Shown here one piece after another: positions 1-64,000 of a stretch of DNA of 64,000 nucleotides. Each line of letters opens with the position of its first letter. Positions within the stretch are counted from its first letter, which is position 1. The notes beneath the pieces were generated by a model that did no database searches, had not been told where the DNA came from, and was given only the letters and a program-made list of their open reading frames with translations. The stretch covers positions 1 to 64,000 of the forward strand of contig JAHHHW010000075.1 of NCBI GenBank assembly GCA_019359115.1, read 5' to 3'. The position numbers and the translations under genes were made by a program. This DNA is from Pelatocladus maniniholoensis HA4357-MV3. GTDB taxonomy: Bacteria; Cyanobacteriota; Cyanobacteriia; Cyanobacteriales; Nostocaceae.

Positions 1-37
1 CAATATTCGTTCTTTTCTTTCGACTGCATCTAAGCAT
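1..37 (-). CDS. Start of a probable outer-membrane usher gene (partial, cut by window edge)
   Basis: Only the first 12 codons are visible. An ATG on the minus strand at 37 follows an AGGAGA ribosome binding site about nine bases upstream, and lies 78 bases after the stop of the pilus chaperone gene. Chaperone-usher loci commonly run subunit, chaperone, usher in one direction, so an usher is the expected next gene. This is inferred from position; twelve residues cannot prove identity. Confidence 0.4.
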   Translation of the reverse strand, partial: MLRCSRKKRTNI

Positions 38-114
38 GGTCTTAATCTCCTGGAAGTGATAAGTAACGCATTACAAGGTAATGTCTCTGTTTTCCTTTCC
101 TCAAATACTACTAG

Positions 115-717
115 CTAGGCAGTTACTTTTAAAGTCCAATTCGCAATCGGGAGAACAGATGCTTGACCAGTGTTGCGAACTAACAACTTTATTTGGTTTT
201 TAGCTGGATCAAAGCTGCTACTATCCACAGTGAGTTGAGGAGATACCTTTCCTTTCCGTACATAAAAAGTAGACCCGACTTTTGCTCTGATCTTAACAGA
301 ATTACCGTTTTGATCAGTTGTTTTAATCTCCTTTAAATTTTCGGTAAAAACGACAACTCGATATTCTCCATCAGGAAGATTCGGAGGAAGTTGAGCTATT
401 AAACGTATGCGTCTGGTAGTAGCTGGTGGTACAACTAATTCACCCGGTGAAAATTGCAAATAAGGACTAAGGTCAGTGGGGCTAGAGGATAAAGTTTGAA
501 AACCTTGATCGCGGTTATAATTAAAAGGCTGAACATAAACACGAGCGCGAAAAGGTTCATCCGTAATATTTGTGACGTTAATGACTCCTTCGGCTTGATT
601 ACGATTTGCTTCCGCCTCTATTACCATTGGAGAAATTCTCACTTGTGCCTGAGCAGCACTGCTAGATAAGACTGCTGATAAAGTACAGATACTCAACAAA
701 ATAGCAGTACGAATCAT
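115..717 (-). CDS. Periplasmic pilus-assembly chaperone (PapD/CsuC-like)
   Basis: The 200-residue product starts with a signal peptide ending in an AQA cleavage site near residue 25. It continues as an immunoglobulin-like beta-sandwich typical of the PapD family: an N-terminal strand RISPMVIE, a central YRVVVFTE strand and a C-terminal NTGQASVLP segment. PapD-type chaperones hold pilin subunits in the periplasm and deliver them to an outer-membrane usher. The frame is open upstream to 783, but the ATG at 717 places the signal peptide at the N terminus, so it is preferred. The gene sits between a secreted subunit gene and a probable usher start, both on the same strand. Confidence 0.8.
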   Translation of the reverse strand: MIRTAILLSICTLSAVLSSSAAQAQVRISPMVIEAEANRNQAEGVINVTNITDEPFRARVYVQPFNYNRDQGFQTLSSSPTDLSPYLQFSPGELVVPPATTRRIRLIAQLPPNLPDGEYRVVVFTENLKEIKTTDQNGNSVKIRAKVGSTFYVRKGKVSPQLTVDSSSFDPAKNQIKLLVRNTGQASVLPIANWTLKVTA

Positions 718-802
718 TGATTTTTTTATATGAAAATTATTGTGAAAAACAGAGGTTTTTGCTAGTATAGATTTACGAATCATTTTTCCAAATTTGTGAA
801 CT

Positions 803-851
803 TTAAAAGCTAGGAAATGAGTTGATATTCATTTCCGGCTTTTTTTATTTT
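803..851. terminator. Stem-loop between pilus subunit and chaperone genes
   Basis: The inverted repeat GGAAATGA / TCATTTCC (about 812-834) is flanked by A-rich and T-rich tracts on both sides, so it could end transcription in either direction. On the minus strand it lies downstream of the subunit gene and before the chaperone gene. It might let most transcripts stop after the abundant subunit. Confidence 0.45.
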
Positions 852-863
852 GAAGGCTTAATA

Positions 864-894
864 GATCCCCAACTTCTTAAAGAAGTCGGGGATC
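864..894. repeat. Dispersed GATCCCC hairpin repeat (copy 1)
   Basis: Near-palindrome of the form GATCCCC-AACTTCTT-AAGAAGT-CGGGGATC. Related copies occur at 23015-23046, 38327-38358 and 58957-58988, all intergenic. A partial second arm (AGAAGTCGGG) follows at about 901. Confidence 0.8.
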
Positions 895-1028
895 TAAACA
901 AGAAGTCGGGTATCTGAACACCTGTAACTTGTCTAAATTAATTAGGACAGAGCAGACTTTGGCTATCAGCCAAGTTACAAGGTATGTGTTGTGAGATTTA
1001 GTCAGAAAACCCAAAAACTAGCGAAATT

Positions 1029-1505
1029 TTACGGTGTAACTGTCATATCAACAGTGAAAGCGTAGGTTCCTGCTGGTAAAGCAGCAGTATCAACTACATC
1101 CATGTTGACTGTTAAGGGGACAGCAAGGCCGGGAAGTACGATTCCTGGAGTAGAAGCACCTGCTGCATAAGCAACGTTAACCGCTCCTCCAATAGCAGTT
1201 GCAGTATAAGTTGGAGAAGTGAGACTTGGACCAGCAGTTTTGGTCACGCCAGTAATTGTAAGATTTCCAGTAGCACCAGTACATTGCACACTTGCGGAAC
1301 CAGGTGAACCACCCAACAAGCTGCTTAAAGAATATGGAGTTGGGTTAGCCAATGTACCAGAACCAGGACTACCAGAGAAAGAACATGCTGCGGTTACTGC
1401 TCCACCAAATGGTACATTTACTGTACCGCCAGCAAACGCTTTAGGAGCGATCGCAATACAACTTCCTAACACAAAAGCTGAAGCAATTACAATTTGACGA
1501 ATCAT
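1029..1505 (-). CDS. Secreted pilus subunit, spore coat protein U / CsuA-B-like
   Basis: The product is 158 residues with a signal peptide (hydrophobic AFVLGSCIAIA, cleavage near AFAGG) followed by a small Gly/Ala/Thr/Pro-rich beta domain. It has one cysteine pair (AACSFSG and VQCTG) and ends in a beta-strand motif, TYAFTVDMTVTP. This matches the spore coat U / Csu fimbrial subunit type. The chaperone gene follows downstream on the same strand. The ATG is preceded by GGAATT. Subunit sequence varies greatly within this family, so the assignment rests partly on context. Confidence 0.7.
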   Translation of the reverse strand: MIRQIVIASAFVLGSCIAIAPKAFAGGTVNVPFGGAVTAACSFSGSPGSGTLANPTPYSLSSLLGGSPGSASVQCTGATGNLTITGVTKTAGPSLTSPTYTATAIGGAVNVAYAAGASTPGIVLPGLAVPLTVNMDVVDTAALPAGTYAFTVDMTVTP

Positions 1506-1720
1506 TCCAAATTCCTAAAAAATAGTAAGTGAACTTTGGTTTGAGTCATCAACAGAAATTTATTTTGGTAGCGTGATAGTTAAGGTACAAAACAGGTAGA
1601 TTCCCCGATAAATATTTCATTCCTGTTGAGACCCGTGTTTTTTCAACACCATGTTTTTTATTGTGCTATTTAGAACTTCGTATAGCTTCAGGATTTATAC
1701 TGAAAAAAGTAAAAGGTGAT

Positions 1721-1833
1721 ATAGGATTCCTATTTGATTTTTGTTGGCGTATGCGCTTCAAAAATCAGTAAACTTTCTGTTCCTTGTTACCTGTCTTAAC
1801 GAGTAAGTTCACTAAATCAAATCGGGTTGCTAT
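1721..1833. mobile_element. MITE-like repeat family G, copy 1
   Basis: About 113 bp. The left end reads ATAGGATTCCTATTTGAT and the right end, read in reverse complement, AATAGCAACCCGATTTGA. Related copies are at 11445-11593 (reverse orientation) and 43906-44046. All three share GATTTTTGTTGGC near one end and CGAGTAAGTTCA (or a close variant) near the other. This copy ends 14 bases before the sixA ATG and may carry part of its promoter. Confidence 0.6.
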
Positions 1834-1847
1834 TAAAAACTAAAATA

Positions 1848-2342
1848 ATGGAAATATACTTAATTCGTCATGGCATTGCTGAAGCAGCAACCGACGATAT
1901 CAAAGACGAGGAAAGACAACTCACAAAAGAGGGGCGACAAAAAACAGAAAAAGTTGCTCGACGCTTCAAAAATTTGGGTTTGCACTTTGATTTAATACTG
2001 ACTAGTCCCTTCGTGAGAGCAAAACAAACAGCAGATATACTTATGGCAGCTCGACTGAGTTCGCAGATCGAAGAATGTACTCATCTAGTCCCTGATGGTC
2101 ATATCTACAGTTGGATTGTAAACTGGTTAGAACCAAAGAATTTTGCACCAAATACCCAATTGGCTTTGGTTGGACACGAACCGTGTTTGAGCCATTGGGC
2201 AGAAATTATCGTTTGGGGGGAAGTCAAAGAACGTTTGGCGCTGAAAAAAGCGGGTATGATCGGGATAAAGGTACCAGAAACAGGCTCTGTTTTGGGTCGT
2301 GGTCAGATGTTTTGGTTGACGCCACCCAAATACTTGCTCTAA
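1848..2342 (+). CDS. sixA: Phosphohistidine phosphatase SixA
   Basis: The product has 164 residues and belongs to the histidine phosphatase (phosphoglycerate mutase-like) superfamily. The catalytic RHG motif (LIRHGIAEA) is at residues 6-8, the second Arg is in TSPFVRAKQTA, and the second catalytic His is in VGHEPCLSHW. SixA removes phosphate from phosphohistidine, as known for the ArcB phosphotransfer domain. The ATG at 1848 is chosen over an in-frame TTG at 1827 because the protein normally begins directly at the beta-strand before RHG, and the TTG lies inside a mobile repeat. It is transcribed toward gltA. Confidence 0.85.
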   Translation: MEIYLIRHGIAEAATDDIKDEERQLTKEGRQKTEKVARRFKNLGLHFDLILTSPFVRAKQTADILMAARLSSQIEECTHLVPDGHIYSWIVNWLEPKNFAPNTQLALVGHEPCLSHWAEIIVWGEVKERLALKKAGMIGIKVPETGSVLGRGQMFWLTPPKYLL

Positions 2343-2455
2343 CAGTTTTTCCACAATTTCGTTAAAGAATTTGTGCGACCAGGAATACTGTTATGGCAAT
2401 AATTATTTCTGGTAAGTTAGCCTGGTCAAATCTTTAAAAATCAGATGGTGTTGCC

Positions 2456-3592
2456 ATGATGGTGTGCGAATACAGGCCTGGTTTGGAAGGCATTCCTGCT
2501 GCCCAATCAAGTATTAGCTTTGTTGATGGGCAAAAGGGATTACTAGAATATCGTGGCATCCGGATTGAGGAACTAGCAGAAAAAAGTAAATTTCTGGAAA
2601 CTGCTTATCTTTTGATCTGGGGTGAATTACCCACAGTAGAAGAATTAGCAGCATTTGAGGATGAAGTTCACCATCATCGGCGGATTAAATACCGCATTCG
2701 CGACATGATGAAATCCTTTCCAGAAAGCGGCCACCCCATGGATGCTCTACAAGCCTCTGCTGCTGCTTTAGGCTTGTTTTATTCACGTCGTGATTTGGAT
2801 AATCCGGTTTATATCCGGGATGCAGTAGTTCGGTTGCTAGCAACTATTCCCACAATGGTAGCAGCGTTCCAGTTGATGCGAAAAGGAAACGACCCAGTAC
2901 GTCCGAAAGATAATTTGGACTACGCTGCGAACTTTTTGTATATGCTCAATGAAAAAGAACCAGATCCACTAGCAGCAAGAATTTTTGATGTCTGCTTGAT
3001 ATTACATGCAGAGCATACAATGAATGCTTCTACATTTAGTGCTAGGGTGACGGCTTCTACCTTGACAGATCCCTATGCAGTCGTCGCCAGTGCCGTTGGA
3101 ACCTTGGGAGGCCCGTTGCATGGCGGTGCTAACGAAGAAGTAATTCAAATGCTAGAAGAAATTGGCTCTGTAGACAATGTACGTCCTTATATAGATGATC
3201 GGCTACAACGTAAAGCCAAAATCATGGGTTTTGGACATCGTGTCTATAAAGTCAAAGATCCACGCGCTACAATTTTGCAAAACTTAGCAGAAAAGCTGTT
3301 TGCGAAATTTGGCAACGATAAATTCTATGACATTGCTCAAGAGATGGAGCGAGTGGTAGAGGAAAAATTGGGTAACAAAGGAATTTATCCCAATGTTGAC
3401 TTTTATTCTGGTTTAGTGTATAGAAAACTGGGTATTCCCACAGACTTGTTCACACCAATATTTGCGATCGCTCGTGTCGCTGGTTGGTTAGCACATTGGA
3501 AAGAACAACTCGCAGAAAACCGGATATTCCGACCCACTCAGGTGTATAACGGTCAGTACGACATTCCTTACACACCGATAGAGAAACGATAG
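2456..3592 (+). CDS. gltA: Citrate synthase
   Basis: This 378-residue enzyme condenses acetyl-CoA with oxaloacetate at the entry of the TCA branch that supplies 2-oxoglutarate for nitrogen assimilation. Three catalytic sites are visible: His in LHAEHTMNAS (about 183-187), His in GGPLHGGANE (about 221) and Asp in NVDFYSG (about 314). The CoA/citrate-binding loop GFGHRVYK is near 257. The length fits the short type II-like bacterial form. The start MMVCEYRPGLEGIPA is typical for cyanobacteria. It lies directly upstream of the ndh run, separated by 312 bp with a repeat. Confidence 0.96.
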   Translation: MMVCEYRPGLEGIPAAQSSISFVDGQKGLLEYRGIRIEELAEKSKFLETAYLLIWGELPTVEELAAFEDEVHHHRRIKYRIRDMMKSFPESGHPMDALQASAAALGLFYSRRDLDNPVYIRDAVVRLLATIPTMVAAFQLMRKGNDPVRPKDNLDYAANFLYMLNEKEPDPLAARIFDVCLILHAEHTMNASTFSARVTASTLTDPYAVVASAVGTLGGPLHGGANEEVIQMLEEIGSVDNVRPYIDDRLQRKAKIMGFGHRVYKVKDPRATILQNLAEKLFAKFGNDKFYDIAQEMERVVEEKLGNKGIYPNVDFYSGLVYRKLGIPTDLFTPIFAIARVAGWLAHWKEQLAENRIFRPTQVYNGQYDIPYTPIEKR

Positions 3593-3904
3593 GGGAAAGG
3601 GGACAAGGGATAGGGGATAGGGGACAAGGAAGCAGGGAGACAAAGAAGATAACCAATGCCCAATGCCACATGCCCAATCCCCAATCCCCGATCCCCTATC
3701 CCTCAATTCTTACCATAAGTAGAAACTCTACATCTAGCTGATCGAGGTAAAACCCATCCAACGATATACTAGGCATGGACATTGCAAAAAATCTTAAATT
3801 TTTGCCAAGTTTATGCAGTGTTTATCGATGGATAAATTTACAGTTATTAACAAGTGTAGATAGTTGTAAACGACCATGAATTAGTGACTTGAAGAGCAAC
3901 AAAC
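3593..3904. other. Intergenic region gltA-ndhA with short G-rich/C-rich repeats
   Basis: 312 bases without a gene. The first 120 hold degenerate heptamers (GGGATAG, GGGACAAG) followed by their complement (CCCCTATCC), able to form a long imperfect hairpin that could end gltA transcripts. The remainder is AT-rich and should carry the ndhA promoter; no clear -35/-10 pair was picked out. Confidence 0.6.
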
Positions 3905-5023
3905 ATGAATTCAGGAATTGATCTGCAAGGAACTTTTATTCAATCTCTCACAGAGTTGGGAGTACCCGGAGACTTAGCCAAAGCAATTTGGATGCCACTG
4001 CCAATGATTTTGATGATTATTGGTGCAACAGTGGGTGTTCTAACCTGTGTTTGGCTTGAGCGGAAGATTTCAGCAGCAGCACAGCAGCGGATTGGTCCTG
4101 AATACATTGGTCCTTTAGGTTTGCTGGCTCCTGTAGCGGATGGTCTGAAGCTCGTATTTAAAGAAGATGTAGTGCCAGGCAAATCCGACCCCCTGTTATT
4201 TACCCTGGGTCCGATTATCGTTACAATTCCGGTTTTTCTGTCCTATCTCATCGTGCCATTTGGACAGAATATACTCATTACGGATCTTAGCATCGGGGTT
4301 TTCTTGTGGATTGCCTTGTCTAGCGTTGCCCCAATTGGCTTGTTGATGGCAGGCTACGCATCCAACAATAAATACTCCCTTTTGGGTGGACTGCGTGCAG
4401 CAGCACAATCGATTAGTTACGAAATTCCTTTGGCACTGGCGGTACTAGCGATCGCCATGATGTCCAACAGCCTCAGCACAGTTGATATTGTCAACCAACA
4501 ATCTGGCTACGGTATCTTGGGATGGAACATCTGGCGACAACCAGTCGGTTTCCTCATCTTTTGGATCGCAGCCTTAGCCGAATGTGAGCGATTACCTTTT
4601 GACTTACCAGAAGCAGAAGAAGAAATAGTAGCAGGTTATCAGACAGAGTACTCTGGCATGAAGTTTGCTCTGTTCTACCTAAGTTCTTACGTCAACCTCG
4701 TACTCTCAGCACTTCTGGTATCGGTTTTATACTTGGGTGGTTGGGATTTTCCCATTCCTATCAGCACATTAGCTAGTTGGTTTGGAGTTAGTGAAGCCAA
4801 TCCGGTGTTGCAAGTAGTCACCGCTTCATTGGGTATCACTATGACCATTCTTAAAGCCTACTTCTTAGTATTTTTAGCCATCCTATTACGTTGGACTGTA
4901 CCCCGTGTTCGCATTGACCAACTACTAGATTTGGGATGGAAGTTTTTATTACCAGTCGGTTTAGTAAATTTACTATTAACCGCAGCTCTGAAGCTAGCTT
5001 TTCCCGTCGCCTTCGGCGGGTAA
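3905..5023 (+). CDS. ndhA: NDH-1 (NADPH/plastoquinone dehydrogenase) subunit 1
   Basis: The product has 372 residues with about eight membrane helices and belongs to the NuoH/ND1 family. Signature segments are [24 protein letters not shown] (family signature 1, about residues 41-63) and the conserved loop [22 protein letters not shown] (about 232-253), which lines the quinone-access channel. The subunit sits in the thylakoid membrane arm of NDH-1, which serves respiration and cyclic electron flow around photosystem I. It is the first gene of ndhA-ndhI-ndhG-ndhE. Confidence 0.96.
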
Positions 5024-5090
5024 TGAGTAATGGGTAATGGGTAATGGGTAACAAACTATTACCCATTACCCATTACCAATCACCAATCAC
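5023..5090. repeat. Heptanucleotide repeat hairpin between ndhA and ndhI
   Basis: Tandem TAATGGG heptamers are followed by their complement (ATTACCC), giving a long stem-loop. Similar heptamer blocks fill the ndhI-ndhG gap (5698-5760) and, in weaker form, the ndhG-ndhE gap (6405-6455). Short tandem heptamers are typical of heterocystous cyanobacteria. Confidence 0.85.
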
Positions 5091-5121
5091 CTGTCATCCC
5101 AAAGAAGAGAGAAACACAATT

Positions 5122-5700
5122 ATGCTAAAGTTCCTTAAACAAGTTGGTGATTACGCCAAGGAAGCAGTAGAAGCAGGGCGTTACATTGGTCAGGGACTTG
5201 CTGTTACCTTTGACCACATGCGCCGACGTCCAGTCACTGTACAGTATCCTTACGAAAAATTGGTTCCCAGTGAAAGGTTTCGCGGTAGGATTCACTTTGA
5301 GTTTGATAAGTGTATTTCCTGCGAGGTTTGTGTGCGGGTTTGTCCAATTAACTTACCTGTAGTGGATTGGGAATTTGACAAAACCAGCAAAAAGAAAAAG
5401 CTCAAGCACTACAGTATTGACTTTGGTGTTTGTATCTTTTGTGGTAATTGTGTGGAATATTGTCCAACAAACTGTCTATCTATGACAGAAGAGTACGAAC
5501 TTTCCACTTACGACCGCCACGAATTGAACTACGATAACGTAGCGCTGGGTCGTCTCCCCTACAAAGTCACAAATGACCCAATGGTAACTCCACTACGTGA
5601 ATTAGTTTACCTGCCCAAGGGAGTTATGGACCCCCACGATTTACCAGCAAATGCACCTCGTGCAGGTTCACACCCTGAAGATCTCGTAGAGAAAGGGTAA
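5122..5700 (+). CDS. ndhI: NDH-1 subunit I, two [4Fe-4S] ferredoxin-type protein
   Basis: The product has 192 residues. Two CxxCxxCxxxCP clusters bind the N6a/N6b-type iron-sulfur centres: [12 protein letters not shown] (about 64-75) and [12 protein letters not shown] (about 104-115). They pass electrons toward the quinone site formed with NdhA. The open frame extends upstream to 5044, but that extension encodes the repeat, and the ATG at 5122 ([14 protein letters not shown]) is the family start. An AAGAAGAGAG purine-rich site precedes it. Confidence 0.95.
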
Positions 5701-5760
5701 TAGGTAATGGGTAATGAGTAATAGCAATTACCAATTACCAGTTACCATTTACCAACTATC
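5698..5760. repeat. Heptanucleotide repeats between ndhI and ndhG
   Basis: TAATAGG / TAATGGG / TAATGAG heptamers followed by the complementary CAATTAC / CAGTTAC series, forming an imperfect hairpin inside the operon. Confidence 0.8.
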
Positions 5761-5796
5761 ATTGACCAATTATTCAGATATCAAAGGACAAAAAAA

Positions 5797-6405
5797 GTGA
5801 ATATAGCCGAAGGAGTACAAGTTGTTTCGTTTGGCATACTGGCTGCAATGATGATTGGAGCAGCACTGGGTGTAGTGCTGTTCTCTAACGTTGTTCATTC
5901 TGCCTTTATGCTGGGCGGTGTTTTTGCCAGTATAGCTGGGTTGTACCTATTGCTAAATGCTGATTTTGTAGCAGCAGCGCAATTATTAATTTATGTTGGT
6001 GCGGTGAACGTGCTAATTTTATTTGCCATTATGTTGGTAAATAAGCGACAGAATTTTGTTCCTTTCCCCACTGCTTGGGTGCGTAAAGCCCTGACAGCTG
6101 TGGTAAGTGTAGGACTATTTGCACTGTTGAGTACGATGGTATTAGCAACACCTTGGTCGTATTCCACTGCTACTCCTGTAGGCAACACCATAGTTGCCAT
6201 TGGTCAGCATTTCTTTAGTGACTTTTTACTACCGTTTGAAGTCGCTTCTATCTTGTTATTAATGGCAATGGTAGGCGCAATTATTTTGGCACGTCGCGAA
6301 TATTTGCCAGAGCAAGACGTCTCATCTGATTTGCCACAAACAGTTTTGACATTGCCAGAACGCCCCAGAGAATTGATATCAGCTGGCAGCGACAAGGAAC
6401 AATGA
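5797..6405 (+). CDS. ndhG: NDH-1 subunit 6
   Basis: The product has 202 residues with five predicted membrane helices (first at about 8-28, last at about 145-165) and matches the NuoJ/ND6 family. LLIYVGAVNVLILFAIML is the conserved third helix region with its pi-bulge glycine. It forms part of the proton-translocating membrane arm. It starts with GTG at 5797; AAAGGACA upstream is the likely ribosome binding site. The C-terminal 40 residues are hydrophilic. Confidence 0.94.
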   Translation: MNIAEGVQVVSFGILAAMMIGAALGVVLFSNVVHSAFMLGGVFASIAGLYLLLNADFVAAAQLLIYVGAVNVLILFAIMLVNKRQNFVPFPTAWVRKALTAVVSVGLFALLSTMVLATPWSYSTATPVGNTIVAIGQHFFSDFLLPFEVASILLLMAMVGAIILARREYLPEQDVSSDLPQTVLTLPERPRELISAGSDKEQ

Positions 6406-6495
6406 ACAGTTAACAGTTACCAGAAAAACCATGATTGATAACTGATAACTGAATAACTCACAACTAAAAAACATTAGTAGAAGTTACGAAGATTT

Positions 6496-6801
6496 ATGCA
6501 ACTCCAGTACTTTTTGTTACTAGCAGCAGCATTGTTTTGCATTGGCATTTATGGTTTGATTACCAGCCGCAACGCTGTGCGAGTATTAATGTCGATTGAA
6601 TTGCTGCTTAATGCTGTGAACTTAAACTTAATGGCTTTTTCTAACTTCCTAGACCCAACAGGGATTAAGGGTCAGGTTTTTACTGTGTTTGTCATCACTG
6701 TAGCGGCAGCAGAAGCGGCGGTAGGTCTGGCGATCGTACTGGCCATCTATCGCAACCGTGATACTGTCGATATGGAGCAGTTTAATCTCCTCAAATGGTA
6801 A
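6496..6801 (+). CDS. ndhE: NDH-1 subunit 4L
   Basis: The product has 101 residues with three membrane helices and belongs to the NuoK/ND4L family. The conserved membrane glutamate lies in [15 protein letters not shown] (about 32-46), and a second is in the third helix [14 protein letters not shown] (about 70-83). Its stop is four bases before the GTG start of the NAD kinase gene, so the two are probably co-transcribed and coupled. Confidence 0.95.
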
Positions 6802-6805
6802 TGCT

Positions 6806-7729
6806 GTGGACCTTAAAAAGGTAATTATTGCTTATAAAGCAAGAGATGCCCAAAGTAAGCGCTGGGCAGAAATTTGTGCAAAGCAACTAGAAAATCACCA
6901 ATGTCAGGTATTAATGGGGCCAAGCGGGGCTAAGGATAATCCTTATCCAGTATTTTTGGCTTCGGCTGGACAACCAATTGACCTGGCATTGATACTTGGT
7001 GGTGACGGTACTGTTTTAACTGGCGCCAGACATTTAGCCCCAGCTGGCGTACCCATTTTAGGAGTAAATGTGGGTGGTCACTTGGGGTTTTTAACTGAGT
7101 CAGTAGAAGAATTTCAGGATACGGAAAAAGTTTGGGAACGGCTGTTGGAAGATCGTTATGCTATCCAACGCCGAATGATGGTGCAAGCAGCAGTTTATGA
7201 AGGCCATGGTAGCAATTTAGAACCTGTAAGTGAACGCTACTTGGCTTTGAATGAAATGTGTGTCAAACCAGCTTCTGCCGATCGCATGATTACTTCTATT
7301 CTGGAAATGGAAATTGACGGCGAGGTGGTAGATCAATATGTAGGAGATGGATTAATAGTTTCCACGCCTACAGGTTCTACTGGTTATACCGTTTCTGCTG
7401 GTGGTCCAATTGTACATGATGGTATGGAAGCACTCACTGTCAGTCCCATTTGTCCGATGAGTCTTTCTAATCGCCCCTTCGTCTTACCCCCTGGTTCAGT
7501 TGTCAGTATTTGGCCATTGGGTGATTACGATTTGAGTACCAAACTATGGATGGATGGGGTGTTAGCTACTTCGATTTGGCCCGGACATCGGGTTGACGTA
7601 CGAATGGCTGAGTGTCGAGCTAAGTTTATCATTTTACGGGAAAACAACTCCTATTACCAGACGCTACGAGAAAAGTTATTGTGGGCAGGGACAAGGGTTC
7701 GCTACAACACTACTAATCATACTAATTAG
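6806..7729 (+). CDS. NAD kinase
   Basis: The product has 307 residues. It phosphorylates NAD to NADP using ATP. The GGDGT motif (LGGDGTVLTGARH) is at about residues 63-70, and the substrate segment TPTGSTGYTVSAGGP at about 187-201. An NEMCVK motif lies between. The GTG at 6806, four bases after the ndhE stop, gives the usual cyanobacterial N terminus (VDLKKVIIAYKARDAQ). The longer frame from 6758 would run inside ndhE. Cyanobacteria usually have two NAD kinases; this one travels with the NDH-1 genes. Confidence 0.93.
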   Translation: MDLKKVIIAYKARDAQSKRWAEICAKQLENHQCQVLMGPSGAKDNPYPVFLASAGQPIDLALILGGDGTVLTGARHLAPAGVPILGVNVGGHLGFLTESVEEFQDTEKVWERLLEDRYAIQRRMMVQAAVYEGHGSNLEPVSERYLALNEMCVKPASADRMITSILEMEIDGEVVDQYVGDGLIVSTPTGSTGYTVSAGGPIVHDGMEALTVSPICPMSLSNRPFVLPPGSVVSIWPLGDYDLSTKLWMDGVLATSIWPGHRVDVRMAECRAKFIILRENNSYYQTLREKLLWAGTRVRYNTTNHTN

Positions 7730-7890
7730 ACTTCTTGCACAAGTTGAGTCAGACAATTTTGGATTTTAGATTACCCTGCGGGTAGACACGGAGTGGCTAC
7801 TTGCAGAAGCGTCTATGGATTTTGGATCAACTCCTGGATTTATCCGCTTTCTTGTACTATCAAGGAATCATTGGTCAATTTGAGAAATTA

Positions 7891-7933
7891 AGGGTTAAAG
7901 GGGTGATCTTTTCCATTTCCTTTTAACCCTTTT
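7891..7933 (+). terminator. Probable terminator of the NAD kinase transcript
   Basis: GGGTTAAAGG pairs with CCTTTTAACCC (one bulge) and is followed by TTTTATTA, 160 bases after the stop codon. Confidence 0.6.
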
Positions 7934-8151
7934 ATTAGCTATACGTTCAGCTTAATAGTAGTAATTATTATTTAGCTCTAGTAAACTCGACTCACAGCTA
8001 GTTCTTATTAGGCACAAAAATTTCAGAGTTTGTACTTAAAAATAGGCTCTTTTTTATAACTAGCAACTTGGGTTAGTAGATACAGTTTCATTTATTGATG
8101 AGTACTGTGCAGGATACCAAGATTTGTCTCGGTGAGGTAATCATACTATTA

Positions 8152-8329
8152 ACCCACATTCCGCACTTCAAAATGTATTATCTTAATTTTCAAGAATTAT
8201 TCCTAATAATGGTCAAACCGTTAAGTATTAATATTTAAATTCATTGAGAATTGGTGTTGTTCATTTAACCATTGTTAGTGAGATTTTGGAAATCTACGGA
8301 CATTACACGATGAAGTGCGGAAAGTCGGT
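8152..8329. mobile_element. 178-bp MITE (family H) with 19-bp inverted ends
   Basis: The terminal repeats 8152-8170 and 8329-8311 (reverse complement) match at 17 of 19 positions; the inner ten bases, CCGCACTTCA, are identical. The element is bounded on both sides by ATTA (8148-8151 and 8330-8333), a plausible 4-bp target duplication. No coding capacity is visible. It ends 16 bases from the selO stop. The rest of the 7730-8345 gap shows no gene. Confidence 0.7.
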
Positions 8330-8345
8330 ATTAAATAAATTAAAT

Positions 8346-9797
8346 TTAAGATTGGATTTGATTAAGTAATGTGTAAAAAGGTTGCCAATTATCCTCTTGA
8401 GTAATGGGTTCCCAGATTGATTCTATGACTGGTCTTAAAATCACAATTTGAGGATTATAACAAACTAGAGTTTGAGCTACTTGCTCTATCTCTTCCGGTG
8501 TCAAATTCGTTAAAATTCTGTGATATATCCCTGACCAATGTAAAAATAATTCTGATCTACCTAAAGATTGGCCAATTTCTGAATTGCTGAGAACACTGCT
8601 TGCGTCATCCCTCCATTTGCTAGAAAAGCTAGTAGCTAGGTCTGCAAAAAAGTGATGATAACTAACTGGATAATGCTTTAAAAAATTAATAGTTGCTTTT
8701 AAAAGTTCTTCAGCTTCTGGATTAGACAAATTCTCAAAACCTAGTTTCTTTAGCAGTAAACAACGATATTCAGCTAAATAAAAATCATCAAATTGTGCTA
8801 ACCCATCTTCCATATCAGTTTGAGGAATCACAGCTTTTAAAGCTTCTTGGAGTGCTTCCAGATTCCACTTACAAATTTCTGGTTGATTGATATAACAATA
8901 GCGTTTGTAATAGTCAAAATATGCCGCAGTGAAAAACGGGTCATAATTAGGAATAAAAGCATAGGGGCCATAATCAAAACTTTCCCCTGTAATCGACATA
9001 TTGTCAGTATTGAGAACCGCATGACAAAAACCAACTGCCATCCATTGTGCTACTAATTCTGCTGTCCGTTGGACTAATTCTGCATAAAATAAAGCATACT
9101 TATCTTGTTGTTCATCTAAATGTTGATAGTATTCTTTAATTACGTGATCTAATAACTTTTTGCTTAAATCTGGACGACGGAAATAGTGCAATCGTTCAAA
9201 AGAACCAAAGCGAATGTGTGATTTACTCAAACGCACCATTACGGAAGAACGAGTAGGAGAAGGTTCATCACCCCGCCACAGTGATAAACCTGTTTCAATC
9301 ATGCTGAGACATCGGGAAGTACGTACACCCATTCTATGTAACATTTCCGCAGCCAAAACTTCACGGACACCTCCCTTTAATGTCAACATACCGTCACCAC
9401 CACGAGCATAGGGCGTTCTACCAGAACCTTTTGTACCGAAGTCGTAAAGTTCACCATCAGTACCACGCACTTGTCCGTAGAGAAAACCTCTACCATCACC
9501 TAGTTGAGGGTTATATTCACCAAATTGATAACCGTGGTATCGCAGTGCTAATAAAGGTTTGCGTTCTTCAAATTTGCCAAAAGCGGTGATAAAATTTTCA
9601 TCTGTCACTGTTTGGGGATTGAGTCCCAAATTTGGTAACAATGCATCATTACGCCAGCGCAAAATGTGTTGAGAAAATTCCGCAGCTGCGACTTCATCAT
9701 AATAGTCATTGCCTAAAGATTCTAAGGCGGGTTCGTAATTAAGACCAAAAAAAGGATTTTTAGAATTAGTGTCGTCAGAAGTTTCAGCCAGAGTCAT
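8346..9797 (-). CDS. selO: Protein adenylyltransferase SelO (YdiU/UPF0061 family)
   Basis: The product has 483 residues. SelO is a pseudokinase-fold enzyme that AMPylates proteins on Ser/Thr/Tyr and is linked to redox stress. Visible family segments are [13 protein letters not shown] (about 100-112), [16 protein letters not shown] (about 122-138), [12 protein letters not shown], and the metal-binding pair NTDNMS (about 257) and [14 protein letters not shown] (about 268). As in many bacteria there is no C-terminal selenocysteine motif; the protein ends NQIQS. It starts at ATG 9797. Confidence 0.93.
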
Positions 9798-9867
9798 TAT
9801 GAGTACAACTTAGTTCACCTTCTCTTAATCATAGTCGGAGATGGGAGGGAGGGGACACGGGCGACAA

Positions 9868-9905
9868 AACAATTAAAAATTAAAAATTAAAAATTAAAAA
9901 TTGGG
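9868..9905. repeat. AT-rich heptamer tandem repeat
   Basis: About four copies of AATTAAA-type heptamers upstream of selO, between two minus-strand genes. Confidence 0.7.
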
Positions 9906-9971
9906 AAGAAAGGGAAACACACACGGTGGACAAAGAAGAATAACAAATGACGAATAACCAACAACTATAAT

Positions 9972-10541
9972 TTATCTTGGTTGCCAATTGGGATTAGTTA
10001 AGCTTGTTAAAATATGATCTTCCCATTGTCCATTAATTAATAGGTAATTGCGGGCGTATCCTTCTACGACAAAGCCTAATCTTTTCAATAAATTACCACT
10101 ACGCCGATTATGAGGTATGTAGTTTGCCATCACGCGATGCATATTTAGTTCTTTAAATATGTATGCGATCGCAGCTTGCAAAGCTTCTGTCATATAACCT
10201 TTACCTTGTTCAGCTTCTGCAAGACCGTAGCCAACGTTGCAGTATTGTGCTACTCCTCGGACAAAGTTACTAAAATTTATAGTCCCAATTATTTTTTTCG
10301 GATTTTCTTTGACAAACATAAATAATCTTAAAGAAAAATCATTGGCAAGCTCATGTAAATTCATTTCTAGCTGCAATTGCCAATATTCTTCTGTGAAAAA
10401 ACTATTACCCCAAATAGGATAAAAGGGAGTAAAGTAAGTTTTATTTTCAGTAAAATACTCGATAATTTCAGGTATATCCTCTTGGGTAGCCATTCGTAAT
10501 AGCAGACGTTCAGTGACAATTCTTGGTGGTTTAAATTTCAT
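9972..10541 (-). CDS. GNAT acetyltransferase, RimJ/RimL type
   Basis: The product has 189 residues. The N-terminal strand TERLLLRMATQEDIPEI and the acetyl-CoA pyrophosphate loop around YGLAEAEQGKGYMTEALQAA (about 122-141; Q/G-x-G-x-G/A form) mark the GNAT fold. The C-terminal NRRSGNLLKRLGFVVEGYARNYLLINGQWEDH is typical of the RimJ/RimL branch, which acetylates N termini of ribosomal proteins or small molecules. The substrate cannot be told from sequence. It is followed by selO on the same strand after about 170 bp. Confidence 0.88.
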   Translation of the reverse strand: MKFKPPRIVTERLLLRMATQEDIPEIIEYFTENKTYFTPFYPIWGNSFFTEEYWQLQLEMNLHELANDFSLRLFMFVKENPKKIIGTINFSNFVRGVAQYCNVGYGLAEAEQGKGYMTEALQAAIAYIFKELNMHRVMANYIPHNRRSGNLLKRLGFVVEGYARNYLLINGQWEDHILTSLTNPNWQPR

Positions 10542-10573
10542 GAGCTTAATTTCTTAATTAATTGTTAATGTGA

Positions 10574-11305
10574 TTAACTGGAATAACATTTTTTAGTATC
10601 TAAGACTTCTTTCATCCCAACCGCATTTGGTGTAAAATTTTTGCTAAATAATGTCAATTTGTTGTAACAAGCATTTGTCAAAATAGCATTCTTTAAATTA
10701 GCTCCTCGTAAATCCGCGCCACGCAAATCTACATTAGTTAAATTTGTGCTTTGAAAATTGGCAGATCTTAAATCTAAACCTTGCAGTTTAGCTCCTGCAA
10801 TCGACGCTCCAAAAAGTAATGGTAATTGTTTTTTGGATGAGTTTTTTAGTAAATTGATATCAGATAAAAACATCACCACATAACGCCGACTTTCTGGATC
10901 TAATTCCTGTAATGTAGCCTGAGTCATAGCTCGAATCATTGCTGATTTTTCTGGCTTGGCTTGGGATTTCTCTGTTAAAACTATGTTCCCTATTGTTTTG
11001 ATGTAATCAGATAAAATAACGTGACGTTGATAATCAAATGTCGATTCAGTATTGATATAAAATTCTTTAAACTGGAATGTTTGTTGATTTAAAGTATTGC
11101 TGAGATTGCCAATAATCAACAACAGTCCTAATACTAATAGAATTAGCGTAGTTACGATCGCCCCGAATGCCTCTTTGGGTATATTGATAGTACTAACGCT
11201 AAATTTTAATGTTTCGACGGTTCTATCAATATAAGTACTTAAGGTAGAAGATGTGGCGGCAGAAACTTCATTTACTTTAACAATTTTATTAGCTTCTTTA
11301 CTCAT
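10574..11305 (-). CDS. Membrane-anchored pentapeptide-repeat protein
   Basis: The product has 243 residues. A single strong membrane helix (IVTTLILLVLGLLLIIG, about 50-67) follows a cytoplasmic N terminus. A helical region carries an STSS/ESRRYVVMFL segment at about 105-150. About eight pentapeptide repeats of A(N/D)LxG type lie at about 170-210 (LQGLDLRSANFQSTNLTNVD onward). Pentapeptide repeats form a right-handed quadrilateral beta-helix. Similar proteins are common in cyanobacteria and their function is unknown. It lies 32 bp from the GNAT gene on the same strand. Confidence 0.8.
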   Translation of the reverse strand: MSKEANKIVKVNEVSAATSSTLSTYIDRTVETLKFSVSTINIPKEAFGAIVTTLILLVLGLLLIIGNLSNTLNQQTFQFKEFYINTESTFDYQRHVILSDYIKTIGNIVLTEKSQAKPEKSAMIRAMTQATLQELDPESRRYVVMFLSDINLLKNSSKKQLPLLFGASIAGAKLQGLDLRSANFQSTNLTNVDLRGADLRGANLKNAILTNACYNKLTLFSKNFTPNAVGMKEVLDTKKCYSS

Positions 11306-11820
11306 GGACTTAGGTAGTGAAAACGAGAAAGTGTGATGCAGTTTACAAAACTGTAGTTAGAAATTGCTCTTCTTGCTAATTTAGCAGTGAATATGAAAAA
11401 AGCAACTTCAGATTTTAGAATTTTGAGAATTTTAAATTGCCCACATAGCAATCCTATTTGATTCGGTGAATCACTCGTAAGAGAGGAAACAAGGAACACA
11501 GAACAGGGAAAAAGAGAGAATAAATAAACGTGTACTGAGTTTTTTTTAGCGCAAAGTGCAGGCTACGCCAACAAAAAGCAATAGGATTACTATATTTTGA
11601 AATAGTAATTTACTAAAAAAAATATGGAATTTTACTAATTTTATTATTTCTTTATAAATAAAATTCTAATGCCATTGTGAATGAGATTGCTTATGACTCA
11701 AGAGGCAGACTAAATTTATTGTTAAAATTCTCATGTGACTTAACCAAATTCTTGATAACCTGATTTCTGAGCCAAAATCACAGGTGCGATAGAAAATTAA
11801 TCAACAAGGTAGGCAAAGCC
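11306..11820. other. Intergenic region upstream of bioB containing repeat family G
   Basis: 515 bases between divergent genes. It contains the family G repeat at 11445-11593. The rest is AT-rich and must hold the promoters of the pentapeptide gene and bioB. A short minus-strand frame here has no coding character. Confidence 0.6.
11445..11593. mobile_element. MITE-like repeat family G, copy 2 (reverse orientation)
   Basis: 149 bp with inverted ends ATAGCAATCCTATTTG (11445-11460) and ATAGTAATCCTATT (11593-11580 reverse complement). The body shares GTTGGCGTAGCCTGC and TTACGAGTGATTCA-like segments with the copies at 1721 and 43906. Confidence 0.65.
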
Positions 11821-12825
11821 GTGGGAATACGCTACGATTGGCAAAAAGCAGAAATCAGGGCAATTTACGATACACCATTTTTAGATCTGATATACCAAGC
11901 AGCGACTGTGCATCGTCAATATCACAATCCCAAACAAATCCAAGTTTGTAAGCTAATTTCTATTAAAACAGGAGCTTGTCCTGAAGACTGTAGCTATTGC
12001 GCCCAATCTTCTCGCTACAAAACAGAAGTTAAACCACAAGCACTCTTAGACAAACAAACAGTAGTTAACATTGCCCAAGAAGCAAAAAATAGTGGTGTTA
12101 GTCGCGTTTGTATGGGTGCAGCTTGGCGAGAAGTGCGGGATAATTCGCAATTTGATCAAGTTTTAGATATGGTCAAAGAAGTTACAGCATTAGGATTAGA
12201 AGTATGCTGCACTCTGGGAATGCTGACACAAAAGCAAGCCAAGCAATTAGAAGCAGCAGGACTTTACGCCTATAACCATAACCTAGATACATCGCCGGAG
12301 TATTATAGCACTATTATTACTACCAGAACTTATAGCGATCGCCTAGACACAATCAACAATGTCCGTCAGACCAACGTCACCGTCTGCTCTGGTGGTATTC
12401 TTGGTTTGGGTGAAAATGTCGAAGACCGCGTTTCAATGCTGCACACTCTGGCTAATTTGCATCCTCATCCGGAGTCTGTACCAATTAATATTCTTTCTAA
12501 AGTTCAAGGTACACCCTTAGAAAATCAACCAGAAGTTCCCATCTGGGATGTCGTGCGGATGATCGCCACTGCACGTCTGATTATGCCAGCTTCTGATGTG
12601 CGCTTGAGCGCAGGTAGAGCAAAACTTTCTCAGGTTGAACAGGCTTTATGCTTCTTAGTAGGGGCCAATTCTATCTTTTCCAGTGATAACGGTCATATGT
12701 TGACCGTCACCACCCCTTGTCCTGGCTATGATGCAGACCAAGAAATGCTAAATTTGCTTGGTTTGCAAATGCGTCCATCGTTTGTTGATAAAAACAAGGG
12801 AACAACAGAAGTTGTGGTTGGATAG
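11821..12825 (+). CDS. bioB: Biotin synthase
   Basis: The product has 334 residues and is a radical-SAM enzyme that inserts sulfur into dethiobiotin in the last step of biotin synthesis. The CPEDCSYC motif at about residues 51-58 binds the [4Fe-4S] SAM cluster. Further family cysteines are in [20 protein letters not shown] and [12 protein letters not shown], and the Arg of SAGRAKLS serves the [2Fe-2S] site. It starts with GTG at 11821 after AAGGTAGG. No other biotin gene is adjacent, consistent with scattered bio genes in cyanobacteria. Confidence 0.95.
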
Positions 12826-12970
12826 TACAGAATACAATACTGCTCGGATAAGACAAATCGATTGACATTTAAACCCTGTAGAGACTAGCACCTGCAACGT
12901 CTCTACATGTCTAAAATTATGACGAAAAATTCTTAAGCGAGCAGTACCGGTCGTCTTCTACTCTGCTTTA

Positions 12971-13066
12971 TTAAATAATCTTGGCGGCGCGCAGACCAAA
13001 CAGTAAACCGACTGCAATGCCAAAAAAGATTGCCAAGAAGATGATATAAGATACTACGGCTAACAT
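12971..13066 (-). CDS. petL: Cytochrome b6f complex subunit PetL (31 residues)
   Basis: The tiny ORF translates as [15 protein letters not shown] followed by [16 protein letters not shown]. It has one membrane helix with the GIA-GLLFGLR ending and positively charged tail seen in cyanobacterial PetL. A GTGGAGAAA ribosome binding site lies 8-10 bases before the ATG at 13066. PetL is a peripheral single-helix subunit that stabilises the b6f dimer in the thylakoid. It is convergent with bioB and is easily missed because of its length. Confidence 0.85.
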
Positions 13067-13744
13067 TTGCGTTTCTCCACAATTGTTTACTCTTAAATCT
13101 ATTGAATCATTTGTTAGCTTCCTTGAGTCTCAGATTGTGACATTACTCCAGCTCATGCGTTCTTGAGCATAGCGATCGCCAGCCGTGCTAAGTAGTCAGG
13201 CAAAAATATTTATGCTCTGGTGAGTCAATTTGATTTAGCTCTAACGCTTGCGATTGCGTCGTTACGCTCCGCTTCATTCGCAATGACGAATATATATTTA
13301 ATTTTTGCTTAACTACTTAAAACTTAGAGTGCGCTTTAAGTCAATAGCATAATTTAAGAATCAGGTTGGCATGGTGTAGCCGTATGATGTTCGTGCTACT
13401 TAACAAAGACATTTACCGAAATGTCGAACTCATGTAGTGTAGATATAAATAACTTTAACCGTGTGATTGCGTAGGTGCATTTTTTAACATCAATGCCATA
13501 AGCGAGAACCAGAGCTTCATAGGTATATGTTGCAAGAAAAAACTTGGGTCTTGGAGACCAGAACTCCTCCTACCCTTGGAGGGAATGTCAGACCAATAGA
13601 ACTACGGAGTTTTGGAGGCTTTCCCGATGAATTGGGAAGCCCCCTCCGTCTATACGGCGTGGTAGCTCACGAAGTTTACAATCACGTTAAATATATTTTG
13701 TCTAAATACTCAATTTAAGTTATCTATCACTACCACTGGAGGTT
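13067..13744. other. Intergenic region petL-sodC
   Basis: 678 bases. It holds the petL promoter side, an inverted repeat built from GCGATTGCGT / TTCATTCGCAATGACG (about 13250-13287), and a structured segment resembling an IS200/IS605 right end (13535-13690, listed separately). No protein gene is supported; a 63-codon frame at 13527 runs through the hairpins. Confidence 0.55.
13535..13690 (+). mobile_element. Possible IS200/IS605 right-end / omegaRNA-like remnant without transposase
   Basis: The segment contains CCTCC-TACC-CTTGGAGG, then GGAGGCTTTCCC pairing imperfectly with GGGAAGCCCCCTCC, then CCGTCTATACGGCGTGG and a GTGGTAGCTCAC hairpin. This succession resembles the structured region after cyanobacterial tnpB genes, where a guide RNA scaffold overlaps the right end. 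No tnpA or tnpB is present here. The assignment is from memory of such ends and needs alignment. Confidence 0.35.
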
Positions 13745-14329
13745 ATGTTGAGACAGTTTTCACGATTAAAATATTTGTTGATCTTTGGACTATCCATCTA
13801 CTTGATGCTATTCACTAGAATGAAATTGGCACAAGCGTTTTATCCACCTAATATCCTGCAAGCACAAGTGCAAATTGCGGGTACAGACATTAACGGTACA
13901 CTCTTTTTGACACAGCGAGAAAATGAGGCGGTACGGATTCGGGGTAAGATTCAAGGCAACCCGACCAAACTGACTCCTGGTCTACATGGACTCCACATTC
14001 ATGCTGTGGGCGTGTGTGAACCTGATGCTAATCCTCCTTATAGTACCACTGGTGGACATTTTGACCCTGGCCCTTTTAGTTCAGAAACTCCTGTAGAGGC
14101 TAATCATCCCTATCATCTAGGTGATTTGCCGAATTTGGAAGTAGATCAACAGGGACGGGCAAAATACGATGCGATCACCAGTCGAATTACCCTCAGTGAA
14201 GGCCCTGTCAATGTGTTTGACGGTAATGGTAGCGCCATCATCATTCACCTGTTACCAGATCAGCAAAAAGCTAATGGCACGGGGGCGGATGCAGGTGGAG
14301 GACGAATAGCCTGTGGAGTTATATCATGA
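13745..14329 (+). CDS. sodC: Cu-Zn superoxide dismutase, exported
   Basis: The product has 194 residues. A hydrophobic N-terminal segment (YLLIFGLSIYLMLF) followed by LAQA gives a signal peptide or anchor. Metal ligands are visible: HIH in LHGLHIHAVG (about 84-86), His in GGHFDPG, His in NHPYHLGDLPN, and the Asp-rich zinc loop. The disulfide Cys (GVCEPD and IACGVIS) and the gate Arg (GGGRIACG) are kept. SodC dismutates superoxide in the periplasm or envelope. GGAGGTT precedes the ATG. A cytosolic Fe-SOD gene lies 3.5 kb downstream. Confidence 0.93.
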   Translation: MLRQFSRLKYLLIFGLSIYLMLFTRMKLAQAFYPPNILQAQVQIAGTDINGTLFLTQRENEAVRIRGKIQGNPTKLTPGLHGLHIHAVGVCEPDANPPYSTTGGHFDPGPFSSETPVEANHPYHLGDLPNLEVDQQGRAKYDAITSRITLSEGPVNVFDGNGSAIIIHLLPDQQKANGTGADAGGGRIACGVIS

Positions 14330-14401
14330 TCGCCATCAAACAGTGAGGCTAGGACTGCATTGCGGTAAAATAGCCGACACGGACTTGCAAAGAGGTTAGT
14401 G

Positions 14402-15493
14402 ATGGCTTCCGTAATTAAAGTAAATCTACCGTCGCAGTCTTATGATATTGCGATCGCACCAGGTAGCCTAGATCAATTAGGCGAATATATGGCTAATTTA
14501 CAGTTAGGTAAGAAAGTTTTGCTAGTTTCTAACCCGACTGTTTTTCCATTTTATGGGGAAAGAGCGATCGCATCACTTAAAGCTGCCAATTTTGAAGTTG
14601 CAAGCCATATTTTACCTGATGGCGAAAATTATAAAACCTTGGCATCGGTAGAAGATTTATACAATGTAGCACTGGAAAATCGCTTAGAACGTTCTGCCAC
14701 AATGGTAGCTTTAGGAGGCGGCGTCATTGGTGATATGACGGGTTTTGCGGCAGCGACTTGGTTACGAGGAATTAATTTTATACAAGTGCCTACAACCCTT
14801 TTAGCGATGGTAGATGCAGCCATCGGTGGCAAAACAGGCGTCAACCATCCCCAAGGTAAAAACTTGATTGGCGCATTCCATCAACCGCGATTAGTATTAC
14901 TTGACCCCAATGTGTTGAAAACGCTACCCGCACGGGAATTCGGTGCAGGTATGGCAGAGGTAATCAAGTATGGTGTTATTTGGGATGCTCAGTTATTTGC
15001 TGAATTGGAAGCAAGTCTGCGCTTGGATGAGATGAGATATATTCAACCAGAATTAATAGAGACCATATTAACTCGCTCCTGTCAAGCTAAAGCTGATGTC
15101 GTTAGCAAAGATGAGAAAGAAGCTGGACTACGGGCGATACTCAACTACGGACACACCATCGGTCATGCAGTGGAAAGCTTGACAGGTTACACACAAATAC
15201 TGCATGGAGAAGGAGTTGCGATCGGTATGGTAGCAGCAGGACAGATCGCTGTAGAACTGGGAATGTGGAGTCAGGCTGAAGCAAAACGCCAAGATGTTTT
15301 AATAGAAAAAGCAGGTTTACCAACTAAATTACCATCTGGGTTGGATATTGTAGCGATTATTGAAGCATTGCAGATTGATAAAAAAGTGAAAGAGGGTAAA
15401 GTTCGGTTTGTATTACCAACCCAAATTGGTGCGGTGACGGTGACAGATCAAGTACCAGCAGGTATTATCCGACAGGTGTTGCAGAATATGTAA
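14402..15493 (+). CDS. aroB: 3-dehydroquinate synthase
   Basis: The product has 363 residues and performs the second step of the shikimate pathway (DAHP to 3-dehydroquinate), using NAD and a divalent metal. Motifs include the NAD-binding [15 protein letters not shown] (about 105-119), [21 protein letters not shown] (about 128-148), [13 protein letters not shown], and the metal-ligand His residues in [12 protein letters not shown] and [14 protein letters not shown] three bases upstream (14399) is an equally possible start; AGAGGTTAG is the ribosome binding site. Confidence 0.96.
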
Positions 15494-15570
15494 ATAAATC
15501 ACCACTCTTTGCCCATGAATAACTCAACAATCCCAAAATTAAAAGCGGGGATCGCTATCTATAAATTTTT

Positions 15571-15658
15571 CCGGATGCATTCGTTAGTCAGACGGATAAA
15601 GAAATGGTAGATGCACCCGAGTTTGTAGCCTTCAGCCTCTGGCTGGGGGCTTTATTAT
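15571..15658 (+). ncRNA. Putative small RNA, twin unit A
   Basis: A 47-base block starting CCGGATGC and ending TGGTAGATGCACC is followed by an imperfect GC-rich terminator hairpin (about 15627-15651) and TTTATTAT. The same block recurs 158 bases downstream with 37 of 47 positions kept and its own terminator. Two different terminators after a conserved block suggest two independently ended small RNAs. No long ORF covers them. Promoters were not identified. Confidence 0.5.
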
Positions 15659-15728
15659 AACACGTTTAAATATATTAAAACTTCTGTCTTTGTAGGGATT
15701 GAAAATATTTGCTATTCGTTCATTTTTA

Positions 15729-15812
15729 CCGGATGCTGTTGTTAGCACTATGGATATAGAAGTGGTAGATGCACCTTAATTACTGCCCTCAGTCCTGCAC
15801 TGAGGGTTTTTT
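15729..15812 (+). ncRNA. Putative small RNA, twin unit B
   Basis: This is the second copy of the conserved block (CCGGATGC ... TGGTAGATGCACC). It is followed at 15786-15812 by a textbook terminator: CCCTCAGT-CCTGC-ACTGAGGG with a run of six Ts. The terminator could alternatively serve aroB, but it is 290 bases past its stop and unit A already has one. Confidence 0.55.
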
Positions 15813-15861
15813 GTAAAAGTTTCTAGTTCTAATTTTAAATAAAAAATCAATTGCTAATTTA

Positions 15862-16494
15862 TTAGCGTAGGAGTTCTGGCAGTAAAGTTGGAGCTATAAA
15901 AAACAAATAACCAATCAGGGCAAATAATAAAGTAGTTAAAATAGTAAATATGTAGCCAATACACATCAGTAAACCATCAGATTCTATTGTTGCCACGGCT
16001 AATAATAAAATACCTATAGTTGGGATAGGGTTAGTAAGAGGAATTGGTGATATTAATAACATTGCTAACCAAGAAATACAAAACCCATTAAACCGCCAAG
16101 CGTAAGGATTATCAGCAATTTTAGACAATCGAGGGCGAGCAATTTTTTCTATAATTCTGGTAATGCGTCGCAAATTTTGCAATAGGATATTGGCAAAAGA
16201 ACGAGGAAATTTATATGTAGCTATTTTTCGAGGTAGCCAAGGCGATCGCCTACCTAAAACCATTTGTATTGACAATATCAAGCAAGCGCCACCAAATGGA
16301 CCCGTTAATCCTGGTGGCATTGGAAACAAAAAGGGTAAAACTAACAATGCAATCACCAAATTAAAACCTCGTTCCGAAGTTTCTGCCAGGATATCTCCAA
16401 GTGATAACGGCTTTTCAGATAACCGTTGTAACAGTAACTTGATATCTTGAGAAAATTTTAGATGCATCTGTTCTGAGGCGGTGTGAGTCTTCAC
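15862..16494 (-). CDS. ExoD family membrane protein
   Basis: The product has 210 residues. After a 45-residue cytoplasmic part come hydrophobic segments (FNLVIALLVLPFLFPMPPG, GGACLILSIQMVLG, FCISWLAMLLISPIPLTNPIPTIGILLLAVATIESDG, ILTTLLFALIGYLFFIAP). The pattern 'PxPPGLTGPFG' and 'PIPLTNPIPTIGILLLA' is the signature of the exopolysaccharide-synthesis ExoD family. In rhizobia ExoD mutants have exopolysaccharide and alkali-sensitivity defects; the biochemical role is unknown. The neighbouring genes give no pathway hint. Confidence 0.88.
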   Translation of the reverse strand: MKTHTASEQMHLKFSQDIKLLLQRLSEKPLSLGDILAETSERGFNLVIALLVLPFLFPMPPGLTGPFGGACLILSIQMVLGRRSPWLPRKIATYKFPRSFANILLQNLRRITRIIEKIARPRLSKIADNPYAWRFNGFCISWLAMLLISPIPLTNPIPTIGILLLAVATIESDGLLMCIGYIFTILTTLLFALIGYLFFIAPTLLPELLR

Positions 16495-16674
16495 AATACC
16501 GAGTCTTACTAAGTAAAATAAATTTAATAACAGATCAATACAAATATTTTTACATTAATTCCGAAAATGGCAGATTGGCATCTGTCAATAGTTAGTTTTT
16601 GGTTATTAAGTTTTACTCCACCCTAATCCTCGCCGATGTATTGAGGAGGGGTCCGAGGTGGGATAGATACTGTG

Positions 16675-17169
16675 CTAAATAATCTCAAACTCTATATGCT
16701 GACTCTGCAAAAAATCATGAGTGAAATGATCCACTACATTCGTATCACTCAATTCTAAGTTATAAAAATCTACGCTATCATGCTCAAAATATGGCCCTGC
16801 GTGCCAAGTTCCTACATCTAATTTGATAAAACAATTTCCGGGAATACGGAAAGCAGACATATTTTCTAAATCTGGTTCTTTGACTTCATTATTAGGAGGA
16901 CAAACTGCAATTAACCAGTCCTTACCTTCTAATGAACCTAGACATTGAGTGCATTGGACGTGGCGAGTGATTTTGTAAAATTTCCGTCCGCGACGTTCCA
17001 AATGCATAATATAAAAACGGGGTGTACCTTTATCTAGTCGTAATTGAGCATCTTCTGTATCAAAGGTTTTACCATCTTTACTAGGAAAAATCACCTGTCC
17101 ATAACGGGCAAAGTTTTCTGGTGTCAGCAATTGAGCTTCTACTTGTTTTACTGTCTTTGCTGTATGCAT
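16675..17169 (-). CDS. Ureidoglycolate lyase (AllA) family protein
   Basis: The product has 164 residues and the cupin-like AllA fold: LTPENFARYGQVI at the N terminus, MHLERRGRKFYKITRHVQCTQCLGSLEG (about 55-82), WLIAVCPPN, IKLDVGTWHAGPYFEHD (about 112-130) and FYNLELSDTNVVDH at the end. AllA splits ureidoglycolate to glyoxylate and urea in allantoin breakdown. No other allantoin or purine-catabolism gene is near, so the real substrate in this organism is open. Confidence 0.85.
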   Translation of the reverse strand: MHTAKTVKQVEAQLLTPENFARYGQVIFPSKDGKTFDTEDAQLRLDKGTPRFYIMHLERRGRKFYKITRHVQCTQCLGSLEGKDWLIAVCPPNNEVKEPDLENMSAFRIPGNCFIKLDVGTWHAGPYFEHDSVDFYNLELSDTNVVDHFTHDFLQSQHIEFEII

Positions 17170-17841
17170 ATTTATGATTATATATATTAATAATTATACT
17201 ATGATTTGAATTTTCCAATTAAAGCTCGAAATGTTTTCATAGTCACATTTCTACCAAGGTTTTTACTTCTATTTAAATACTCAGGAATTATTTCAGTAAT
17301 TGGTAATTTGGGATAAGAGAGCCGCTCAGTCTTGATGGCGATCGCCATCTATAAACTCTGCTCTTTTGTTGATGTTAAAACAAGTTACTTTTCCTGATCT
17401 TGATGCATATATATTACCGAATGTCAAGATTTTATACTTGAAAATTCCATGTAAAATAAATTACATTAGACTGTTAAAACTTTCTTTAGATTATGATTTC
17501 CAAGAGAGTTATAAAAATAACTAATAGATTTAATGACAAAGCTTTGTGTTCATAAGATTTACGTCTGCTGAGTTTGCTTGCTTCTAGTTGCTCTGCGTTT
17601 AAAATCAAACCTACGATAGATGTTTTAGTATTAATACTCAAATAAAAATTTTTTGGTAGCATTTTTGTGGTTCTATACCTTGAGATTGACGCTTCTAATA
17701 CCACATTTGCTTGTAGAATCAAGTTATTAAGTTTTATTGCTAGTGTTCAGCAACTTAAACTACTGAACACTTAGTTATTTATTTTCCGAAGCTTCAGCAG
17801 AAGCTCTAAACTGGAAAACTGTAAAGAGAGGATTTCACAAA
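17170..17841. other. Intergenic region upstream of sodB
   Basis: 672 bases between divergent genes. The only clear structure is a perfect inverted repeat upstream of sodB (17742-17771). A 78-codon minus-strand frame at 17486-17722 has no recognisable features. One HIP1-related site occurs near 17338. Confidence 0.6.
17742..17771. promoter_or_regulatory. 9-bp inverted repeat upstream of sodB
   Basis: AGTGTTCAG and CTGAACACT are separated by 12 bases and lie about 70 bases before the sodB start. They could be an operator or a leader hairpin. They do not match a Fur or NtcA site that I can recognise. Confidence 0.4.
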
Positions 17842-18444
17842 ATGGCATTTACACAGCCCCCCCTTCCTTTTGCATTTGATGCTTTAGAACCATACGGTAT
17901 GAAAGCTGAAACTTTCGAGTACCACTATGGCAAGCATCACAAGGCTTATGTAGATAATTTGAACAAACTTACAGAGGGAACAGAGCTTGCTGATAAGCCA
18001 TTGGAAGAAGTGATCCAACTTGCTTTTAAAGATTCCTCCAAGACAGGTGTTTTTAACAATGCTGCTCAAGTTTGGAATCATACTTTCTTCTGGAACTGTC
18101 TGAAGCCAGCAGGTGGCGGCACACCTAAAGGTGATTTGGCTACCAAAATTGAAAAAGATTTTGGCAGTTTTGATAAATTCAAAGATGAATTTTCTAATGC
18201 TGCATCGACTCAGTTTGGTAGCGGTTGGGCTTGGTTAATTGATGATGGTGGCACCTTAAAGGTAATGAAGACACCCAATGCTGAGAACCCCGTTGCTCAT
18301 GGTAAAAAGGCACTCTTAACCTTAGATGTTTGGGAACACGCCTACTACATTGATTTCCGCAATGCTCGTCCAGCATTCATCAAGAATTTCATGGATCAGT
18401 TGGTGAACTGGGATTTTGTCGCGCAAAGATATGCTGCGGCTTAA
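17842..18444 (+). CDS. sodB: Iron superoxide dismutase
   Basis: The product has 200 residues and is cytosolic, without a signal peptide. Metal ligands are His in EYHYGKHHKAYV (about 28), His in NAAQVWNHTFFW (about 75), and Asp/His in TLDVWEHAYYIDFRN (about 158-162). The Gln in AAQVWNH and the DxWEHAYY context are those of Fe-type rather than Mn-type enzymes. AGAGAGGATTT precedes the ATG. It protects cytosolic iron-sulfur enzymes from superoxide and complements the exported SodC. Confidence 0.95.
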   Translation: MAFTQPPLPFAFDALEPYGMKAETFEYHYGKHHKAYVDNLNKLTEGTELADKPLEEVIQLAFKDSSKTGVFNNAAQVWNHTFFWNCLKPAGGGTPKGDLATKIEKDFGSFDKFKDEFSNAASTQFGSGWAWLIDDGGTLKVMKTPNAENPVAHGKKALLTLDVWEHAYYIDFRNARPAFIKNFMDQLVNWDFVAQRYAAA

Positions 18445-18519
18445 ATCAGTAATCAGTGATCAGTAATCAGTGATCACTGGTCACTTGTCGAAATTTCAAT
18501 TGATTCACTAAAACTTAAG

Positions 18520-18549
18520 ACAGTCACGATGCCAGTCGTGACTGTTTTT
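18520..18549 (+). terminator. Rho-independent terminator of sodB
   Basis: ACAGTCACGA pairs perfectly with TCGTGACTGT around a six-base loop and is followed by a T run, 75 bases after the sodB stop. Heptamer repeats (ATCAGTG/ATCAGTA) fill the space between. Confidence 0.9.
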
Positions 18550-18604
18550 GATTCATGATTATATTAGAGCAACTTATAGATTCAACAATTGAGAAATAAA
18601 AAAC

Positions 18605-18814
18605 ATGGATAGCAAAGACTTAGCCCAATACATGGAAGCAACTGACAGCATCGCCAAACCTTGGCTGATGGTACAACTGCGACTGAAAAAACTCCAAGAA
18701 CTGCGTGAAGCACTTTCAGAAACTGAATACGCTGATACTTTGGCTGATATTCACCAAGATTTAATGAATTTGGGTGAATGGTGGCGTGGTCAAGAAGATG
18801 AGGTATTTGAATAA
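18605..18814 (+). CDS. Small conserved hypothetical protein (69 residues)
   Basis: The product is soluble and mostly helical: MDSKDLAQYMEATDSIAK, then KPWLMVQLRLKKLQELREAL, ending acidic in GEWWRGQEDEVFE. It is rich in Leu, Glu and Trp, with no Cys and no membrane segment. The frame, length and codon use look real and it has an isolated position after the sodB terminator. I recognise no domain. It may be a short cyanobacterial protein of unknown function. Confidence 0.65.
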   Translation: MDSKDLAQYMEATDSIAKPWLMVQLRLKKLQELREALSETEYADTLADIHQDLMNLGEWWRGQEDEVFE

Positions 18815-19000
18815 GTAAAAAGTAAAAAGTAAAAAGTAAAAAGAAAGATTCCCACTGATAAATCTGTGGGCTTGAAAAAAGGACACCTTTTACCTTGCAC
18901 TACGTGTCTCGGTAAAATTATGAGTGTTTAAGTGGGCTTGATACCCACAACTGAAGTTTTTTATGAGTGCCTTTTAACTTTTTACTTTTTACTTTTAACT
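18812..19000. repeat. Intergenic segment bounded by inverted GTAAAAA heptamer arrays
   Basis: Four AAGTAAA-type heptamers at 18812-18845 are mirrored by TTTTTAC heptamers at 18972-19000, enclosing about 130 bases with a CCCAC..GTGGG hairpin. The 385-base gap to purM contains no gene. Confidence 0.7.
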
Positions 19001-19199
19001 TGGAGCGAAGCGACTGTCATTAGTCAATTGACAGATAATACCTTGATGGTACAAGTTGCCACATTTCATAGGGAAGCAATCCAAAATCGGATCACAAAGG
19101 CCAAATAACAAATGACTAATGACTAATGACAAATGACAACACAAAGCGTCTATGGTGATAATCTAGATGGTTGGGGCGTTGGTCACGGTGTTGTAAGTA

Positions 19200-20240
19200 A
19201 TGGATTATAAGGACGCAGGAGTTGATGTTGAGGCTGGTCGCGCTTTTGTAACTCAGATTCGTAATTTGGTTCATAGCACTTTTAGACCGGAAGTGTTAGG
19301 CGGATTGGGAGGCTTTAGTGGCTACTTTCAGTTACCAACTGGTTTGCACGAACCAGTGCTAGTTTCTGGTACTGATGGTGTAGGTACAAAGCTCAAGATT
19401 GCTCACACTCTCAACATTCATGACACCGTTGGGGTTGATTTGGTGGCGATGTGCGTTAATGATGTGTTGACATCTGGTGCTGAACCACTATTTTTTTTGG
19501 ATTATTTGGCAACTGGTAAGTTAGAGAAAGAGCAATTAACTCAAGTTGTGGCGGGTATTGCTTCTGGTTGCAAACAAGCTGGTTGTGCTTTATTGGGGGG
19601 AGAAACAGCAGAAATGCCTGGTTTCTACCAAACTGGTGAGTATGATTTGGCTGGCTTTTGTGTGGGAGTTGTAGAAAAAAGTCAGCTACTCGATGGTTCG
19701 CAAGTACAAGTGGGAGATGTGGCGATCGCTCTGAGTAGCGCAGGTGTTCACAGTAATGGCTATAGTTTAGTTAGAAAAATCATCTGTGATCACGGACTTG
19801 CTTGGGAACAACGCCCAGCGTTACTTGGTGGTAAAACTTTAGGAGAAACTTTCCTCACACCTACCCGCATCTATGTCAAACCCATTCTCGCTGCACGCCA
19901 AGCGGGTTTAGAGATTCATGGTATGGCTCATATTACTGGTGGTGGCTTACCAGAAAATTTACCCAGATGTTTGGGACAAGGACAAGCAATTAAAATTGAC
20001 ACTGACAGTTGGTCTATTCCACCTATATTTCAATGGTTAGCTGAGACTGGTTCAGTGAGTCCCCAGGCGATGTATAACACTTTCAACATGGGGATCGGTT
20101 TTGTCTTACTTGTACCTCCACAACAAGTACAGCCAGCAGTTGATCATTTTGAGTCCCAAAATATTGCAACTTATGTCATTGGTGAAGTGATTACTGGCTC
20201 CGGCGAATTATTAGGTTTACCAGAATCAATGATAAATTGA
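19200..20240 (+). CDS. purM: Phosphoribosylformylglycinamidine cyclo-ligase (AIR synthetase)
   Basis: The product has 346 residues. It performs ATP-dependent ring closure of FGAM to aminoimidazole ribotide, step five of purine synthesis. Family motifs are [14 protein letters not shown] (about 56-69), [12 protein letters not shown] (about 79-90), the [11 protein letters not shown] phosphate loop (about 135-145), and [17 protein letters not shown]. The ATG at 19200 gives the expected N terminus ([13 protein letters not shown]). It is monocistronic as far as seen. Confidence 0.96.
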
Positions 20241-20464
20241 ATACATATGATTAGATTGATTTTTTCCTAATCTAGTAATTTTTGTGCTTGATTCATAAGT
20301 ATTGTAGTCGTTATTTCTATATTTATTAGATGTGGAAATAACGGAGAGTTTTGGCAAATTTAATTACTTTTGTTGAGGTTGGCAATCGAAAATACTCATG
20401 ACCAATTACGTTTAAATTTGCTAACGTAGTCTTAACATATTGAAAAATATTACCAACCAAGCTT

Positions 20465-20500
20465 AAAAAAAAAGCCACCAACACTATGTAAAAGTGCTGG
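20465..20500 (-). terminator. Minus-strand intrinsic terminator with no known gene before it
   Basis: Read on the minus strand, CCAGCACT pairs with AGTGTTGG (one G-U pair), continues TGGC, and is followed by nine Ts. The T run is on the wrong side to serve purM or the PHP gene. It therefore implies a minus-strand transcript starting somewhere in about 20500-20700, possibly a small RNA. Confidence 0.5.
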
Positions 20501-20574
20501 TAAATTCCGAGCCATGAATAGGTTGTGTTGGAGTGTTAACTATCACTCATTCACAAAACAAAAAAGAGGGGGTT

Positions 20575-21267
20575 ATGACTGTCAATTGTATTCGGACTGC
20601 TTTTGCCTCTAGAGAATTATTAGAAGAAGTATTTCAAAACATCGATGCTCAAAGTTGTCCGAAGTGCTTCAATTTTCACATGCACACCATTTACTCTGAT
20701 GGTAAATTACATCCGAGTGAGTTAATGGAACAAGCGATCGCCATCGGTTTAGAAGGACTTGCAATCACCGATCATCATAGTATATCTGGCTACCAAGCAG
20801 CACAACAATGGCTGGAAGATTGGCAATGGAGTCACCCAGGTGTACGTGTTCCTCACCTCTGGAGTGGTGTAGAAATTAATGCTGGTTTGCTAGGTATAGA
20901 AGTTCACATTTTGGCTTACGCCTTTGATACTACACACCCAGATATTAAGCCATACATTCAAAGGAGAATTACCACAGGAGAAGAACATGAAGCAGTTAAC
21001 GTTATTGCTGCAATTCAAAAAGCTGGTGGGTTAGCGGTACTTGCTCACCCAGCACGCTACAAAAGAAAATCGCATTCAGAATTAATTCCTGCTGCTGCTG
21101 AACTTGGTATTAATGGTGTGGAAACTTTCTACGCCTACAACAACCCAAAACCTTGGAAACCCAGTGCGACAGAATCACAACAAGTCCAGCAGTTAGCTGC
21201 TGAATACGGACTTTATAACACCTGTGGGACTGATACTCATGGTTTGAGTTTATTGCAGCGATTGTAA
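20575..21267 (+). CDS. PHP-domain metal-dependent phosphoesterase
   Basis: The product has 230 residues. Metal-binding motifs of the PHP fold are visible: HMHTIYSDGKL (about 35-45), ITDHHSISGY (about 64-73), HLWSGVEINAG, VLAHPARYK (about 158-166) and CGTDTHG near the C terminus. Relatives hydrolyse nucleoside 3',5'-bisphosphates or short oligonucleotides. The ATG at 20575 is chosen because it follows AAAGAGGGGG; the open frame extends to 20533 without a good site. A CPKC pair before the first motif (about 30-33) is a detail of this subgroup. Confidence 0.88.
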   Translation: MTVNCIRTAFASRELLEEVFQNIDAQSCPKCFNFHMHTIYSDGKLHPSELMEQAIAIGLEGLAITDHHSISGYQAAQQWLEDWQWSHPGVRVPHLWSGVEINAGLLGIEVHILAYAFDTTHPDIKPYIQRRITTGEEHEAVNVIAAIQKAGGLAVLAHPARYKRKSHSELIPAAAELGINGVETFYAYNNPKPWKPSATESQQVQQLAAEYGLYNTCGTDTHGLSLLQRL

Positions 21268-21515
21268 ACACAGGAAAATTATGAATTATGAATACTAAAT
21301 ATTTCAGAATTCATTATTTTTCAACTTGTTTAACTTCCTATTTTTGACTCGGTCTGCAACTGATCACAACACACGCTAGTTATCAAAAATGCGATCGCAC
21401 TAACTTAAAGCCCCATCGCAGTTGTAATTACTGTTGTTTGTCCTGCTGATAAATTTGATCCTCAACTAGTTTACATTCTTGTTTATCCACAGTTGGTATG
21501 TGAAAATGAGAAGTA

Positions 21516-21822
21516 ATGGCGCGATCGCTTCGGGTAGTCCCAGAGTCTATTCAACAGGGAGCATCCCAATTTTTAAATATACCACTAAAGGTTTAAACCC
21601 GAACTTCGTAGCATAAGTCGTCTTCATACTACATCAAATAAATCAAACAGAACAGTCTGCTTCAGCAGACTTTAACTGTGAGACTGCGATTTAAATCGCA
21701 GGCGGTTTTGAACATTTGGGATGCTCCCATTCAACAAGTTAAATCAGCCCTTCAACGAAATGGATATCCAAGTCAACAAACTTTAGCAACGGATACAGGA
21801 GTATCTTTATCGACTGTAAAAA
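21516..21822 (+). pseudogene. N-terminal HTH regulator-type gene, interrupted by a MITE and truncated
   Basis: Removing the 172-bp MITE and one copy of its 8-bp duplication joins ATG GCG CGA TCG (21516) to the downstream frame. The result reads MARSLRVVPESIQQVKSALQ then RNGYPSQQTLATDTGVSLST and VKIYF. This is a helix-turn-helix N terminus of the kind found on cyanobacterial NACHT, kinase and WD40 proteins. In the present state translation stops inside the MITE. After VKIYF the homology ends at the tail of the convergent 115-residue gene, so the 3' part is also lost. Confidence 0.7.
21557..21728. mobile_element. MITE family A, copy 1 (172 bp)
   Basis: The ends GGGAGCATCCCAA and TTGGGATGCTCCC are perfect inverted repeats. 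The element is flanked by ATTCAACA on both sides (21549-21556 and 21729-21736), an exact 8-bp target duplication. Inside are hairpins AGTCTGCTTCAGCAGACT and CTGCGATTTAAATCGCAG. A second copy with its own different 8-bp duplication is at 35038-35196. Confidence 0.9.
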
Positions 21823-21823
21823 T

Positions 21824-22171
21824 TTACTTTGCCACAGAACGTGTTCTTCGTCGTTGTGATTTGCGCGTTCCACCAGCCATTTCATACTCATCACTATTTT
21901 TACCATAGCGAGACGCAACACCCAGCAGCATATGCTCAGAATAATCATTTAACACACATTCTGCTTCTCTTAATGCATTTTGCGTCCTATCCATGATTGC
22001 TCGTGCTTGATTATAGGCGGCTAGCTTTTCTCGTAAATCATTAATCATGCTGTTATAGGTAGTGATTGACAAACCATTACCAAAATTTAAGTTAGAATCA
22101 ATCATTTGTAACCCTTCAATTCTTCTTTCAGCTTTGGTTAGTGCAATCGAGTTTCGTTTCCGTTGGGTCAT
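21824..22171 (-). CDS. Conserved hypothetical protein, basic and helical (115 residues)
   Basis: The product begins MTQRKRNSIALTKAERRIEG and is mostly helical, with a likely coiled coil (NSMINDLREKLAAYNQARAIMDRTQNALREAECVL, about 41-75). It ends in a very basic tail (RKSQRRRTRSVAK). AAAGGAAAG lies upstream of the ATG at 22171. I recognise no domain. Its 3' end abuts the broken regulator gene on the opposite strand, so the two may have been brought together by a deletion. Confidence 0.65.
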   Translation of the reverse strand: MTQRKRNSIALTKAERRIEGLQMIDSNLNFGNGLSITTYNSMINDLREKLAAYNQARAIMDRTQNALREAECVLNDYSEHMLLGVASRYGKNSDEYEMAGGTRKSQRRRTRSVAK

Positions 22172-22349
22172 AAAGCTTTCCTTTTGATTAATTGAAATAG
22201 AGAACCTTGATAGTGTTTCAAACTGAGTTCGCTATATATCATTAAAATACGTAATAAACAGATGCATTAACCTGAGTGAAGCCACAGAACTTTTAGAGAA
22301 TTGGAATTAGTGCAAATAATAAATGCAAGTAGATTTGCTGAAATTTGCT

Positions 22350-22467
22350 AGTTTACGAGTTGAAAACTTGATTTACGAGTTTGAAACTTGATTTATGAGT
22401 TTGAAACTTGATTTACGAGTTGAAAACTTGATTTACGAGTTGAAAACTTGATTTACGAGTTTGAAAT
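22350..22467. repeat. Tandem array of six 20-bp units
   Basis: Contiguous units of the form CTTGATTTACGAGTTGAAAA, with small variants (GTTTGAAA, TATGAG), are repeated about six times without spacers. The array sits directly before the nested repeat complex. A comparable 21-bp array lies at 40969-41215. Confidence 0.9.
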
Positions 22468-22572
22468 TAGTGTTCTGTCCCATTAATTTTACGTGAGTTC
22501 AATAAATATTATCAGACTAAGCAATTAACTCGCCCGCACTTTACTTGCGGGCTAATAATCAAAGTCTACTTA

Positions 22573-22873
22573 GAGGATGTTTGAAAAGTCATGATTGATG
22601 TATCAAATATTTTTTACCCCACCCTAACCCTCCCCTTTACAAGGCTGCGGTGTACACAGAAGTCTTATAAAGTTGCCTAGTAGCGTTTTGATCCCCCCTA
22701 ACCCCCCTTAAAAAAGGGGGAACTAGAATCAAAGTCCCCCTTTTTTCTAGCGTAGCGGCGCGTCAGCGCGGGGATTTAGGGGGATCAGAGGATTTGTGTG
22801 TACACCGCAGGGGGATTAAGGGGGGGGTAATAATGTAATTAAAATTACAGCCAATCACTTTTCAAACAACCTC
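22573..22873. mobile_element. MITE D, IS5-like ends, inserted in repeat E
   Basis: The ends GAGGATGTTTGAAAAGT and, in reverse complement, GAGGTTGTTTGAAAAGT differ at one position. Flanking TTA on both sides (22570-22572 and 22874-22876) fits the 3-bp TNA duplication of some IS5-family elements. It carries no transposase; its centre is occupied by element C. Confidence 0.75.
22645..22810. mobile_element. MITE family C, copy 1, nested in D
   Basis: Perfect 14-bp inverted ends CTGCGGTGTACACA / TGTGTACACCGCAG enclose G/C-run hairpins (CCCCCTAACCCCCC, GGGGGAT). It is nearly identical to 50056-50200 except for an extra short GC-rich insertion near 22747-22770. No target duplication is visible here, unlike the copy at 50 kb. 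Confidence 0.85.
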
Positions 22874-23014
22874 TTAAAGTAGACTGAATCAATAAGCCTT
22901 TCAACCCAATTCAAGTGGGTTTTAGCTATTAGCCTCAAAATTATTTGAGGGCGGGATATTGGGCTAATAAAATCAATCGAACTCACGTTAATTTTGATAA
23001 GTCGTGGGTGTTCA

Positions 23015-23046
23015 GATCCCCGACTTCGCAAAAGTTGTCGAGGATC
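23015..23046. repeat. Dispersed GATCCCC hairpin repeat (copy 2)
   Basis: GATCCCCGACTTCGC followed by AAGTTGTCGAGGATC; an imperfect copy of the family at 864, 38327 and 58957. It lies near the 3' end of moeB. Confidence 0.75.
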
Positions 23047-23126
23047 TAGGAAGTTTCAAACCGTGATAAAAATGCACACAGATAAAATTTACCTGTGTGC
23101 ATCAATAATTTATTAAAATTTAATAT

Positions 23127-24299
23127 TTAGTATGTGGGTACTGATGGATCAACTTCCTTACTCCAAGCCAGAATTCCACCTTTGACGTTTGTACCATCAA
23201 TTCCTGCTTGCTTGAGAATTCCCAAAGCTTTTGCAGAACGCATACCTGATTTACAATGGACAATCAAGCGATGACCATTGACTAATTCCTGAACTTTATT
23301 CACACCCTCACCATTTTCGATATCAGGTAAAGGTACTAATACAGAACCAGGAATCTTAGCAATTTCATATTCATGTGGGTTGCGGACATCCAGCAGTACA
23401 AAATTGTCACTACCGCCATCCAACAACTGCTTTAATTCCTGTACAGTCATTTCGGAAAGTTCCATCTGCTGTTTCGCCTCCTCTGCTTGCGCTTGTGGAA
23501 TACCACAGAATTGTTCGTAATCTATCAACTTTTCAATTACTGGGCGTATTGGGTTGGGACGCAATTTCAATTCGCGGAATTTCATTTCTAAGGCATTGTA
23601 CAGCAGTAAGCGTCCACTTAAAGTATTGCCCTGACCCATAATAATTTTAACGGTTTCTGTTGCCTGGATGACGCCAATCATTCCCGGTAAAATTCCCAAG
23701 ACGCCGCCTTCTGCACAAGAGGGAACCATTCCTGGTGGTGGGGGTTCTGGATATAAATCACGGTAATTTGGCCCACCCTCGTAATTAAATACCGTTGCTT
23801 GACCTTCAAAACGGAAAATGGAACCGTAGACGTTGGGTTTATCTAACAATACACAAGCATCGTTGACAAGATATCGCGTGGGGAAATTATCAGTTCCATC
23901 AACGACAACATCATAAGGTTTAACAATATCAAGGGCGTTTTCGGAACTTAGGCGAGTTTCGTAAAGATCAATCTGACAATAGGGATTAATTTCGAGAATG
24001 CGATTCTTGGCTGATTCAATCTTGGGTTTACCCACCCAAGAAGTACCGTGAATCACTTGACGTTGGAGGTTGGAAGTATCAACAACATCGAAATCAACAA
24101 TACCGATGCGTCCAATACCCGCCGCCGCCAGATATAAAAGTAACGGTGAACCTAGTCCACCTGTACCGATACAGAGTACACTAGCGGCTTTGAGACGCTT
24201 TTGCCCTTCTAATCCTACTTCCGGCAAAATTAAGTGTCGGGAGTAGCGTTCGTAATCGTCTTTCGTCAGCTGGATTTCATCCAAGTTCGGATTTAGCAT
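23127..24299 (-). CDS. moeB: MoeB/ThiF-type adenylyltransferase with C-terminal rhodanese domain
   Basis: The product has 390 residues. The E1-like domain (about 10-270) has the ATP loop GTGGLGSPLLLYLAAAG (about 46-62), DFDVVDTSNLQRQ, VDGTDNFPTRY, and the catalytic Cys in VPSCAEGGVLG (about 196). A rhodanese domain follows (about 285-390) with active-site Cys in HCKSGMRSA (about 350). Such proteins adenylate the C terminus of a ubiquitin-like sulfur carrier (MoaD/ThiS/CysO) and pass on sulfur. The JAMM protease gene lies just upstream on the same strand, 79 bp away, which fits a shared sulfur-carrier pathway. Confidence 0.92.
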   Translation of the reverse strand: MLNPNLDEIQLTKDDYERYSRHLILPEVGLEGQKRLKAASVLCIGTGGLGSPLLLYLAAAGIGRIGIVDFDVVDTSNLQRQVIHGTSWVGKPKIESAKNRILEINPYCQIDLYETRLSSENALDIVKPYDVVVDGTDNFPTRYLVNDACVLLDKPNVYGSIFRFEGQATVFNYEGGPNYRDLYPEPPPPGMVPSCAEGGVLGILPGMIGVIQATETVKIIMGQGNTLSGRLLLYNALEMKFRELKLRPNPIRPVIEKLIDYEQFCGIPQAQAEEAKQQMELSEMTVQELKQLLDGGSDNFVLLDVRNPHEYEIAKIPGSVLVPLPDIENGEGVNKVQELVNGHRLIVHCKSGMRSAKALGILKQAGIDGTNVKGGILAWSKEVDPSVPTY

Positions 24300-24378
24300 A
24301 GCAGTTAGATGAGGAAGCGCGGACTTTTTATCCTACCCAAAAACGATACCCTTTGTGTCTTTGTATTTTTAGTGGTTT

Positions 24379-24837
24379 TTAAAATAACTTTTCAATTGTC
24401 TCTGGTTGGAAGTGGTGGTGATCATCAAGACACCAGCTGTTGATCTCAGCAGCTTTACCATTTTGTACAGAAACAATGATGTATGAGTATTCTTGCCAAG
24501 CACACTGTCGGTCAAATTCTGAGGGAATTGCTGGATAGTCGGGATGAGAGTGATAAATACCTATTATATCGATAGAACGTATCCGTGCTGCTTTTTGTGC
24601 TTGTAACATGACTTGAGGTGCGATCGCATACCTGCGCTTTTTTTCAAATGTGATTTCCTCACCAGGAAAATCTAGCGCCGCTTCAGCACTCCAAGCATTC
24701 TCTGTGGGCATAATTTCTACTACAGTTTTATCATCATTGCCACGATGACCAAAAATAATCCCACAGCATTCCTCTGGGTAAGTAGTTTCGGCGTGACTAT
24801 TGATGGTTTGCAAATTTTGGGGAGTAAGTTTAATCAT
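24379..24837 (-). CDS. JAMM (Mov34/MPN) family metallopeptidase, M67
   Basis: The product has 152 residues. The JAMM zinc site is complete: Glu in YPEECCGIIFG (about 20-22), HSHPDYPAIPSEFD (about 97-110) with two His, Ser and Asp ligands. It ends in a short LDDHHHFQPETIEKLF tail. Bacterial M67 proteins of this type (CysO-processing Mec, RadC-like) trim ubiquitin-like sulfur carriers. It is in the same direction as the moeB gene that follows, so the pair is probably co-transcribed. Confidence 0.9.
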   Translation of the reverse strand: MIKLTPQNLQTINSHAETTYPEECCGIIFGHRGNDDKTVVEIMPTENAWSAEAALDFPGEEITFEKKRRYAIAPQVMLQAQKAARIRSIDIIGIYHSHPDYPAIPSEFDRQCAWQEYSYIIVSVQNGKAAEINSWCLDDHHHFQPETIEKLF

Positions 24838-24901
24838 ACTGTATGGGCGTGACGCGCCCTGCGCGGCTTCTAGCAGAGTACGGTCGTTCGCCCCTACTTG
24901 A

Positions 24902-25258
24902 TTATCTATGACTAAGTTTATCGATGAACAATTCTAGGAGTTCTTTGGCTTCAACTGTTTTGCTGACCAGGCGATCATAATCAGAAGAATCAAGCATATC
25001 TAACTCATAACACAGCAAGAGATAATACTCTACCTCAATAGCTGCATCCTTCGCCGTTTCTAAAAAATTAACTTGATCTTCTCTATCTTCGCGATTGCAT
25101 CCCTGGGCTATTTTAATGGGGATTGCGGAACAGGCTAAACGTATTTGTTGCGTTAACCCCAGTAATTCTTCTTCGGGGAAAGACTGGGTAGTTTCATAGA
25201 CTGCAACTGTTAACTCATGGGCTTTTTCCCATTCTTTGAGTTCTCTGAAGTCTGTCAT
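24902..25258 (-). CDS. Four-helix-bundle protein (S23 / IVS family)
   Basis: The product has 118 residues. It opens with FRELKEWEKAHELTVAVYETTQSFPEEE and has AIPIKIAQGCNRE at the start of the third helix (about 47-59) and FLETAKDAAIEVEYYLLL (about 69-86). This is the pattern of the four-helix-bundle family first found in 23S rRNA intervening sequences and later as free-standing genes. The family forms pentamers; function is unknown. It is 64 bp upstream of the JAMM gene on the same strand. Confidence 0.88.
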   Translation of the reverse strand: MTDFRELKEWEKAHELTVAVYETTQSFPEEELLGLTQQIRLACSAIPIKIAQGCNREDREDQVNFLETAKDAAIEVEYYLLLCYELDMLDSSDYDRLVSKTVEAKELLELFIDKLSHR

Positions 25259-25495
25259 TTTGATTGTATACCCCTAAAAAATAGTAGGGTGGGCAGTACC
25301 CACCCTACTACTATGCCATTCGATGGGGGCTAGTGGTAGTTGTTAGGTGTTTGTTATTTGGGTAATGAATTTACTGTTATCAATAACCTCTTAACCCAAT
25401 AGCTACGCTAAGGTGTTTATGAAATCTGACGCTATTTATTACAATCAGGAGAATAAAGCTCATTTTCAAGCAATTATTTATAATAACTAAATCAC

Positions 25496-26542
25496 ATGCC
25501 ACCTTTACCTACATACACTCAACAACCTAAGACAGAAACCTACACTGAAATTATAGATGTTCGCTCTCCCAGAGAATTTAGCGAAGATCATATTCCTGGC
25601 GCAATCAATTTACCTGTACTAAATAATTCCGAACGCACAGAAGTAGGAACTATATATAAACAGATAAACACGTTTCAAGCCAGAAAAGTTGGTGCAGCTT
25701 TGGTAACAAAGAATATCTCTGAGCATATCACTCAACACTTTGCCAAAAAAGAAAAGAGCTATCATCCTCTTGTGTATTGCTGGCGGGGTGGACAGCCTTC
25801 TTTAAGTATGGCTTTAGTACTTGGTCAAATTGGTTGGCGCGTAACTCTACTTGAAGGTGGCTATAAAACTTATCGTGCTTATGTGCGTCAACAAATAGAA
25901 GAATTACCCAAAAAATTTACTTACAAAATACTGTGTGGTTTAACTGGTAGTGGTAAGACCTACATTTTAAGGCAAATGCGTGAGCGCGGCACTCAAGTAT
26001 TAGATTTGGAAAATTTGGCTCAACATCGTGGTTCTGTATTTGGTGAAGAATGGCAAGATAAACTTTCACCCCAACCTACTCAAAAGTACTTTGAATCACT
26101 ACTATTGCAACAACTACAAGGTTTTCATCCTAATCAGCCAGTTTGGATAGAGTCAGAAAGTAGAAAAATAGGTAAAGTTTATTTACCGAAGTCTTTGTGG
26201 GAGAAAATGAAACAGGCTTGTTGTGTAGATATTCAACTACCAATCACTGCAAGAGTCAAGTTTCTTTTGCAAAAATATTCGCACTTTGTAGAATATCCTG
26301 ATATTTTAAAAGCAAAGTTGGAAAGACTCAAAGATCGCTATGGCTGGGAAAAATTAAATCAGTGGTATCAATTAATTGATGCTGAGAAGTGGGAATTATT
26401 CATCAAAGATATTTTATCTAATCACTACGATCCAACCTATCGCAGGTCAATTCAACGAAATTTTAGTAATTTCAAAGAGATGCGATATCTCTACGATTTA
26501 TCTGATGAGAGTATACACGCGTTGTTAGATTTAAGTTTGTAG
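25496..26542 (+). CDS. mnmH: tRNA 2-selenouridine synthase
   Basis: The product has 348 residues. An N-terminal rhodanese domain (IIDVRSPREFSEDHIPGAINLPV, about 20-42) carries the active Cys in VYCWRGGQPSLS (about 94). A P-loop domain follows with GLTGSGKTYILR (about 147-158) and WIESESRKIGKVYLP. MnmH geranylates and selenates 2-thiouridine at wobble position 34 of some tRNAs. The selenophosphate synthetase partner SelD is not in this window. The C-terminal part is divergent but full length. Confidence 0.92.
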   Translation: MPPLPTYTQQPKTETYTEIIDVRSPREFSEDHIPGAINLPVLNNSERTEVGTIYKQINTFQARKVGAALVTKNISEHITQHFAKKEKSYHPLVYCWRGGQPSLSMALVLGQIGWRVTLLEGGYKTYRAYVRQQIEELPKKFTYKILCGLTGSGKTYILRQMRERGTQVLDLENLAQHRGSVFGEEWQDKLSPQPTQKYFESLLLQQLQGFHPNQPVWIESESRKIGKVYLPKSLWEKMKQACCVDIQLPITARVKFLLQKYSHFVEYPDILKAKLERLKDRYGWEKLNQWYQLIDAEKWELFIKDILSNHYDPTYRRSIQRNFSNFKEMRYLYDLSDESIHALLDLSL

Positions 26543-26548
26543 CTGTAG

Positions 26549-26613
26549 GGGCGAAGCATTTGTGCCAATATTGATAGCCAAAATTATCATTTTTCTACAC
26601 AAATGCTTCGCCC
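26549..26613. terminator. Long inverted repeat between convergent genes
   Basis: GGGCGAAGCATTTGTG (26549-26564) is perfectly complementary to CACAAATGCTTCGCCC (26598-26613) with a 33-base loop. It sits directly after mnmH and before the convergent pentapeptide gene. It could fold in either transcript. The arms resemble a widespread cyanobacterial intergenic repeat. Confidence 0.6.
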
Positions 26614-26782
26614 GTAAGCGCAGAGGTTCGCAGAGTTTTTCAGAATTATATTCGTTACGAACTTGTGAAATGTTGTACTAATACCATTTCCATATGAAGA
26701 TGGTACCTCCCCTTGGTAAGGGGAGGTTGGGAGGGGTTAAAATAATGTGCAGCTTTACAGAGAATTGGTATAAGTTAATTCC

Positions 26783-28495
26783 CTATTTCCCAATCCCCAA
26801 TCCCCGTTCTCCCAACAGCTGCTTTAAAGCTTCTGGAATATTTATCGCTTTATCTAAACCACGCACATCTTCCCACTCTAAATTTTCATTCCAAATCATT
26901 TTTTCTAGGTTGGCGTCGCTGAGGTCTGCGCCACCTAAAATTGCATAACTCAGGTTTGTGTAGCTGAGATCAGCGCCACTGAGGATTGCACCACTCAAGT
27001 TACTACCACTGAGGTTAGCGCTGCTGAGGTTGGCGTAACTTAGGTCAGTAGCTAAGAGAATAGCGTCGCTGATGTCTGCACCACTAAGATCAGCTTCGTT
27101 GAGAATCACGCCACTGAGATCGGCTTCGTTGAGAATAACATTAGTCAGGTCTACACCACCAAGATCTGCACCCAGAAGAATGGCGCTTTTAAGATTAGCA
27201 CCGTTGAGTTTAGCACCGTTGAGTTTGGCATAGCTGAGATCGGCACAGATGAGAATGGCATTTGTGAGGTTTGTGCTAAAAAGGATGGTATCGCTGAGGT
27301 TAGTGCCTTTGAGATTAGCATGATTGAGGTTTGCACCACTCAGGTCAGCACGGCAAAGATCAGCATAGTCAAGGTTAGCACCGTTGAGGTTCGCATCACT
27401 GAGATTAACACCAAAGAGAATCGCGTGATTCAGATAGCTACTGTTGAGTTTTGCATCCCTCAGATTAGCACTGGTTAAGTTAGCATGGCTAAGATCGGCA
27501 CCACTGAGGTTAGTGCTGCTGAGATCAGCGTGACTAAGATCAGCACGGTAAATATCAGCACTACTAAGGTTCGCACCACTGAGATTTGTACTGCTAAGAT
27601 CAGCACACCTGAGATTAGCACCACTGAGGTTCGCACCACTGAGATTAGCATCGCCAAGGTTGACAGCGCTGAGATTAGCACCACTAAAGTTAACACCAGT
27701 CAGATTTGCATCCCCAAGATAAGCACCACTGAGGTTCGCACCACTAAAGTTAGCACCAGTCAGGTTCGCATCCCCAAGATAAGTGCCACTAAAGTTGTTA
27801 CCTTTGAGGAATCCCCCAACAACATTAGCAAAATTACCAATTTCGATCGCATCGCTATAATTAATGACACGTAGGAGTCGAGATGTAAAAAAAATATCTT
27901 TGTACCGTTGACCAGAGGGATAAAAAATTATTTGGTTTTTGATGTCATCTTGCTGTTGGGCATAACGATGCAATTCCAACAGTAAAATCAACACATTCAG
28001 TCCTGTATTGATGTCTACCTGTCGTAGTCCGATCGCAAGATTTTGTGCTTGCAACTGCAACATCTTTTTCTGTGGTAAGTTTTCACTGGGTACTGCATCT
28101 ATAAATACCCCCTCACACCAACGACTATAAAAATCTGCTAAACGCTGAAATAACAGTACAGGTCGAAAATTATTACTAGCAATCAACCTCTGCATTACTG
28201 TTTCGACAATTTCAATCTTGAATGCAGTATTTCCCAATAACTCATAAATATTCTCATCTAACTGGCGATCGCTTGTTTGGAAATCCAATCTATCGCTAGT
28301 TTTTGTCCATTCTTCCAAACCTTGTTGCAATTGTTCAGGCGATCGCAGTTCTTTGTAATTATTTTGAGCATTGTTACTTTCTACTAAAGTAAAAACCCCT
28401 TCGAGTTCAAGACCCGTTAAATTTGATATTTCTTGTTCTTCGATTTTTCTAACATAACTTACCAAACGCTTCCACACTTGATATAATAGTGCCAT
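26783..28495 (-). CDS. Large pentapeptide-repeat protein
   Basis: The product has about 570 residues. A helical N-terminal domain (about 1-210) has no recognised motif. From about 215 to 545 runs an almost unbroken series of A(D/N)LSxANL pentapeptides, roughly 60 units, which would form a long right-handed beta-helix. It ends in a short tail (EALKQLLGERGLGIGK), the last residues lying in a repeat-like sequence. The ATG at 28495 is preferred over a TTG at 28519. Function is unknown. No membrane segment or signal peptide is seen. Confidence 0.85.
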   Translation of the reverse strand: MALLYQVWKRLVSYVRKIEEQEISNLTGLELEGVFTLVESNNAQNNYKELRSPEQLQQGLEEWTKTSDRLDFQTSDRQLDENIYELLGNTAFKIEIVETVMQRLIASNNFRPVLLFQRLADFYSRWCEGVFIDAVPSENLPQKKMLQLQAQNLAIGLRQVDINTGLNVLILLLELHRYAQQQDDIKNQIIFYPSGQRYKDIFFTSRLLRVINYSDAIEIGNFANVVGGFLKGNNFSGTYLGDANLTGANFSGANLSGAYLGDANLTGVNFSGANLSAVNLGDANLSGANLSGANLRCADLSSTNLSGANLSSADIYRADLSHADLSSTNLSGADLSHANLTSANLRDAKLNSSYLNHAILFGVNLSDANLNGANLDYADLCRADLSGANLNHANLKGTNLSDTILFSTNLTNAILICADLSYAKLNGAKLNGANLKSAILLGADLGGVDLTNVILNEADLSGVILNEADLSGADISDAILLATDLSYANLSSANLSGSNLSGAILSGADLSYTNLSYAILGGADLSDANLEKMIWNENLEWEDVRGLDKAINIPEALKQLLGERGLGIGK

Positions 28496-29022
28496 ATATG
28501 TATCCGTTAATACTATCAACCAAATAATGTTTATTCCTAAATATCGGACTTTTCTGTAAAAAAATGGTTATAAAATAAATTTATTTTTAGTATAATTTTA
28601 TACATATACTTATTTAAGCTATTACTCAATGTTCTCGTCTGATTTCAACAAAAATGTCTGCTTAAAAACGTTTTCGTTTTTCATGAACTCCAAGCCGTCT
28701 GATTGAGTTGTTATATTAACTTGTCAGCCTCTTTAATTTGGTCAAATATCAAAACAATAGATTCTGTTTGCTACAGATATAGTTGTTAGCAAAAATACTA
28801 CAGTAAAACATTGCAGAAAAGCTCATCAATGTCATTAACAGCTAACATAAAAGTTTCTTGCTTGATATTCAGCGTTAATATGAGTTGTCATCTGCCAAGA
28901 GTCTAAGTTTTATTGAAGAATATTTTTGATAAACCGTGGCAAGTCAGCCAATAGTAGTAGTAAGGACATTTTGCCTTGCAAGTATTAGAAATGAGATAAT
29001 GAACGAAGCCAGGAATTTTCGG
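28496..29022. other. AT-rich intergenic region between divergent genes
   Basis: About 500 bases without a gene, rich in A/T. It must hold promoters for the pentapeptide gene (minus) and the metalloprotease gene (plus). No repeat or palindrome stands out. Confidence 0.5.
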
Positions 29023-31944
29023 ATGAAGAGATTAACTTATTATGTTGTTGCTTTACCTAGTTTGTTTTTAGGAATAGTCATCGCTAGCGCCAAAACACTG
29101 GCTATGGAAGCGAGGAATCAGGAGAAAGAGAAAGTCGTCTCTGTGTCTGGTAAAATTGCCATGCCGATGTCTTCTTCTCCTCTACCTTTATCCAAGATTT
29201 GGGTGATCAAAAACGATCAACAATCACAGCGTCAATCTTTCATTTGGGTAAAAGATACTCAAAAAATTGAGCAGCAGCCTTTTTTACTGATCGCGAAAGA
29301 TTCAGAAAAGCCGGATAAAGATAAACCAGAAAAACCAGAGAACAAACCCGATTCTACTTCCAAACCATCGAAAAAAGAAGACTTGGAAGAGTTTAACACA
29401 GTCATCAAAAATACTCGAAAGCAGCAAGGTTTATTTACTATTTACCGCAACAAAGAAGACAATAAAATATATCTAGAGATTAAACCAGAGCAACTAAAGA
29501 AAAATTTTCTTGCCACAGCAACCTTAGAATCAGGTATTGGTGAAGCTGGTATCTACAGTGGTATGCCTTTGCAGGATTTTTTGTTTTATTTCGAGCGCGT
29601 TAATAATAAATTAAACTTTGTTGTCCGCAACGTCAATTTTCGTACTCGTGAAGGAGATCCCCAGGCGCGATCGCTAGCGCGGTCATTTAGTGACTCAGTT
29701 CTCTATTCTATAGATATCAAAAGCATTCATCCCCAAAGCAAATCAATTTTAATCGATCTCAGTGATTTGCTACTGACAGATATAGCAGGATTAACCTCAA
29801 GTTTGGGATTACCTGGAAGTGCTGATGAATCTTATTTTGGCAACGCCAAAGCTTTCCCGCAAAATGTCGAAATTGAATCTGTGATGAATTTCTCTGGTAG
29901 TGGCGATGACGAAGATGAGGAAACACAAAGCTTCATTACCGTACCAGATAGCCGTGGCTTTACCTTACGCGTTCACTACAGTCTATCTCAACTCCCAAAT
30001 AATAATTACCAACCCCGGCTAGCAGACGATCGCATTGGCTATTTTATCACCGCCTACCAAGACTTATCTAACGATGAGCGCAAAGAACCGTTTGTTCGCT
30101 ACATTAACCGTTGGCATTTAGAAAAACAAGATCCCACAGCCTCTATTTCTCCACCCAAAAAACCGATAGTCTTTTGGATTGATAACGCCGTACCTCTAGA
30201 ATATCGCGCTGCCATTACAGAAGGCGTCTTGATGTGGAACAAAGCCTTTGAAGCAGCAGGATTTAAAGATGCAATCCAAGTCAAACAAATGCCGGATAAT
30301 GCTAAATGGGAACCTGCGGATATCCGTTACAACACAATTCGCTGGATCAACACCGTAGATGGATATTTTGCCATGGGGCCTTCCCGCGTCAATCCACTCA
30401 CAGGAGAAATATTAAACGCCAGTATTTTAGTAGATGCAAGTTTTGTCCGCGCCCTGAAAAACGAGTATCGTCAAATTATCCAACCCAACCAGCAAAAAAA
30501 CAGAACTTCCTTAACAGCATTAATGCAAAATCGCTTGCTTTGTACCAATGGTTTAGAAGCAAACCAAAACCCAGCCAAATCAAAGCTATTTGCCAAACAT
30601 TTATCGAAACTAGCTGGAGAGTATGACCTTTGTTACGGTATGGAAGCTGCTAACCAATTTGCTTTTGGTTCTCTTGCAATGTCACTTCTGCAACAAACGC
30701 CTCCTACTGATGATCAGGTGAAAAATTATATCCATCAATATTTAAGGTTAATTATTGCTCACGAAGTCGGACATACTCTGGGGTTACGCCACAATTTCCG
30801 TGGTAGCACGATGCTGACACCAGAACAACTGAACAACACAGATGTTACCCGCAACAAAGGGCTAGTTTCATCTGTAATGGACTATATTCCCCCAAATCTT
30901 GCACCTAAAGGTCAAAAACAAGGAGATTATTTTCCTAACATAGTTGGGCCTTATGATGACTGGGCAATTCAATATGGCTACACCCAATTTTCAGCCGCAA
31001 CTCCCACAGCCGAAAAACCATTTTTGACTGAAATTGCCGAAAAATCAGACCAGCCAGAATTGAGCTATGCTACAGATGAAGACATGTACGACCTAGATCC
31101 GACTGCTGACGCTTGGGATAACAGCAACAACGTTCTGCTTTATTCTCAATGGCAGTTAGAAAATGCCCGGATTATGTGGGATCGTCTCAACCAGCGTGGC
31201 CCTGTCGATGGCGATAGCTATAGCGATGTCAGAGAACAATTTGGTACAGTATTGGGAAATTATTTCCAAAATATTTTTTACGCGACAAAATACATTGGTG
31301 GACAGTCTTTTTATCGAGTTCATCCTGATGATAAAGAAGGAAAACTACCCTTCCAAGCAGTACCATTAGAAAAACAACGGCAAGCATTAGCGCTTTTGCA
31401 AAAGTATGTCTTTGCCGAAAATGCTTTTAACTTCTCACCAGATTTGCTGAATAAATTAGCCCCATCCCGTTGGCGACATTGGGGTAGTAGTCCCCGTATC
31501 GGTCGCTTAGACTATCCGATTCATGAATGGGTATTGTTCATGCAAAGTCTAGTGTTGTGGGATTTGCTTTCAGGCGATCGCCTTTCCCGCCTCAAAGACA
31601 TGGAATACAAAAATCAAACCGAAAATTCCCTGAGCTTACCTGAGCTATTTGATACTCTGCAAAATGGCATTTGGACAGAAGTATTAAAACCCCAAGGCAA
31701 AACCATCAAGATTTCTAGCTTACGTCGAGGCTTACAGCGCCGATATGTGGAAACTCTCAATGAAATGGTGTTGCGAAAACAAGAAGTTCCAGAAGATGCC
31801 CGGACTTTAGCTTGGTATAATTTGAAAAAATTATCCGAAAAACTAGATAATGTTCGTGGTGGTGACGAATATACCAAAGCACATTTACTAGAGACACGCG
31901 ATCGCATCAAGAAAGTTTTGGATGCACCTTTGCGGGGGAATTAG
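29023..31944 (+). CDS. Exported zinc-dependent metalloprotease, metzincin type (DUF5117/DUF4953 architecture)
   Basis: The product has 973 residues. The start is set at ATG 29023, which gives a signal sequence (MKRLTYYVVALPSLFLGIVI) and has AGGA nine bases upstream; the frame is open from GTG 28936. A Lys/Pro-rich linker (KPDKDKPEKPENKPDS) follows. The extended zinc motif HEVGHTLGLRHNFRGS (about 579-594) and the Met-turn region SSVMDYIPP (about 622) place it in the metzincins. The long flanking domains match the DUF5117 and DUF4953 layout of bacterial periplasmic zinc proteases. The substrate is unknown. Confidence 0.88.
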   Translation: MKRLTYYVVALPSLFLGIVIASAKTLAMEARNQEKEKVVSVSGKIAMPMSSSPLPLSKIWVIKNDQQSQRQSFIWVKDTQKIEQQPFLLIAKDSEKPDKDKPEKPENKPDSTSKPSKKEDLEEFNTVIKNTRKQQGLFTIYRNKEDNKIYLEIKPEQLKKNFLATATLESGIGEAGIYSGMPLQDFLFYFERVNNKLNFVVRNVNFRTREGDPQARSLARSFSDSVLYSIDIKSIHPQSKSILIDLSDLLLTDIAGLTSSLGLPGSADESYFGNAKAFPQNVEIESVMNFSGSGDDEDEETQSFITVPDSRGFTLRVHYSLSQLPNNNYQPRLADDRIGYFITAYQDLSNDERKEPFVRYINRWHLEKQDPTASISPPKKPIVFWIDNAVPLEYRAAITEGVLMWNKAFEAAGFKDAIQVKQMPDNAKWEPADIRYNTIRWINTVDGYFAMGPSRVNPLTGEILNASILVDASFVRALKNEYRQIIQPNQQKNRTSLTALMQNRLLCTNGLEANQNPAKSKLFAKHLSKLAGEYDLCYGMEAANQFAFGSLAMSLLQQTPPTDDQVKNYIHQYLRLIIAHEVGHTLGLRHNFRGSTMLTPEQLNNTDVTRNKGLVSSVMDYIPPNLAPKGQKQGDYFPNIVGPYDDWAIQYGYTQFSAATPTAEKPFLTEIAEKSDQPELSYATDEDMYDLDPTADAWDNSNNVLLYSQWQLENARIMWDRLNQRGPVDGDSYSDVREQFGTVLGNYFQNIFYATKYIGGQSFYRVHPDDKEGKLPFQAVPLEKQRQALALLQKYVFAENAFNFSPDLLNKLAPSRWRHWGSSPRIGRLDYPIHEWVLFMQSLVLWDLLSGDRLSRLKDMEYKNQTENSLSLPELFDTLQNGIWTEVLKPQGKTIKISSLRRGLQRRYVETLNEMVLRKQEVPEDARTLAWYNLKKLSEKLDNVRGGDEYTKAHLLETRDRIKKVLDAPLRGN

Positions 31945-32139
31945 AGAAGAAGATAGGGAGTGTGGGGAGAAAGCTTTCATACATCCCTAATCAAACTCCT
32001 TCTCAATGAAGTGTATTAAAAAGTGTTATTGGCTTGATCAAGATAGTAAAGGCATAGTATGCTGATCAATAGCAGTTTTCTCTTGCCAGATAAAATTGCC
32101 TATTTCCATAGTCTTTAGATACCTAATTGAGGAGGAAAA

Positions 32140-32472
32140 ATGTGGAATTTAAGCAAGCTCCAGAATTTATACTCTCAAACAGTCACCGTTAATATTCAAA
32201 ATGGAAAACTAGGTAAAAATGTAGAAACATCAAATGTGGCTTTGGGGAATGCAACGCTTTCAGTTCCCAATCAAGGAGATGTTATTTTTACTGACGTTGG
32301 TAGTAAAAGACCACCCGGAGTTTCTTCGGGAGATTGGTTTGTCGAGATTACTTATAAAGATAAAAAATGGGCATACTCCTATGGCGGAGGCGGTAATTTA
32401 ACAGCAATAATTAATCAAGATGGTTCATTAACGCTGAATCCAATTACTGGGAAGATAACTTCCATTCAATAA
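32140..32472 (+). CDS. Hypothetical beta-rich protein (110 residues)
   Basis: A strong GAGGAGGAAAA ribosome binding site lies before the ATG. The product alternates short polar and hydrophobic stretches typical of beta-strands (TVTVNIQNGKLGKNVETSNV, WFVEITYKDKKWAYSYGGGG, LTAIINQDGSLTLNP). There is no Cys, no signal peptide and no membrane helix. I recognise no family. It is followed after 130 bp by a HigA-type antitoxin gene in the same direction, but it does not resemble HigB. Confidence 0.6.
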   Translation: MWNLSKLQNLYSQTVTVNIQNGKLGKNVETSNVALGNATLSVPNQGDVIFTDVGSKRPPGVSSGDWFVEITYKDKKWAYSYGGGGNLTAIINQDGSLTLNPITGKITSIQ

Positions 32473-32503
32473 ATAATCACCATTTTTTGAATTGTTTTGA
32501 CAT

Positions 32504-32526
32504 TCCCACTCCCTCAAGGAGTGGGA
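32504..32526. terminator. GC-rich hairpin between the 110-residue gene and higA
   Basis: TCCCACTCC-CTCAA-GGAGTGGGA is a perfect 9-bp stem. It lacks a long T run (GTAATAATT follows), so it may be an attenuator, RNA-stability element or weak terminator. Confidence 0.5.
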
Positions 32527-32604
32527 GTAATAATTGAAGATAGAGGGTAGTTTATTACAAATATTTTCTCACACACGCTGATTACGATAAAGGTAAATGG
32601 AAAA

Positions 32605-33003
32605 ATGACGCTTACTTTTGATCAAAATGCTTATCGCAATCTCTTGGCGGAGGTTACTCCTACAGCAATTGAAACAGAACAAGAGTACGAACGTGTTTTG
32701 CAAGTAGTAGAACAGCTAACTTTTAAGAAAAATCGCACGATTGAAGAGCAAATCTTACACAAGTTACTAGTAATATTGGTTGAAGCATATGAAACGCAAA
32801 ATTATCCGATGGATGAATCTGCGCCTCATGAGATTCTCCAACACATTATGGGAGCCAGTGGAACTCGTCAAGCTGATTTAGTAGGTATTATTGGCTCAAG
32901 TGGTGTAGTGTCAGAAGTTGTGAATGGTAAACGTTCGATCAGCAAGGCACAAGCCAAAGCCCTTGGCGATTATTTCAAAGTATCGCCTAGCCTATTCATC
33001 TAA
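32605..33003 (+). CDS. HigA-type XRE antitoxin / transcription regulator
   Basis: The product has 132 residues. The N-terminal half is helical and acidic (TAIETEQEYERVLQVVEQLTF). The C-terminal half is an XRE helix-turn-helix: RQADLVGIIGSSGVVSEVVNGKRSISKAQAKALGDYFKVSPSLFI (about 87-131). This matches the HigA antitoxin class (COG5499). HigB toxins normally lie just upstream; none is recognisable here. Its stop is eight bases from the dnaG stop on the other strand, so the two transcripts would overlap. Confidence 0.85.
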   Translation: MTLTFDQNAYRNLLAEVTPTAIETEQEYERVLQVVEQLTFKKNRTIEEQILHKLLVILVEAYETQNYPMDESAPHEILQHIMGASGTRQADLVGIIGSSGVVSEVVNGKRSISKAQAKALGDYFKVSPSLFI

Positions 33004-33011
33004 TTACAAGA

Positions 33012-34943
33012 TTACAACAAATCAGTCAAAGAAAACTGTCGTTGTTTATCTAATTCTTGCAAGCGCAATTTATCTGCATAAAAAGCTTGATAATATGATT
33101 GCCAACGCTCAGGTTCAGCTTTATGATCAGTTTGTTCCCACAATTCCAAAAAATGACGATAACGTTTTTCTCTCAATACTCGTTCCATACAAGCAGTCGT
33201 CGCTTGAACAACATGGGGAGTACGTAATATTTCTTTCTTATTTTTTTCATTGAGCTGAAACAAATGGGAAACCAAGGCCATTTCTTCAGCAAATTCCAAA
33301 CATTTGTCTTGCACCATTGAGATTAAATCATCTTCTAAGATATCAGATGAAAGTTCTAAAATTTGTCGCCACAAAAAGCGATGGTGCGAAAGACTAAATT
33401 GCAAATCTCGTTCTTCTAAAGCATCATTGATGGCTTGGCGCTGTTCGGGACAATGCAGATATATTCGCAGTAATAAAGCTTCTGCTTGTTCTAGTAGACT
33501 TTTTTCTGAAGTGATAGAAGTTTTTTTATTTGTTTGTGTTGATAAATCTTGGTTTTGTCTGTAGTGCGATCGCGATATAACTCTAATATTATTCTGAGGC
33601 GCAACTTGAGTCAAAAGATTTTCAACTCGCAACGGTACTAATCTGGCGTCTCCTAAAGCTAATATTTCCGCACAATAAGAAACGTAATAATTAAGCGTAT
33701 CAATATTAGTAATGTTTTTGAGTAATTTAACTAATTGCTGCGAAACTTGCTGAAAATCTGTAGCTTGTTTTAAGTCCCGATCTTTTGTGATTTGCTGAAT
33801 TTGCCAATTTAACCACAAAGGTGCATTCGCTAACAGTTGTTGATAATCTGTGGATGTATGGGTATGTAAGTATTCATCGGCGTCTTTACCATCGGGTAAA
33901 TTGAGAATTTTTAGTTGTACTTCGCCCTTGTACGCCAGTTCCGCAATTTCTCCTATCGCCCTTTCGGCGGCGATATTACCAGCTTTATCGGCGTCAAAGT
34001 TGAGTATTAGTTGTTTCGAGTCGGTGTAGCGTAATAATAACCGTACTTGATCTATACTGAGGGCAGTACCCAAAGAAGCAACAGCGTGATTAATTCCAGC
34101 CGCATGAAGGGCGATCGCATCAAAATATCCTTCTACCACTACGGCTTGATCAACTTGAGAAATACCAGCTTTGGCTTTGTCAAGAGCAAATAAAGTTTTA
34201 CCCTTATTAAATAGTTCAGTTTCTGGCGAGTTAAGATACTTCGGTTGTTCATCTGCCAAAGTTCTACCGCCAAAAGCAATCACCCGTCCCATGACATCGT
34301 GAATCGGAATCATTAGGCGATCGCGAAACACATCATAATATCCACTGTTTTCTTTGCGGGGTTTAATTAATCCGGCTTTCTCCACCAACTGCACCGGATA
34401 ACGTTTATCTTCTACTAAATAACGGTAGAGAGTTTCCCAAGCCGCAGGAGCATAACCCAAGTTAAACTGCACAATAGTCTCGTCTTGCAATTGGCGCTTT
34501 TGTTGGAGATACTCAAGGGCGACTTGTCCTTGGGTTTGTCTGAGAGCATGTTGATAAAATTGAGCAGTAGAAGCGAGAATTTCGTAGAGTTGCGATCGCT
34601 CTGATAATTGTCTTTGTAACTCCTGTCTTTGTTCTGGTTCGAGAGTTTGCACAGGAACTTGGTAACGTCGCGCCAAATCCAGCACCACTTCCGCAAAAGA
34701 ATGCTTATGCAAGTCCATGAGAAACTTGATCGCATTCCCCCCAGCTTGACAGCCAAAACAGTAATACATTTGCTTTGTAGGGCTGACGGTAAAACTGGGG
34801 GATTTTTCGTCATGGAAAGGACACAAACCCACAAAATCTTTACCACGCCTGCGTAAAACAACGTGTTCCGAGATCACATCATAAATGTCAGCCCGTTGTT
34901 TAATTTCCTCTATAGTGTCTGGGTGTAGGCGAGGAGTGTACAT
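33012..34943 (-). CDS. dnaG: DNA primase
   Basis: The product has 643 residues. The CHC2 zinc ribbon has C41, H44, C62 and C65 (CPFHDEKSPSF ... YYCFGC). The Toprim catalytic core follows with VVVEGYFDAIALHAAG and LNFDADKAGNIAAERA. A C-terminal DnaB-interaction region ends in FSLTDLL. The ATG at 34943 gives the expected N terminus MYTPRLHPDTIEEIKQRADI; the open frame continues 42 codons upstream through G-rich repeats and is rejected. The enzyme makes RNA primers at the replication fork. Confidence 0.95.
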   Translation of the reverse strand: MYTPRLHPDTIEEIKQRADIYDVISEHVVLRRRGKDFVGLCPFHDEKSPSFTVSPTKQMYYCFGCQAGGNAIKFLMDLHKHSFAEVVLDLARRYQVPVQTLEPEQRQELQRQLSERSQLYEILASTAQFYQHALRQTQGQVALEYLQQKRQLQDETIVQFNLGYAPAAWETLYRYLVEDKRYPVQLVEKAGLIKPRKENSGYYDVFRDRLMIPIHDVMGRVIAFGGRTLADEQPKYLNSPETELFNKGKTLFALDKAKAGISQVDQAVVVEGYFDAIALHAAGINHAVASLGTALSIDQVRLLLRYTDSKQLILNFDADKAGNIAAERAIGEIAELAYKGEVQLKILNLPDGKDADEYLHTHTSTDYQQLLANAPLWLNWQIQQITKDRDLKQATDFQQVSQQLVKLLKNITNIDTLNYYVSYCAEILALGDARLVPLRVENLLTQVAPQNNIRVISRSHYRQNQDLSTQTNKKTSITSEKSLLEQAEALLLRIYLHCPEQRQAINDALEERDLQFSLSHHRFLWRQILELSSDILEDDLISMVQDKCLEFAEEMALVSHLFQLNEKNKKEILRTPHVVQATTACMERVLREKRYRHFLELWEQTDHKAEPERWQSYYQAFYADKLRLQELDKQRQFSLTDLL

Positions 34944-35458
34944 GTTGGGGATTGGGGATTGGGGAAGGTGGGGTCCCCTGGAGGGGATAAGGGGAAGGTA
35001 GGGGTCCCCTGGAGGGGATAAGGGGTAATGGAGATTGGGGAGCATCCCAATTTTTTCAATATACCGCAAAGGGTTTAAACCCTTTGCTCATAGCACAAGT
35101 CGGATGAATACGACTCAAATAGACCAAGCAGTCTGCTTAAGCAGACTTTAGCGATTTCAATCGCAGGCGGGTTTTTTGAACATTTGGGATGCTCCCGGAG
35201 ATTGGGGATTGTAAATAATCAGCAAATATAGCACTTCTGACTCGATTGCAATACAGTCGGAATCCCACCCCGGCTTTGCTGACGCAAAACCTCCCCTCCC
35301 CGCTTGCGGGGAGGGGATTAAGGGGTGGGGTACGTATTGGACACAAACTGCTATAACCAATGACCAATGACAACTGATCGCTATTATATTCTTGTTCCCA
35401 AGCCAATAATGATGTATTCAATTACTTACCTGAGATTTTATAAGAGGAAATACTGAAA
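34944..35458. other. Repeat-filled region between dnaG and the amidase gene
   Basis: 515 bases. Near dnaG it holds GGGGATTGGGGATT heptamers and two direct copies of a roughly 30-bp unit containing GGGGTCCCCTGGAGGGGATA (about 34971-35025). Then comes MITE A copy 2 (35038-35196). A strong hairpin CCCCTCCCCGC-TTGC-GGGGAGGGG (about 35292-35314) follows. The amidase promoter should be in the last 100 bases. Confidence 0.7.
35038..35196. mobile_element. MITE family A, copy 2 (159 bp)
   Basis: The inverted ends GGGAGCATCCCAA / TTGGGATGCTCCC are identical to those of copy 1. It is flanked by GGAGATTG at 35030-35037 and 35197-35204, an exact 8-bp duplication that differs from copy 1. Internal palindromes are AAGGGTTTAAACCCTT, AGTCTGCTTAAGCAGACT and GCGATTTCAATCGC. 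Confidence 0.9.
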
Positions 35459-36808
35459 ATGGGACGTGTTTTTCTTTCCGCAGCCCACGGAGGCAAAGAA
35501 ACGGCTGGAATTGATCCAGGTTCGGTGGCTGGAGGTACAACAGAAGCCAGAGAAATGATTTTATTGCGTGATTTAATTTTGACAGAACTGAGGGCGCGCA
35601 GTTTTGAAGTTTTATCAGTTCCTGATGACTTGAGTGCCAAGCAAACAATAGATTGGATCAATTCTCGTGTTCGTCGTGGTGATGTTGCGTTGGAAATTCA
35701 TACTGATGGTGCTAGTAGCCCTTCTGTGCGTGGGGCTAGTGTTTTTTACATTGCTAACAATGATGAACGCAAAAGCAATGCAGAATTGGTATTAATGGGG
35801 TTACTACGCCGCGTTTCACAATTACCTAACCGAGGAGTGAAACCAGACACAAATTCGGGTTTGGGTAGTTTAGCATTTTGTCGCCAGACACAAGCGCCTG
35901 CTTTGTTAATGCAAGTTGGTTTTTTGAGTAATCCAGAAGATCGTGGTTTACTACAAAATCGCCGTCGTGATTTTGCTGTGGGTATAGCTGATGGAGTCGC
36001 TGCTTGGAGTCGTAGTGTTGACCCTGGTTCAGCAGGCAGTGAACCAACTTACCCTGCAATTAATATTAACATTAATGGACAAAAATATTCTGAGCAAGGG
36101 ATATTAGTTGACGGTAATGCTTACATCCCGATTGACTTAGTGGATCGCTTGCAAATTGATCTATCAAAAGCACCAAATGTCCGCCGCATTACCTATCGTC
36201 GAGTTGTTTATGTTAAAGCTATTGAACTACGAGAATTTCATGTTTCTATCAGTTGGGACAGTGCTAGTCGTACCGTAACTTTACGTTCCAACTTAGTAAT
36301 TTGCTCTGGTCAAGTTGACAAAATCATGTCTCATGGTAATGCTTCAGAAGTGCAGCTACAAATATTTCTGAAAAATAACAATGAAAATGCCTTCGTCAAG
36401 TTTCCTGACATCGGCAAACTCTATCGGGAAGAAGCCACAATCGAAGGGGTTAACTATGACATTGCTTTCTGTCAAATGTGTGTAGAAACAGGTTTTTTAC
36501 GCTTTGGCGGTGATATTAAATTAGAACAAAATAACTTTGCAGGTTTAGGGACAATTGGTGGAGGTAGTGAAGCAGCAAGTTTTGAAAGTGCCAGAATTGG
36601 TGTGAGGGCGCATATTCAACATTTGAAAGCTTACGCCAGTTTAGAACCTCTGGTACAGGATGTGGTAGATCCAAGATTTCGTTTTGTTACCCGTGGGATC
36701 GCCCCTTTACTAGGTCAATTATCAGGGCGATGGTCAGCAGATTTAAATTATGGCGATAAGATCATAGCGATGCTCAAACGTCTGTATGAATCAGCAGGAT
36801 TGATGTAG
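35459..36808 (+). CDS. N-acetylmuramoyl-L-alanine amidase with C-terminal glucosaminidase-like domain
   Basis: The product has 449 residues. An Amidase_3 domain (about 1-190) supplies zinc ligands H10, E29 and H81 (SAAHGGKE, TTEAREM, LEIHTDG). The position usually holding a catalytic Glu before GFLSNPED is Gln (LLMQVGFLSN, Q152). A middle region (about 195-285) resembles a copper-amine-oxidase-N-like beta domain (ILVDGNAYIPIDLVDRL). The C-terminal part (about 290-449: NAFVKFPDIGKLYREEATIEG, QMCVETGFLRFGGDI, NNFAGLGTIGG) resembles endo-beta-N-acetylglucosaminidases. No signal peptide is seen. GAGGAAATA precedes the ATG. Its likely substrate is septal peptidoglycan. Confidence 0.85.
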   Translation: MGRVFLSAAHGGKETAGIDPGSVAGGTTEAREMILLRDLILTELRARSFEVLSVPDDLSAKQTIDWINSRVRRGDVALEIHTDGASSPSVRGASVFYIANNDERKSNAELVLMGLLRRVSQLPNRGVKPDTNSGLGSLAFCRQTQAPALLMQVGFLSNPEDRGLLQNRRRDFAVGIADGVAAWSRSVDPGSAGSEPTYPAINININGQKYSEQGILVDGNAYIPIDLVDRLQIDLSKAPNVRRITYRRVVYVKAIELREFHVSISWDSASRTVTLRSNLVICSGQVDKIMSHGNASEVQLQIFLKNNNENAFVKFPDIGKLYREEATIEGVNYDIAFCQMCVETGFLRFGGDIKLEQNNFAGLGTIGGGSEAASFESARIGVRAHIQHLKAYASLEPLVQDVVDPRFRFVTRGIAPLLGQLSGRWSADLNYGDKIIAMLKRLYESAGLM

Positions 36809-36819
36809 AAAAAATTTAT

Positions 36820-37134
36820 TTACCTTTTATTTTGAAAATATCTGCATATCAATCTACCAGGATCAATATCATCAAATGGCACAATTTTTCCATCTGCTTC
36901 AAGTTTATTTTGATCACGACAGTTGTAAACTTCGAGGGGTCTTTTGACTCCATCTACACTGACAATTGCTCTATATTCCCAATAATTTTTGGCACTGCGT
37001 TTAATACTAATAATACAAATTTGATGTCCTTGAAAATTTCGACAAACAGAAGCTTGAACAGGAGGTGTGACAGAGAAAAAAAGTATTATTGCTAGACAAA
37101 AAATGATACAAGCTGATAAATATTTAATTTGCAT
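36820..37134 (-). CDS. Small exported cysteine-containing hypothetical protein
   Basis: The product has 104 residues with a clear signal peptide (IIFCLAIILFFSVTPPVQA, cleavage about residue 28). The mature part has four Cys (SVCRNFQGHQICI, YNCRD, LICRYF), suggesting two disulfides in the periplasm. The pattern 'GHQICIISIKRSAKNYWEYRA' is beta-rich. No known domain is recognised. It is convergent with the amidase gene, 11 bases apart. Confidence 0.7.
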   Translation of the reverse strand: MQIKYLSACIIFCLAIILFFSVTPPVQASVCRNFQGHQICIISIKRSAKNYWEYRAIVSVDGVKRPLEVYNCRDQNKLEADGKIVPFDDIDPGRLICRYFQNKR

Positions 37135-37235
37135 GATGATAAGTATAATTTAGTTAACTGAGCTTAAGATTGATCGCGACTTTCAACTCAATCAGGTAAA
37201 ATTCCTATCCCCAATCCTTAATCCAGAACTTTACC

Positions 37236-38291
37236 ATGAAACCTTCAACTCTCGATTCCAAAGAATTTGACCAGCATTTTTCTGGGACACTTTCAGATTA
37301 CCTAAGTGCGATCGCTTGGTCGTCTCAAGATACAATACTCGCTGTGGCTTCTTCTGCTGGGGAAGTCGCACTCTGGCAAAATGACGAGTTAACTACTTTG
37401 CAAACTAGCAATGATAATTCTGTTGATTGTCTTGCTTTTTCTCACGATGGACAATTCTTAGCTGCTGGTGGACAAGATGGTCAGGTCAAAATCTGGCAAG
37501 GAACTGAATTAATTGCTACTTTAGAAAATGCTCCTGCTTGGGTTGATCAACTAGCTTGGAATCCTCACAATCACCAGTTAGCTTTTAGCTTGGGGCGACG
37601 TGTGCAAATATGGAATGCTGATACTCGCAAAATTGTCGTAATTCTCAATTTTGAGTTTTCATCAGTATTGGGTATTGATTGGCGTAGCGACGGAAAATAC
37701 TTAGCTATCGGTGGTCATCAGGGTATAAAAGTATGGAATTGCCGAGATTGGAATCAAGAACCATACAGCCTAGTAATACCTTCTGTTAGTCTGGCTATGG
37801 CATGGTCGCCTGATGGCAAGTATCTGGCTTCTGGTAATATGGATCGCACTATCACTGTAGTGGAAAGTCAGTTATTAGTCTCTGGTAATGATCCTCAGCC
37901 TTGGATAATGCGCGGCTTTCCTGGTAAAATTCGCGAAATCGCTTGGTCTAGTGTTGGCGATCAAAATAGTGTACCGATATTAGCTTGCTGTAGCGTTGAC
38001 GGTATTGTTGTTTGGCAAAAGTCCTTAGATGAGTCTCTAGGTTGGGAAGCAACTGTATTAACCAATCATGTAGATATCATTAATGCGATCGCCTTTGCAC
38101 CAAAAAGTTTTCTTCTCGCATCTGCGGGTTCTGATGGCTGGATTTGTCTGTGGAAAGATGCTAATCAAGTATCGCAAATTCTCACAGGCGCATCAAATGG
38201 TTTTTCATGTTTAGCTTGGCATCCGCAAGGTAAGCTAATAGCTGCTGGTGGTAAAGAAGGTGAATTATTTATTTGGGCGAAAACACTATAG
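37236..38291 (+). CDS. WD40-repeat protein
   Basis: The product has 351 residues. About seven WD40 blades are visible, with strands ending in WxxxxL/I: ILAVASSAGEVALWQNDE, FLAAGGQDGQVKIWQGTE, YLAIGGHQGIKVWNCRDW, YLASGNMDRTITVVES, LLASAGSDGWICLWKDAN and LIAAGGKEGELFIWAKTL. It is a single beta-propeller with no catalytic domain, probably a protein-interaction scaffold. Partner unknown. No signal peptide is present. Confidence 0.88.
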   Translation: MKPSTLDSKEFDQHFSGTLSDYLSAIAWSSQDTILAVASSAGEVALWQNDELTTLQTSNDNSVDCLAFSHDGQFLAAGGQDGQVKIWQGTELIATLENAPAWVDQLAWNPHNHQLAFSLGRRVQIWNADTRKIVVILNFEFSSVLGIDWRSDGKYLAIGGHQGIKVWNCRDWNQEPYSLVIPSVSLAMAWSPDGKYLASGNMDRTITVVESQLLVSGNDPQPWIMRGFPGKIREIAWSSVGDQNSVPILACCSVDGIVVWQKSLDESLGWEATVLTNHVDIINAIAFAPKSFLLASAGSDGWICLWKDANQVSQILTGASNGFSCLAWHPQGKLIAAGGKEGELFIWAKTL

Positions 38292-38326
38292 CAATCCTAT
38301 ATGATTTGTGAAAATCGCAAAGCTCA

Positions 38327-38358
38327 GATCCCCGACAACTCTTGTGAAGTTGGGGATC
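38327..38358. repeat. Dispersed GATCCCC hairpin repeat (copy 3)
   Basis: GATCCCCGACAACTC and GAAGTTGGGGATC form the stem. It lies 35 bases after the WD40 gene and could act as its terminator, being followed by TAATTTTT. Confidence 0.75.
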
Positions 38359-38415
38359 TAATTTTTCATAAATGATTTATGTTATAGTCCTATGGGGGTT
38401 TTTTTTACCAATTTT

Positions 38416-38691
38416 ATGAACATAATCAAAGTAATTTTACTTGCTTTTCCTGTAGTCCTTGCTTCTATGGTGGCGGTAGTAAATCCGGCGGCTGCATCTT
38501 CTCTTCAGCCTGCACCTGCTGTCACACAACAGATGACATTGGTGTCTGCACAACCTGTTCACCAATGGATTGCACCCAACTTATCTAGTGATTCTCAATC
38601 AATCATTGATCAACTTGGTTGCAATTGTGCTAGCTGTGTGCAAGCTAAACTTCAGATGGAAGGCAAACTTTCACTGGCTGATTTACTTTAA
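38416..38691 (+). CDS. Small exported protein with CNCASC motif
   Basis: The product has 91 residues from ATG 38416 (an upstream ATG at 38392 is possible). The signal peptide (MNIIKVILLAFPVVLASMVAVV, cleavage after PAAA) is followed by a Ser/Pro/Gln-rich linker and a C-terminal motif LGCNCASCVQAKLQMEGKLSLADLL. Three closely spaced Cys could bind metal or form a disulfide. I do not recognise the family with certainty; the layout is that of small cyanobacterial periplasmic proteins. Confidence 0.65.
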   Translation: MNIIKVILLAFPVVLASMVAVVNPAAASSLQPAPAVTQQMTLVSAQPVHQWIAPNLSSDSQSIIDQLGCNCASCVQAKLQMEGKLSLADLL

Positions 38692-38738
38692 GTTTTATCA
38701 AATAAACTACTACAAGCATTGCCAACCTGGCTGGGGAG

Positions 38739-39398
38739 TTATGAATCAGTACATAACTCCTTATTTTTTTGTCGCGCCAACACCAGACTCATTAAACTAT
38801 TAACTAAGCGATCGCGTGATAAAGGAATCATTTCTTGACCGTATAGCATCTCTTGCACGATGACATGAGATACCAAAGCACCAAAAAAAATTTGAGCGAT
38901 CGCCTGTGGATCATCTACGTTTAATTCTGGGTGATCAGCAAAATATTTAATCAATAATTTTTTACCCTGCTGAATCACTGTGTGAGTATAAAGTTTTGCT
39001 AATTCGGGAAAATTTTCTGACTCTGCCAAAATTAATCGCAACAAAGGCACATAATCAGGATTATCTACAAGTTTAGTAAAAAATATTGTAGTTAGTTCAC
39101 GTAAAAACACTGAAGGTTCATCTTTGAATTCGCTATCACGAAATACGCTCTGAAAATTCCCTATAGTCATCCTTTCTATCAACGCTTTGAACAGTCCCTT
39201 TTTATCTTGAAAGTTACTATATATAGTTTGCTTAGAAACTCCTGCTTCCGCACTCACTCGATCCATACTCGTGCCAGCATAACCTGATCTTAAAAATACA
39301 CGCATGGCTCCTTGTAATATTTGCTCCTGCTTTTGCGTGACAACAGGTGATTCATTTATTACCAAGGTTGTAGATTCCGGGAAAGAAGTTTGCGACAT
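38739..39398 (-). CDS. TetR/AcrR family transcriptional regulator
   Basis: The product has 219 residues. The N-terminal helix-turn-helix is clear: ILQGAMRVFLRSGYAGTSMDRVSAEAGVSKQTIYSNFQDKKGLFKALIE (about 25-73). The helical C-terminal ligand domain includes FFTKLVDNPDYVPLLRLILAESENFPELA (about 110-138). It is divergent from the HlyD-type gene at 39576, and a perfect palindrome lies between the two starts. It most likely represses the export operon and itself until it binds an exported compound. Confidence 0.9.
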   Translation of the reverse strand: MSQTSFPESTTLVINESPVVTQKQEQILQGAMRVFLRSGYAGTSMDRVSAEAGVSKQTIYSNFQDKKGLFKALIERMTIGNFQSVFRDSEFKDEPSVFLRELTTIFFTKLVDNPDYVPLLRLILAESENFPELAKLYTHTVIQQGKKLLIKYFADHPELNVDDPQAIAQIFFGALVSHVIVQEMLYGQEMIPLSRDRLVNSLMSLVLARQKNKELCTDS

Positions 39399-39430
39399 AG
39401 AGGTTAAATTTTTTGGCTATTTCTTGCTAT

Positions 39431-39455
39431 ATCATACTAAACTGTCTAGTATGAT
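39431..39455. promoter_or_regulatory. Probable TetR operator
   Basis: ATCATACTA and TAGTATGAT are perfect 9-bp inverted arms around a 7-base centre (AACTGTC). The site lies 33 bases before the TetR start and 121 bases before the membrane-fusion gene, the usual arrangement for a TetR regulator controlling a divergent efflux operon. Confidence 0.7.
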
Positions 39456-39575
39456 GAATATTCTCACAGAAACTTGGTGGAAATGGAAATAAACATCACG
39501 CGAGTTACGAAATCTTTGCGCCTTTCCCCGAACTCCATCAATCAACGTTGCGTGTTGAATTAATAGGGTAAAACC

Positions 39576-40952
39576 ATGACTCAGACTGCACCCCAACCTA
39601 CAGAAGGTCTTAAAGATGCTTCCTTACCAAAGAATAAAGAAAAGCATCGCAAAAAGCCAATACCTTTAATTATTGGGCTATTGCTGTTGGTAAGTGGGAT
39701 TGGCTATGGAGTCTGGAGGTGGCTGCAACCACCAACAACAGAAGATGTACTTACATTCAGTGGCAGAATAGAAGGTTACGAAACTGATATTGGGGTGAAA
39801 CAATCAGGGAGAATTGAGTCTATTTCAGTTCGAGAAGGTGTAGCAGTTAAGAAAGGACAGCAGTTAATTCAGTTAGATGATAGTACTGTCAAAGAACTGC
39901 AAGACCAACTACGAGGCGCACAGGCCCAGGTATCATCAGCCCAATCAGATGAACAGCAAGCGCTTGCAGATGTAGAGCGAGTTCAAGGAGAAATTAAACA
40001 AATTGATAGTCAAATTGAAGAAGCAAAATTGAATTTATTGCAGTCCCAAGGTAATACTCAAGGGCGGATCAAGCAAGCACAGGCTAATGTCGCCGCAGCT
40101 AAAGCCCAACTCGTGCAGGCACAAGCACAAGTCAAGCAGGCAGAAGCAGAAGTAAAATTAGCAAAAGTGAACCGCGATCGCTATGCCAAACTTGTAAACG
40201 ACGGGGCGATTAATCAACAACAATTTGATCAAGCTCAAACCACATACGAAACCGCAGTCGCGACTGTAGAAGCCAAAAAAGCAGCAGTCAATGCAGCACG
40301 AGAACAGTTAAGCGCTACTGAAGGTGAACTAACGCAAGCCAAAACCACCGGGCTTAACCCTGATATCCGTAATGCTCAAATCGAAGCACTCAACAGACAA
40401 CGACAACAAAGTCTTGCTCAATTAAAATCTGCTCAAGCCAAAGTTAAATCTGCTCAGGCAAAAATTAAAGATGTTCAAGCAGCAAAACAGCAAATCCTCA
40501 CTCAAATTCAAGATGCTAAGAAAGACTTAAATGTTGTCAGTCCTCTGGATGGGGTAGTAACTGCTCGGAGTGCGGAACCGGGAGCTGTTGTCAGCAATCA
40601 AAGCAATATTCTCACTATTGTTGACCCCAAAACAATATATCTGCGTGGTTTTATTCCCGAAGGCGATATTGGTAATGTGCGTTTGGGACAAACCACTCAA
40701 ATTTTCTTAGATTCTGCACCGAAAAAACCTCTGACAGGCAAAGTAATTTCTATTGATCCACAAGCTTCGTTTACACCAGAGAATATTTACTTCCAAAAAG
40801 ATCGAGTCAGACAGGTTGTGGGTATTCGCATTAGTGTGGAAAATCCCAGTGGTTGTTTTAACCCCGAACAACCATACAATAACGGTAATTTACCCTGTGC
40901 CAAAATTGGGATGCCTGCGGATGGGAAGATTAATTTACAGGGAAGTTCATAG
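39576..40952 (+). CDS. HlyD-family membrane fusion protein (YbhG-like)
   Basis: The product has 458 residues. A Lys-rich cytoplasmic N terminus (to about 30) precedes one membrane helix (PLIIGLLLLVSGIGYGVWRWL). A biotinyl-lipoyl half (GRIESISVREGVAVKKGQQLIQLDD) is followed by a very long Ala/Gln-rich coiled coil (about 105-310) and the second half (DLNVVSPLDGVVTARSAEPGAVV). A beta-barrel ends the protein. It links an inner-membrane ABC exporter to an outer-membrane channel. The ATPase and two permease genes follow in the same direction, with repeats in between. Confidence 0.92.
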   Translation: MTQTAPQPTEGLKDASLPKNKEKHRKKPIPLIIGLLLLVSGIGYGVWRWLQPPTTEDVLTFSGRIEGYETDIGVKQSGRIESISVREGVAVKKGQQLIQLDDSTVKELQDQLRGAQAQVSSAQSDEQQALADVERVQGEIKQIDSQIEEAKLNLLQSQGNTQGRIKQAQANVAAAKAQLVQAQAQVKQAEAEVKLAKVNRDRYAKLVNDGAINQQQFDQAQTTYETAVATVEAKKAAVNAAREQLSATEGELTQAKTTGLNPDIRNAQIEALNRQRQQSLAQLKSAQAKVKSAQAKIKDVQAAKQQILTQIQDAKKDLNVVSPLDGVVTARSAEPGAVVSNQSNILTIVDPKTIYLRGFIPEGDIGNVRLGQTTQIFLDSAPKKPLTGKVISIDPQASFTPENIYFQKDRVRQVVGIRISVENPSGCFNPEQPYNNGNLPCAKIGMPADGKINLQGSS

Positions 40953-40968
40953 GTTTAGCCTGTTACAC

Positions 40969-41215
40969 CTTTTGTGATTGGTAACTCAACTTTTGTAATT
41001 CGCAAACTAGCTTTTGCGATTTGTATAATCAACTTTTGTAATTCGTGAACTAGCTTTTGTAATTCGTGAACTAGCTTTTGTAATTCGCAAACTAGCTTTT
41101 GTAATTCGTGAACTAGCTTTTGTAATTCGCAAACTAGCTTTTGTGATTCGTAAACTAGCTTTTGTGATTCGTAAACTAGCTTTTGTAATTCGTAAACTAG
41201 CTTTTGCGACTCCCG
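40969..41215. repeat. Tandem array of about twelve 21-bp units
   Basis: The consensus unit CTAGCTTTTGTAATTCGTGA(A), with variants TTCGCAAA and GATTCGTAAA, is repeated without spacers. The unit differs from the 20-bp array at 22350 but has a similar AT-rich, TTCG-containing style. Outer units are degenerate and central ones nearly identical. Confidence 0.9.
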
Positions 41216-41320
41216 TCTAATGGGAATTAAGTCTCCAAACCCTTGTAATTTCGTCGATAATCACGAAATAAGAATTTTGAACTATCCTTGAAACCCTGAT
41301 CTGATATGTTGCACCAACCC

Positions 41321-41422
41321 CATATCCCGTCTCAGAATTAATTCTGATGCTAATAGCATAAATCCGTTAAAACGGACTTGAACACCGTCCTAGTCAGATA
41401 AATCTGACTTTCGCTATCAGCC
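41321..41422. repeat. Three-hairpin repeat related to E (copy 2)
   Basis: ATATCCCG starts the core. Hairpins CAGAATT-AATTCTG, TCCGTT-AA-AACGGA and GTCAGAT-AA-ATCTGAC follow in the same order and spacing as the differently sequenced hairpins at 43701-43812, with the shared spacer GCTAATAGCA. It ends CGCTATCAGCC. Confidence 0.65.
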
Positions 41423-41476
41423 TTTGAAATTTATTTCTTGGCGAAACAAAAAGTTGGTACAAGATATGAATTATTA

Positions 41477-41596
41477 GACCTCTTGCAAAAATATTTTTAC
41501 CCCACCCTAACCCTAAGCGTGAACGGGGAGGGAACTAAATCTTCCCCCCGTGAACGGGGGGATTGAGGGGGGTTCATTCGACTTTTGCAAGAGGTC
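41477..41596. mobile_element. MITE family F, copy 1 (120 bp, uninterrupted)
   Basis: The ends GACCTCTTGCAAAA / TTTTGCAAGAGGTC are perfect inverted repeats, bordered by TA on each side (41475-41476, 41597-41598) as for IS630/Tc1-type elements. It is nearly identical in reverse complement to 49978-50252 once the insertion there is removed. Confidence 0.9.
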
Positions 41597-41641
41597 TATT
41601 AATCCAAAATTCAAAATCTAAAATCTAAAATCTAAAATCGG

Positions 41642-43624
41642 ATGACAAAACAAGCCGTCACAAACACAAGTAATATATACTACTCTAAAGATAGTGAATC
41701 TACTAGAGCAATCATTGTCCGTGATTTGCATAAGCACTATGGTCAACTTGCGGCGGTGCGAGGAATTGATTTCACTGTCTACAAAGGTGAAATGTTTGGG
41801 TTAATTGGCCCTGATGGTGCGGGGAAGACAACCACCTTTCATATTTTGGGGGGTGTGATGGAAGCAACAGCCGGAGAAGTGCAGATATTCGGTCAACCTG
41901 CACGAGATGCACGTTTGAATATTGGGTATCTGACACAACAGTTTTCGCTATATCTTGACTTGAGTATTGATGAAAATTTGCGCTACACAGCAGGTTTACG
42001 ACAAGTACCAGATGATTTATTGGGGGAACGTCGCCAAAAATATCTACAATTGATGAGCTTGGAAAAATTTGGCGATCGCTTGGTGGGACAACTTTCTGGA
42101 GGGATGAAACAAAAGCTGGCGTTGTGTTGTGCGCTAGTTTCCCAACCAAAAGTTTTGTTACTTGACGAACCGACAACGGGTGTAGATCCAGTATCCCGAC
42201 GGGAATTTTGGGATGTCCTAGCCGAGTTATCAGCAGAAGGAATGACAATTATTGTCGCCACACCTTACCTAGATGAAGCCGAACGTTGCGATCGCGTCGC
42301 CTTAATGTATAGTGGGCAAATTCACGAAATTGGCACACCTGCTCAATTACGCGCCAACTTAGGTTTACATCGCTTAGAAGTCCGCACATCAAATTTAGAA
42401 ATCGCCGAGCAAGTCTTATCGAACAATGCACCTGCAAATATTGTAGATGTACAGACATTTGGCGATCGCTTAGATGTCCTCGTCCAAGATGCAACAGTCG
42501 GAGAAACCCAAGTCAGGGAATTATTGCAACAACAGCAATTATCTTCTCCCGAAATAGAACAAAATGAACCTACCCTAGAAAACGTCTTTGTTACCCGTCT
42601 GCGTCAACAAGGTTCTGCACCAGAATTTTTTGCTTTTCCACGCTCCCGTAAAAGAGGACACGGGAGCAATCTTTCCTCCTTCTCTCCCCTCTCTCCCCCC
42701 TCTCTAGCAATTTCCGCCCACAATCTCAGCCGTGTCTTTGGTAAATTTCAAGCAGTCAAAAACGTCAATGTAGAAGTGCGTTATGGCGAAATCTTTGGGC
42801 TTTTGGGTGCGAATGGTGCGGGGAAAACTACAACCATCAAAATGTTGTGCGGTTTACTAGAAGCTAGTGGGGGTGAAATTTCTCTGGGTGGCGAAACAGG
42901 TAATTTGCGGAGTCCTCAATTGCGGCGACGCATTGGTTATATGAGTCAGAAATTCACTCTTTATGATGACCTGACAATTCTAGAAAATCTAGAGTTTTAC
43001 AGTGGCGTTTATGGCGTTCCTCGCAAATTGCGCCGAGAAAAAATAGATTGGGTAATTGCTACTTGTGGGTTAAAGGGACAGGAAAAAATGCTGACTGGAC
43101 AGTTACCTGGTGGTTGGAAGCAACGGGTTGCTTTTGGTGCGTCGGTGATGCATGAACCTGATATTTTATTTTTGGATGAGCCGACATCTGGAGTAGATCC
43201 GCTTGCACGTCGTCAGTTTTGGAAACTGATTAACGACTTTGCTCGCAATGGTACGGCTATATTAGTTACAACCCATTATTTAGAAGAAGCTGAACAATGT
43301 AACCGCATGAGTTTTATGGTAGCGGGTGAAACTGTGGCGGAAGGTTCTCCGAGTTCAATCAAAGATTCTCAACCTGGACAATTAATAGAAATTGTTGCAA
43401 ATAATAATCAAGCTACCTCCAAGTTATTGAAACAACATTTAGATTCTTGGCGGGTTTCTATCTTTGCTAATGGCTTGCATATAGTTCTAGATCACCCTGA
43501 CGTAGAACTACCCGAAATCCGTCAACTTCTCCACTCTGCCAACTTGAGTATAGAATCCCTCCGTCCGATTCCTTTCTCATTAGAAGATGCATTTATTGGG
43601 ATTGTGCAACGAGCGCAGATTTAG
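41642..43624 (+). CDS. ABC exporter ATP-binding protein with two nucleotide-binding domains (YbhF-like)
   Basis: The product has 660 residues, a tandem fusion. Domain 1: Walker A GPDGAGKTT (about 56), signature LSGGMKQ (about 150), Walker B VLLLDEPTTG (about 170). Domain 2: Walker A GANGAGKTT (about 388), signature LPGGWKQ (about 487, Pro instead of Ser), Walker B ILFLDEPTSG (about 507). A Ser/Pro-rich linker (SSFSPLSPPSLA) joins them near 350. It powers the ABC-2 permeases encoded downstream at 44775 and 46658. The family exports drugs or lipophilic compounds. Confidence 0.92.
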   Translation: MTKQAVTNTSNIYYSKDSESTRAIIVRDLHKHYGQLAAVRGIDFTVYKGEMFGLIGPDGAGKTTTFHILGGVMEATAGEVQIFGQPARDARLNIGYLTQQFSLYLDLSIDENLRYTAGLRQVPDDLLGERRQKYLQLMSLEKFGDRLVGQLSGGMKQKLALCCALVSQPKVLLLDEPTTGVDPVSRREFWDVLAELSAEGMTIIVATPYLDEAERCDRVALMYSGQIHEIGTPAQLRANLGLHRLEVRTSNLEIAEQVLSNNAPANIVDVQTFGDRLDVLVQDATVGETQVRELLQQQQLSSPEIEQNEPTLENVFVTRLRQQGSAPEFFAFPRSRKRGHGSNLSSFSPLSPPSLAISAHNLSRVFGKFQAVKNVNVEVRYGEIFGLLGANGAGKTTTIKMLCGLLEASGGEISLGGETGNLRSPQLRRRIGYMSQKFTLYDDLTILENLEFYSGVYGVPRKLRREKIDWVIATCGLKGQEKMLTGQLPGGWKQRVAFGASVMHEPDILFLDEPTSGVDPLARRQFWKLINDFARNGTAILVTTHYLEEAEQCNRMSFMVAGETVAEGSPSSIKDSQPGQLIEIVANNNQATSKLLKQHLDSWRVSIFANGLHIVLDHPDVELPEIRQLLHSANLSIESLRPIPFSLEDAFIGIVQRAQI

Positions 43625-43700
43625 TGCAATCTATTAACATCTGGTGAAAAATAATGTAGAAACGCGAAATTTCGCATCTCTACTAACCGTATTGTTCTTT

Positions 43701-43812
43701 AGCCCAATATCCCGCCTTCAAAGAAATTTGAGGCTAATAGCAAAAACCCACTCAAAGTGGGTTGAAGGGGTTATTCATTTAGTCTACTTTTAGTAGACTT
43801 TGACTATGAGCC
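43701..43812. repeat. Three-hairpin repeat related to E (copy 3)
   Basis: AGCCCAATATCCCGCC is followed by TTCAAA-GAAA-TTTGAG, GCTAATAGCA, AACCCACT-CAA-AGTGGGTT and AGTCTACT-TTT-AGTAGACT. It matches the reverse complement of repeat E at 22.5-23.0 kb closely and 41321-41422 in layout only. Confidence 0.75.
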
Positions 43813-43905
43813 GCGCAAATAATATTAATCGCTCACGTTCAGTTAATGCATTCTTAACTTGCAGTTATTAATCACATACTAGCGTTGTTAATATAAGATT
43901 TATAT

Positions 43906-44046
43906 ATAGGACTCATATTTGATTTTTGTTGGCATAGCCTGCGCTCTGCGCTTAAAAAAACTCAGCACACTTTTTGTTAAGAGTTAAGAGTTAAGAGTTA
44001 AGAGTCTTCACGAGTAAGTTCATAAATCAAACCAGATTCCTATATA
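43906..44046. mobile_element. MITE-like repeat family G, copy 3
   Basis: Begins ATAGGACTCATATTTG and ends AACCAGATTCCTATAT. Shares GATTTTTGTTGGCATAG and CACGAGTAAGTTCA with the copies at 1721 and 11445. It contains four AGAGTTA heptamers (43978-44003). It ends 32 bases before the methyltransferase-like gene. The 43625-44077 gap holds only this element and the hairpin repeat. Confidence 0.65.
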
Positions 44047-44077
44047 TTACTCACTTTTAGTCTCTCGGTAAATAATA

Positions 44078-44740
44078 ATGCTGTTAATTGTGCAATCGAA
44101 GAAATTCCTCAAGACAGTCCTCCCAAAACCCCTAATTTACAAGATTCAGGATTTACTATATAAAATTTCAGTGAGTCGGATACAGGGATTTAGTTTACGT
44201 CTCAATACCCCTGATCGCTATGTACTAGAAGAGATTATCATCCCTTATTTTATTGCCCACAAAGAATTTCATAAAATTCTCTTTGTTGGTTGTGATTGGT
44301 TCACTAAACCTTACAATGGCTACTTTAAGAACAAAGAATACTGGACTATAGAAATTGATGAATCTAGGAAAAAATATGGTTCAAAAAGACATATTGTTGA
44401 TTCGTTTTTGAATCTAAGCAATCATTTTACTAATGATTACTTTGATGTGATAGTTTATAACGGAGTTTTTGGATGGGGTATTAATAATAGGGAAGACACA
44501 GAAACTTCTTTTCAACAATGTTTTCAATGTTTGCGACCAGGAGGGCTTTTAGTATTCGGATGGAACAATATTCCTCAAGCAAAGCCTTTTCCTGTAATCG
44601 AAGAATGTCAAAGTTTACAACAGTTTGAACCTTACGTTTTCAGTCCGCTATCTACTGTACAATATTCAGTACCGGATCAATCAGACGAACAGAAATTTGG
44701 CCATGTATTTAACTTTTACATAAAGCCTTTGCCTGATTGA
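44078..44740 (+). CDS. SAM-dependent methyltransferase-like protein inside the export operon
   Basis: The product has 220 residues. A Rossmann-type start is seen in FHKILFVGCDWFTKPYNGYF (about 67-86; a variant of the SAM loop with C-D in place of C-G). An acidic strand end YWTIEIDESRKKYG follows (about 88-101), then DYFDVIVYNGVFGWGINN (about 125-142) and LRPGGLLVFGWNN (about 157-169). The last is the typical 'LkPGG' motif of class I methyltransferases. Its position between ATPase and permease genes suggests it may modify the exported compound or be a later insertion. AT-rich composition differs slightly from the ABC genes. Confidence 0.7.
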   Translation: MLLIVQSKKFLKTVLPKPLIYKIQDLLYKISVSRIQGFSLRLNTPDRYVLEEIIIPYFIAHKEFHKILFVGCDWFTKPYNGYFKNKEYWTIEIDESRKKYGSKRHIVDSFLNLSNHFTNDYFDVIVYNGVFGWGINNREDTETSFQQCFQCLRPGGLLVFGWNNIPQAKPFPVIEECQSLQQFEPYVFSPLSTVQYSVPDQSDEQKFGHVFNFYIKPLPD

Positions 44741-44774
44741 GTAGGTCTGTTGCAAATATTTTTTGCGATTTATA

Positions 44775-45881
44775 ATGAAAAGAATTATCGCTCAATGTAT
44801 TAAAGAATTAGTTCAATTTCGTCGCGATCGCCTGACTTTAGCGTTAGCATTTTTACTACCATTCCTCACGCTGTTGATTTTTGGGTTTGCAATTCGCTTG
44901 GAAAGTAAGGATATTCCCTTAGTTGTTCAGGATTTTGACCATACCAATCTCAGTCGCAGTTATATTGAACGGTTGTATGCTACTAATCAGTTTATACCCC
45001 ACAAATGGTCTGGTACAGATCCGGTACAGGATGCAATTGATCGGGGTATCGCTAAAGCAGCTGTCATTATTCCTCCCGAATTTAGCCGAGATATTCAAGG
45101 TAGTAAAAATACAGAAATACAAGTATTAATCGATGCTACTGATGTCAATAATGCCCGTGTCATCAAAAATAGCATTGAACAAGTAACCAATTTTTTCATG
45201 CGCGATCAAGGATTGCTACCCGCGACTAGTAGCATTACTCCCAACATACGTCTGTGGTTTAATCCTGGTCGATTGGAATCATTGTATATTGTGCCAGGAA
45301 CTTATGCAGTTGTATTGTGGATTTTTCCTTCTTTGTTAAGTGCGATCGCTATGGTGCGAGAAAAGGAAAAAGGTACAATCTTGCAAGTCTATGCTTCGAG
45401 TATTAGCGCCACTGAATTACTACTTGGTAAAGGACTAGCATATCTGTTAATTGCCATCACTGAAGCATTAATCGCGATGATACTTGGTTCGGTTGTTTTT
45501 AAAGTTGGCTTAGTTGGCGATCCTACAACTTTAATAATTGGCTCTATTGTATTTATTGCCGATAGTGTATTGTTTGGTTTGTTATTAGGAGTGCGTAGTA
45601 GTAATCAAAATGCAGCTGTCCAAGGTGTTTCTTTAATTGGATTTATTACTGCTTTATTACTCTCTGGTTTTATCTATCCACTCAACAATATTCCTTTTCC
45701 ACTTTCTTTAGTTCCTAATGTTGTTCCCGCTCGTTATTACATTGATATCACTCGTGATGCTTTTGTACGCGGAACAGGATGGGCTGGTGTCTGGTTTGAT
45801 TTAGTTATGCTGACTATATTAGGATTAATCTTTTTTAACGTCGCTCGTCGATTTTTAAGTCGAATGCAATTATCTGATTAA
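44775..45881 (+). CDS. ABC-2 type permease (YbhS-like)
   Basis: The product has about 368 residues. The N terminus MKRIIAQCIKELVQFRRDRLTL leads into the first helix (ALAFLLPFLTLLIFGFAI). A roughly 130-residue extracytoplasmic domain follows (VQDFDHTNLSRSYIERLYAT). Five more helices begin at about 165 (AVVLWIFPSLLSAIAMVREKEKGTILQVYAS). The MVREKEKGT loop is the family coupling segment. The ATG at 44775 is preferred over a TTG at 44763. It is the first of two half-permeases. Confidence 0.9.
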   Translation: MKRIIAQCIKELVQFRRDRLTLALAFLLPFLTLLIFGFAIRLESKDIPLVVQDFDHTNLSRSYIERLYATNQFIPHKWSGTDPVQDAIDRGIAKAAVIIPPEFSRDIQGSKNTEIQVLIDATDVNNARVIKNSIEQVTNFFMRDQGLLPATSSITPNIRLWFNPGRLESLYIVPGTYAVVLWIFPSLLSAIAMVREKEKGTILQVYASSISATELLLGKGLAYLLIAITEALIAMILGSVVFKVGLVGDPTTLIIGSIVFIADSVLFGLLLGVRSSNQNAAVQGVSLIGFITALLLSGFIYPLNNIPFPLSLVPNVVPARYYIDITRDAFVRGTGWAGVWFDLVMLTILGLIFFNVARRFLSRMQLSD

Positions 45882-45989
45882 TATCGAAATATAGGAATTT
45901 GAACAGGGAACTCTTAACAGGGAAAAAAATAAAATATTAATTCTACACAACATAAAAATAAACAGAATTATTGAGAGGTATCAATTGTT

Positions 45990-46541
45990 ATGACTATGGT
46001 TACTGCTAAGTGGACAATTGACGAATATCACCGCATGATAGCTGCTGGAATTTTGAGCGATCGCAAAGTTGAATTGTTGAAGGGAGAAATAGTAGAAATG
46101 TCACCAGACGGGGAACCCCATGCTTATTGTAGTCATGAAGCGGGCGAGTATTTATCCGAGTTATTAGGCAAGTGTGCCACAATACGTCAAACCAAGCCTA
46201 TCACCTTACCCAACGAATCGGAACCAGAACCAGATATTGCCATTGTCCAACGCTTGGGGCGTGAATATCGAGAACATCATCCCTATCCAGAAAATATTTT
46301 CTGGCTAATTGAGTATGCTAACTCCAGTTTAGAGAAAGATTTAGAAACAAAAAGCAAAATCTATGCAGAAGTTGGAATCCCAGAATATTGGGTTGTCAAC
46401 CTCAAAAAGCTGCACTTGGTAGTATTTCGAGATCCGATAGATGGAGAGTACGCCACAAAATTTACATTGACTGCTGGAAAAATTCAACCCCTTGCATTCC
46501 CAGAGATTTCTGTTGCAGTAGAGCAGATTCTTAATGGCTAG
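45990..46541 (+). CDS. Uma2 family (DUF820) restriction-fold nuclease
   Basis: The product has 183 residues. Uma2 motifs are complete: WTIDEYHRMIAAGILSDRKVELLKGEIVEMSP (about 8-40), EPEPDIAIVQ (about 73-82), LIEYANSSLEKDLETKSKIYAEVGIPEYWVVNL (about 103-135). These are the PD-(D/E)XK-type residues of this large cyanobacterial family. Its biological role is unknown. It sits between the two permease genes of one exporter, which is unusual. Uma2 genes are very numerous and mobile in cyanobacterial genomes. Confidence 0.9.
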   Translation: MTMVTAKWTIDEYHRMIAAGILSDRKVELLKGEIVEMSPDGEPHAYCSHEAGEYLSELLGKCATIRQTKPITLPNESEPEPDIAIVQRLGREYREHHPYPENIFWLIEYANSSLEKDLETKSKIYAEVGIPEYWVVNLKKLHLVVFRDPIDGEYATKFTLTAGKIQPLAFPEISVAVEQILNG

Positions 46542-46657
46542 CTAATGAAGTTTGTAGTAAGCAATGCGCTTGCTTAAATTGTAACTGAATCGCCCAAGAC
46601 AAATCTATCAGCCACTAGAAAATTTTTATCTAAAATAATTCCATCCTTGATGTTGAT

Positions 46658-47779
46658 ATGAAATTTATTCTTCGATTATTTGAAACTCCCTTTTGGTCAT
46701 TAGTACGTAAAGAATTTTGGCAAATCCTGCGTAATAAACAGTTAATTGTATTGTTAATTGTGCCACCCACAGTGCAATTATTAATTTACGGTACAGCGCT
46801 TAATCCTGATGTTCATAATTTACGGTTGGGTGTGATTGATTATGCAAATGTGGAAGCAAGTCGAGAATTAGTCACAGCTATGACTTCCAATGGTGTTTTT
46901 ATCTTAGAATCAGTTCCCAGCAGTGAAAAAGAATTAGGTCGTCAAGTAGAAAAAGGAAAACTAGACGTTGGGGTAATTATTCCACCAGAATTCGCGCGTC
47001 AGCTAGCAAATAAATCAGCCAAAATTCAAGTTTTTATTGATGGAGTAAATGCTAATACAGCAGGAATTGCGAGCGGTTATATTAATCAAATTATTCAACA
47101 ATACAATCGCCGATTAGCAAATGCTCAAGTGAGTCCAGTTGTGTCACCTCAAGTAGTGTTTCTCTACAATCCTGGATTAACAAGTAGCTGGTTTTTTGTC
47201 CCCGGAGTTATGGGTTTAGTGTTGACATTAATCGGGACATTGGTATCAGCAGCAACAGTAATTAGAGAGAAAGATACAGGAACTTTAGAACAATTGTTGA
47301 TGACACCTGCGGGAAACTGGGAGATTTTACTCGCAAAAATCGTACCTTTAGTGTTTTTGATGATGGCAGATGTTGTACTAGCTTTAACTTTAGGATTGGT
47401 AGTTTTTCATTTACCATTTCGTGGTAATATTTTGCTGTTTTTTGCCTTATCGGCTGTGTATGTATTTGTAGGAATTAGCTTGGGAATGATGTTAGCAACC
47501 ATCACGCGATCGCAACAGCAAGTGTTACTCACATCCTTTTTTATCAATATGCCATTAGTACAAACTTCCGGTGCGATCGCTCCCATCGAAGCAATGCCAC
47601 CTTTTTTCCAATACTTATCTTTCCTCAACCCTTTACGTCATTACATCACCATTGTTCGAGGAATTTTACTCAAAGGAGTAGGTTTTGATGTCCTTTGGAT
47701 GAATGTTTTAGCATTAGTTGGTTTTGCTGTGGTGTTGATGACAATTAGTGTAAAGAGATTTCGCAGTCAGTTAAGTTAA
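46658..47779 (+). CDS. ABC-2 type permease (YbhR-like)
   Basis: The product has 373 residues with the same layout as the gene at 44775: helix 1 in QLIVLLIVPPTVQLLIYGTAL, an extracytoplasmic domain with VIIPPEFARQLANKSAKIQVFIDG (about 107-130), and a C-terminal block of five helices with the coupling loop VIREKDTGTLEQLLMTP (about 206-222). The two permeases probably form the heterodimeric pore driven by the ATPase at 41642. Confidence 0.92.
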   Translation: MKFILRLFETPFWSLVRKEFWQILRNKQLIVLLIVPPTVQLLIYGTALNPDVHNLRLGVIDYANVEASRELVTAMTSNGVFILESVPSSEKELGRQVEKGKLDVGVIIPPEFARQLANKSAKIQVFIDGVNANTAGIASGYINQIIQQYNRRLANAQVSPVVSPQVVFLYNPGLTSSWFFVPGVMGLVLTLIGTLVSAATVIREKDTGTLEQLLMTPAGNWEILLAKIVPLVFLMMADVVLALTLGLVVFHLPFRGNILLFFALSAVYVFVGISLGMMLATITRSQQQVLLTSFFINMPLVQTSGAIAPIEAMPPFFQYLSFLNPLRHYITIVRGILLKGVGFDVLWMNVLALVGFAVVLMTISVKRFRSQLS

Positions 47780-48266
47780 GTAGTACTGGTCAAGTTTAAA
47801 TTGATGGATAACAAAGTTCGTAGTCAGGACTTAAGTCCTTATTTTTTAAGCACGCACATTGCTTAGTAAATTACAACAAAAAACAGGTCAACTTAAGTAT
47901 AGTTAACCTGTCGTGACGTACTCCACACACTCCCCTTTCAGGGTGAGTGCGGGCTACGAGCGCGACTCTTCTATGAAGACATTAACTGAGCTTTGAGGGC
48001 GTGCGTCCCACGCGCCTTTTTCTGTTTGGAAGTTTTTGTTTTTAATAGGCTGCATTTCTGCATTTAATTGGATTACACCTATTGATTCAATTGTACCATT
48101 TGGTTATTGAAAACGGAAATATTTTGGTAAAAACTCAACTATCACTTTTATTTGTTTATGCGATGCATAAACAAATAAAAGTGATAGTTGAGTTTTTACC
48201 TCGCAATTCATCTCATCACTTCCGATCAAGCGGTAAGCGAGAGGCTTCTTGCTGCTTGAGCTAAAA
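47780..48266. other. Intergenic region between exporter operon and tsf
   Basis: 487 bases between convergent genes. It holds a GC-rich stretch at about 47910-48020 (CCACACACTCCC...GAGTGCGGGCTAC) that looks like an eroded insertion-element end, and the 75-nt perfect palindrome at 48126-48200. A 60-codon frame at 48082 runs through the palindrome and is not a gene. Confidence 0.6.
48126..48200. repeat. Perfect 75-nt palindrome (36-bp arms, 3-nt loop)
   Basis: The left arm 48126-48161 (GGTAAAAACTCAACTATC...) is the exact reverse complement of 48165-48200 (...GATAGTTGAGTTTTTACC), separated by GAT. No mismatch occurs in 36 pairs. It lies between convergent genes, 67 bases from the tsf stop. It could act as a two-way terminator, but it is far longer than needed for one. 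Confidence 0.95.
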
Positions 48267-48926
48267 TTACTTGTTACCTGTCTGAGCAGCTACTTCATCT
48301 GCAAAGCTGGTTTCTTGCTTTTCAATACCTTCACCCAGAACAAAGCGAACGAAACGACGCACTTGGATATTTTCACCAATTTGAGCGATCGCTTGTTTAA
48401 CTAGTTCTTCTACTGTGATGCTTTGATCACGGATGTAAGGCTGATCCATCAAAGTCAATTCTTTCAGGCGCTTATCAATGCGTCCCTGAACGATTTTTTC
48501 TTTAACATTATCAGGCTTGTTGGAAATGTCATCGCGTCCCATCTCAATATCTTTTTCCTTTTGGACGATATCAGCTGGGATGTCTGACACTTTCACATAC
48601 TCTACGTTTGGACAAGCCGCAATTTGCATGGCGACGTTCCGCACGAGGGTTTGAAACTCTTCGCGGCGAGCAACAAAGTCAGTCTCACAGTTTATTTCTA
48701 CAAGTACACCGACTCTACCACCAGTGTGGATATAGCTGCCTACGAGTCCTTCCGCCGCCACCCGATCAGCTTTGGCTCCGGCTTTAGCAATACCCTTTTT
48801 CCGCAGCCATTCTTCGGCTTTGACTAAATCACCATCGTTTTCTTTTAGCGCCTTTTTGCAGTCCATCATGCCAGCGCCCGTTTTTTGGCGTAGCTCCTGG
48901 ACGAGTTTTGCAGATATTTCCGCCAT
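48267..48926 (-). CDS. tsf: Translation elongation factor Ts
   Basis: The product has 219 residues, the short form typical of cyanobacteria. It opens [34 protein letters not shown], with the [12 protein letters not shown] signature at about 15-26. [18 protein letters not shown] (about 74-91) is the second signature and contacts EF-Tu. EF-Ts catalyses GDP release from EF-Tu. The rpsB gene lies 87 bp upstream on the same strand, the conserved rpsB-tsf order. Confidence 0.96.
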
Positions 48927-49013
48927 TTTGCCTCAATTCCTACTTAGACTGACATTTCAGTGAACAGTTATCAGTTATCAACTAGTAACTGTTCCCTGTT
49001 CCCTGTTAACTGA

Positions 49014-49808
49014 TTATTCTTGCTCTTCTTCGTCAGGAACGAACGAGTCAGAAAAATCGCTTTCTTCGTAATCGTATTCTTCCTCGGCACCTTCGTAGTC
49101 TTCGTATTCCTCTTCTGCATCCAGCTGACCGTGACGACCTTCATAAATCGCGTCCGCCAATTTACCGACAATCAGTTTAATTGAGCGGATGGCATCATCA
49201 TTGGCTGGGATGGGAATATCTACTACATCTGGGTCACAGTTTGTGTCCAACATAGACACAATGGGAATTCCAAGCTTAATACATTCTTGAACTGCGTTAT
49301 ATTCCCGGCGTTGGTCTACAATTACCACAACATCGGGGACTTTCCGCATAATTTTAATGCCGCCCAGGTATTTTTGAAGCTTTGACAACTCACGACGTAG
49401 CATTGAGGCTTCTTTTTTTGGCAATAAATCAAGAGCGCCGCTTTCTTCCCGACGTTCCAAATCTTTGAGACGGTCTACCCGCGTTTTGATCGTCGCCCAG
49501 TTAGTGAGCATCCCGCCCAACCAGCGCTGGTTAATGTAGTGAGCGCCACAACGGGAAGCTTCTTGAGCAATAATACCTGCTGCTTGTCGCTTAGTGCCAA
49601 CAAAAAGGAACTTTTTGCCTTGTTCGGCTTGCGATCGCATATAAGTATATGCATCTTCCATCAACTGGGCTGTTTGCACCAAGTCAATGATGTGTACTCC
49701 GTTGCGGGCAGTATAGATGTATGGAGACATTTTTGGGTTCCATCTGCGGGTCTGATGACCAAAATGAACCCCCGACTCCATCATCTGAGCCAAAGAAACT
49801 ACTGGCAT
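49014..49808 (-). CDS. rpsB: 30S ribosomal protein S2
   Basis: The product has 264 residues. It has [27 protein letters not shown] at the start, the signature [14 protein letters not shown] (about 93-105) and [35 protein letters not shown] (about 155-190). A strongly acidic tail of Glu, Asp and Tyr (from about 230) extends the protein, as in other cyanobacterial S2 proteins. It assembles late on the 30S subunit and anchors S1. A structured leader lies upstream. Confidence 0.96.
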
Positions 49809-49890
49809 ATTTTTACTCCTATTCGGGTTAAACCTCCATCCAGGTGGATTCCCTTATTGGAAACACCCGAAAGCCTGGATGTGCGGAATT
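49809..49890 (-). promoter_or_regulatory. Structured rpsB leader
   Basis: On the minus strand CATCCAGG (49881-49874) pairs with CCTGGATG (49844-49837), enclosing about 30 bases with a smaller hairpin. The stem ends 28 bases before the rpsB start, and AGGAGT is the ribosome binding site. S2 represses its own mRNA through a leader in several bacteria; whether this structure does so is an inference. Confidence 0.45.
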
Positions 49891-49977
49891 TTAAAGAACC
49901 ATAATAGGGTAGCATATTTTGGAATTGGGGAAAGGGAGACTTATCAGTTATCAAATTAAACTGGTCACTGTTAACTA

Positions 49978-50252
49978 GACCTCTTGCAAAAGTCGAATGA
50001 ACCCCCCTCATTCCCCCCGTGAACGGGGGGAAGATTTAGTTCCCTCCCCGTAAACCTGCGGTGTACACAGAAGTCTTATAAAGTTGCCTAGTAGCGTTTT
50101 GATCCCCCCTAACCCCCCTTAAAAAAGGGGGAACTAGAATCAAAGTCCCCCTTTTTAAGGGGGATTTAGGGGGATCAGAGGATTTATGTGTACACCGCAG
50201 CCCCGTAAACGCTTAGGGTTAGGGTGGGGTAAAAATATTTTTGCAAGAGGTC
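49978..50252. mobile_element. MITE family F, copy 2, interrupted by MITE C
   Basis: The ends GACCTCTTGCAAAA / TTTTGCAAGAGGTC with flanking TA (49976-49977, 50253-50254) are the same as in copy 1. The total is 275 bp; subtracting MITE C (145 bp) and one 10-bp duplication gives 120 bp, the exact length of copy 1. It lies upstream of rpsB. Confidence 0.95.
50056..50200. mobile_element. MITE family C, copy 2 (145 bp), inserted in MITE F
   Basis: Perfect 14-bp inverted ends CTGCGGTGTACACA / TGTGTACACCGCAG. The flanking 10-bp direct repeat CCCCGTAAAC (50046-50055 and 50201-50210) is present once, as CCCCGTTCAC in reverse complement, in the empty paralogue at 41.5 kb. The interior is two nested G/C-run palindromes (CCCCCTAACCCCCC, AAGGGGGATTTAGGGGG). 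Confidence 0.95.
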
Positions 50253-50304
50253 TACTGTTAACTGTTAACAGTTAACAGTGACCAGTTAATTGATTCATGC
50301 CCAA

Positions 50305-51264
50305 TCACCTTACTTCTCCATAGGCTTCATACACACCCTTGACGTTATACCAATTGAGGAAAATTCGAGCAATTTCTAAAGCCAATTGGGGCTTACCTCT
50401 ATTAATCAGCCATTGCAAAAATGGAGCCATTGTTCGCTCATTCAAAGCACCATTTAATGAAAGAATTCCCCACAGTAAGCGATGTAACCAAGTCATTTGA
50501 ATCATCATTCGCACTTCCCAAGTTGGGTGTTTTTGATAAAACAAAACTCCCATTCTTCCGCGCTGAATTTCTTTGTCAATCAAGCTCTTAATTTGATCTA
50601 AGTTAAAGGGCGGATGCCAATGGTAGCCTACTGCCTGTGGACATTTAATCAGTGTTAAACCCAGTTTTTTCAGCCTTATGCCTAATTCTAAATCTTCCCA
50701 ACCATAAAGCTGAAAACTCGTATCAAATAATCCTGCTTTCTCTAACCAGTGCTTCGGAATAGCAACATTACCTGTAGCAAAAAAAGCGGCAGAAAAATCT
50801 GTTATTTTGTATGGTTCAGAGGTGGGGTGGTCAAAATTGCAAGTATTAATGACTGCACCATAGGTAAAAGCGCGATCGCTTCCCAATTTTGAGTGTCCCT
50901 GCACTAGTGCGTCAGCATGAGCTTGTAGAAAATTTTCTGTCACCACTAAATCGCTATCTATAAAGATAATAGTGTCTCCCTGTGCGTTCTCTACACCTAA
51001 ATTCCTTGCTACAGCAGGGCCTTGATGGTTTTGCTGAAAGGTTCGCACATGGGGAAACTCACTTTTGTGTGTCTCCAACCATTCCAATGTGCCATCAGTA
51101 GAACCATCATCCACCAAGATAATTTCGTAACCAGCGATTGAACTAGATGCACTCAATTGCTGTATTTCTAATGCTCTGAGGCACTTTGACAAAATTGGCT
51201 GGCGATTGTATGTCGGAATCACAACGCTAAAAAACACAGTATCACTCACCACACTACTACCCAT
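50305..51264 (-). CDS. Family 2 glycosyltransferase
   Basis: The product has 319 residues. The GT-A nucleotide-sugar fold is clear: FSVVIPTYNRQPILSKCLRALE (about 12-33), ILVDDGSTDGTLEWLE (about 49-64), GPAVARNLGVENAQGDTIIFIDSDLVVTENFL with the DSD metal motif (about 82-113). WLEKAGLFDTSFQLYGWEDLELGIRLKKLG (about 173-202) carries the WED catalytic region. It is soluble apart from a weak C-terminal hydrophobic stretch. The acceptor is unknown. It is divergent from the Pnkp gene. Confidence 0.9.
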   Translation of the reverse strand: MGSSVVSDTVFFSVVIPTYNRQPILSKCLRALEIQQLSASSSIAGYEIILVDDGSTDGTLEWLETHKSEFPHVRTFQQNHQGPAVARNLGVENAQGDTIIFIDSDLVVTENFLQAHADALVQGHSKLGSDRAFTYGAVINTCNFDHPTSEPYKITDFSAAFFATGNVAIPKHWLEKAGLFDTSFQLYGWEDLELGIRLKKLGLTLIKCPQAVGYHWHPPFNLDQIKSLIDKEIQRGRMGVLFYQKHPTWEVRMMIQMTWLHRLLWGILSLNGALNERTMAPFLQWLINRGKPQLALEIARIFLNWYNVKGVYEAYGEVR

Positions 51265-51663
51265 CTTTTAAGATAGGACAACTCACGCACAAACACTGTT
51301 CCTTCTTTGTTTTGGACAGATTTTTCAAGCAATTTATCGAACTAACGTCAAAATAAAGCATTTAACTGCATAAATTGGTTTGCTTACACCCATATCAAAG
51401 TTGGAAGAGTATTTCCAAGACAATTTGTCTTGGAAATGATTGTGGGGGTGTAGGGATGTAGAAGGAGTCATCTTTTCATAGGCTGGTTGTGTGATTGATC
51501 ACATGGAGGTCTAGCTTGGAAATAAAGAGTTCAGTAGCGCCTACGGGATTAGGAGAAAAAGGGAAGGAAGAGTGGAGGTCAACAAGGTAAAAGAAAACCA
51601 TCAACCACTGTAAGAGTCTTAGTTTTGGCTCTCGTACTAACTATTAGTAACCAACCACTAATT
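51265..51663. other. Divergent promoter region (glycosyltransferase / Pnkp)
   Basis: 399 bases. The one notable structure is the palindrome at 51412-51436 (TTTCCAAGAC-AATTT-GTCTTGGAAA, perfect 10-bp arms), placed between two divergent starts as an operator or hairpin could be. No coding frame is supported. Confidence 0.55.
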
Positions 51664-54285
51664 ATGAAACTAACTATTCCCGAACTTTCTTTAGTTGTTC
51701 TTATCGGTGCTTCTGGCGCTGGAAAATCAACTTTTGCACGTAGACTTTTTCAACCTTTTGAGATTTTATCCTCAGATTTCTTCCGGGGATTGGTATCAGA
51801 TGATGAGAGTAATCAATTTGCTACCAGAGATGCTTTTGATGTACTACAACTGATCACTGCTAAACGGCTCACAGCAGGAAAACTGACCGTTATTGACGCG
51901 ACCAATATCCAGCCAGAAGACCGGAAAATTTTTGTGCAATTAGCACGAAAATATCATTTTTTTCCAGTAGCGATCGCTCTCAACCTACCTGAAGATATTT
52001 GTCACCAACGTAACCAACAACGCTCAAACTGTCAGTTTGCTTCCCATGTGGTGCGGCGTCACACCCAATTTTTACGGCGTTCTCTACGTGGATTGGAAAG
52101 AGAAGGTTTTCGCTACGTATATATTCTTAATTCCACAGTAGAAATTGAGTCCGTAGAAATTGAACGTCAGCCTCTGTGGAATAACCGCAAATACGAACAC
52201 GGCCCTTTTGACATCATCGGTGATATTCATGGTTGCTGTGATGAACTAGAAGCTTTATTGGAAAAATTAGGTTACGTCAAAGGGGGAGTTGGGGGACAAG
52301 GGAGACACGAAGACATGGGAAATATTATTACTCCCCCCACTCCCCCCACTGTATGGAACGCTCCTACCTACTATCATCCCCAAGGACGCAAAGCTGTTTT
52401 TTTGGGTGATTTGATAGATCGGGGGCCACGTATTCTCGATACGGTTAAATTAGTACGAAATATGGTGGTGGCAGGTACAGCTATCTGTGTTCCTGGTAAT
52501 CATGAAAACAAGCTTTTGCGGAAATTACGGTGTAAAACTGTCAAGGTTAATCATGGTCTAGAGAAAACTTTGGCTGAAATAGAAGCTTTGCCAGCAGAAT
52601 GGCGTGAACACTATACCAAAGAATTGAAAGCATTTTTAAATACTTTAGCGACTCATTACGTCCTTGATGATGGTCGGCTAGTGGTTGCTCACGCTGGGAT
52701 GAAGCAGGAATATCAGGGACGAGGCTCGGCTCAAATCCGGGAATTTGCTTTATATGGTGAAACAACAGGAGAAATAGACGAGTTTGGCTCGCCCATCCGT
52801 TACAATTGGGCAACAGAGTACAAGGGTAAAGCAATGGTCGTTTATGGACACACACCCGTACTCTCAGCAGAATGGCTGAATAATACTATTAATATTGACA
52901 CAGGTTGTGTTTTTGGAGGCAAACTTACAGCTCTGCGCTATCCAGAAAAAGAATTAGTAAGTGTTTCTGCTGCTCGTGCTTATACCCAACCAAAACCTAT
53001 TGATGGCGTTGTGACACAAGCAACAACAGCCCAACAACAGGATGATGTGCTACATATTGATGATGTATTGGATAAGCGAATTATTCATACCCGCTTACTA
53101 CCTAATATTAAAATTCGAGAAGAAAATGCGATCGCAGCTCTAGAGGTGATCAGCCGTTTTGCAGCCAATCCCAAATGGCTAATTTATCTACCACCTACCA
53201 TATCTCCAGTGGGAACATCCCCATTTTTGGGATACTTGGAACACCCCGAACAAGCCTTTGCTTACTATCGTAACCAAGGAATTTCGCAACTCATATGCGA
53301 AGAAAAACATATGGGTTCACCAGCAGTAGTAATTGTTTGTCGGGATGAAACAGCAGCGAAAAAGCGCTTTGGTGTAGTAAATGAGGGTATTGGTATCTGC
53401 TATACCCGTACAGGTAAAAAATTTTTTGAAGACCCGACTCTAGAAACAGAATTATTGGTACGCTTAAATACCTGCCTTACTGTTAGTGACTTTTGGGAAA
53501 AATTTCAGACTGACTGGGTATGCTTAGAGTGTGAACTAATGCCTTGGTCAGCTAAAGCTCAAAGACAATTACGAGAACAATATGCGCCTGTTGGCGTTGC
53601 ATCACGCCTGGCTCTTGGTGATGCTGTCACCTTACTGGAGAAGGCTGAACGACGTGGTGTAGATGTGACTCTACAATTAACTAACTATCAACAAAAAGCT
53701 GAGATGGCTGAAAAATACGTCACAGCTTACCGTCGCTACTGCTGGCCTGCTAATCAGATTTCTGACTATAGACTCGCACCCTTTCACATCTTGGCAACAG
53801 AAACAGCTGTCCACACCGACAAAGACCATCAATGGCACATGCAAGAGGTAGCAAATATTGCTCTGCATGACCCCGGCTTACTATCACTAACAACATATAA
53901 AGTAATAGATTTAACAAACCCAAGCAGTGAAGCAGCAGGAGTAACTTGGTGGGAAGAACTGACAGCAATGGGTGGTGAAGGCGTGGTTATTAAACCAATG
54001 CAATTTATTATCAAAAACAATCAGGGAATTATTCAACCTGCGGTGAAATGTCGCGGACAAGAGTATTTACGAACTGTTTATGGCTTGGAGTGTTCTACAC
54101 CTGAAAACATGAAACGTTTGCGTCAACGGGGATTATCACTCAAGCGTTCTTTAGCAAAGCGAGAGTTTGCTTTGGGTGTAGAAGCATTAGAACGTTTCGT
54201 GACTCACGCACCTCTACGTCGTGTCCATGAATGTGTCGTTGGAATTTTGGCTCTAAAAAATGAACCTGTAGATCCGAGGTTGTAG
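51664..54285 (+). CDS. pnkp: Bacterial polynucleotide kinase-phosphatase-ligase (Pnkp), RNA repair
   Basis: The product has 873 residues and three domains. The kinase has the P-loop GASGAGKST (about 15-23). The binuclear metallophosphatase has GDIHGCCDELEALL (about 186), GDLIDRGP (about 248) and GNHENK (about 277). The ligase/adenylyltransferase has nucleophile Lys in CEEKHMGSPAVV (about 545). ATG 51664 gives the expected start MKLTIPELSLVVLIGASGAG. With the methyltransferase Hen1, Pnkp repairs ribotoxin-cut RNA. No hen1 gene is next to it in this window. A non-conserved Gly-rich insert near 205-225 lies inside the phosphatase domain. Confidence 0.94.
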   Translation: MKLTIPELSLVVLIGASGAGKSTFARRLFQPFEILSSDFFRGLVSDDESNQFATRDAFDVLQLITAKRLTAGKLTVIDATNIQPEDRKIFVQLARKYHFFPVAIALNLPEDICHQRNQQRSNCQFASHVVRRHTQFLRRSLRGLEREGFRYVYILNSTVEIESVEIERQPLWNNRKYEHGPFDIIGDIHGCCDELEALLEKLGYVKGGVGGQGRHEDMGNIITPPTPPTVWNAPTYYHPQGRKAVFLGDLIDRGPRILDTVKLVRNMVVAGTAICVPGNHENKLLRKLRCKTVKVNHGLEKTLAEIEALPAEWREHYTKELKAFLNTLATHYVLDDGRLVVAHAGMKQEYQGRGSAQIREFALYGETTGEIDEFGSPIRYNWATEYKGKAMVVYGHTPVLSAEWLNNTINIDTGCVFGGKLTALRYPEKELVSVSAARAYTQPKPIDGVVTQATTAQQQDDVLHIDDVLDKRIIHTRLLPNIKIREENAIAALEVISRFAANPKWLIYLPPTISPVGTSPFLGYLEHPEQAFAYYRNQGISQLICEEKHMGSPAVVIVCRDETAAKKRFGVVNEGIGICYTRTGKKFFEDPTLETELLVRLNTCLTVSDFWEKFQTDWVCLECELMPWSAKAQRQLREQYAPVGVASRLALGDAVTLLEKAERRGVDVTLQLTNYQQKAEMAEKYVTAYRRYCWPANQISDYRLAPFHILATETAVHTDKDHQWHMQEVANIALHDPGLLSLTTYKVIDLTNPSSEAAGVTWWEELTAMGGEGVVIKPMQFIIKNNQGIIQPAVKCRGQEYLRTVYGLECSTPENMKRLRQRGLSLKRSLAKREFALGVEALERFVTHAPLRRVHECVVGILALKNEPVDPRL

Positions 54286-54389
54286 GGGATTGGGGGAAGG
54301 GAAACTACGCACTCTTGTGAGTGTTCTGCGTTGTAGCAGATGGCATGGACAAAGAGAATTTTTGCTAACTAACCAATCAGCTACTAGCA

Positions 54390-55580
54390 TCATATATCAG
54401 GAGAATTGTTATTATCAAGATATTTAGCTCGTAATTCTTCTAATTCTTCGTCGATTTTGCTGTTAGGAGCAGGTTGATTTGCTGATGGTTGGGGCGATCG
54501 CGTTGTTTTGTTATTTGCAGATTTATGAGAACCGAGAAATGTAGTTCTCATTTCTTCTAATTCTTTTTCAATAGGATTATGACTATGAGTAAGAGTAGAA
54601 GTGGGTGTTGCTGGAGGTGAAGTCACAATTGGCTTTGCAGGTAAGCTAATACTGGTAGCAACAGACGATTTTTTATTTAAGTCTTTGAGGACTTCATCTG
54701 TAGTTTGGTAACGCTGGGCGGGAATGGTTTGGAGCATTTTGTTTAAAATACCGCTTAATTCCTCGCTGACGGGATTTTTAACGTAGTGTTGCCAAACCCA
54801 AGTAGCGTTATTAATATCGTATAAATCGAAAGGCGATCGCTCGGTTAATAACCGTACAGAAGTTGCACCCAAGCTGTAGATATCACTGGCAAATATGGCT
54901 TGTCCTCGCATTTGCTCTGGTGCAACATATTCTGGACTACCAATGCTTGTACCAGTACGATTAAGGGCTGTGTGAGTAACAATCTTAGAAGCACCAAAAT
55001 CTACGAGAAATAAATCCCTCTTATGTTGATTTTCCTCGCCTTCCAAGGGAAATCTACGACGAATAATATTTTCAGGCTTAATATCTCGATGAATAACCTG
55101 CCTAGCATGACAAAATTGTAAGACTGACAATAAATTATTCAGCAGTTGCCGAATCTGCATTTCGTTAAAAGCCCCTTTTGCAGCCAATTCTTCTCCCAGA
55201 TTTTGCCCATCGATAAATTCTTGCACAAGATATTGCCTGTCATCTTGGGTAAAATACGCCAGCAGTTCTGGAATTTGTGGATGTTTCCCTAATTCATCCA
55301 GTCGCATTGCTTCCTGATTAAATAACTCCACTGCTTTTTGTACAGTACTAGTACCTTGCGCTTGGGGATAAAATTGCTTAATCACACAACGCGGTTTAGA
55401 AGGTTTATCCTCATCCACTGCAAGAAAAGTTCTACCAAAACCACCTTGTCCTATAGGTTTAATGGCACGGTAGCGTTCCTTAAGAAGCAACTTAGCACCG
55501 CAAGTTTGGCAAAACTTCCCATTATTCTTATTTTGGGGTTGGGGACAGCTGGGGTGAAGACAATAGCTTAAATAGCTCAT
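54390..55580 (-). CDS. Ser/Thr protein kinase with N-terminal Zn ribbon
   Basis: The product has 396 residues. Four Cys at the N terminus (C7, C12, C24, C27: YCLHPSCP, FCQTCGAK) form a zinc-ribbon seen on many cyanobacterial kinases. The kinase domain (about 34-290) has GQGGFGRTF, VIKQF, catalytic HRDIKPENI, DFGAS and APEQMRG. The C-terminal 100 residues are low-complexity Pro/Ser/Thr with two similar short motifs (KELEEMRTTFLG and EELEELRAKYLD). It is cytosolic and divergent from a second kinase gene 291 bp away. Confidence 0.93.
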   Translation of the reverse strand: MSYLSYCLHPSCPQPQNKNNGKFCQTCGAKLLLKERYRAIKPIGQGGFGRTFLAVDEDKPSKPRCVIKQFYPQAQGTSTVQKAVELFNQEAMRLDELGKHPQIPELLAYFTQDDRQYLVQEFIDGQNLGEELAAKGAFNEMQIRQLLNNLLSVLQFCHARQVIHRDIKPENIIRRRFPLEGEENQHKRDLFLVDFGASKIVTHTALNRTGTSIGSPEYVAPEQMRGQAIFASDIYSLGATSVRLLTERSPFDLYDINNATWVWQHYVKNPVSEELSGILNKMLQTIPAQRYQTTDEVLKDLNKKSSVATSISLPAKPIVTSPPATPTSTLTHSHNPIEKELEEMRTTFLGSHKSANNKTTRSPQPSANQPAPNSKIDEELEELRAKYLDNNNSPDI

Positions 55581-55871
55581 ATTGACGACGGGGGGACACC
55601 TGTCTCTATTTTGCCCTGCTCAGGAGAAAACGGAAAAGAACAAGGCCTGAAGGCTAAAAATTTTGCCGTGATCAAAAATACTGACAATGTATAATGCTTA
55701 TATTGTTTTTTCAGACGTAGTGTACTATTTATAATTTGTTAACTACGTAAAATATACTAGAAAAAGTGTGATAAAAAAACAACACTTTTGACTATCTACC
55801 GAGCAAGAATTCCGGAAACAGGGAGCATTCACCGAAAACCTAAATATAAATAGTGACTTAATAAGCAGCTC

Positions 55872-57662
55872 ATGGCCTACCACATGATCGGTCAAGTACT
55901 ACAAGGACAGTATCAAATTGTCCAAAGTTTGGGTGCTGGTGTGTTTGGACAAACATACGTTGCAATTGACGTTGAACAGCCACATCAACCTAAATGTGTG
56001 ATTAAGCAATTAAAGGTTTCTAGCTCCCAACCTGCGTATTTACAATCGTTGAGGTTGCACTTTCTCACTGAGACCGAAACGTTGAAGCATTTGGGACATC
56101 ATGATCAAATTCCTCAATTGATTGCTTGTTTTGAAGAAAACGAACGTTTTTATTTGGTACAAGAGTTTATTGAAGGACATGCACTAACAGCAGAATTGCC
56201 AATTAATCAACGTTCGGATTATTTATGGGCTGAATACGAAATTATTCAATTTTTAAAAGATGTATTAGAAATTCTAAAATTTGTTCACTCGCAAGGGGTA
56301 ATTCACTGCGACGTTAAGCCCGAAAATTTAGTTCGACGTGCCAGTGATGGTAAATTAGTCCTCATTGATTTTGGTTCTATTCAACCAATAAATTTTGGTG
56401 CAGATACAGTATTGCCAATCTATAGAGTTCCTGTTACTTCATTAGGTTATATTCCCCCAGAACAATTTATCGATCAAACACAGCCGAATAGTGACATTTA
56501 TGCTTTGGGTATGATTGCGATCCAGGCTTTAACGGGTTTGTCCCCATTGCAATTAAAAATAGATCCTCATAGCAATGAATTTCTTTGGCGTTCTTATCAT
56601 ACTCCTATTAGCGATTATCTCGCTGCAATTCTCAGCCAAATGATCCGTTATAACTACAAAGATCGTTTTCAGTCAGTACCTGAAATATTGCGGGCGCTGG
56701 AGCAAATGTCTATGGAATATTACCCAGTACAGACAATAGATTTGCAGTATGCTACATCAATAAATTCAAATTCTTCTAGTGAGCAAAAAAATAATGTTGT
56801 TCGAGAAGATGTATCTACGAAATCACCTCCTTTGCTGACAGGAATGAGAGTAGGACTGTTGGCTAATTCTTTAGTGATGGGATTTGGAGTCTATTCTTTA
56901 ATGAATTCTCCAGCCTATTCTGGAACAGAAACTTTATATAAAGCAACAGAAGAATTTCAAGATGGAGATTTGGAAGAAGCGATCGCTCTGGCGAAATCTA
57001 TTCCGTTAAAGAGTAATGTTTATCCAGAAGCACAAAGTACAATTGAAGAATGGCAAAGGCAATGGCAACTTGCTACTGAACAATATTTATTAGCTAAACA
57101 AGCATTAGAACAAGAACAATGGTCAGAAGTTATACACGCTGCTTCTCAAATACCTGATATTTTATATTGGCAGTCAAAAACAGATCCAATTGTTAAGCAA
57201 GCTCAAGCCAAAATCGAAACACAAACAAACAATTTATTATCAAGAGCTTATGAAAAAGCTGGTAATAAAGATTTTAGTACTGCTTTAGAATATCTTCAGC
57301 AAATTCCTCAAGAAAATTCTGTTAATCATTTAGTTCAACAAAAATTAACAGAATATCAACAGAAGCAGCACATTAGAGCAATTTTTCTGTTACAACAAGC
57401 CTATAATAAAGCGGAAATAGGTGAGTTTAACACAGCTGTAAATTTCCTCCAACAAGTTCCGAAAAATTCTTCTGTATATGCAACTGCTCAAGCTAAATTA
57501 GAAGAATATGTCCAAAAGCAACGTTTGCAAGGCAAAAATCAAAAAGTAGCTCCACCTAAAGTTGTTGCTACATTATCAAAAGAAACATCAACCAGTAAAT
57601 CTTTTGAGCCAGGTTCCTTAATGCAAGAAGTGAACATTACACCAAACACAACATCTTTATAA
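55872..57662 (+). CDS. Ser/Thr protein kinase with membrane helix and TPR-like C terminus
   Basis: The product has 596 residues. The kinase domain (about 10-270) has GAGVFGQTYVA, CVIKQL, catalytic HCDVKPENLV (Cys in place of Arg before Asp), LIDFGS and PPEQF. A single membrane segment lies at about 320-340 (VGLLANSLVMGFGVYSLM). The outside part has repeated helical units ending in QIP or QVP (EEAIALAKSIP, WSEVIHAASQIPD, FSTALEYLQQIPQENS, FNTAVNFLQQVPKNSS), a TPR-like sensor region. The missing HRD Arg suggests activation-loop phosphorylation is not needed. Confidence 0.92.
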   Translation: MAYHMIGQVLQGQYQIVQSLGAGVFGQTYVAIDVEQPHQPKCVIKQLKVSSSQPAYLQSLRLHFLTETETLKHLGHHDQIPQLIACFEENERFYLVQEFIEGHALTAELPINQRSDYLWAEYEIIQFLKDVLEILKFVHSQGVIHCDVKPENLVRRASDGKLVLIDFGSIQPINFGADTVLPIYRVPVTSLGYIPPEQFIDQTQPNSDIYALGMIAIQALTGLSPLQLKIDPHSNEFLWRSYHTPISDYLAAILSQMIRYNYKDRFQSVPEILRALEQMSMEYYPVQTIDLQYATSINSNSSSEQKNNVVREDVSTKSPPLLTGMRVGLLANSLVMGFGVYSLMNSPAYSGTETLYKATEEFQDGDLEEAIALAKSIPLKSNVYPEAQSTIEEWQRQWQLATEQYLLAKQALEQEQWSEVIHAASQIPDILYWQSKTDPIVKQAQAKIETQTNNLLSRAYEKAGNKDFSTALEYLQQIPQENSVNHLVQQKLTEYQQKQHIRAIFLLQQAYNKAEIGEFNTAVNFLQQVPKNSSVYATAQAKLEEYVQKQRLQGKNQKVAPPKVVATLSKETSTSKSFEPGSLMQEVNITPNTTSL

Positions 57663-57724
57663 CAAATTGGTAACTAATTTTTGTCTTGATTAATCTTATT
57701 TATAAGTAGCCAAGATGAATAAAA

Positions 57725-57787
57725 AACCTCACCCCCTTCCTCTCTCCTTGGTAAAAAGAGGGGTGTCTGATAGGACGGGGTGAGGTT
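57725..57787. terminator. Shared terminator between convergent genes
   Basis: AACCTCACCCC and GGGGTGAGGTT are complementary ends of a 63-base imperfect hairpin, with A-rich sequence on one side and TATATTTTAT on the other. It lies between the kinase gene and the convergent gene at 57795. Confidence 0.6.
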
Positions 57788-57794
57788 ATATATT

Positions 57795-58532
57795 TTATAT
57801 TGAATTGGGTAAACGTAAATTCAAAGCGATCGCATCTAAATAAGGTTCAAAAACTGCCAGATTTTCTAATTTATCAAACTTACCTGTTTGGGAAGCTGGA
57901 TCAAAAGCAGTAGCAATCACATAAAGTGCTTTGCCATCAAAAGTAACATAACCTACATGTTGTTCTTGCACTCCACCTTGACGCTTTAGCCCAACAAAGC
58001 CATATCGAACTCCAGGAAGTTTACCAATTTGTACTTTTTGAGACGGATAGCTGGAAAAATTAATGCGATCGCCGTAACTACCTTGACGATCTTTCTCCAA
58101 TCCAGCGTAATGTTCATTTACCCAAGTATTCAGTGCTGACGATAGTTGAGTCTGATATTGAGGATTTTGAGAGTCTATTTTTTTACTAGGATCAATACCA
58201 GCTTGAGCCAAAAACTTTTGAAAATTTGGCTGTTTTTCTAGTGGTAAAATTAACATCTCTACCGTACCAATACGCTGGCCATTTGCAGAGATACATAATA
58301 GAGATGTATTACCATCACAAGGTAAAACTTGCCAACCTTTAGGACTAGCAGTTTTCTCCACAAATTTTTTCCAAACATTATTTCCATTAGGACTAGCAGT
58401 AGTAGCGCGAGAAACTTGTACCACTTTCGCAGAATCACTCTTTTGAGAAGAGTTAGAACCAGTAACCTTTAATCCTAGTGGTACAAAAACCAACAAAGCT
58501 GCACCGATTATTAGATGATAAAGTCGTAGCAT
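57795..58532 (-). CDS. Membrane-anchored or exported hypothetical protein (245 residues)
   Basis: An N-terminal hydrophobic stretch (LYHLIIGAALLVFVPLGLKV) acts as anchor or signal. A Ser/Thr/Asn-rich linker follows, and then a globular part from about 55: WKKFVEKTASPKGWQVLPCDG, LLCISANGQRIGTVEMLILPL, PGVRYGFVGLKRQGGVQEQHVGYVTFDGKALYVIATAFDP. It has two Cys that may pair. No known domain is recognised. It resembles small periplasmic cyanobacterial proteins of unknown function. Confidence 0.75.
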   Translation of the reverse strand: MLRLYHLIIGAALLVFVPLGLKVTGSNSSQKSDSAKVVQVSRATTASPNGNNVWKKFVEKTASPKGWQVLPCDGNTSLLCISANGQRIGTVEMLILPLEKQPNFQKFLAQAGIDPSKKIDSQNPQYQTQLSSALNTWVNEHYAGLEKDRQGSYGDRINFSSYPSQKVQIGKLPGVRYGFVGLKRQGGVQEQHVGYVTFDGKALYVIATAFDPASQTGKFDKLENLAVFEPYLDAIALNLRLPNSI

Positions 58533-59108
58533 TTTAACACAAGGAGTATATCAAGAGTTACAAAATCAAAGTAACAACAAAAGATTGAGATTGGTAATGG
58601 AAAAACAAAAGAAATGCTAATGACTACCAAAGAGTGGAATATACAGTTATTAAACCAATATCTTGTACCTAGCCCTAGCGATGTTCGTAATCGCACGCCA
58701 GGTACTACAACTGTTGGAAGCCCCAAAAGCGCATTTGGTTATACAAATTTAAGTCTACCGAAGCAGACTAACGAAAAATCAAAGCTTTTAAAATCACGTA
58801 GGTGATCTTCCCTTCAGGAAGCCACTACGCATAGTGTGTGTGTAGCTGCGACTTCTAGTCGCTTGGTGCAAGATATCAATAAACACACACAATATAAGAA
58901 AATTTGTTAACCATGACTGTAGCCATAACTACAAATTTTCAGTTGTGAGAAAGTCAAATCCCCGACTTCTTCAGTGAAGTCGGGGATCTTATTGTTGAGA
59001 TTGTTTACGAATGATTGATGCATCGTAGGGACGTACGAATGTACGCTCCTAACGATATTTGTATCATCAAAAAAGTGAAATGGTATTAACTCGAAACTTT
59101 CAAAGATT
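58533..59108. other. Intergenic region with hairpins
   Basis: 576 bases. A 63-codon plus-strand frame (58614-58805, reading VPSPSDVRNRTPGTTTVGSP) has no ribosome binding site or family match and is left uncalled. A CTACGCATAGTGTG / GTGTAGCTGCG region and the GATCCCC-type hairpin (58957-58988) follow. Confidence 0.5.
58957..58988. repeat. Dispersed GATCCCC hairpin repeat (copy 4)
   Basis: ATCCCCGACTTCTT-CAGT-GAAGTCGGGGAT is the cleanest copy of the family, nearly a perfect palindrome. It lies 120 bases after the helical carotenoid protein gene on the minus strand. Confidence 0.85.
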
Positions 59109-59600
59109 TTAAACTTCAGCACCTGGTTTTGGTTCAGCACCCATAGGTGAGACATAATCACGGAAAATATTTATTTGCTGACCAAAATCTAATTCTTTAA
59201 TTTTATTCAAAAGTTTCTTAGCTTCAGAAGAAAGCTGATAGTTAGGAGGCATAGGAACGATAGTAGCATTTTCCATTCCTTGCGCTAAACGATACCAAAA
59301 TAGCAACTTAGTAGTATCGCTCATTGAACCGTATTCACGAGTATATCTATTATCTGCTTTGTTGATTAAATCCCGTTGTAACTGTAGTTGTTCTTCGTGG
59401 GATAATTCCTTGACTTGATTGAACAAACCTTCAGCAATATTAGGTGAAACAGTGCTAGCATTGGGAGCAGCAGGAGTAATAGAATCACCCATTTCTGTAT
59501 AAATGAACCAAAATAAAGCAAGCTGTTCATCTACAGGTAAATTTTGAAAAGCTTGGACACATTCGCGAATAGTTGGATCGTTGGTTTGAGTATATGTCAT
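59109..59600 (-). CDS. Helical carotenoid protein (HCP, OCP N-terminal-domain paralogue)
   Basis: The product has 163 residues and no C-terminal NTF2-like domain, so it is a stand-alone HCP and not a full OCP. Typical stretches are FQNLPVDEQLALFWFIYTEMGDSITPAAP (about 17-45), IAEGLFNQVKELSHEEQLQLQRDL (about 54-77), YGSMSDTTKLLFWYRLAQGME (about 89-109) and KELDFGQQINIFRDYVSPMG. The ATG at 59600 with GGAG seven bases upstream fits better than the frame start at 59618. HCPs bind a ketocarotenoid and quench singlet oxygen or phycobilisome excitation. It heads a stress-gene region. Confidence 0.92.
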   Translation of the reverse strand: MTYTQTNDPTIRECVQAFQNLPVDEQLALFWFIYTEMGDSITPAAPNASTVSPNIAEGLFNQVKELSHEEQLQLQRDLINKADNRYTREYGSMSDTTKLLFWYRLAQGMENATIVPMPPNYQLSSEAKKLLNKIKELDFGQQINIFRDYVSPMGAEPKPGAEV

Positions 59601-59720
59601 GATAACTCCAATTGCCATTAATTAAGATACCAATCGTAAACTTAACAAATCTTTATTGAGTATTTAACCCTACTGAAGACAGATGTGTCTCAATCAAATT
59701 GAATAATATTTCAAAGGAGT

Positions 59721-59755
59721 AATTGGTAATTGGTAATTGGTAATTGATAATAAAA
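59721..59755. repeat. GGTAATT heptamer repeat
   Basis: Four tandem TAATTGG-type heptamers between the HCP gene and the DUF6335 gene. Confidence 0.8.
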
Positions 59756-59805
59756 AAAGACAAGGTGGTAATTTTTCTTCCTTGTCTCCCTTGTCCCTTA
59801 TTCCC

Positions 59806-60282
59806 TTATTCCCTGCGCTCTTTATAATCTTCACTAGACTTGGGATCTAACTCCCAACGTCTGTCGTCACGCTGTTCTAACATATCGTTTGTGCGGAGAA
59901 ACGCGAAATCATTCATCTCCATTCCGACAGCAGCACCAATTTCATCAACAATATCTTGATCTGGAGTAGGGGCGGTACCACCTGGTGTCTCATCTCCAAC
60001 TTCCGCTTCTTGTTTCCAATCTGCATCTATATCTCCCCCTGTAATTGTGGGGCTACTTTGTCTATTGTCCCGGATTTGATCGCGCAGTTTGCGATCGCCT
60101 ATGTTATAGCCTGGTTCATCCTTAACACCAGTACCATAAGACTCTGTAATTTCCTTCGGTAAGTCAGAAATTTGTGAAGGTAAATTCTCCTGTTGAGCTT
60201 GTTTATCTGGATCTACTTGGTTTAGTTGAGCATCTAAATCTTCTTGAGCTTGATAATTTTGTTGAATGTTTGGATCTACCAT
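59806..60282 (-). CDS. DUF6335 family protein
   Basis: The product has 158 residues and is hydrophilic and acidic. The N-terminal 60 residues are Gln/Asp-rich and probably disordered (QAQEDLDAQLNQVDPDKQAQ). The conserved core is ITGGDIDADWKQEAEVGDE, then GGTAPTPDQDIVDEIGAAVG (about 103-122) and FLRTNDMLEQRDDRRWELDP (about 128-147). Such proteins are restricted to cyanobacteria and have no known function. The disordered, acidic character and the neighbours suggest a stress role (inference). Confidence 0.8.
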   Translation of the reverse strand: MVDPNIQQNYQAQEDLDAQLNQVDPDKQAQQENLPSQISDLPKEITESYGTGVKDEPGYNIGDRKLRDQIRDNRQSSPTITGGDIDADWKQEAEVGDETPGGTAPTPDQDIVDEIGAAVGMEMNDFAFLRTNDMLEQRDDRRWELDPKSSEDYKERRE

Positions 60283-60965
60283 AAATACTAGCTATTTGTT
60301 GCATCCTCACAATAACGCTTTATTTTCTATAGGTTCTCTTCCAAGCGATGTATACCTCTAGAAATAAAATCATTTCAACCTTTAGAGCGAAGAGCAGTTA
60401 GGGATTTGTGAATACTCTTAAGAAGTGAATCCACGCTATAGCCACTTCAGAAAAGTTATGAGTTATGAATGTTATTAATATTCATATATTTATAGCTCAT
60501 AACTATTTTTTCAAGCTAAATCATAAGTAGGAATGTAAAAAACCGTTTTATCAATCTATTTCCTAAGACAGACTCAAATTGATGCGAAAATGCTTCCTGT
60601 GATTGAAGACATCTATAAATGAAAACATAAAATTGATTCTCATGGTCAAGTTATTAATACAGAGTTAGGATTTTTACTTACTGAATTTTACAAAAATATT
60701 CAAGTTTAAATCCTAACTATTTCTTATGTATTAACTCAGAAATATTATCTATTTTGATTGAATTAAGTAAATCGCTGGGAATAAACATAATTAAGTTACG
60801 AAAAGTAAACATGCCTAAAAGCCTTACCAATAACATAGACGCGCCTTCTTCGGCTTCAAGGTAGAGTATGACAAATGACGACCCCAATTAGTTAGCTTTA
60901 TTTGTGCCTACTTACTTAGTTGACATCAAAAATAAATTGGAAATGTATTTACAAGAGGTAAAAAA
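60283..60965. other. 683-base region without a supported gene
   Basis: AT-rich. The frame 60539-60709 on the plus strand reads through about 56 codons with one TGA (60620-60622). It ends HKIDSHGQVINTELGFLLTEFYK, which could be the decayed tail of a gene. A CGCGCCTTCTTCGGCTTCAAGG segment (about 60841) forms small hairpins. Promoters for the flanking divergent genes must lie here. Confidence 0.45.
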
Positions 60966-61367
60966 ATGAAATATGACGAATTTATTACACATGTTCAAAG
61001 TGTTGCTCAGTTAGATACTCGTGAAGAAACAGAACGCGCTACTCGTGCCACACTAGAAACAATAAAAGAACGAATTGTTGGTGATGAAGCAAAAGATTTA
61101 GCCTCACAGTTGCCAAAAGAATTGGCAGAATGTTTGCATGGGAGAGAAGGTCAAAATGGTGGATCATTTTCACTGCAAGATTTTATCTCACGGGTGAGTA
61201 AAAAAGAGGGTGTAGAACCGACTGTTGCTGTAATGCATATTCGTTCTGTTTTTACAGTTTTACTAGATGCTGTGACACCTGGAGAATTTGCTGATTTTCA
61301 GAGTAATTTTTCAGATGATTATGCAGAATTATTTCCAACTGCATCAACTAGTGAAATACCAGGATAA
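60966..61367 (+). CDS. DUF2267 domain protein
   Basis: The product has 133 residues and is all-helical and acidic. MKYDEFITHVQSVAQLDTREETERATRATLETIKERIVGDEAKDLASQLPKEL (about 1-53) is the DUF2267 pattern, and FISRVSKKEGVEPTVAVMHIRSVFTVLLDAV (about 77-107) the second half. ACAAGAGGTA precedes the ATG. The function is unknown; genes of this family often sit beside stress proteins. It is followed 87 bp downstream by the DJ-1/PfpI fusion gene in the same direction. Confidence 0.88.
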   Translation: MKYDEFITHVQSVAQLDTREETERATRATLETIKERIVGDEAKDLASQLPKELAECLHGREGQNGGSFSLQDFISRVSKKEGVEPTVAVMHIRSVFTVLLDAVTPGEFADFQSNFSDDYAELFPTASTSEIPG

Positions 61368-61454
61368 TTCCTGAGTATTAGCCAATATTGAGTGAGCTAT
61401 ATAAGCTACACAATCAATATCAAACACCAAAAAACATTTAAGTAAGGAAAATTA

Positions 61455-62546
61455 ATGACACTTAACAATTCCAGCAAAAAAAAAGTTGCCATACTGATAG
61501 AGAACGACGTGGAGGATGCAGAATTTCAAGTACCATATAATGCGCTTAAGCAAGCGGGGATGGAAGTAGTTGTTCTCGGTTCCCGGATGAATGAAAAATA
61601 TCATGGGAAAAGAGGTAAAGTTTCTATGCAACCCGATGGCACAACAACAGAAGCAATGGCTTCTGCATTTGATGCTGTAATAATTCCGGGTGGTATGGCT
61701 CCCGACAAAATGCGGCGGAATCCCAATACAGTAGGTTTTGTCCAAGATGCTATGCAGCAAGGAAAACTAGTAGCTGCGGTTTGTCACGGGCCACAAATTC
61801 TAATTGAAGGCGACTTGCTTAGAGATAAACAAGCCACTGGCTTTATAGCAATTCGCAAAGACATGATCAATGCTGGTGCTAATTACATAGATCAACCTCT
61901 AGTAATAGATGGGAATTTAATTACATCCCGTCAACCTGGAGACTTGGCAATATTTACCACAGCGATTTTAAGTCGTTTAGGTTATGGTGGCAAAGAAGCT
62001 GCATTACCTGATGAAAGTGACCAAACAGCCGAATGGTGGAAATTAGCTGACGCTTGGGGTGGTTCCACCAAAGGTGAGATTATTAAAGCTTTAAATACTG
62101 CTTTAGCTGGTGAGCGTTATAGTTTAGAAGCTTTAGATAATTACATCCAAAAAGTATCAGATGCACAAATAAAATCTCTCTTCCAACAGATGATTCCTGT
62201 GAGACAGCAGCACATTCAAAAATTGGAAGCACGGCTGGAAGAACTGGGTGAAAAACCTTCTTTGGCTGCAAATATTGCCGATAAATATGCCAAAGTCAAA
62301 ACCACTCTCACTGGTAGTGATGATATCTACCAATTACGCAGCGCCTTGGGTGATTTACAAACGGGTATAGGTGACATTGGTAACTTGATGGCTGCACTTA
62401 CTGACCCAGTATCAACCATGATTTTCACCGAAATCCATGAAGACCTTTTAAAATGCGAACAGCATTTAGTAGAGCTGTATCGATCGCGGATGGATATAGA
62501 GATCAAACCTGCTCAACCGACTACAGGTGCAGCTGCGACTATGTAG
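61455..62546 (+). CDS. DJ-1/PfpI domain fused to a C-terminal helical, ferritin-like domain
   Basis: The product has 363 residues. Domain 1 (about 8-190) is PfpI type: KVAILIENDVEDAEFQVPYNALKQAG with the conserved Glu, FDAVIIPGGMAPDKMR, and the nucleophile elbow AAVCHGPQIL (Cys about 111, followed by His). Domain 2 (about 210-345) is helical: IIKALNTALAGERYSLEALDNYI, IPVRQQHIQKLEARLEELG, FTEIHEDLLKCEQHLVELYRSRMD. It has E..H-type helices like DUF892/ferritin-like proteins. PfpI/DJ-1 members handle damaged proteins or reactive aldehydes. The fusion is unusual and suggests stress-linked function. Confidence 0.85.
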   Translation: MTLNNSSKKKVAILIENDVEDAEFQVPYNALKQAGMEVVVLGSRMNEKYHGKRGKVSMQPDGTTTEAMASAFDAVIIPGGMAPDKMRRNPNTVGFVQDAMQQGKLVAAVCHGPQILIEGDLLRDKQATGFIAIRKDMINAGANYIDQPLVIDGNLITSRQPGDLAIFTTAILSRLGYGGKEAALPDESDQTAEWWKLADAWGGSTKGEIIKALNTALAGERYSLEALDNYIQKVSDAQIKSLFQQMIPVRQQHIQKLEARLEELGEKPSLAANIADKYAKVKTTLTGSDDIYQLRSALGDLQTGIGDIGNLMAALTDPVSTMIFTEIHEDLLKCEQHLVELYRSRMDIEIKPAQPTTGAAATM

Positions 62547-62707
62547 GTTAAAGAGGAATAGGACGCTGCTTGAGGTTGATTGTTTGTAATTGGACTTGGT
62601 GTCTTGGTGGTTAAATTAAAATTTATTTTTCACCATTAAGACACTAAGACACAAAGAAAATAATGCTTTATAAGGTTACACCTTGATAGGGATAGGAAGC
62701 CATACAC

Positions 62708-63190
62708 ATGAACAAAGCTATCAAAGTGGAAAAGACGGTAACAATTAATAAATCGGCAGATGAACTTTACCGTTTTTGGCATAACTTTGAGAATCTGCCC
62801 AAGTTTATGAAACATCTGAAATTTGTGAAGGTGTATGACAACAAAAGGTCACATTGGATCGCCAATGCACCTCTAGGTCAAAGCGTGGAATGGGATGCAT
62901 ATATTTTAGAAGATCGAGAAAACGAATTTATTTCTTGGGCATCCGCGCAAGGAGCAGATGTTGAGAATTCTGGTTTTGTCCGCTTCCAGAAAGCGCCTGG
63001 TGATCGGGGTACAGAAGTCAAAGTTGTTATGGAATATAACCCACCAGGGGGAGTATTGGCGGTGGCGATCGCCAAATTTTTTGGTGAGGAACCAGAACAA
63101 CAAATTGGCGATGAACTTCGCCGTTTCAAAATGTTGATGGAAGCAGGTGAAATTGCCACAACAGAAGGACAATCAAAAGGACATGGTTAG
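62708..63190 (+). CDS. SRPBCC (START-like / Coq10-type) protein
   Basis: The product has 160 residues. The opening KAIKVEKTVTINKSADELYRFWHNFENLPKFMKHLKFV (about 3-40) is the typical SRPBCC helix-grip start. YILEDRENEFISWASAQGADVENSGFVRFQKAP and RGTEVKVVMEYNPPGG give the beta sheet, and LRRFKMLMEAGEI the long C-terminal helix. The fold holds a hydrophobic ligand. No ligand can be named. It is part of a same-strand run after the DJ-1 fusion. Confidence 0.88.
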   Translation: MNKAIKVEKTVTINKSADELYRFWHNFENLPKFMKHLKFVKVYDNKRSHWIANAPLGQSVEWDAYILEDRENEFISWASAQGADVENSGFVRFQKAPGDRGTEVKVVMEYNPPGGVLAVAIAKFFGEEPEQQIGDELRRFKMLMEAGEIATTEGQSKGHG

Positions 63191-63268
63191 TAATTAATAG
63201 TTAGGAACTATCAAAAAAAATATCCTAACAAACAAAATTATTTCAATAATTAAATCTTGAGGATTCCG

Positions 63269-63679
63269 ATGAATAGAGTAATTTCTTTGGTTAAAAGTCT
63301 GCGTTTGCGTCAAATTATGACAGTTATTTTAGCTGGATTGACAATTTTTGTTATGCAGGCTTTTGGTAACGTACTGCCAGCCCAAGCTGATAACACAGTG
63401 AAATCACCATACGGTTATTATTACAAAGGCACACCAGACGAGAATGTTGGCAACCGACAATTTGACCAAAATAGAAATCTTACAAATAACGAAAAATCGA
63501 TGGCAGATAACGCTAAAGATAATTTGAAAAACACTGCTGATAATATCCGCGAAAAACTCAATCTTGATGAGCCGCTACCCCAAAGCACAAAAGATTTCTT
63601 GAACTCAACTCAAGAGAAAACAGAAGATTTAGTTGAACCAATTACTAACACTAGAGAAGGCTACTATCAAGATAGATAG
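63269..63679 (+). CDS. Exported or envelope small stress-type protein
   Basis: The product has 136 residues from ATG 63269 (TTG 63257 is possible). The signal peptide (RQIMTVILAGLTIFVMQAFG, cleavage about PAQA-DN) is followed by KSPYGYYYKGTPDENVGN and two amphipathic repeats (DNAKDNLKNTADNIREKLNLDEPLPQSTKDFLNSTQEKTED) of LEA-like, apolipoprotein-like character. No named domain is certain. The hydrophilic helical repeats suggest membrane or protein protection in the periplasm (inference). Confidence 0.7.
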   Translation: MNRVISLVKSLRLRQIMTVILAGLTIFVMQAFGNVLPAQADNTVKSPYGYYYKGTPDENVGNRQFDQNRNLTNNEKSMADNAKDNLKNTADNIREKLNLDEPLPQSTKDFLNSTQEKTEDLVEPITNTREGYYQDR

Positions 63680-63762
63680 TTTCACTAAATAATTTGTTCT
63701 TTGTAATTAGTCATTTGTATCTGTGCAAATGACTAATCAGCAATAACTAAGGATTTATAATA

Positions 63763-64000
63763 ATGAAAGCAGTTTGCTGGCATGGTGCCAATGATGTCCG
63801 AGTCGATACAGTGCCATATCCAAAAATTCTTAATCCTCGTGACGCTATCGTCAAAATTAGCTCAACAGCAATTTGTGGTTCAGACCTCCATCTTTACAAC
63901 GGTTTTATTCCCACGATGGAAAAGGGTGATATTCTGGGTCACGAATTTATGGGGGAAGTCGTTGAAGTTGGCAGAGGAGTAAATAATATTAAAGTAGGCG
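63763..64000 (+). CDS. Zinc-dependent alcohol dehydrogenase (partial, cut by right edge)
   Basis: The first 79 residues are seen. [20 protein letters not shown] begins the GroES-like domain; [35 protein letters not shown] carries the catalytic-zinc Cys and the GHE motif of medium-chain dehydrogenases. The form CGSDLHLY...HEFMGEV is that of the glutathione-independent formaldehyde dehydrogenase-like branch. The NAD-binding domain lies beyond the window. It closes the stress-type gene run. Confidence 0.9.

Follow-up and report, generated by a model that had tools for sequence, protein, structure and literature searches.

In the 64,000-nucleotide stretch of DNA analysed here (the window; positions 1 to 64,000 of contig C75, JAHHHW010000075.1, in the draft genome G000 of Pelatocladus maniniholoensis HA4357-MV3, which comprises 167 contigs and 6.70 Mb), a short mobile element designated C lies near 50 kb inside another one, designated F. 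This arrangement raises the question of which transposases would have moved the two elements, and whether the insertion of one into the other is a single accident or a recurrent event.

A preliminary description of the locus had interpreted it as a MITE inserted in a MITE, and this reading was borne out by the 10-bp duplication CCCCGTAAAC on both sides of C, by the perfect 14-bp inverted ends of C, and by an empty copy of F in the same window. The lengths given there (275 - 145 - 10 = 120 bp) were also upheld, since the 120 bp left after removal of C and one duplication from F gave a gap-free alignment with 41477-41596 in reverse complement, 115 of 120 positions being identical. The five differences consist of one point change and two dinucleotides centred in two hairpins. 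The description had named two possible refutations, a failure of 41477-41596 to align with the flanks at 50 kb and different borders in other copies; the sequences do align, and the other copies in the genome have the same borders. Its claim that the window fixes the borders of both elements held for C, including the 10-bp target duplication, while F had been drawn one base too short on each side. The features of the window are listed in Table 1.

Table 1. Elements, target duplications, and palindromes located in the window
Feature	Position	Strand	Remarks
Element F, interrupted copy, corrected borders, 277 bp	49977..50253	+	TIR AGACCTCTTGCAAAA
F target duplication ACT, left, 3 bp	49974..49976	.	
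F target duplication ACT, right, 3 bp	50254..50256	.	
F hairpin 1, CCCCCCGT-GA-ACGGGGGG	50013..50030	.	spacer in GA orientation
F hairpin 2, CCCTCCCCGT-AA-ACGCTTAGGG when empty	50042..50218	.	split by C
Element C, 145-bp MITE	50056..50200	+	ends CTGCGGTGTACACAGAAGT / CTGCGGTGTACACATAAAT
C target duplication, left, 10 bp, CCCCGTAAAC	50046..50055	.	half of F hairpin 2
C target duplication, right, 10 bp, CCCCGTAAAC	50201..50210	.	
Empty F copy, corrected borders, 122 bp	41476..41597	-	
Empty F copy, target duplication ATT, left, 3 bp	41473..41475	.	
Empty F copy, target duplication ATT, right, 3 bp	41598..41600	.	
Second C-superfamily copy, 166-bp subfamily	22645..22810	+	left flank CCCCTTTACAAGG; right side without matching duplication
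Unoccupied palindrome CCCCTCCCCGCTTGCGGGGAGGGG in another repeat	35293..35316	.	C insertions in copies elsewhere in the genome
Unoccupied palindrome CCTCCCCTTGGTAAGGGGAGG	26706..26726	.	occupied at C150:20800 and, on the other strand, at C2:20621

Both elements belong to abundant families. At least 45 matches to F were found in the genome (the best 40 of 114 candidates were scored, and the interrupted F of the window was absent from these), including 30 that covered the full 120 bp at an identity of at least 94%. At least 71 matches to C were found (best 40 of 90 candidates scored), 28 of which spanned positions 1-145; some of the partial matches were the palindromic interior of C matching itself on the opposite strand. 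A copy identical to C is present at C120:17706, and many others are nearly identical. The 14-bp end of F occurs 126 times in the genome, compared with seven times for a reversed-pattern control, and the 14-bp end of C, CTGCGGTGTACACA, with at most one mismatch and its CTAC form included, occurs 119 times compared with none for the control. The observed nesting is therefore not a chance resemblance.

The borders of F were determined from 45 F-end pairs in the fetched loci, a subset of the copies given the 126 ends counted in the genome, comprising 29 pairs of 120 bp, 12 longer ones with inserts, three of 164 bp with another interior, and one of 116 bp. In 43 of the 45 pairs, a 3-bp duplication is located outside a terminal A and T, which makes these two bases part of the element and gives F a length of 122 bp when empty and 277 bp with C. 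The preliminary description had assigned F to the IS630-type MITEs with a TA target, and TA does adjoin both sides in 30 of the 45 pairs. However, the 3-bp duplication one base further out is also present in copies that have no TA, and the apparent TA results from the terminal A and T of F standing next to duplications most of which (31/43) begin with A and finish with T. Furthermore, a full-length element in G004, the genome of a relative, the sole one with F ends that was read (920 bp, or 922 bp with the A and T), has the first 15 end bases of F and an ACT duplication, and contains two frames matching the NCBIfam IS5 family NF033581 (4.8e-36 and 6.3e-21) as well as Pfam DDE_Tnp_4 and HTH_Tnp_4. 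Taken singly, neither frame reaches the NCBIfam cut-off for a whole protein, as would be anticipated when a frame is split. An IS630 source with a TA target for F is consequently scarcely credible.

With its 3-bp duplication and ends in common with an IS5-family IS, F resembles other IS5-family MITEs, from which it is set apart by two internal hairpins serving as landing sites. The draft genome itself yielded no intact IS5 partner for F, only weaker IS5-type matches or remnants. A match on C139 was rejected as the partner, since its ends, AGACCTCTTGCATGAATAGT and AGACCTCTTACACGAATCAA, lie 680 bp apart and enclose a broken frame with no matching 3-bp duplication, and a match on C28 was rejected because no convincing ends were found.

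The partner of C was sought through its ends in 59 genomes, with that of the window counted in. The exact 19-bp end CT[AG]CGGTGTACACACAAGT is present in 31 of the 59, and G031, the genome of a relative, contains four fetched copies of a 1487-bp element with CTACGGTGTACACACAAGT at both ends and an open single frame of 483 aa, besides a fifth copy that was listed. All four fetched copies have exact 11-bp duplications, and three of them have clear palindromes as targets. The 483-aa protein matched the NCBIfam IS4 family NF033590 (E=2.9e-116), carries the Y-(2)-R-(3)-E-(6)-K motif of that family as YTWRWRIEQLFAILK, and had Tn5 transposase as its best match among solved chains (E=3.1e-37). The copies in G013 and G017 have broken frames. 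The IS4-family traits of about 10-bp direct repeats and a single frame were thus also found, with repeats of 9-11 bp at nine IS sites in relatives. Altogether, 31 IS loci were examined (6/8 of one set and 25/80 of another), and an end pair was present in 18 of them and absent from 13. The length was 1486-1487 bp in 13 of these 18, and 1484, 1500, 1514, and twice 1572 bp in the remaining five.

According to passages of PMC2266710, the IS50 subgroup has the end consensus CW------Y---CA-A--W-, a length of 1350-1550 bp, and direct repeats of 8-9 bp. The IS and both ends of C agree with the consensus at 7/7 positions, and the prevailing length falls within the range. Thus, the partner of C resembles Tn5 and the IS50 subgroup in its YREK motif, 19-bp end pattern, length, and match to the Tn5 transposase sequence, but differs in having duplications of 9-11 bp, a strong palindrome preference, and a cyanobacterial host. 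Since the repeats were mostly 10-11 bp (11 bp in 17, 10 bp in 12, and 9 bp in two of the 31 reconstructed sites described below), we assign the partner to the IS4 family under the label Tn5-like, and do not assert that it belongs to the IS50 subgroup. Among named elements, the nearest seen was ISSysp3 of the IS4 family, from plasmid pAQ7 of Picosynechococcus sp. PCC 7002, whose transposase is 64.6% identical to that of the probable partner. Its 1485-bp length, its ends CTACTGTGTACACACAAGT (19/19 inverted), and its 10-bp duplication CCCTCTAAAT are similar to those of the partner, while in contrast to C it is a full-length IS from another order, and its sole inspected site has ATCT/AGAT arms and no long hairpin.

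C is short and multicopy, and it shares its ends and duplication length with this autonomous IS, which makes it a MITE that was probably moved in trans by the Tn5-like transposase. The agreement with the 19-bp IS end is 17/19 and 16/19 for the two ends of C in the window, and 19/19 in other subfamilies of the same genome. The full-length IS with C ends and 10-bp duplications that the preliminary description had proposed to look for was found intact in G031, with 11-bp duplications, and was not found in the draft genome of the window. There, no match to the partner transposase was obtained at E<=1e-30, the best match being only 33% identical. Fifteen places with DDE_Tnp_1 matches in this genome were searched for C ends with at most three mismatches and rejected, because no end pair enclosed the gene. 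An IS4 relative on C42, the 33% identical one, was rejected as well, since it lies on an inverted-duplicated stretch where its ends are not definable. This stretch (C42:3800-10500) is an almost perfect inverted duplication, several kb long, that surrounds two copies of the distant IS4-family gene, and is either a real palindrome or an assembly artefact. Among the 59 genomes, nine have the partner transposase at E<=1e-30, some of them only as fragments or at 30-33% identity. G008 (five contigs) and G011 (four contigs) have 35 and 13 C ends, respectively, and no transposase match at this threshold, so the mini-elements seem to outlive the transposase. A plasmid search with F plus C returned 20 records, none covering more than 80% of the query, and the 15 listed matched the interior of C alone.

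The fetched loci contained 124 C ends, from which 45 distinct pairs of 114-346 bp could be delimited. About 34 of the 124 ends have no partner, and only 22 of the 45 paired elements have an exact 9-11-bp duplication, both of which count against the explanation that we favour below. A further 21 of the 45 have no duplication of 5 bp or more, and some of these are chimaeric or rearranged. One C copy (C27:8292-8436) draws its left flank from one host palindrome and its right flank from F, a sign that C copies at separate sites may have recombined. At C88:43476-43821, C72:74308-74653, and C130:7533-7838, C-type elements of 306-346 bp form a subfamily with common ends, and in the interior of the C88 copy units of the TTGAATT(C/T)GGGT type are repeated in tandem.

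The nesting at 50 kb is one case of recurrent palindrome-directed nesting; the preliminary description had rightly placed C inside F and had missed both the location in a hairpin and the frequency of this location in the C superfamily. Twelve F copies carry an insert between two F ends, and the insert is C-type in nine of them. It is located in hairpin 2 in C25, C55, C75 (the window), C88, C90, and C98 and in hairpin 1 in C107 and C120, and in C87 one flank lies in each hairpin with the intervening DNA missing. One or the other hairpin is involved in 9/9 cases, although the hairpins make up about a third of F. One-ended F junctions that, by eye, end in a hairpin or a variant of it are found at C7:20365, C27:8436, C33:5017, C86:37148, and C98:9643. 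The same position of hairpin 2 was used by elements of 145 bp (C75), 166 bp (C25 and C55), and 346 bp (C88). Since the 145-bp and the 346-bp elements entered at the same F nucleotide with the same CCCCGTAAAC duplication, they represent independent hits.

Such recurrence might also be produced by a single old nesting after which F and C moved as composites, by duplication instead of repeated insertion. Some duplication of host plus C is probable, as C85:112224 and C86:13326 have a 146-bp variant and similar flanks. However, the C-type inserts of the nine nested F copies measure 114, 145, 166, 167, 183, 256, 329, and 346 bp, they are located in both hairpins, and six different 3-bp duplications flank the F copies, so that we consider this origin of the recurrence very improbable.

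Two other MITE families were found in F. One, with GCAGGGTGGTTTCATAC ends, lies in hairpin 1 at C100:18781-19075 and C88:43054-43873, with an unusually long duplication of 17-18 bp (TCAATCCCCCCGT..), and C in turn targets the hairpin in the interior of this family. The locus on C88 contains a C-type element inside the GCAGGGTGGTTTCATAC-type element inside F hairpin 1, in addition to the 346-bp C-type element in hairpin 2. The other family, found at C77:29659-29901, C38:13956-14198, and C98:7195-7773, has CAATAC(T/G)G(C/T)TCGG ends and duplications of 10 bp.

The target sites of the C superfamily are mostly short palindromes. Thirty-one sites with exact 9-11-bp duplications were reconstructed, 22 from the paired elements of this genome and nine from IS copies in relatives; L161, L178, L179, L180, L183 (which has no left flank), L185, L186, L187, and L206 have no such duplication and were left out, as was L160 (5 bp). 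The palindrome score was defined as the number of complementary pairs at 11 positions around whichever centre gave the highest count, at most 2 bp away from the duplication centre. It reached at least 9/11 at 24 of the 31 sites, with a mean of 9.45 and a lowest value of 6, while 20,000 random window positions gave a mean of 5.05, and 0.345% of them reached 9. Among 455 control centres in the window, chosen for CCC on the upstream and GGG on the downstream side, 5.9%, or 6/67 clusters, reached 9, and some of these are the host repeats' own palindromes. Because the host palindromes belong to repeat families, the sites are non-independent draws. At L157, L177, L181, and the ISSysp3 site, short inverted arms (such as CCTCT/AGAGG in L181) at or near the duplication take the place of full hairpins, so the targeting rule may involve flanking arms rather than a full hairpin.

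The palindromic sites would also be expected if C had no target preference and entered anywhere, surviving only in harmless intergenic repeats that happen to be palindromic. Neither F nor any of the other host repeats is coding, so that survivorship bias would be expected, and F also contains other MITEs, including a GCAGGGTGG-ended family that entered hairpin 1 in 2/2 cases; the hairpins thus attract more than C, which also counts against our favoured explanation. On the other hand, the CAATAC-type MITEs (n=3) never lie at a hairpin centre, with two in an outer hairpin arm and one outside, whereas the C-type insertions involve the hairpins in all nine two-ended copies that hold one and include elements of three lengths at one position of hairpin 2, and comparable sites are used by the IS copies of other species. 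Survival at harmless sites alone is accordingly an unlikely account.

We regard it as very probable that F is a MITE of an IS5-family transposase, and that C is a MITE of a palindrome-preferring Tn5-like transposase, inserted into hairpins. At the sequence level, this explanation builds on the observed ends, duplications, and empty sites, the matching-ended elements with transposase genes in relatives, and the palindromic targets. In this mechanism, an IS5-family transposase would recognise the F ends and generate the 3-bp duplication, and a Tn5-like IS4-family transposase would recognise the 19-bp C ends. The latter would favour targets with inverted-repeat arms and, presumably by cut-and-paste with a 9-11-bp staggered cut, would introduce C into hairpins, both those of F and those of further palindromic repeats. 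Besides the points named above, this explanation is weakened by the fact that neither a close transposase for C nor an intact IS5 partner for F was found in the draft genome, by the non-independence of the target sites, by the sites with short arms only, and by duplications longer than the 8-9 bp of the IS50 subgroup. That F and C were in fact mobilised by these transposases is an inference, as is the role of the palindrome itself, instead of selection for harmless sites, in driving target choice.

IS1111 is an IS110-like element. As described in part of PMC10969869, it occupies a GTAG palindrome of QMITE2 in Coxiella, with two copies mentioned, and is similar to the C/F case in that a mobile element targets a MITE-borne palindrome. 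IS targeting of repeated palindromes is established, also for the IS4 family, since passages of PMC1525189 report that ISRm22 of Sinorhizobium meliloti enters the axis of repeated REP palindromes, with some imperfect duplications, and discuss palindromic Tn5 target sites. According to the same passages, ISRm22 differs from C in its 6-bp direct repeats, in being a full-length IS instead of a MITE, and in its different palindromes. An excerpt of PMC3542288 reports numerous type II MITEs in Anabaena sp. 90 that have no matching IS ends in the same genome, to which C and F are likened here by description. What is unusual in the F/C system is the use of MITE hairpins as recurrent landing sites together with two-state spacers. 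No account of this system was found in the searched, largely non-subscription literature on cyanobacterial MITEs and ISSysp3. Two abundant cyanobacterial MITE families are hereby tied to probable transposases across genomes, and the palindromes of one family are precise, recurrent targets for the other. Dozens of insertions that arose naturally, the empty site having been reconstructed for 31 of them, provide test material for target reading by Tn5-like transposases.

Of the 29 F copies of 120 bp, two were dropped because of a changed end base, and the two-state spacers were counted in the other 27. The spacer of hairpin 1 is GA in 14 and TC in 13, and that of hairpin 2 is TT in 17, AA in nine, and TC in one, while every other column varies in at most three copies. 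The combinations are non-random, with GA mostly accompanying TT and TC mostly accompanying AA (GA/TT 12, GA/AA 2, TC/TT 5, TC/AA 7, TC/TC 1; or 12, 2, 6, 8, and 1 with the two dropped copies restored). Since GA and TC, as well as TT and AA, are mutual reverse complements, they bear the signature of loop inversion. A second repeat, represented in the window at 35262-35345 (best 40 of 74 candidate matches scored), had TT in nine, AA in six, GT in four, and AC in two of 21 readable copies among 30 fetched loci, after all were turned to one strand. These patterns suggest that the hairpin spacers invert in place. In plastids, palindromes are described as sites of frequent inversions (PMC2903610). 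Recombination between copies is another possible source of both orientations, and differences this small may be misplaced in a draft assembly. The duplication copies at C112 are identical but for an inverted spacer, and the altered one may be the copy that is still in a full hairpin; those at C120:17706 have AC and TT, which is no simple inversion. Two-state spacers could serve as a simple gauge of loop inversion in a bacterial chromosome.

A tentative idea that would connect these observations is that palindromes are shared, self-renewing landing pads. Their arms would be read by a Tn5-like transposase, perhaps as an extruded cruciform, so that hairpin-bearing mini-elements target each other and build Russian dolls such as the one at C88:43054-43873, while the spacers invert to near balance. 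Insertion would freeze the half-hairpin copy of the duplication, and the full-hairpin copy would keep flipping, for which C112 is the one clear case.

F hairpin 2 and the second repeat, which are otherwise different, have a common arm polymorphism around the core, CCCC/GGGG versus AAGC/GCTT, which raises gene conversion or template switching as a question only. The arms occur in four combinations in the second repeat (11, 4, 4, and 2 of 21) and in three in F.
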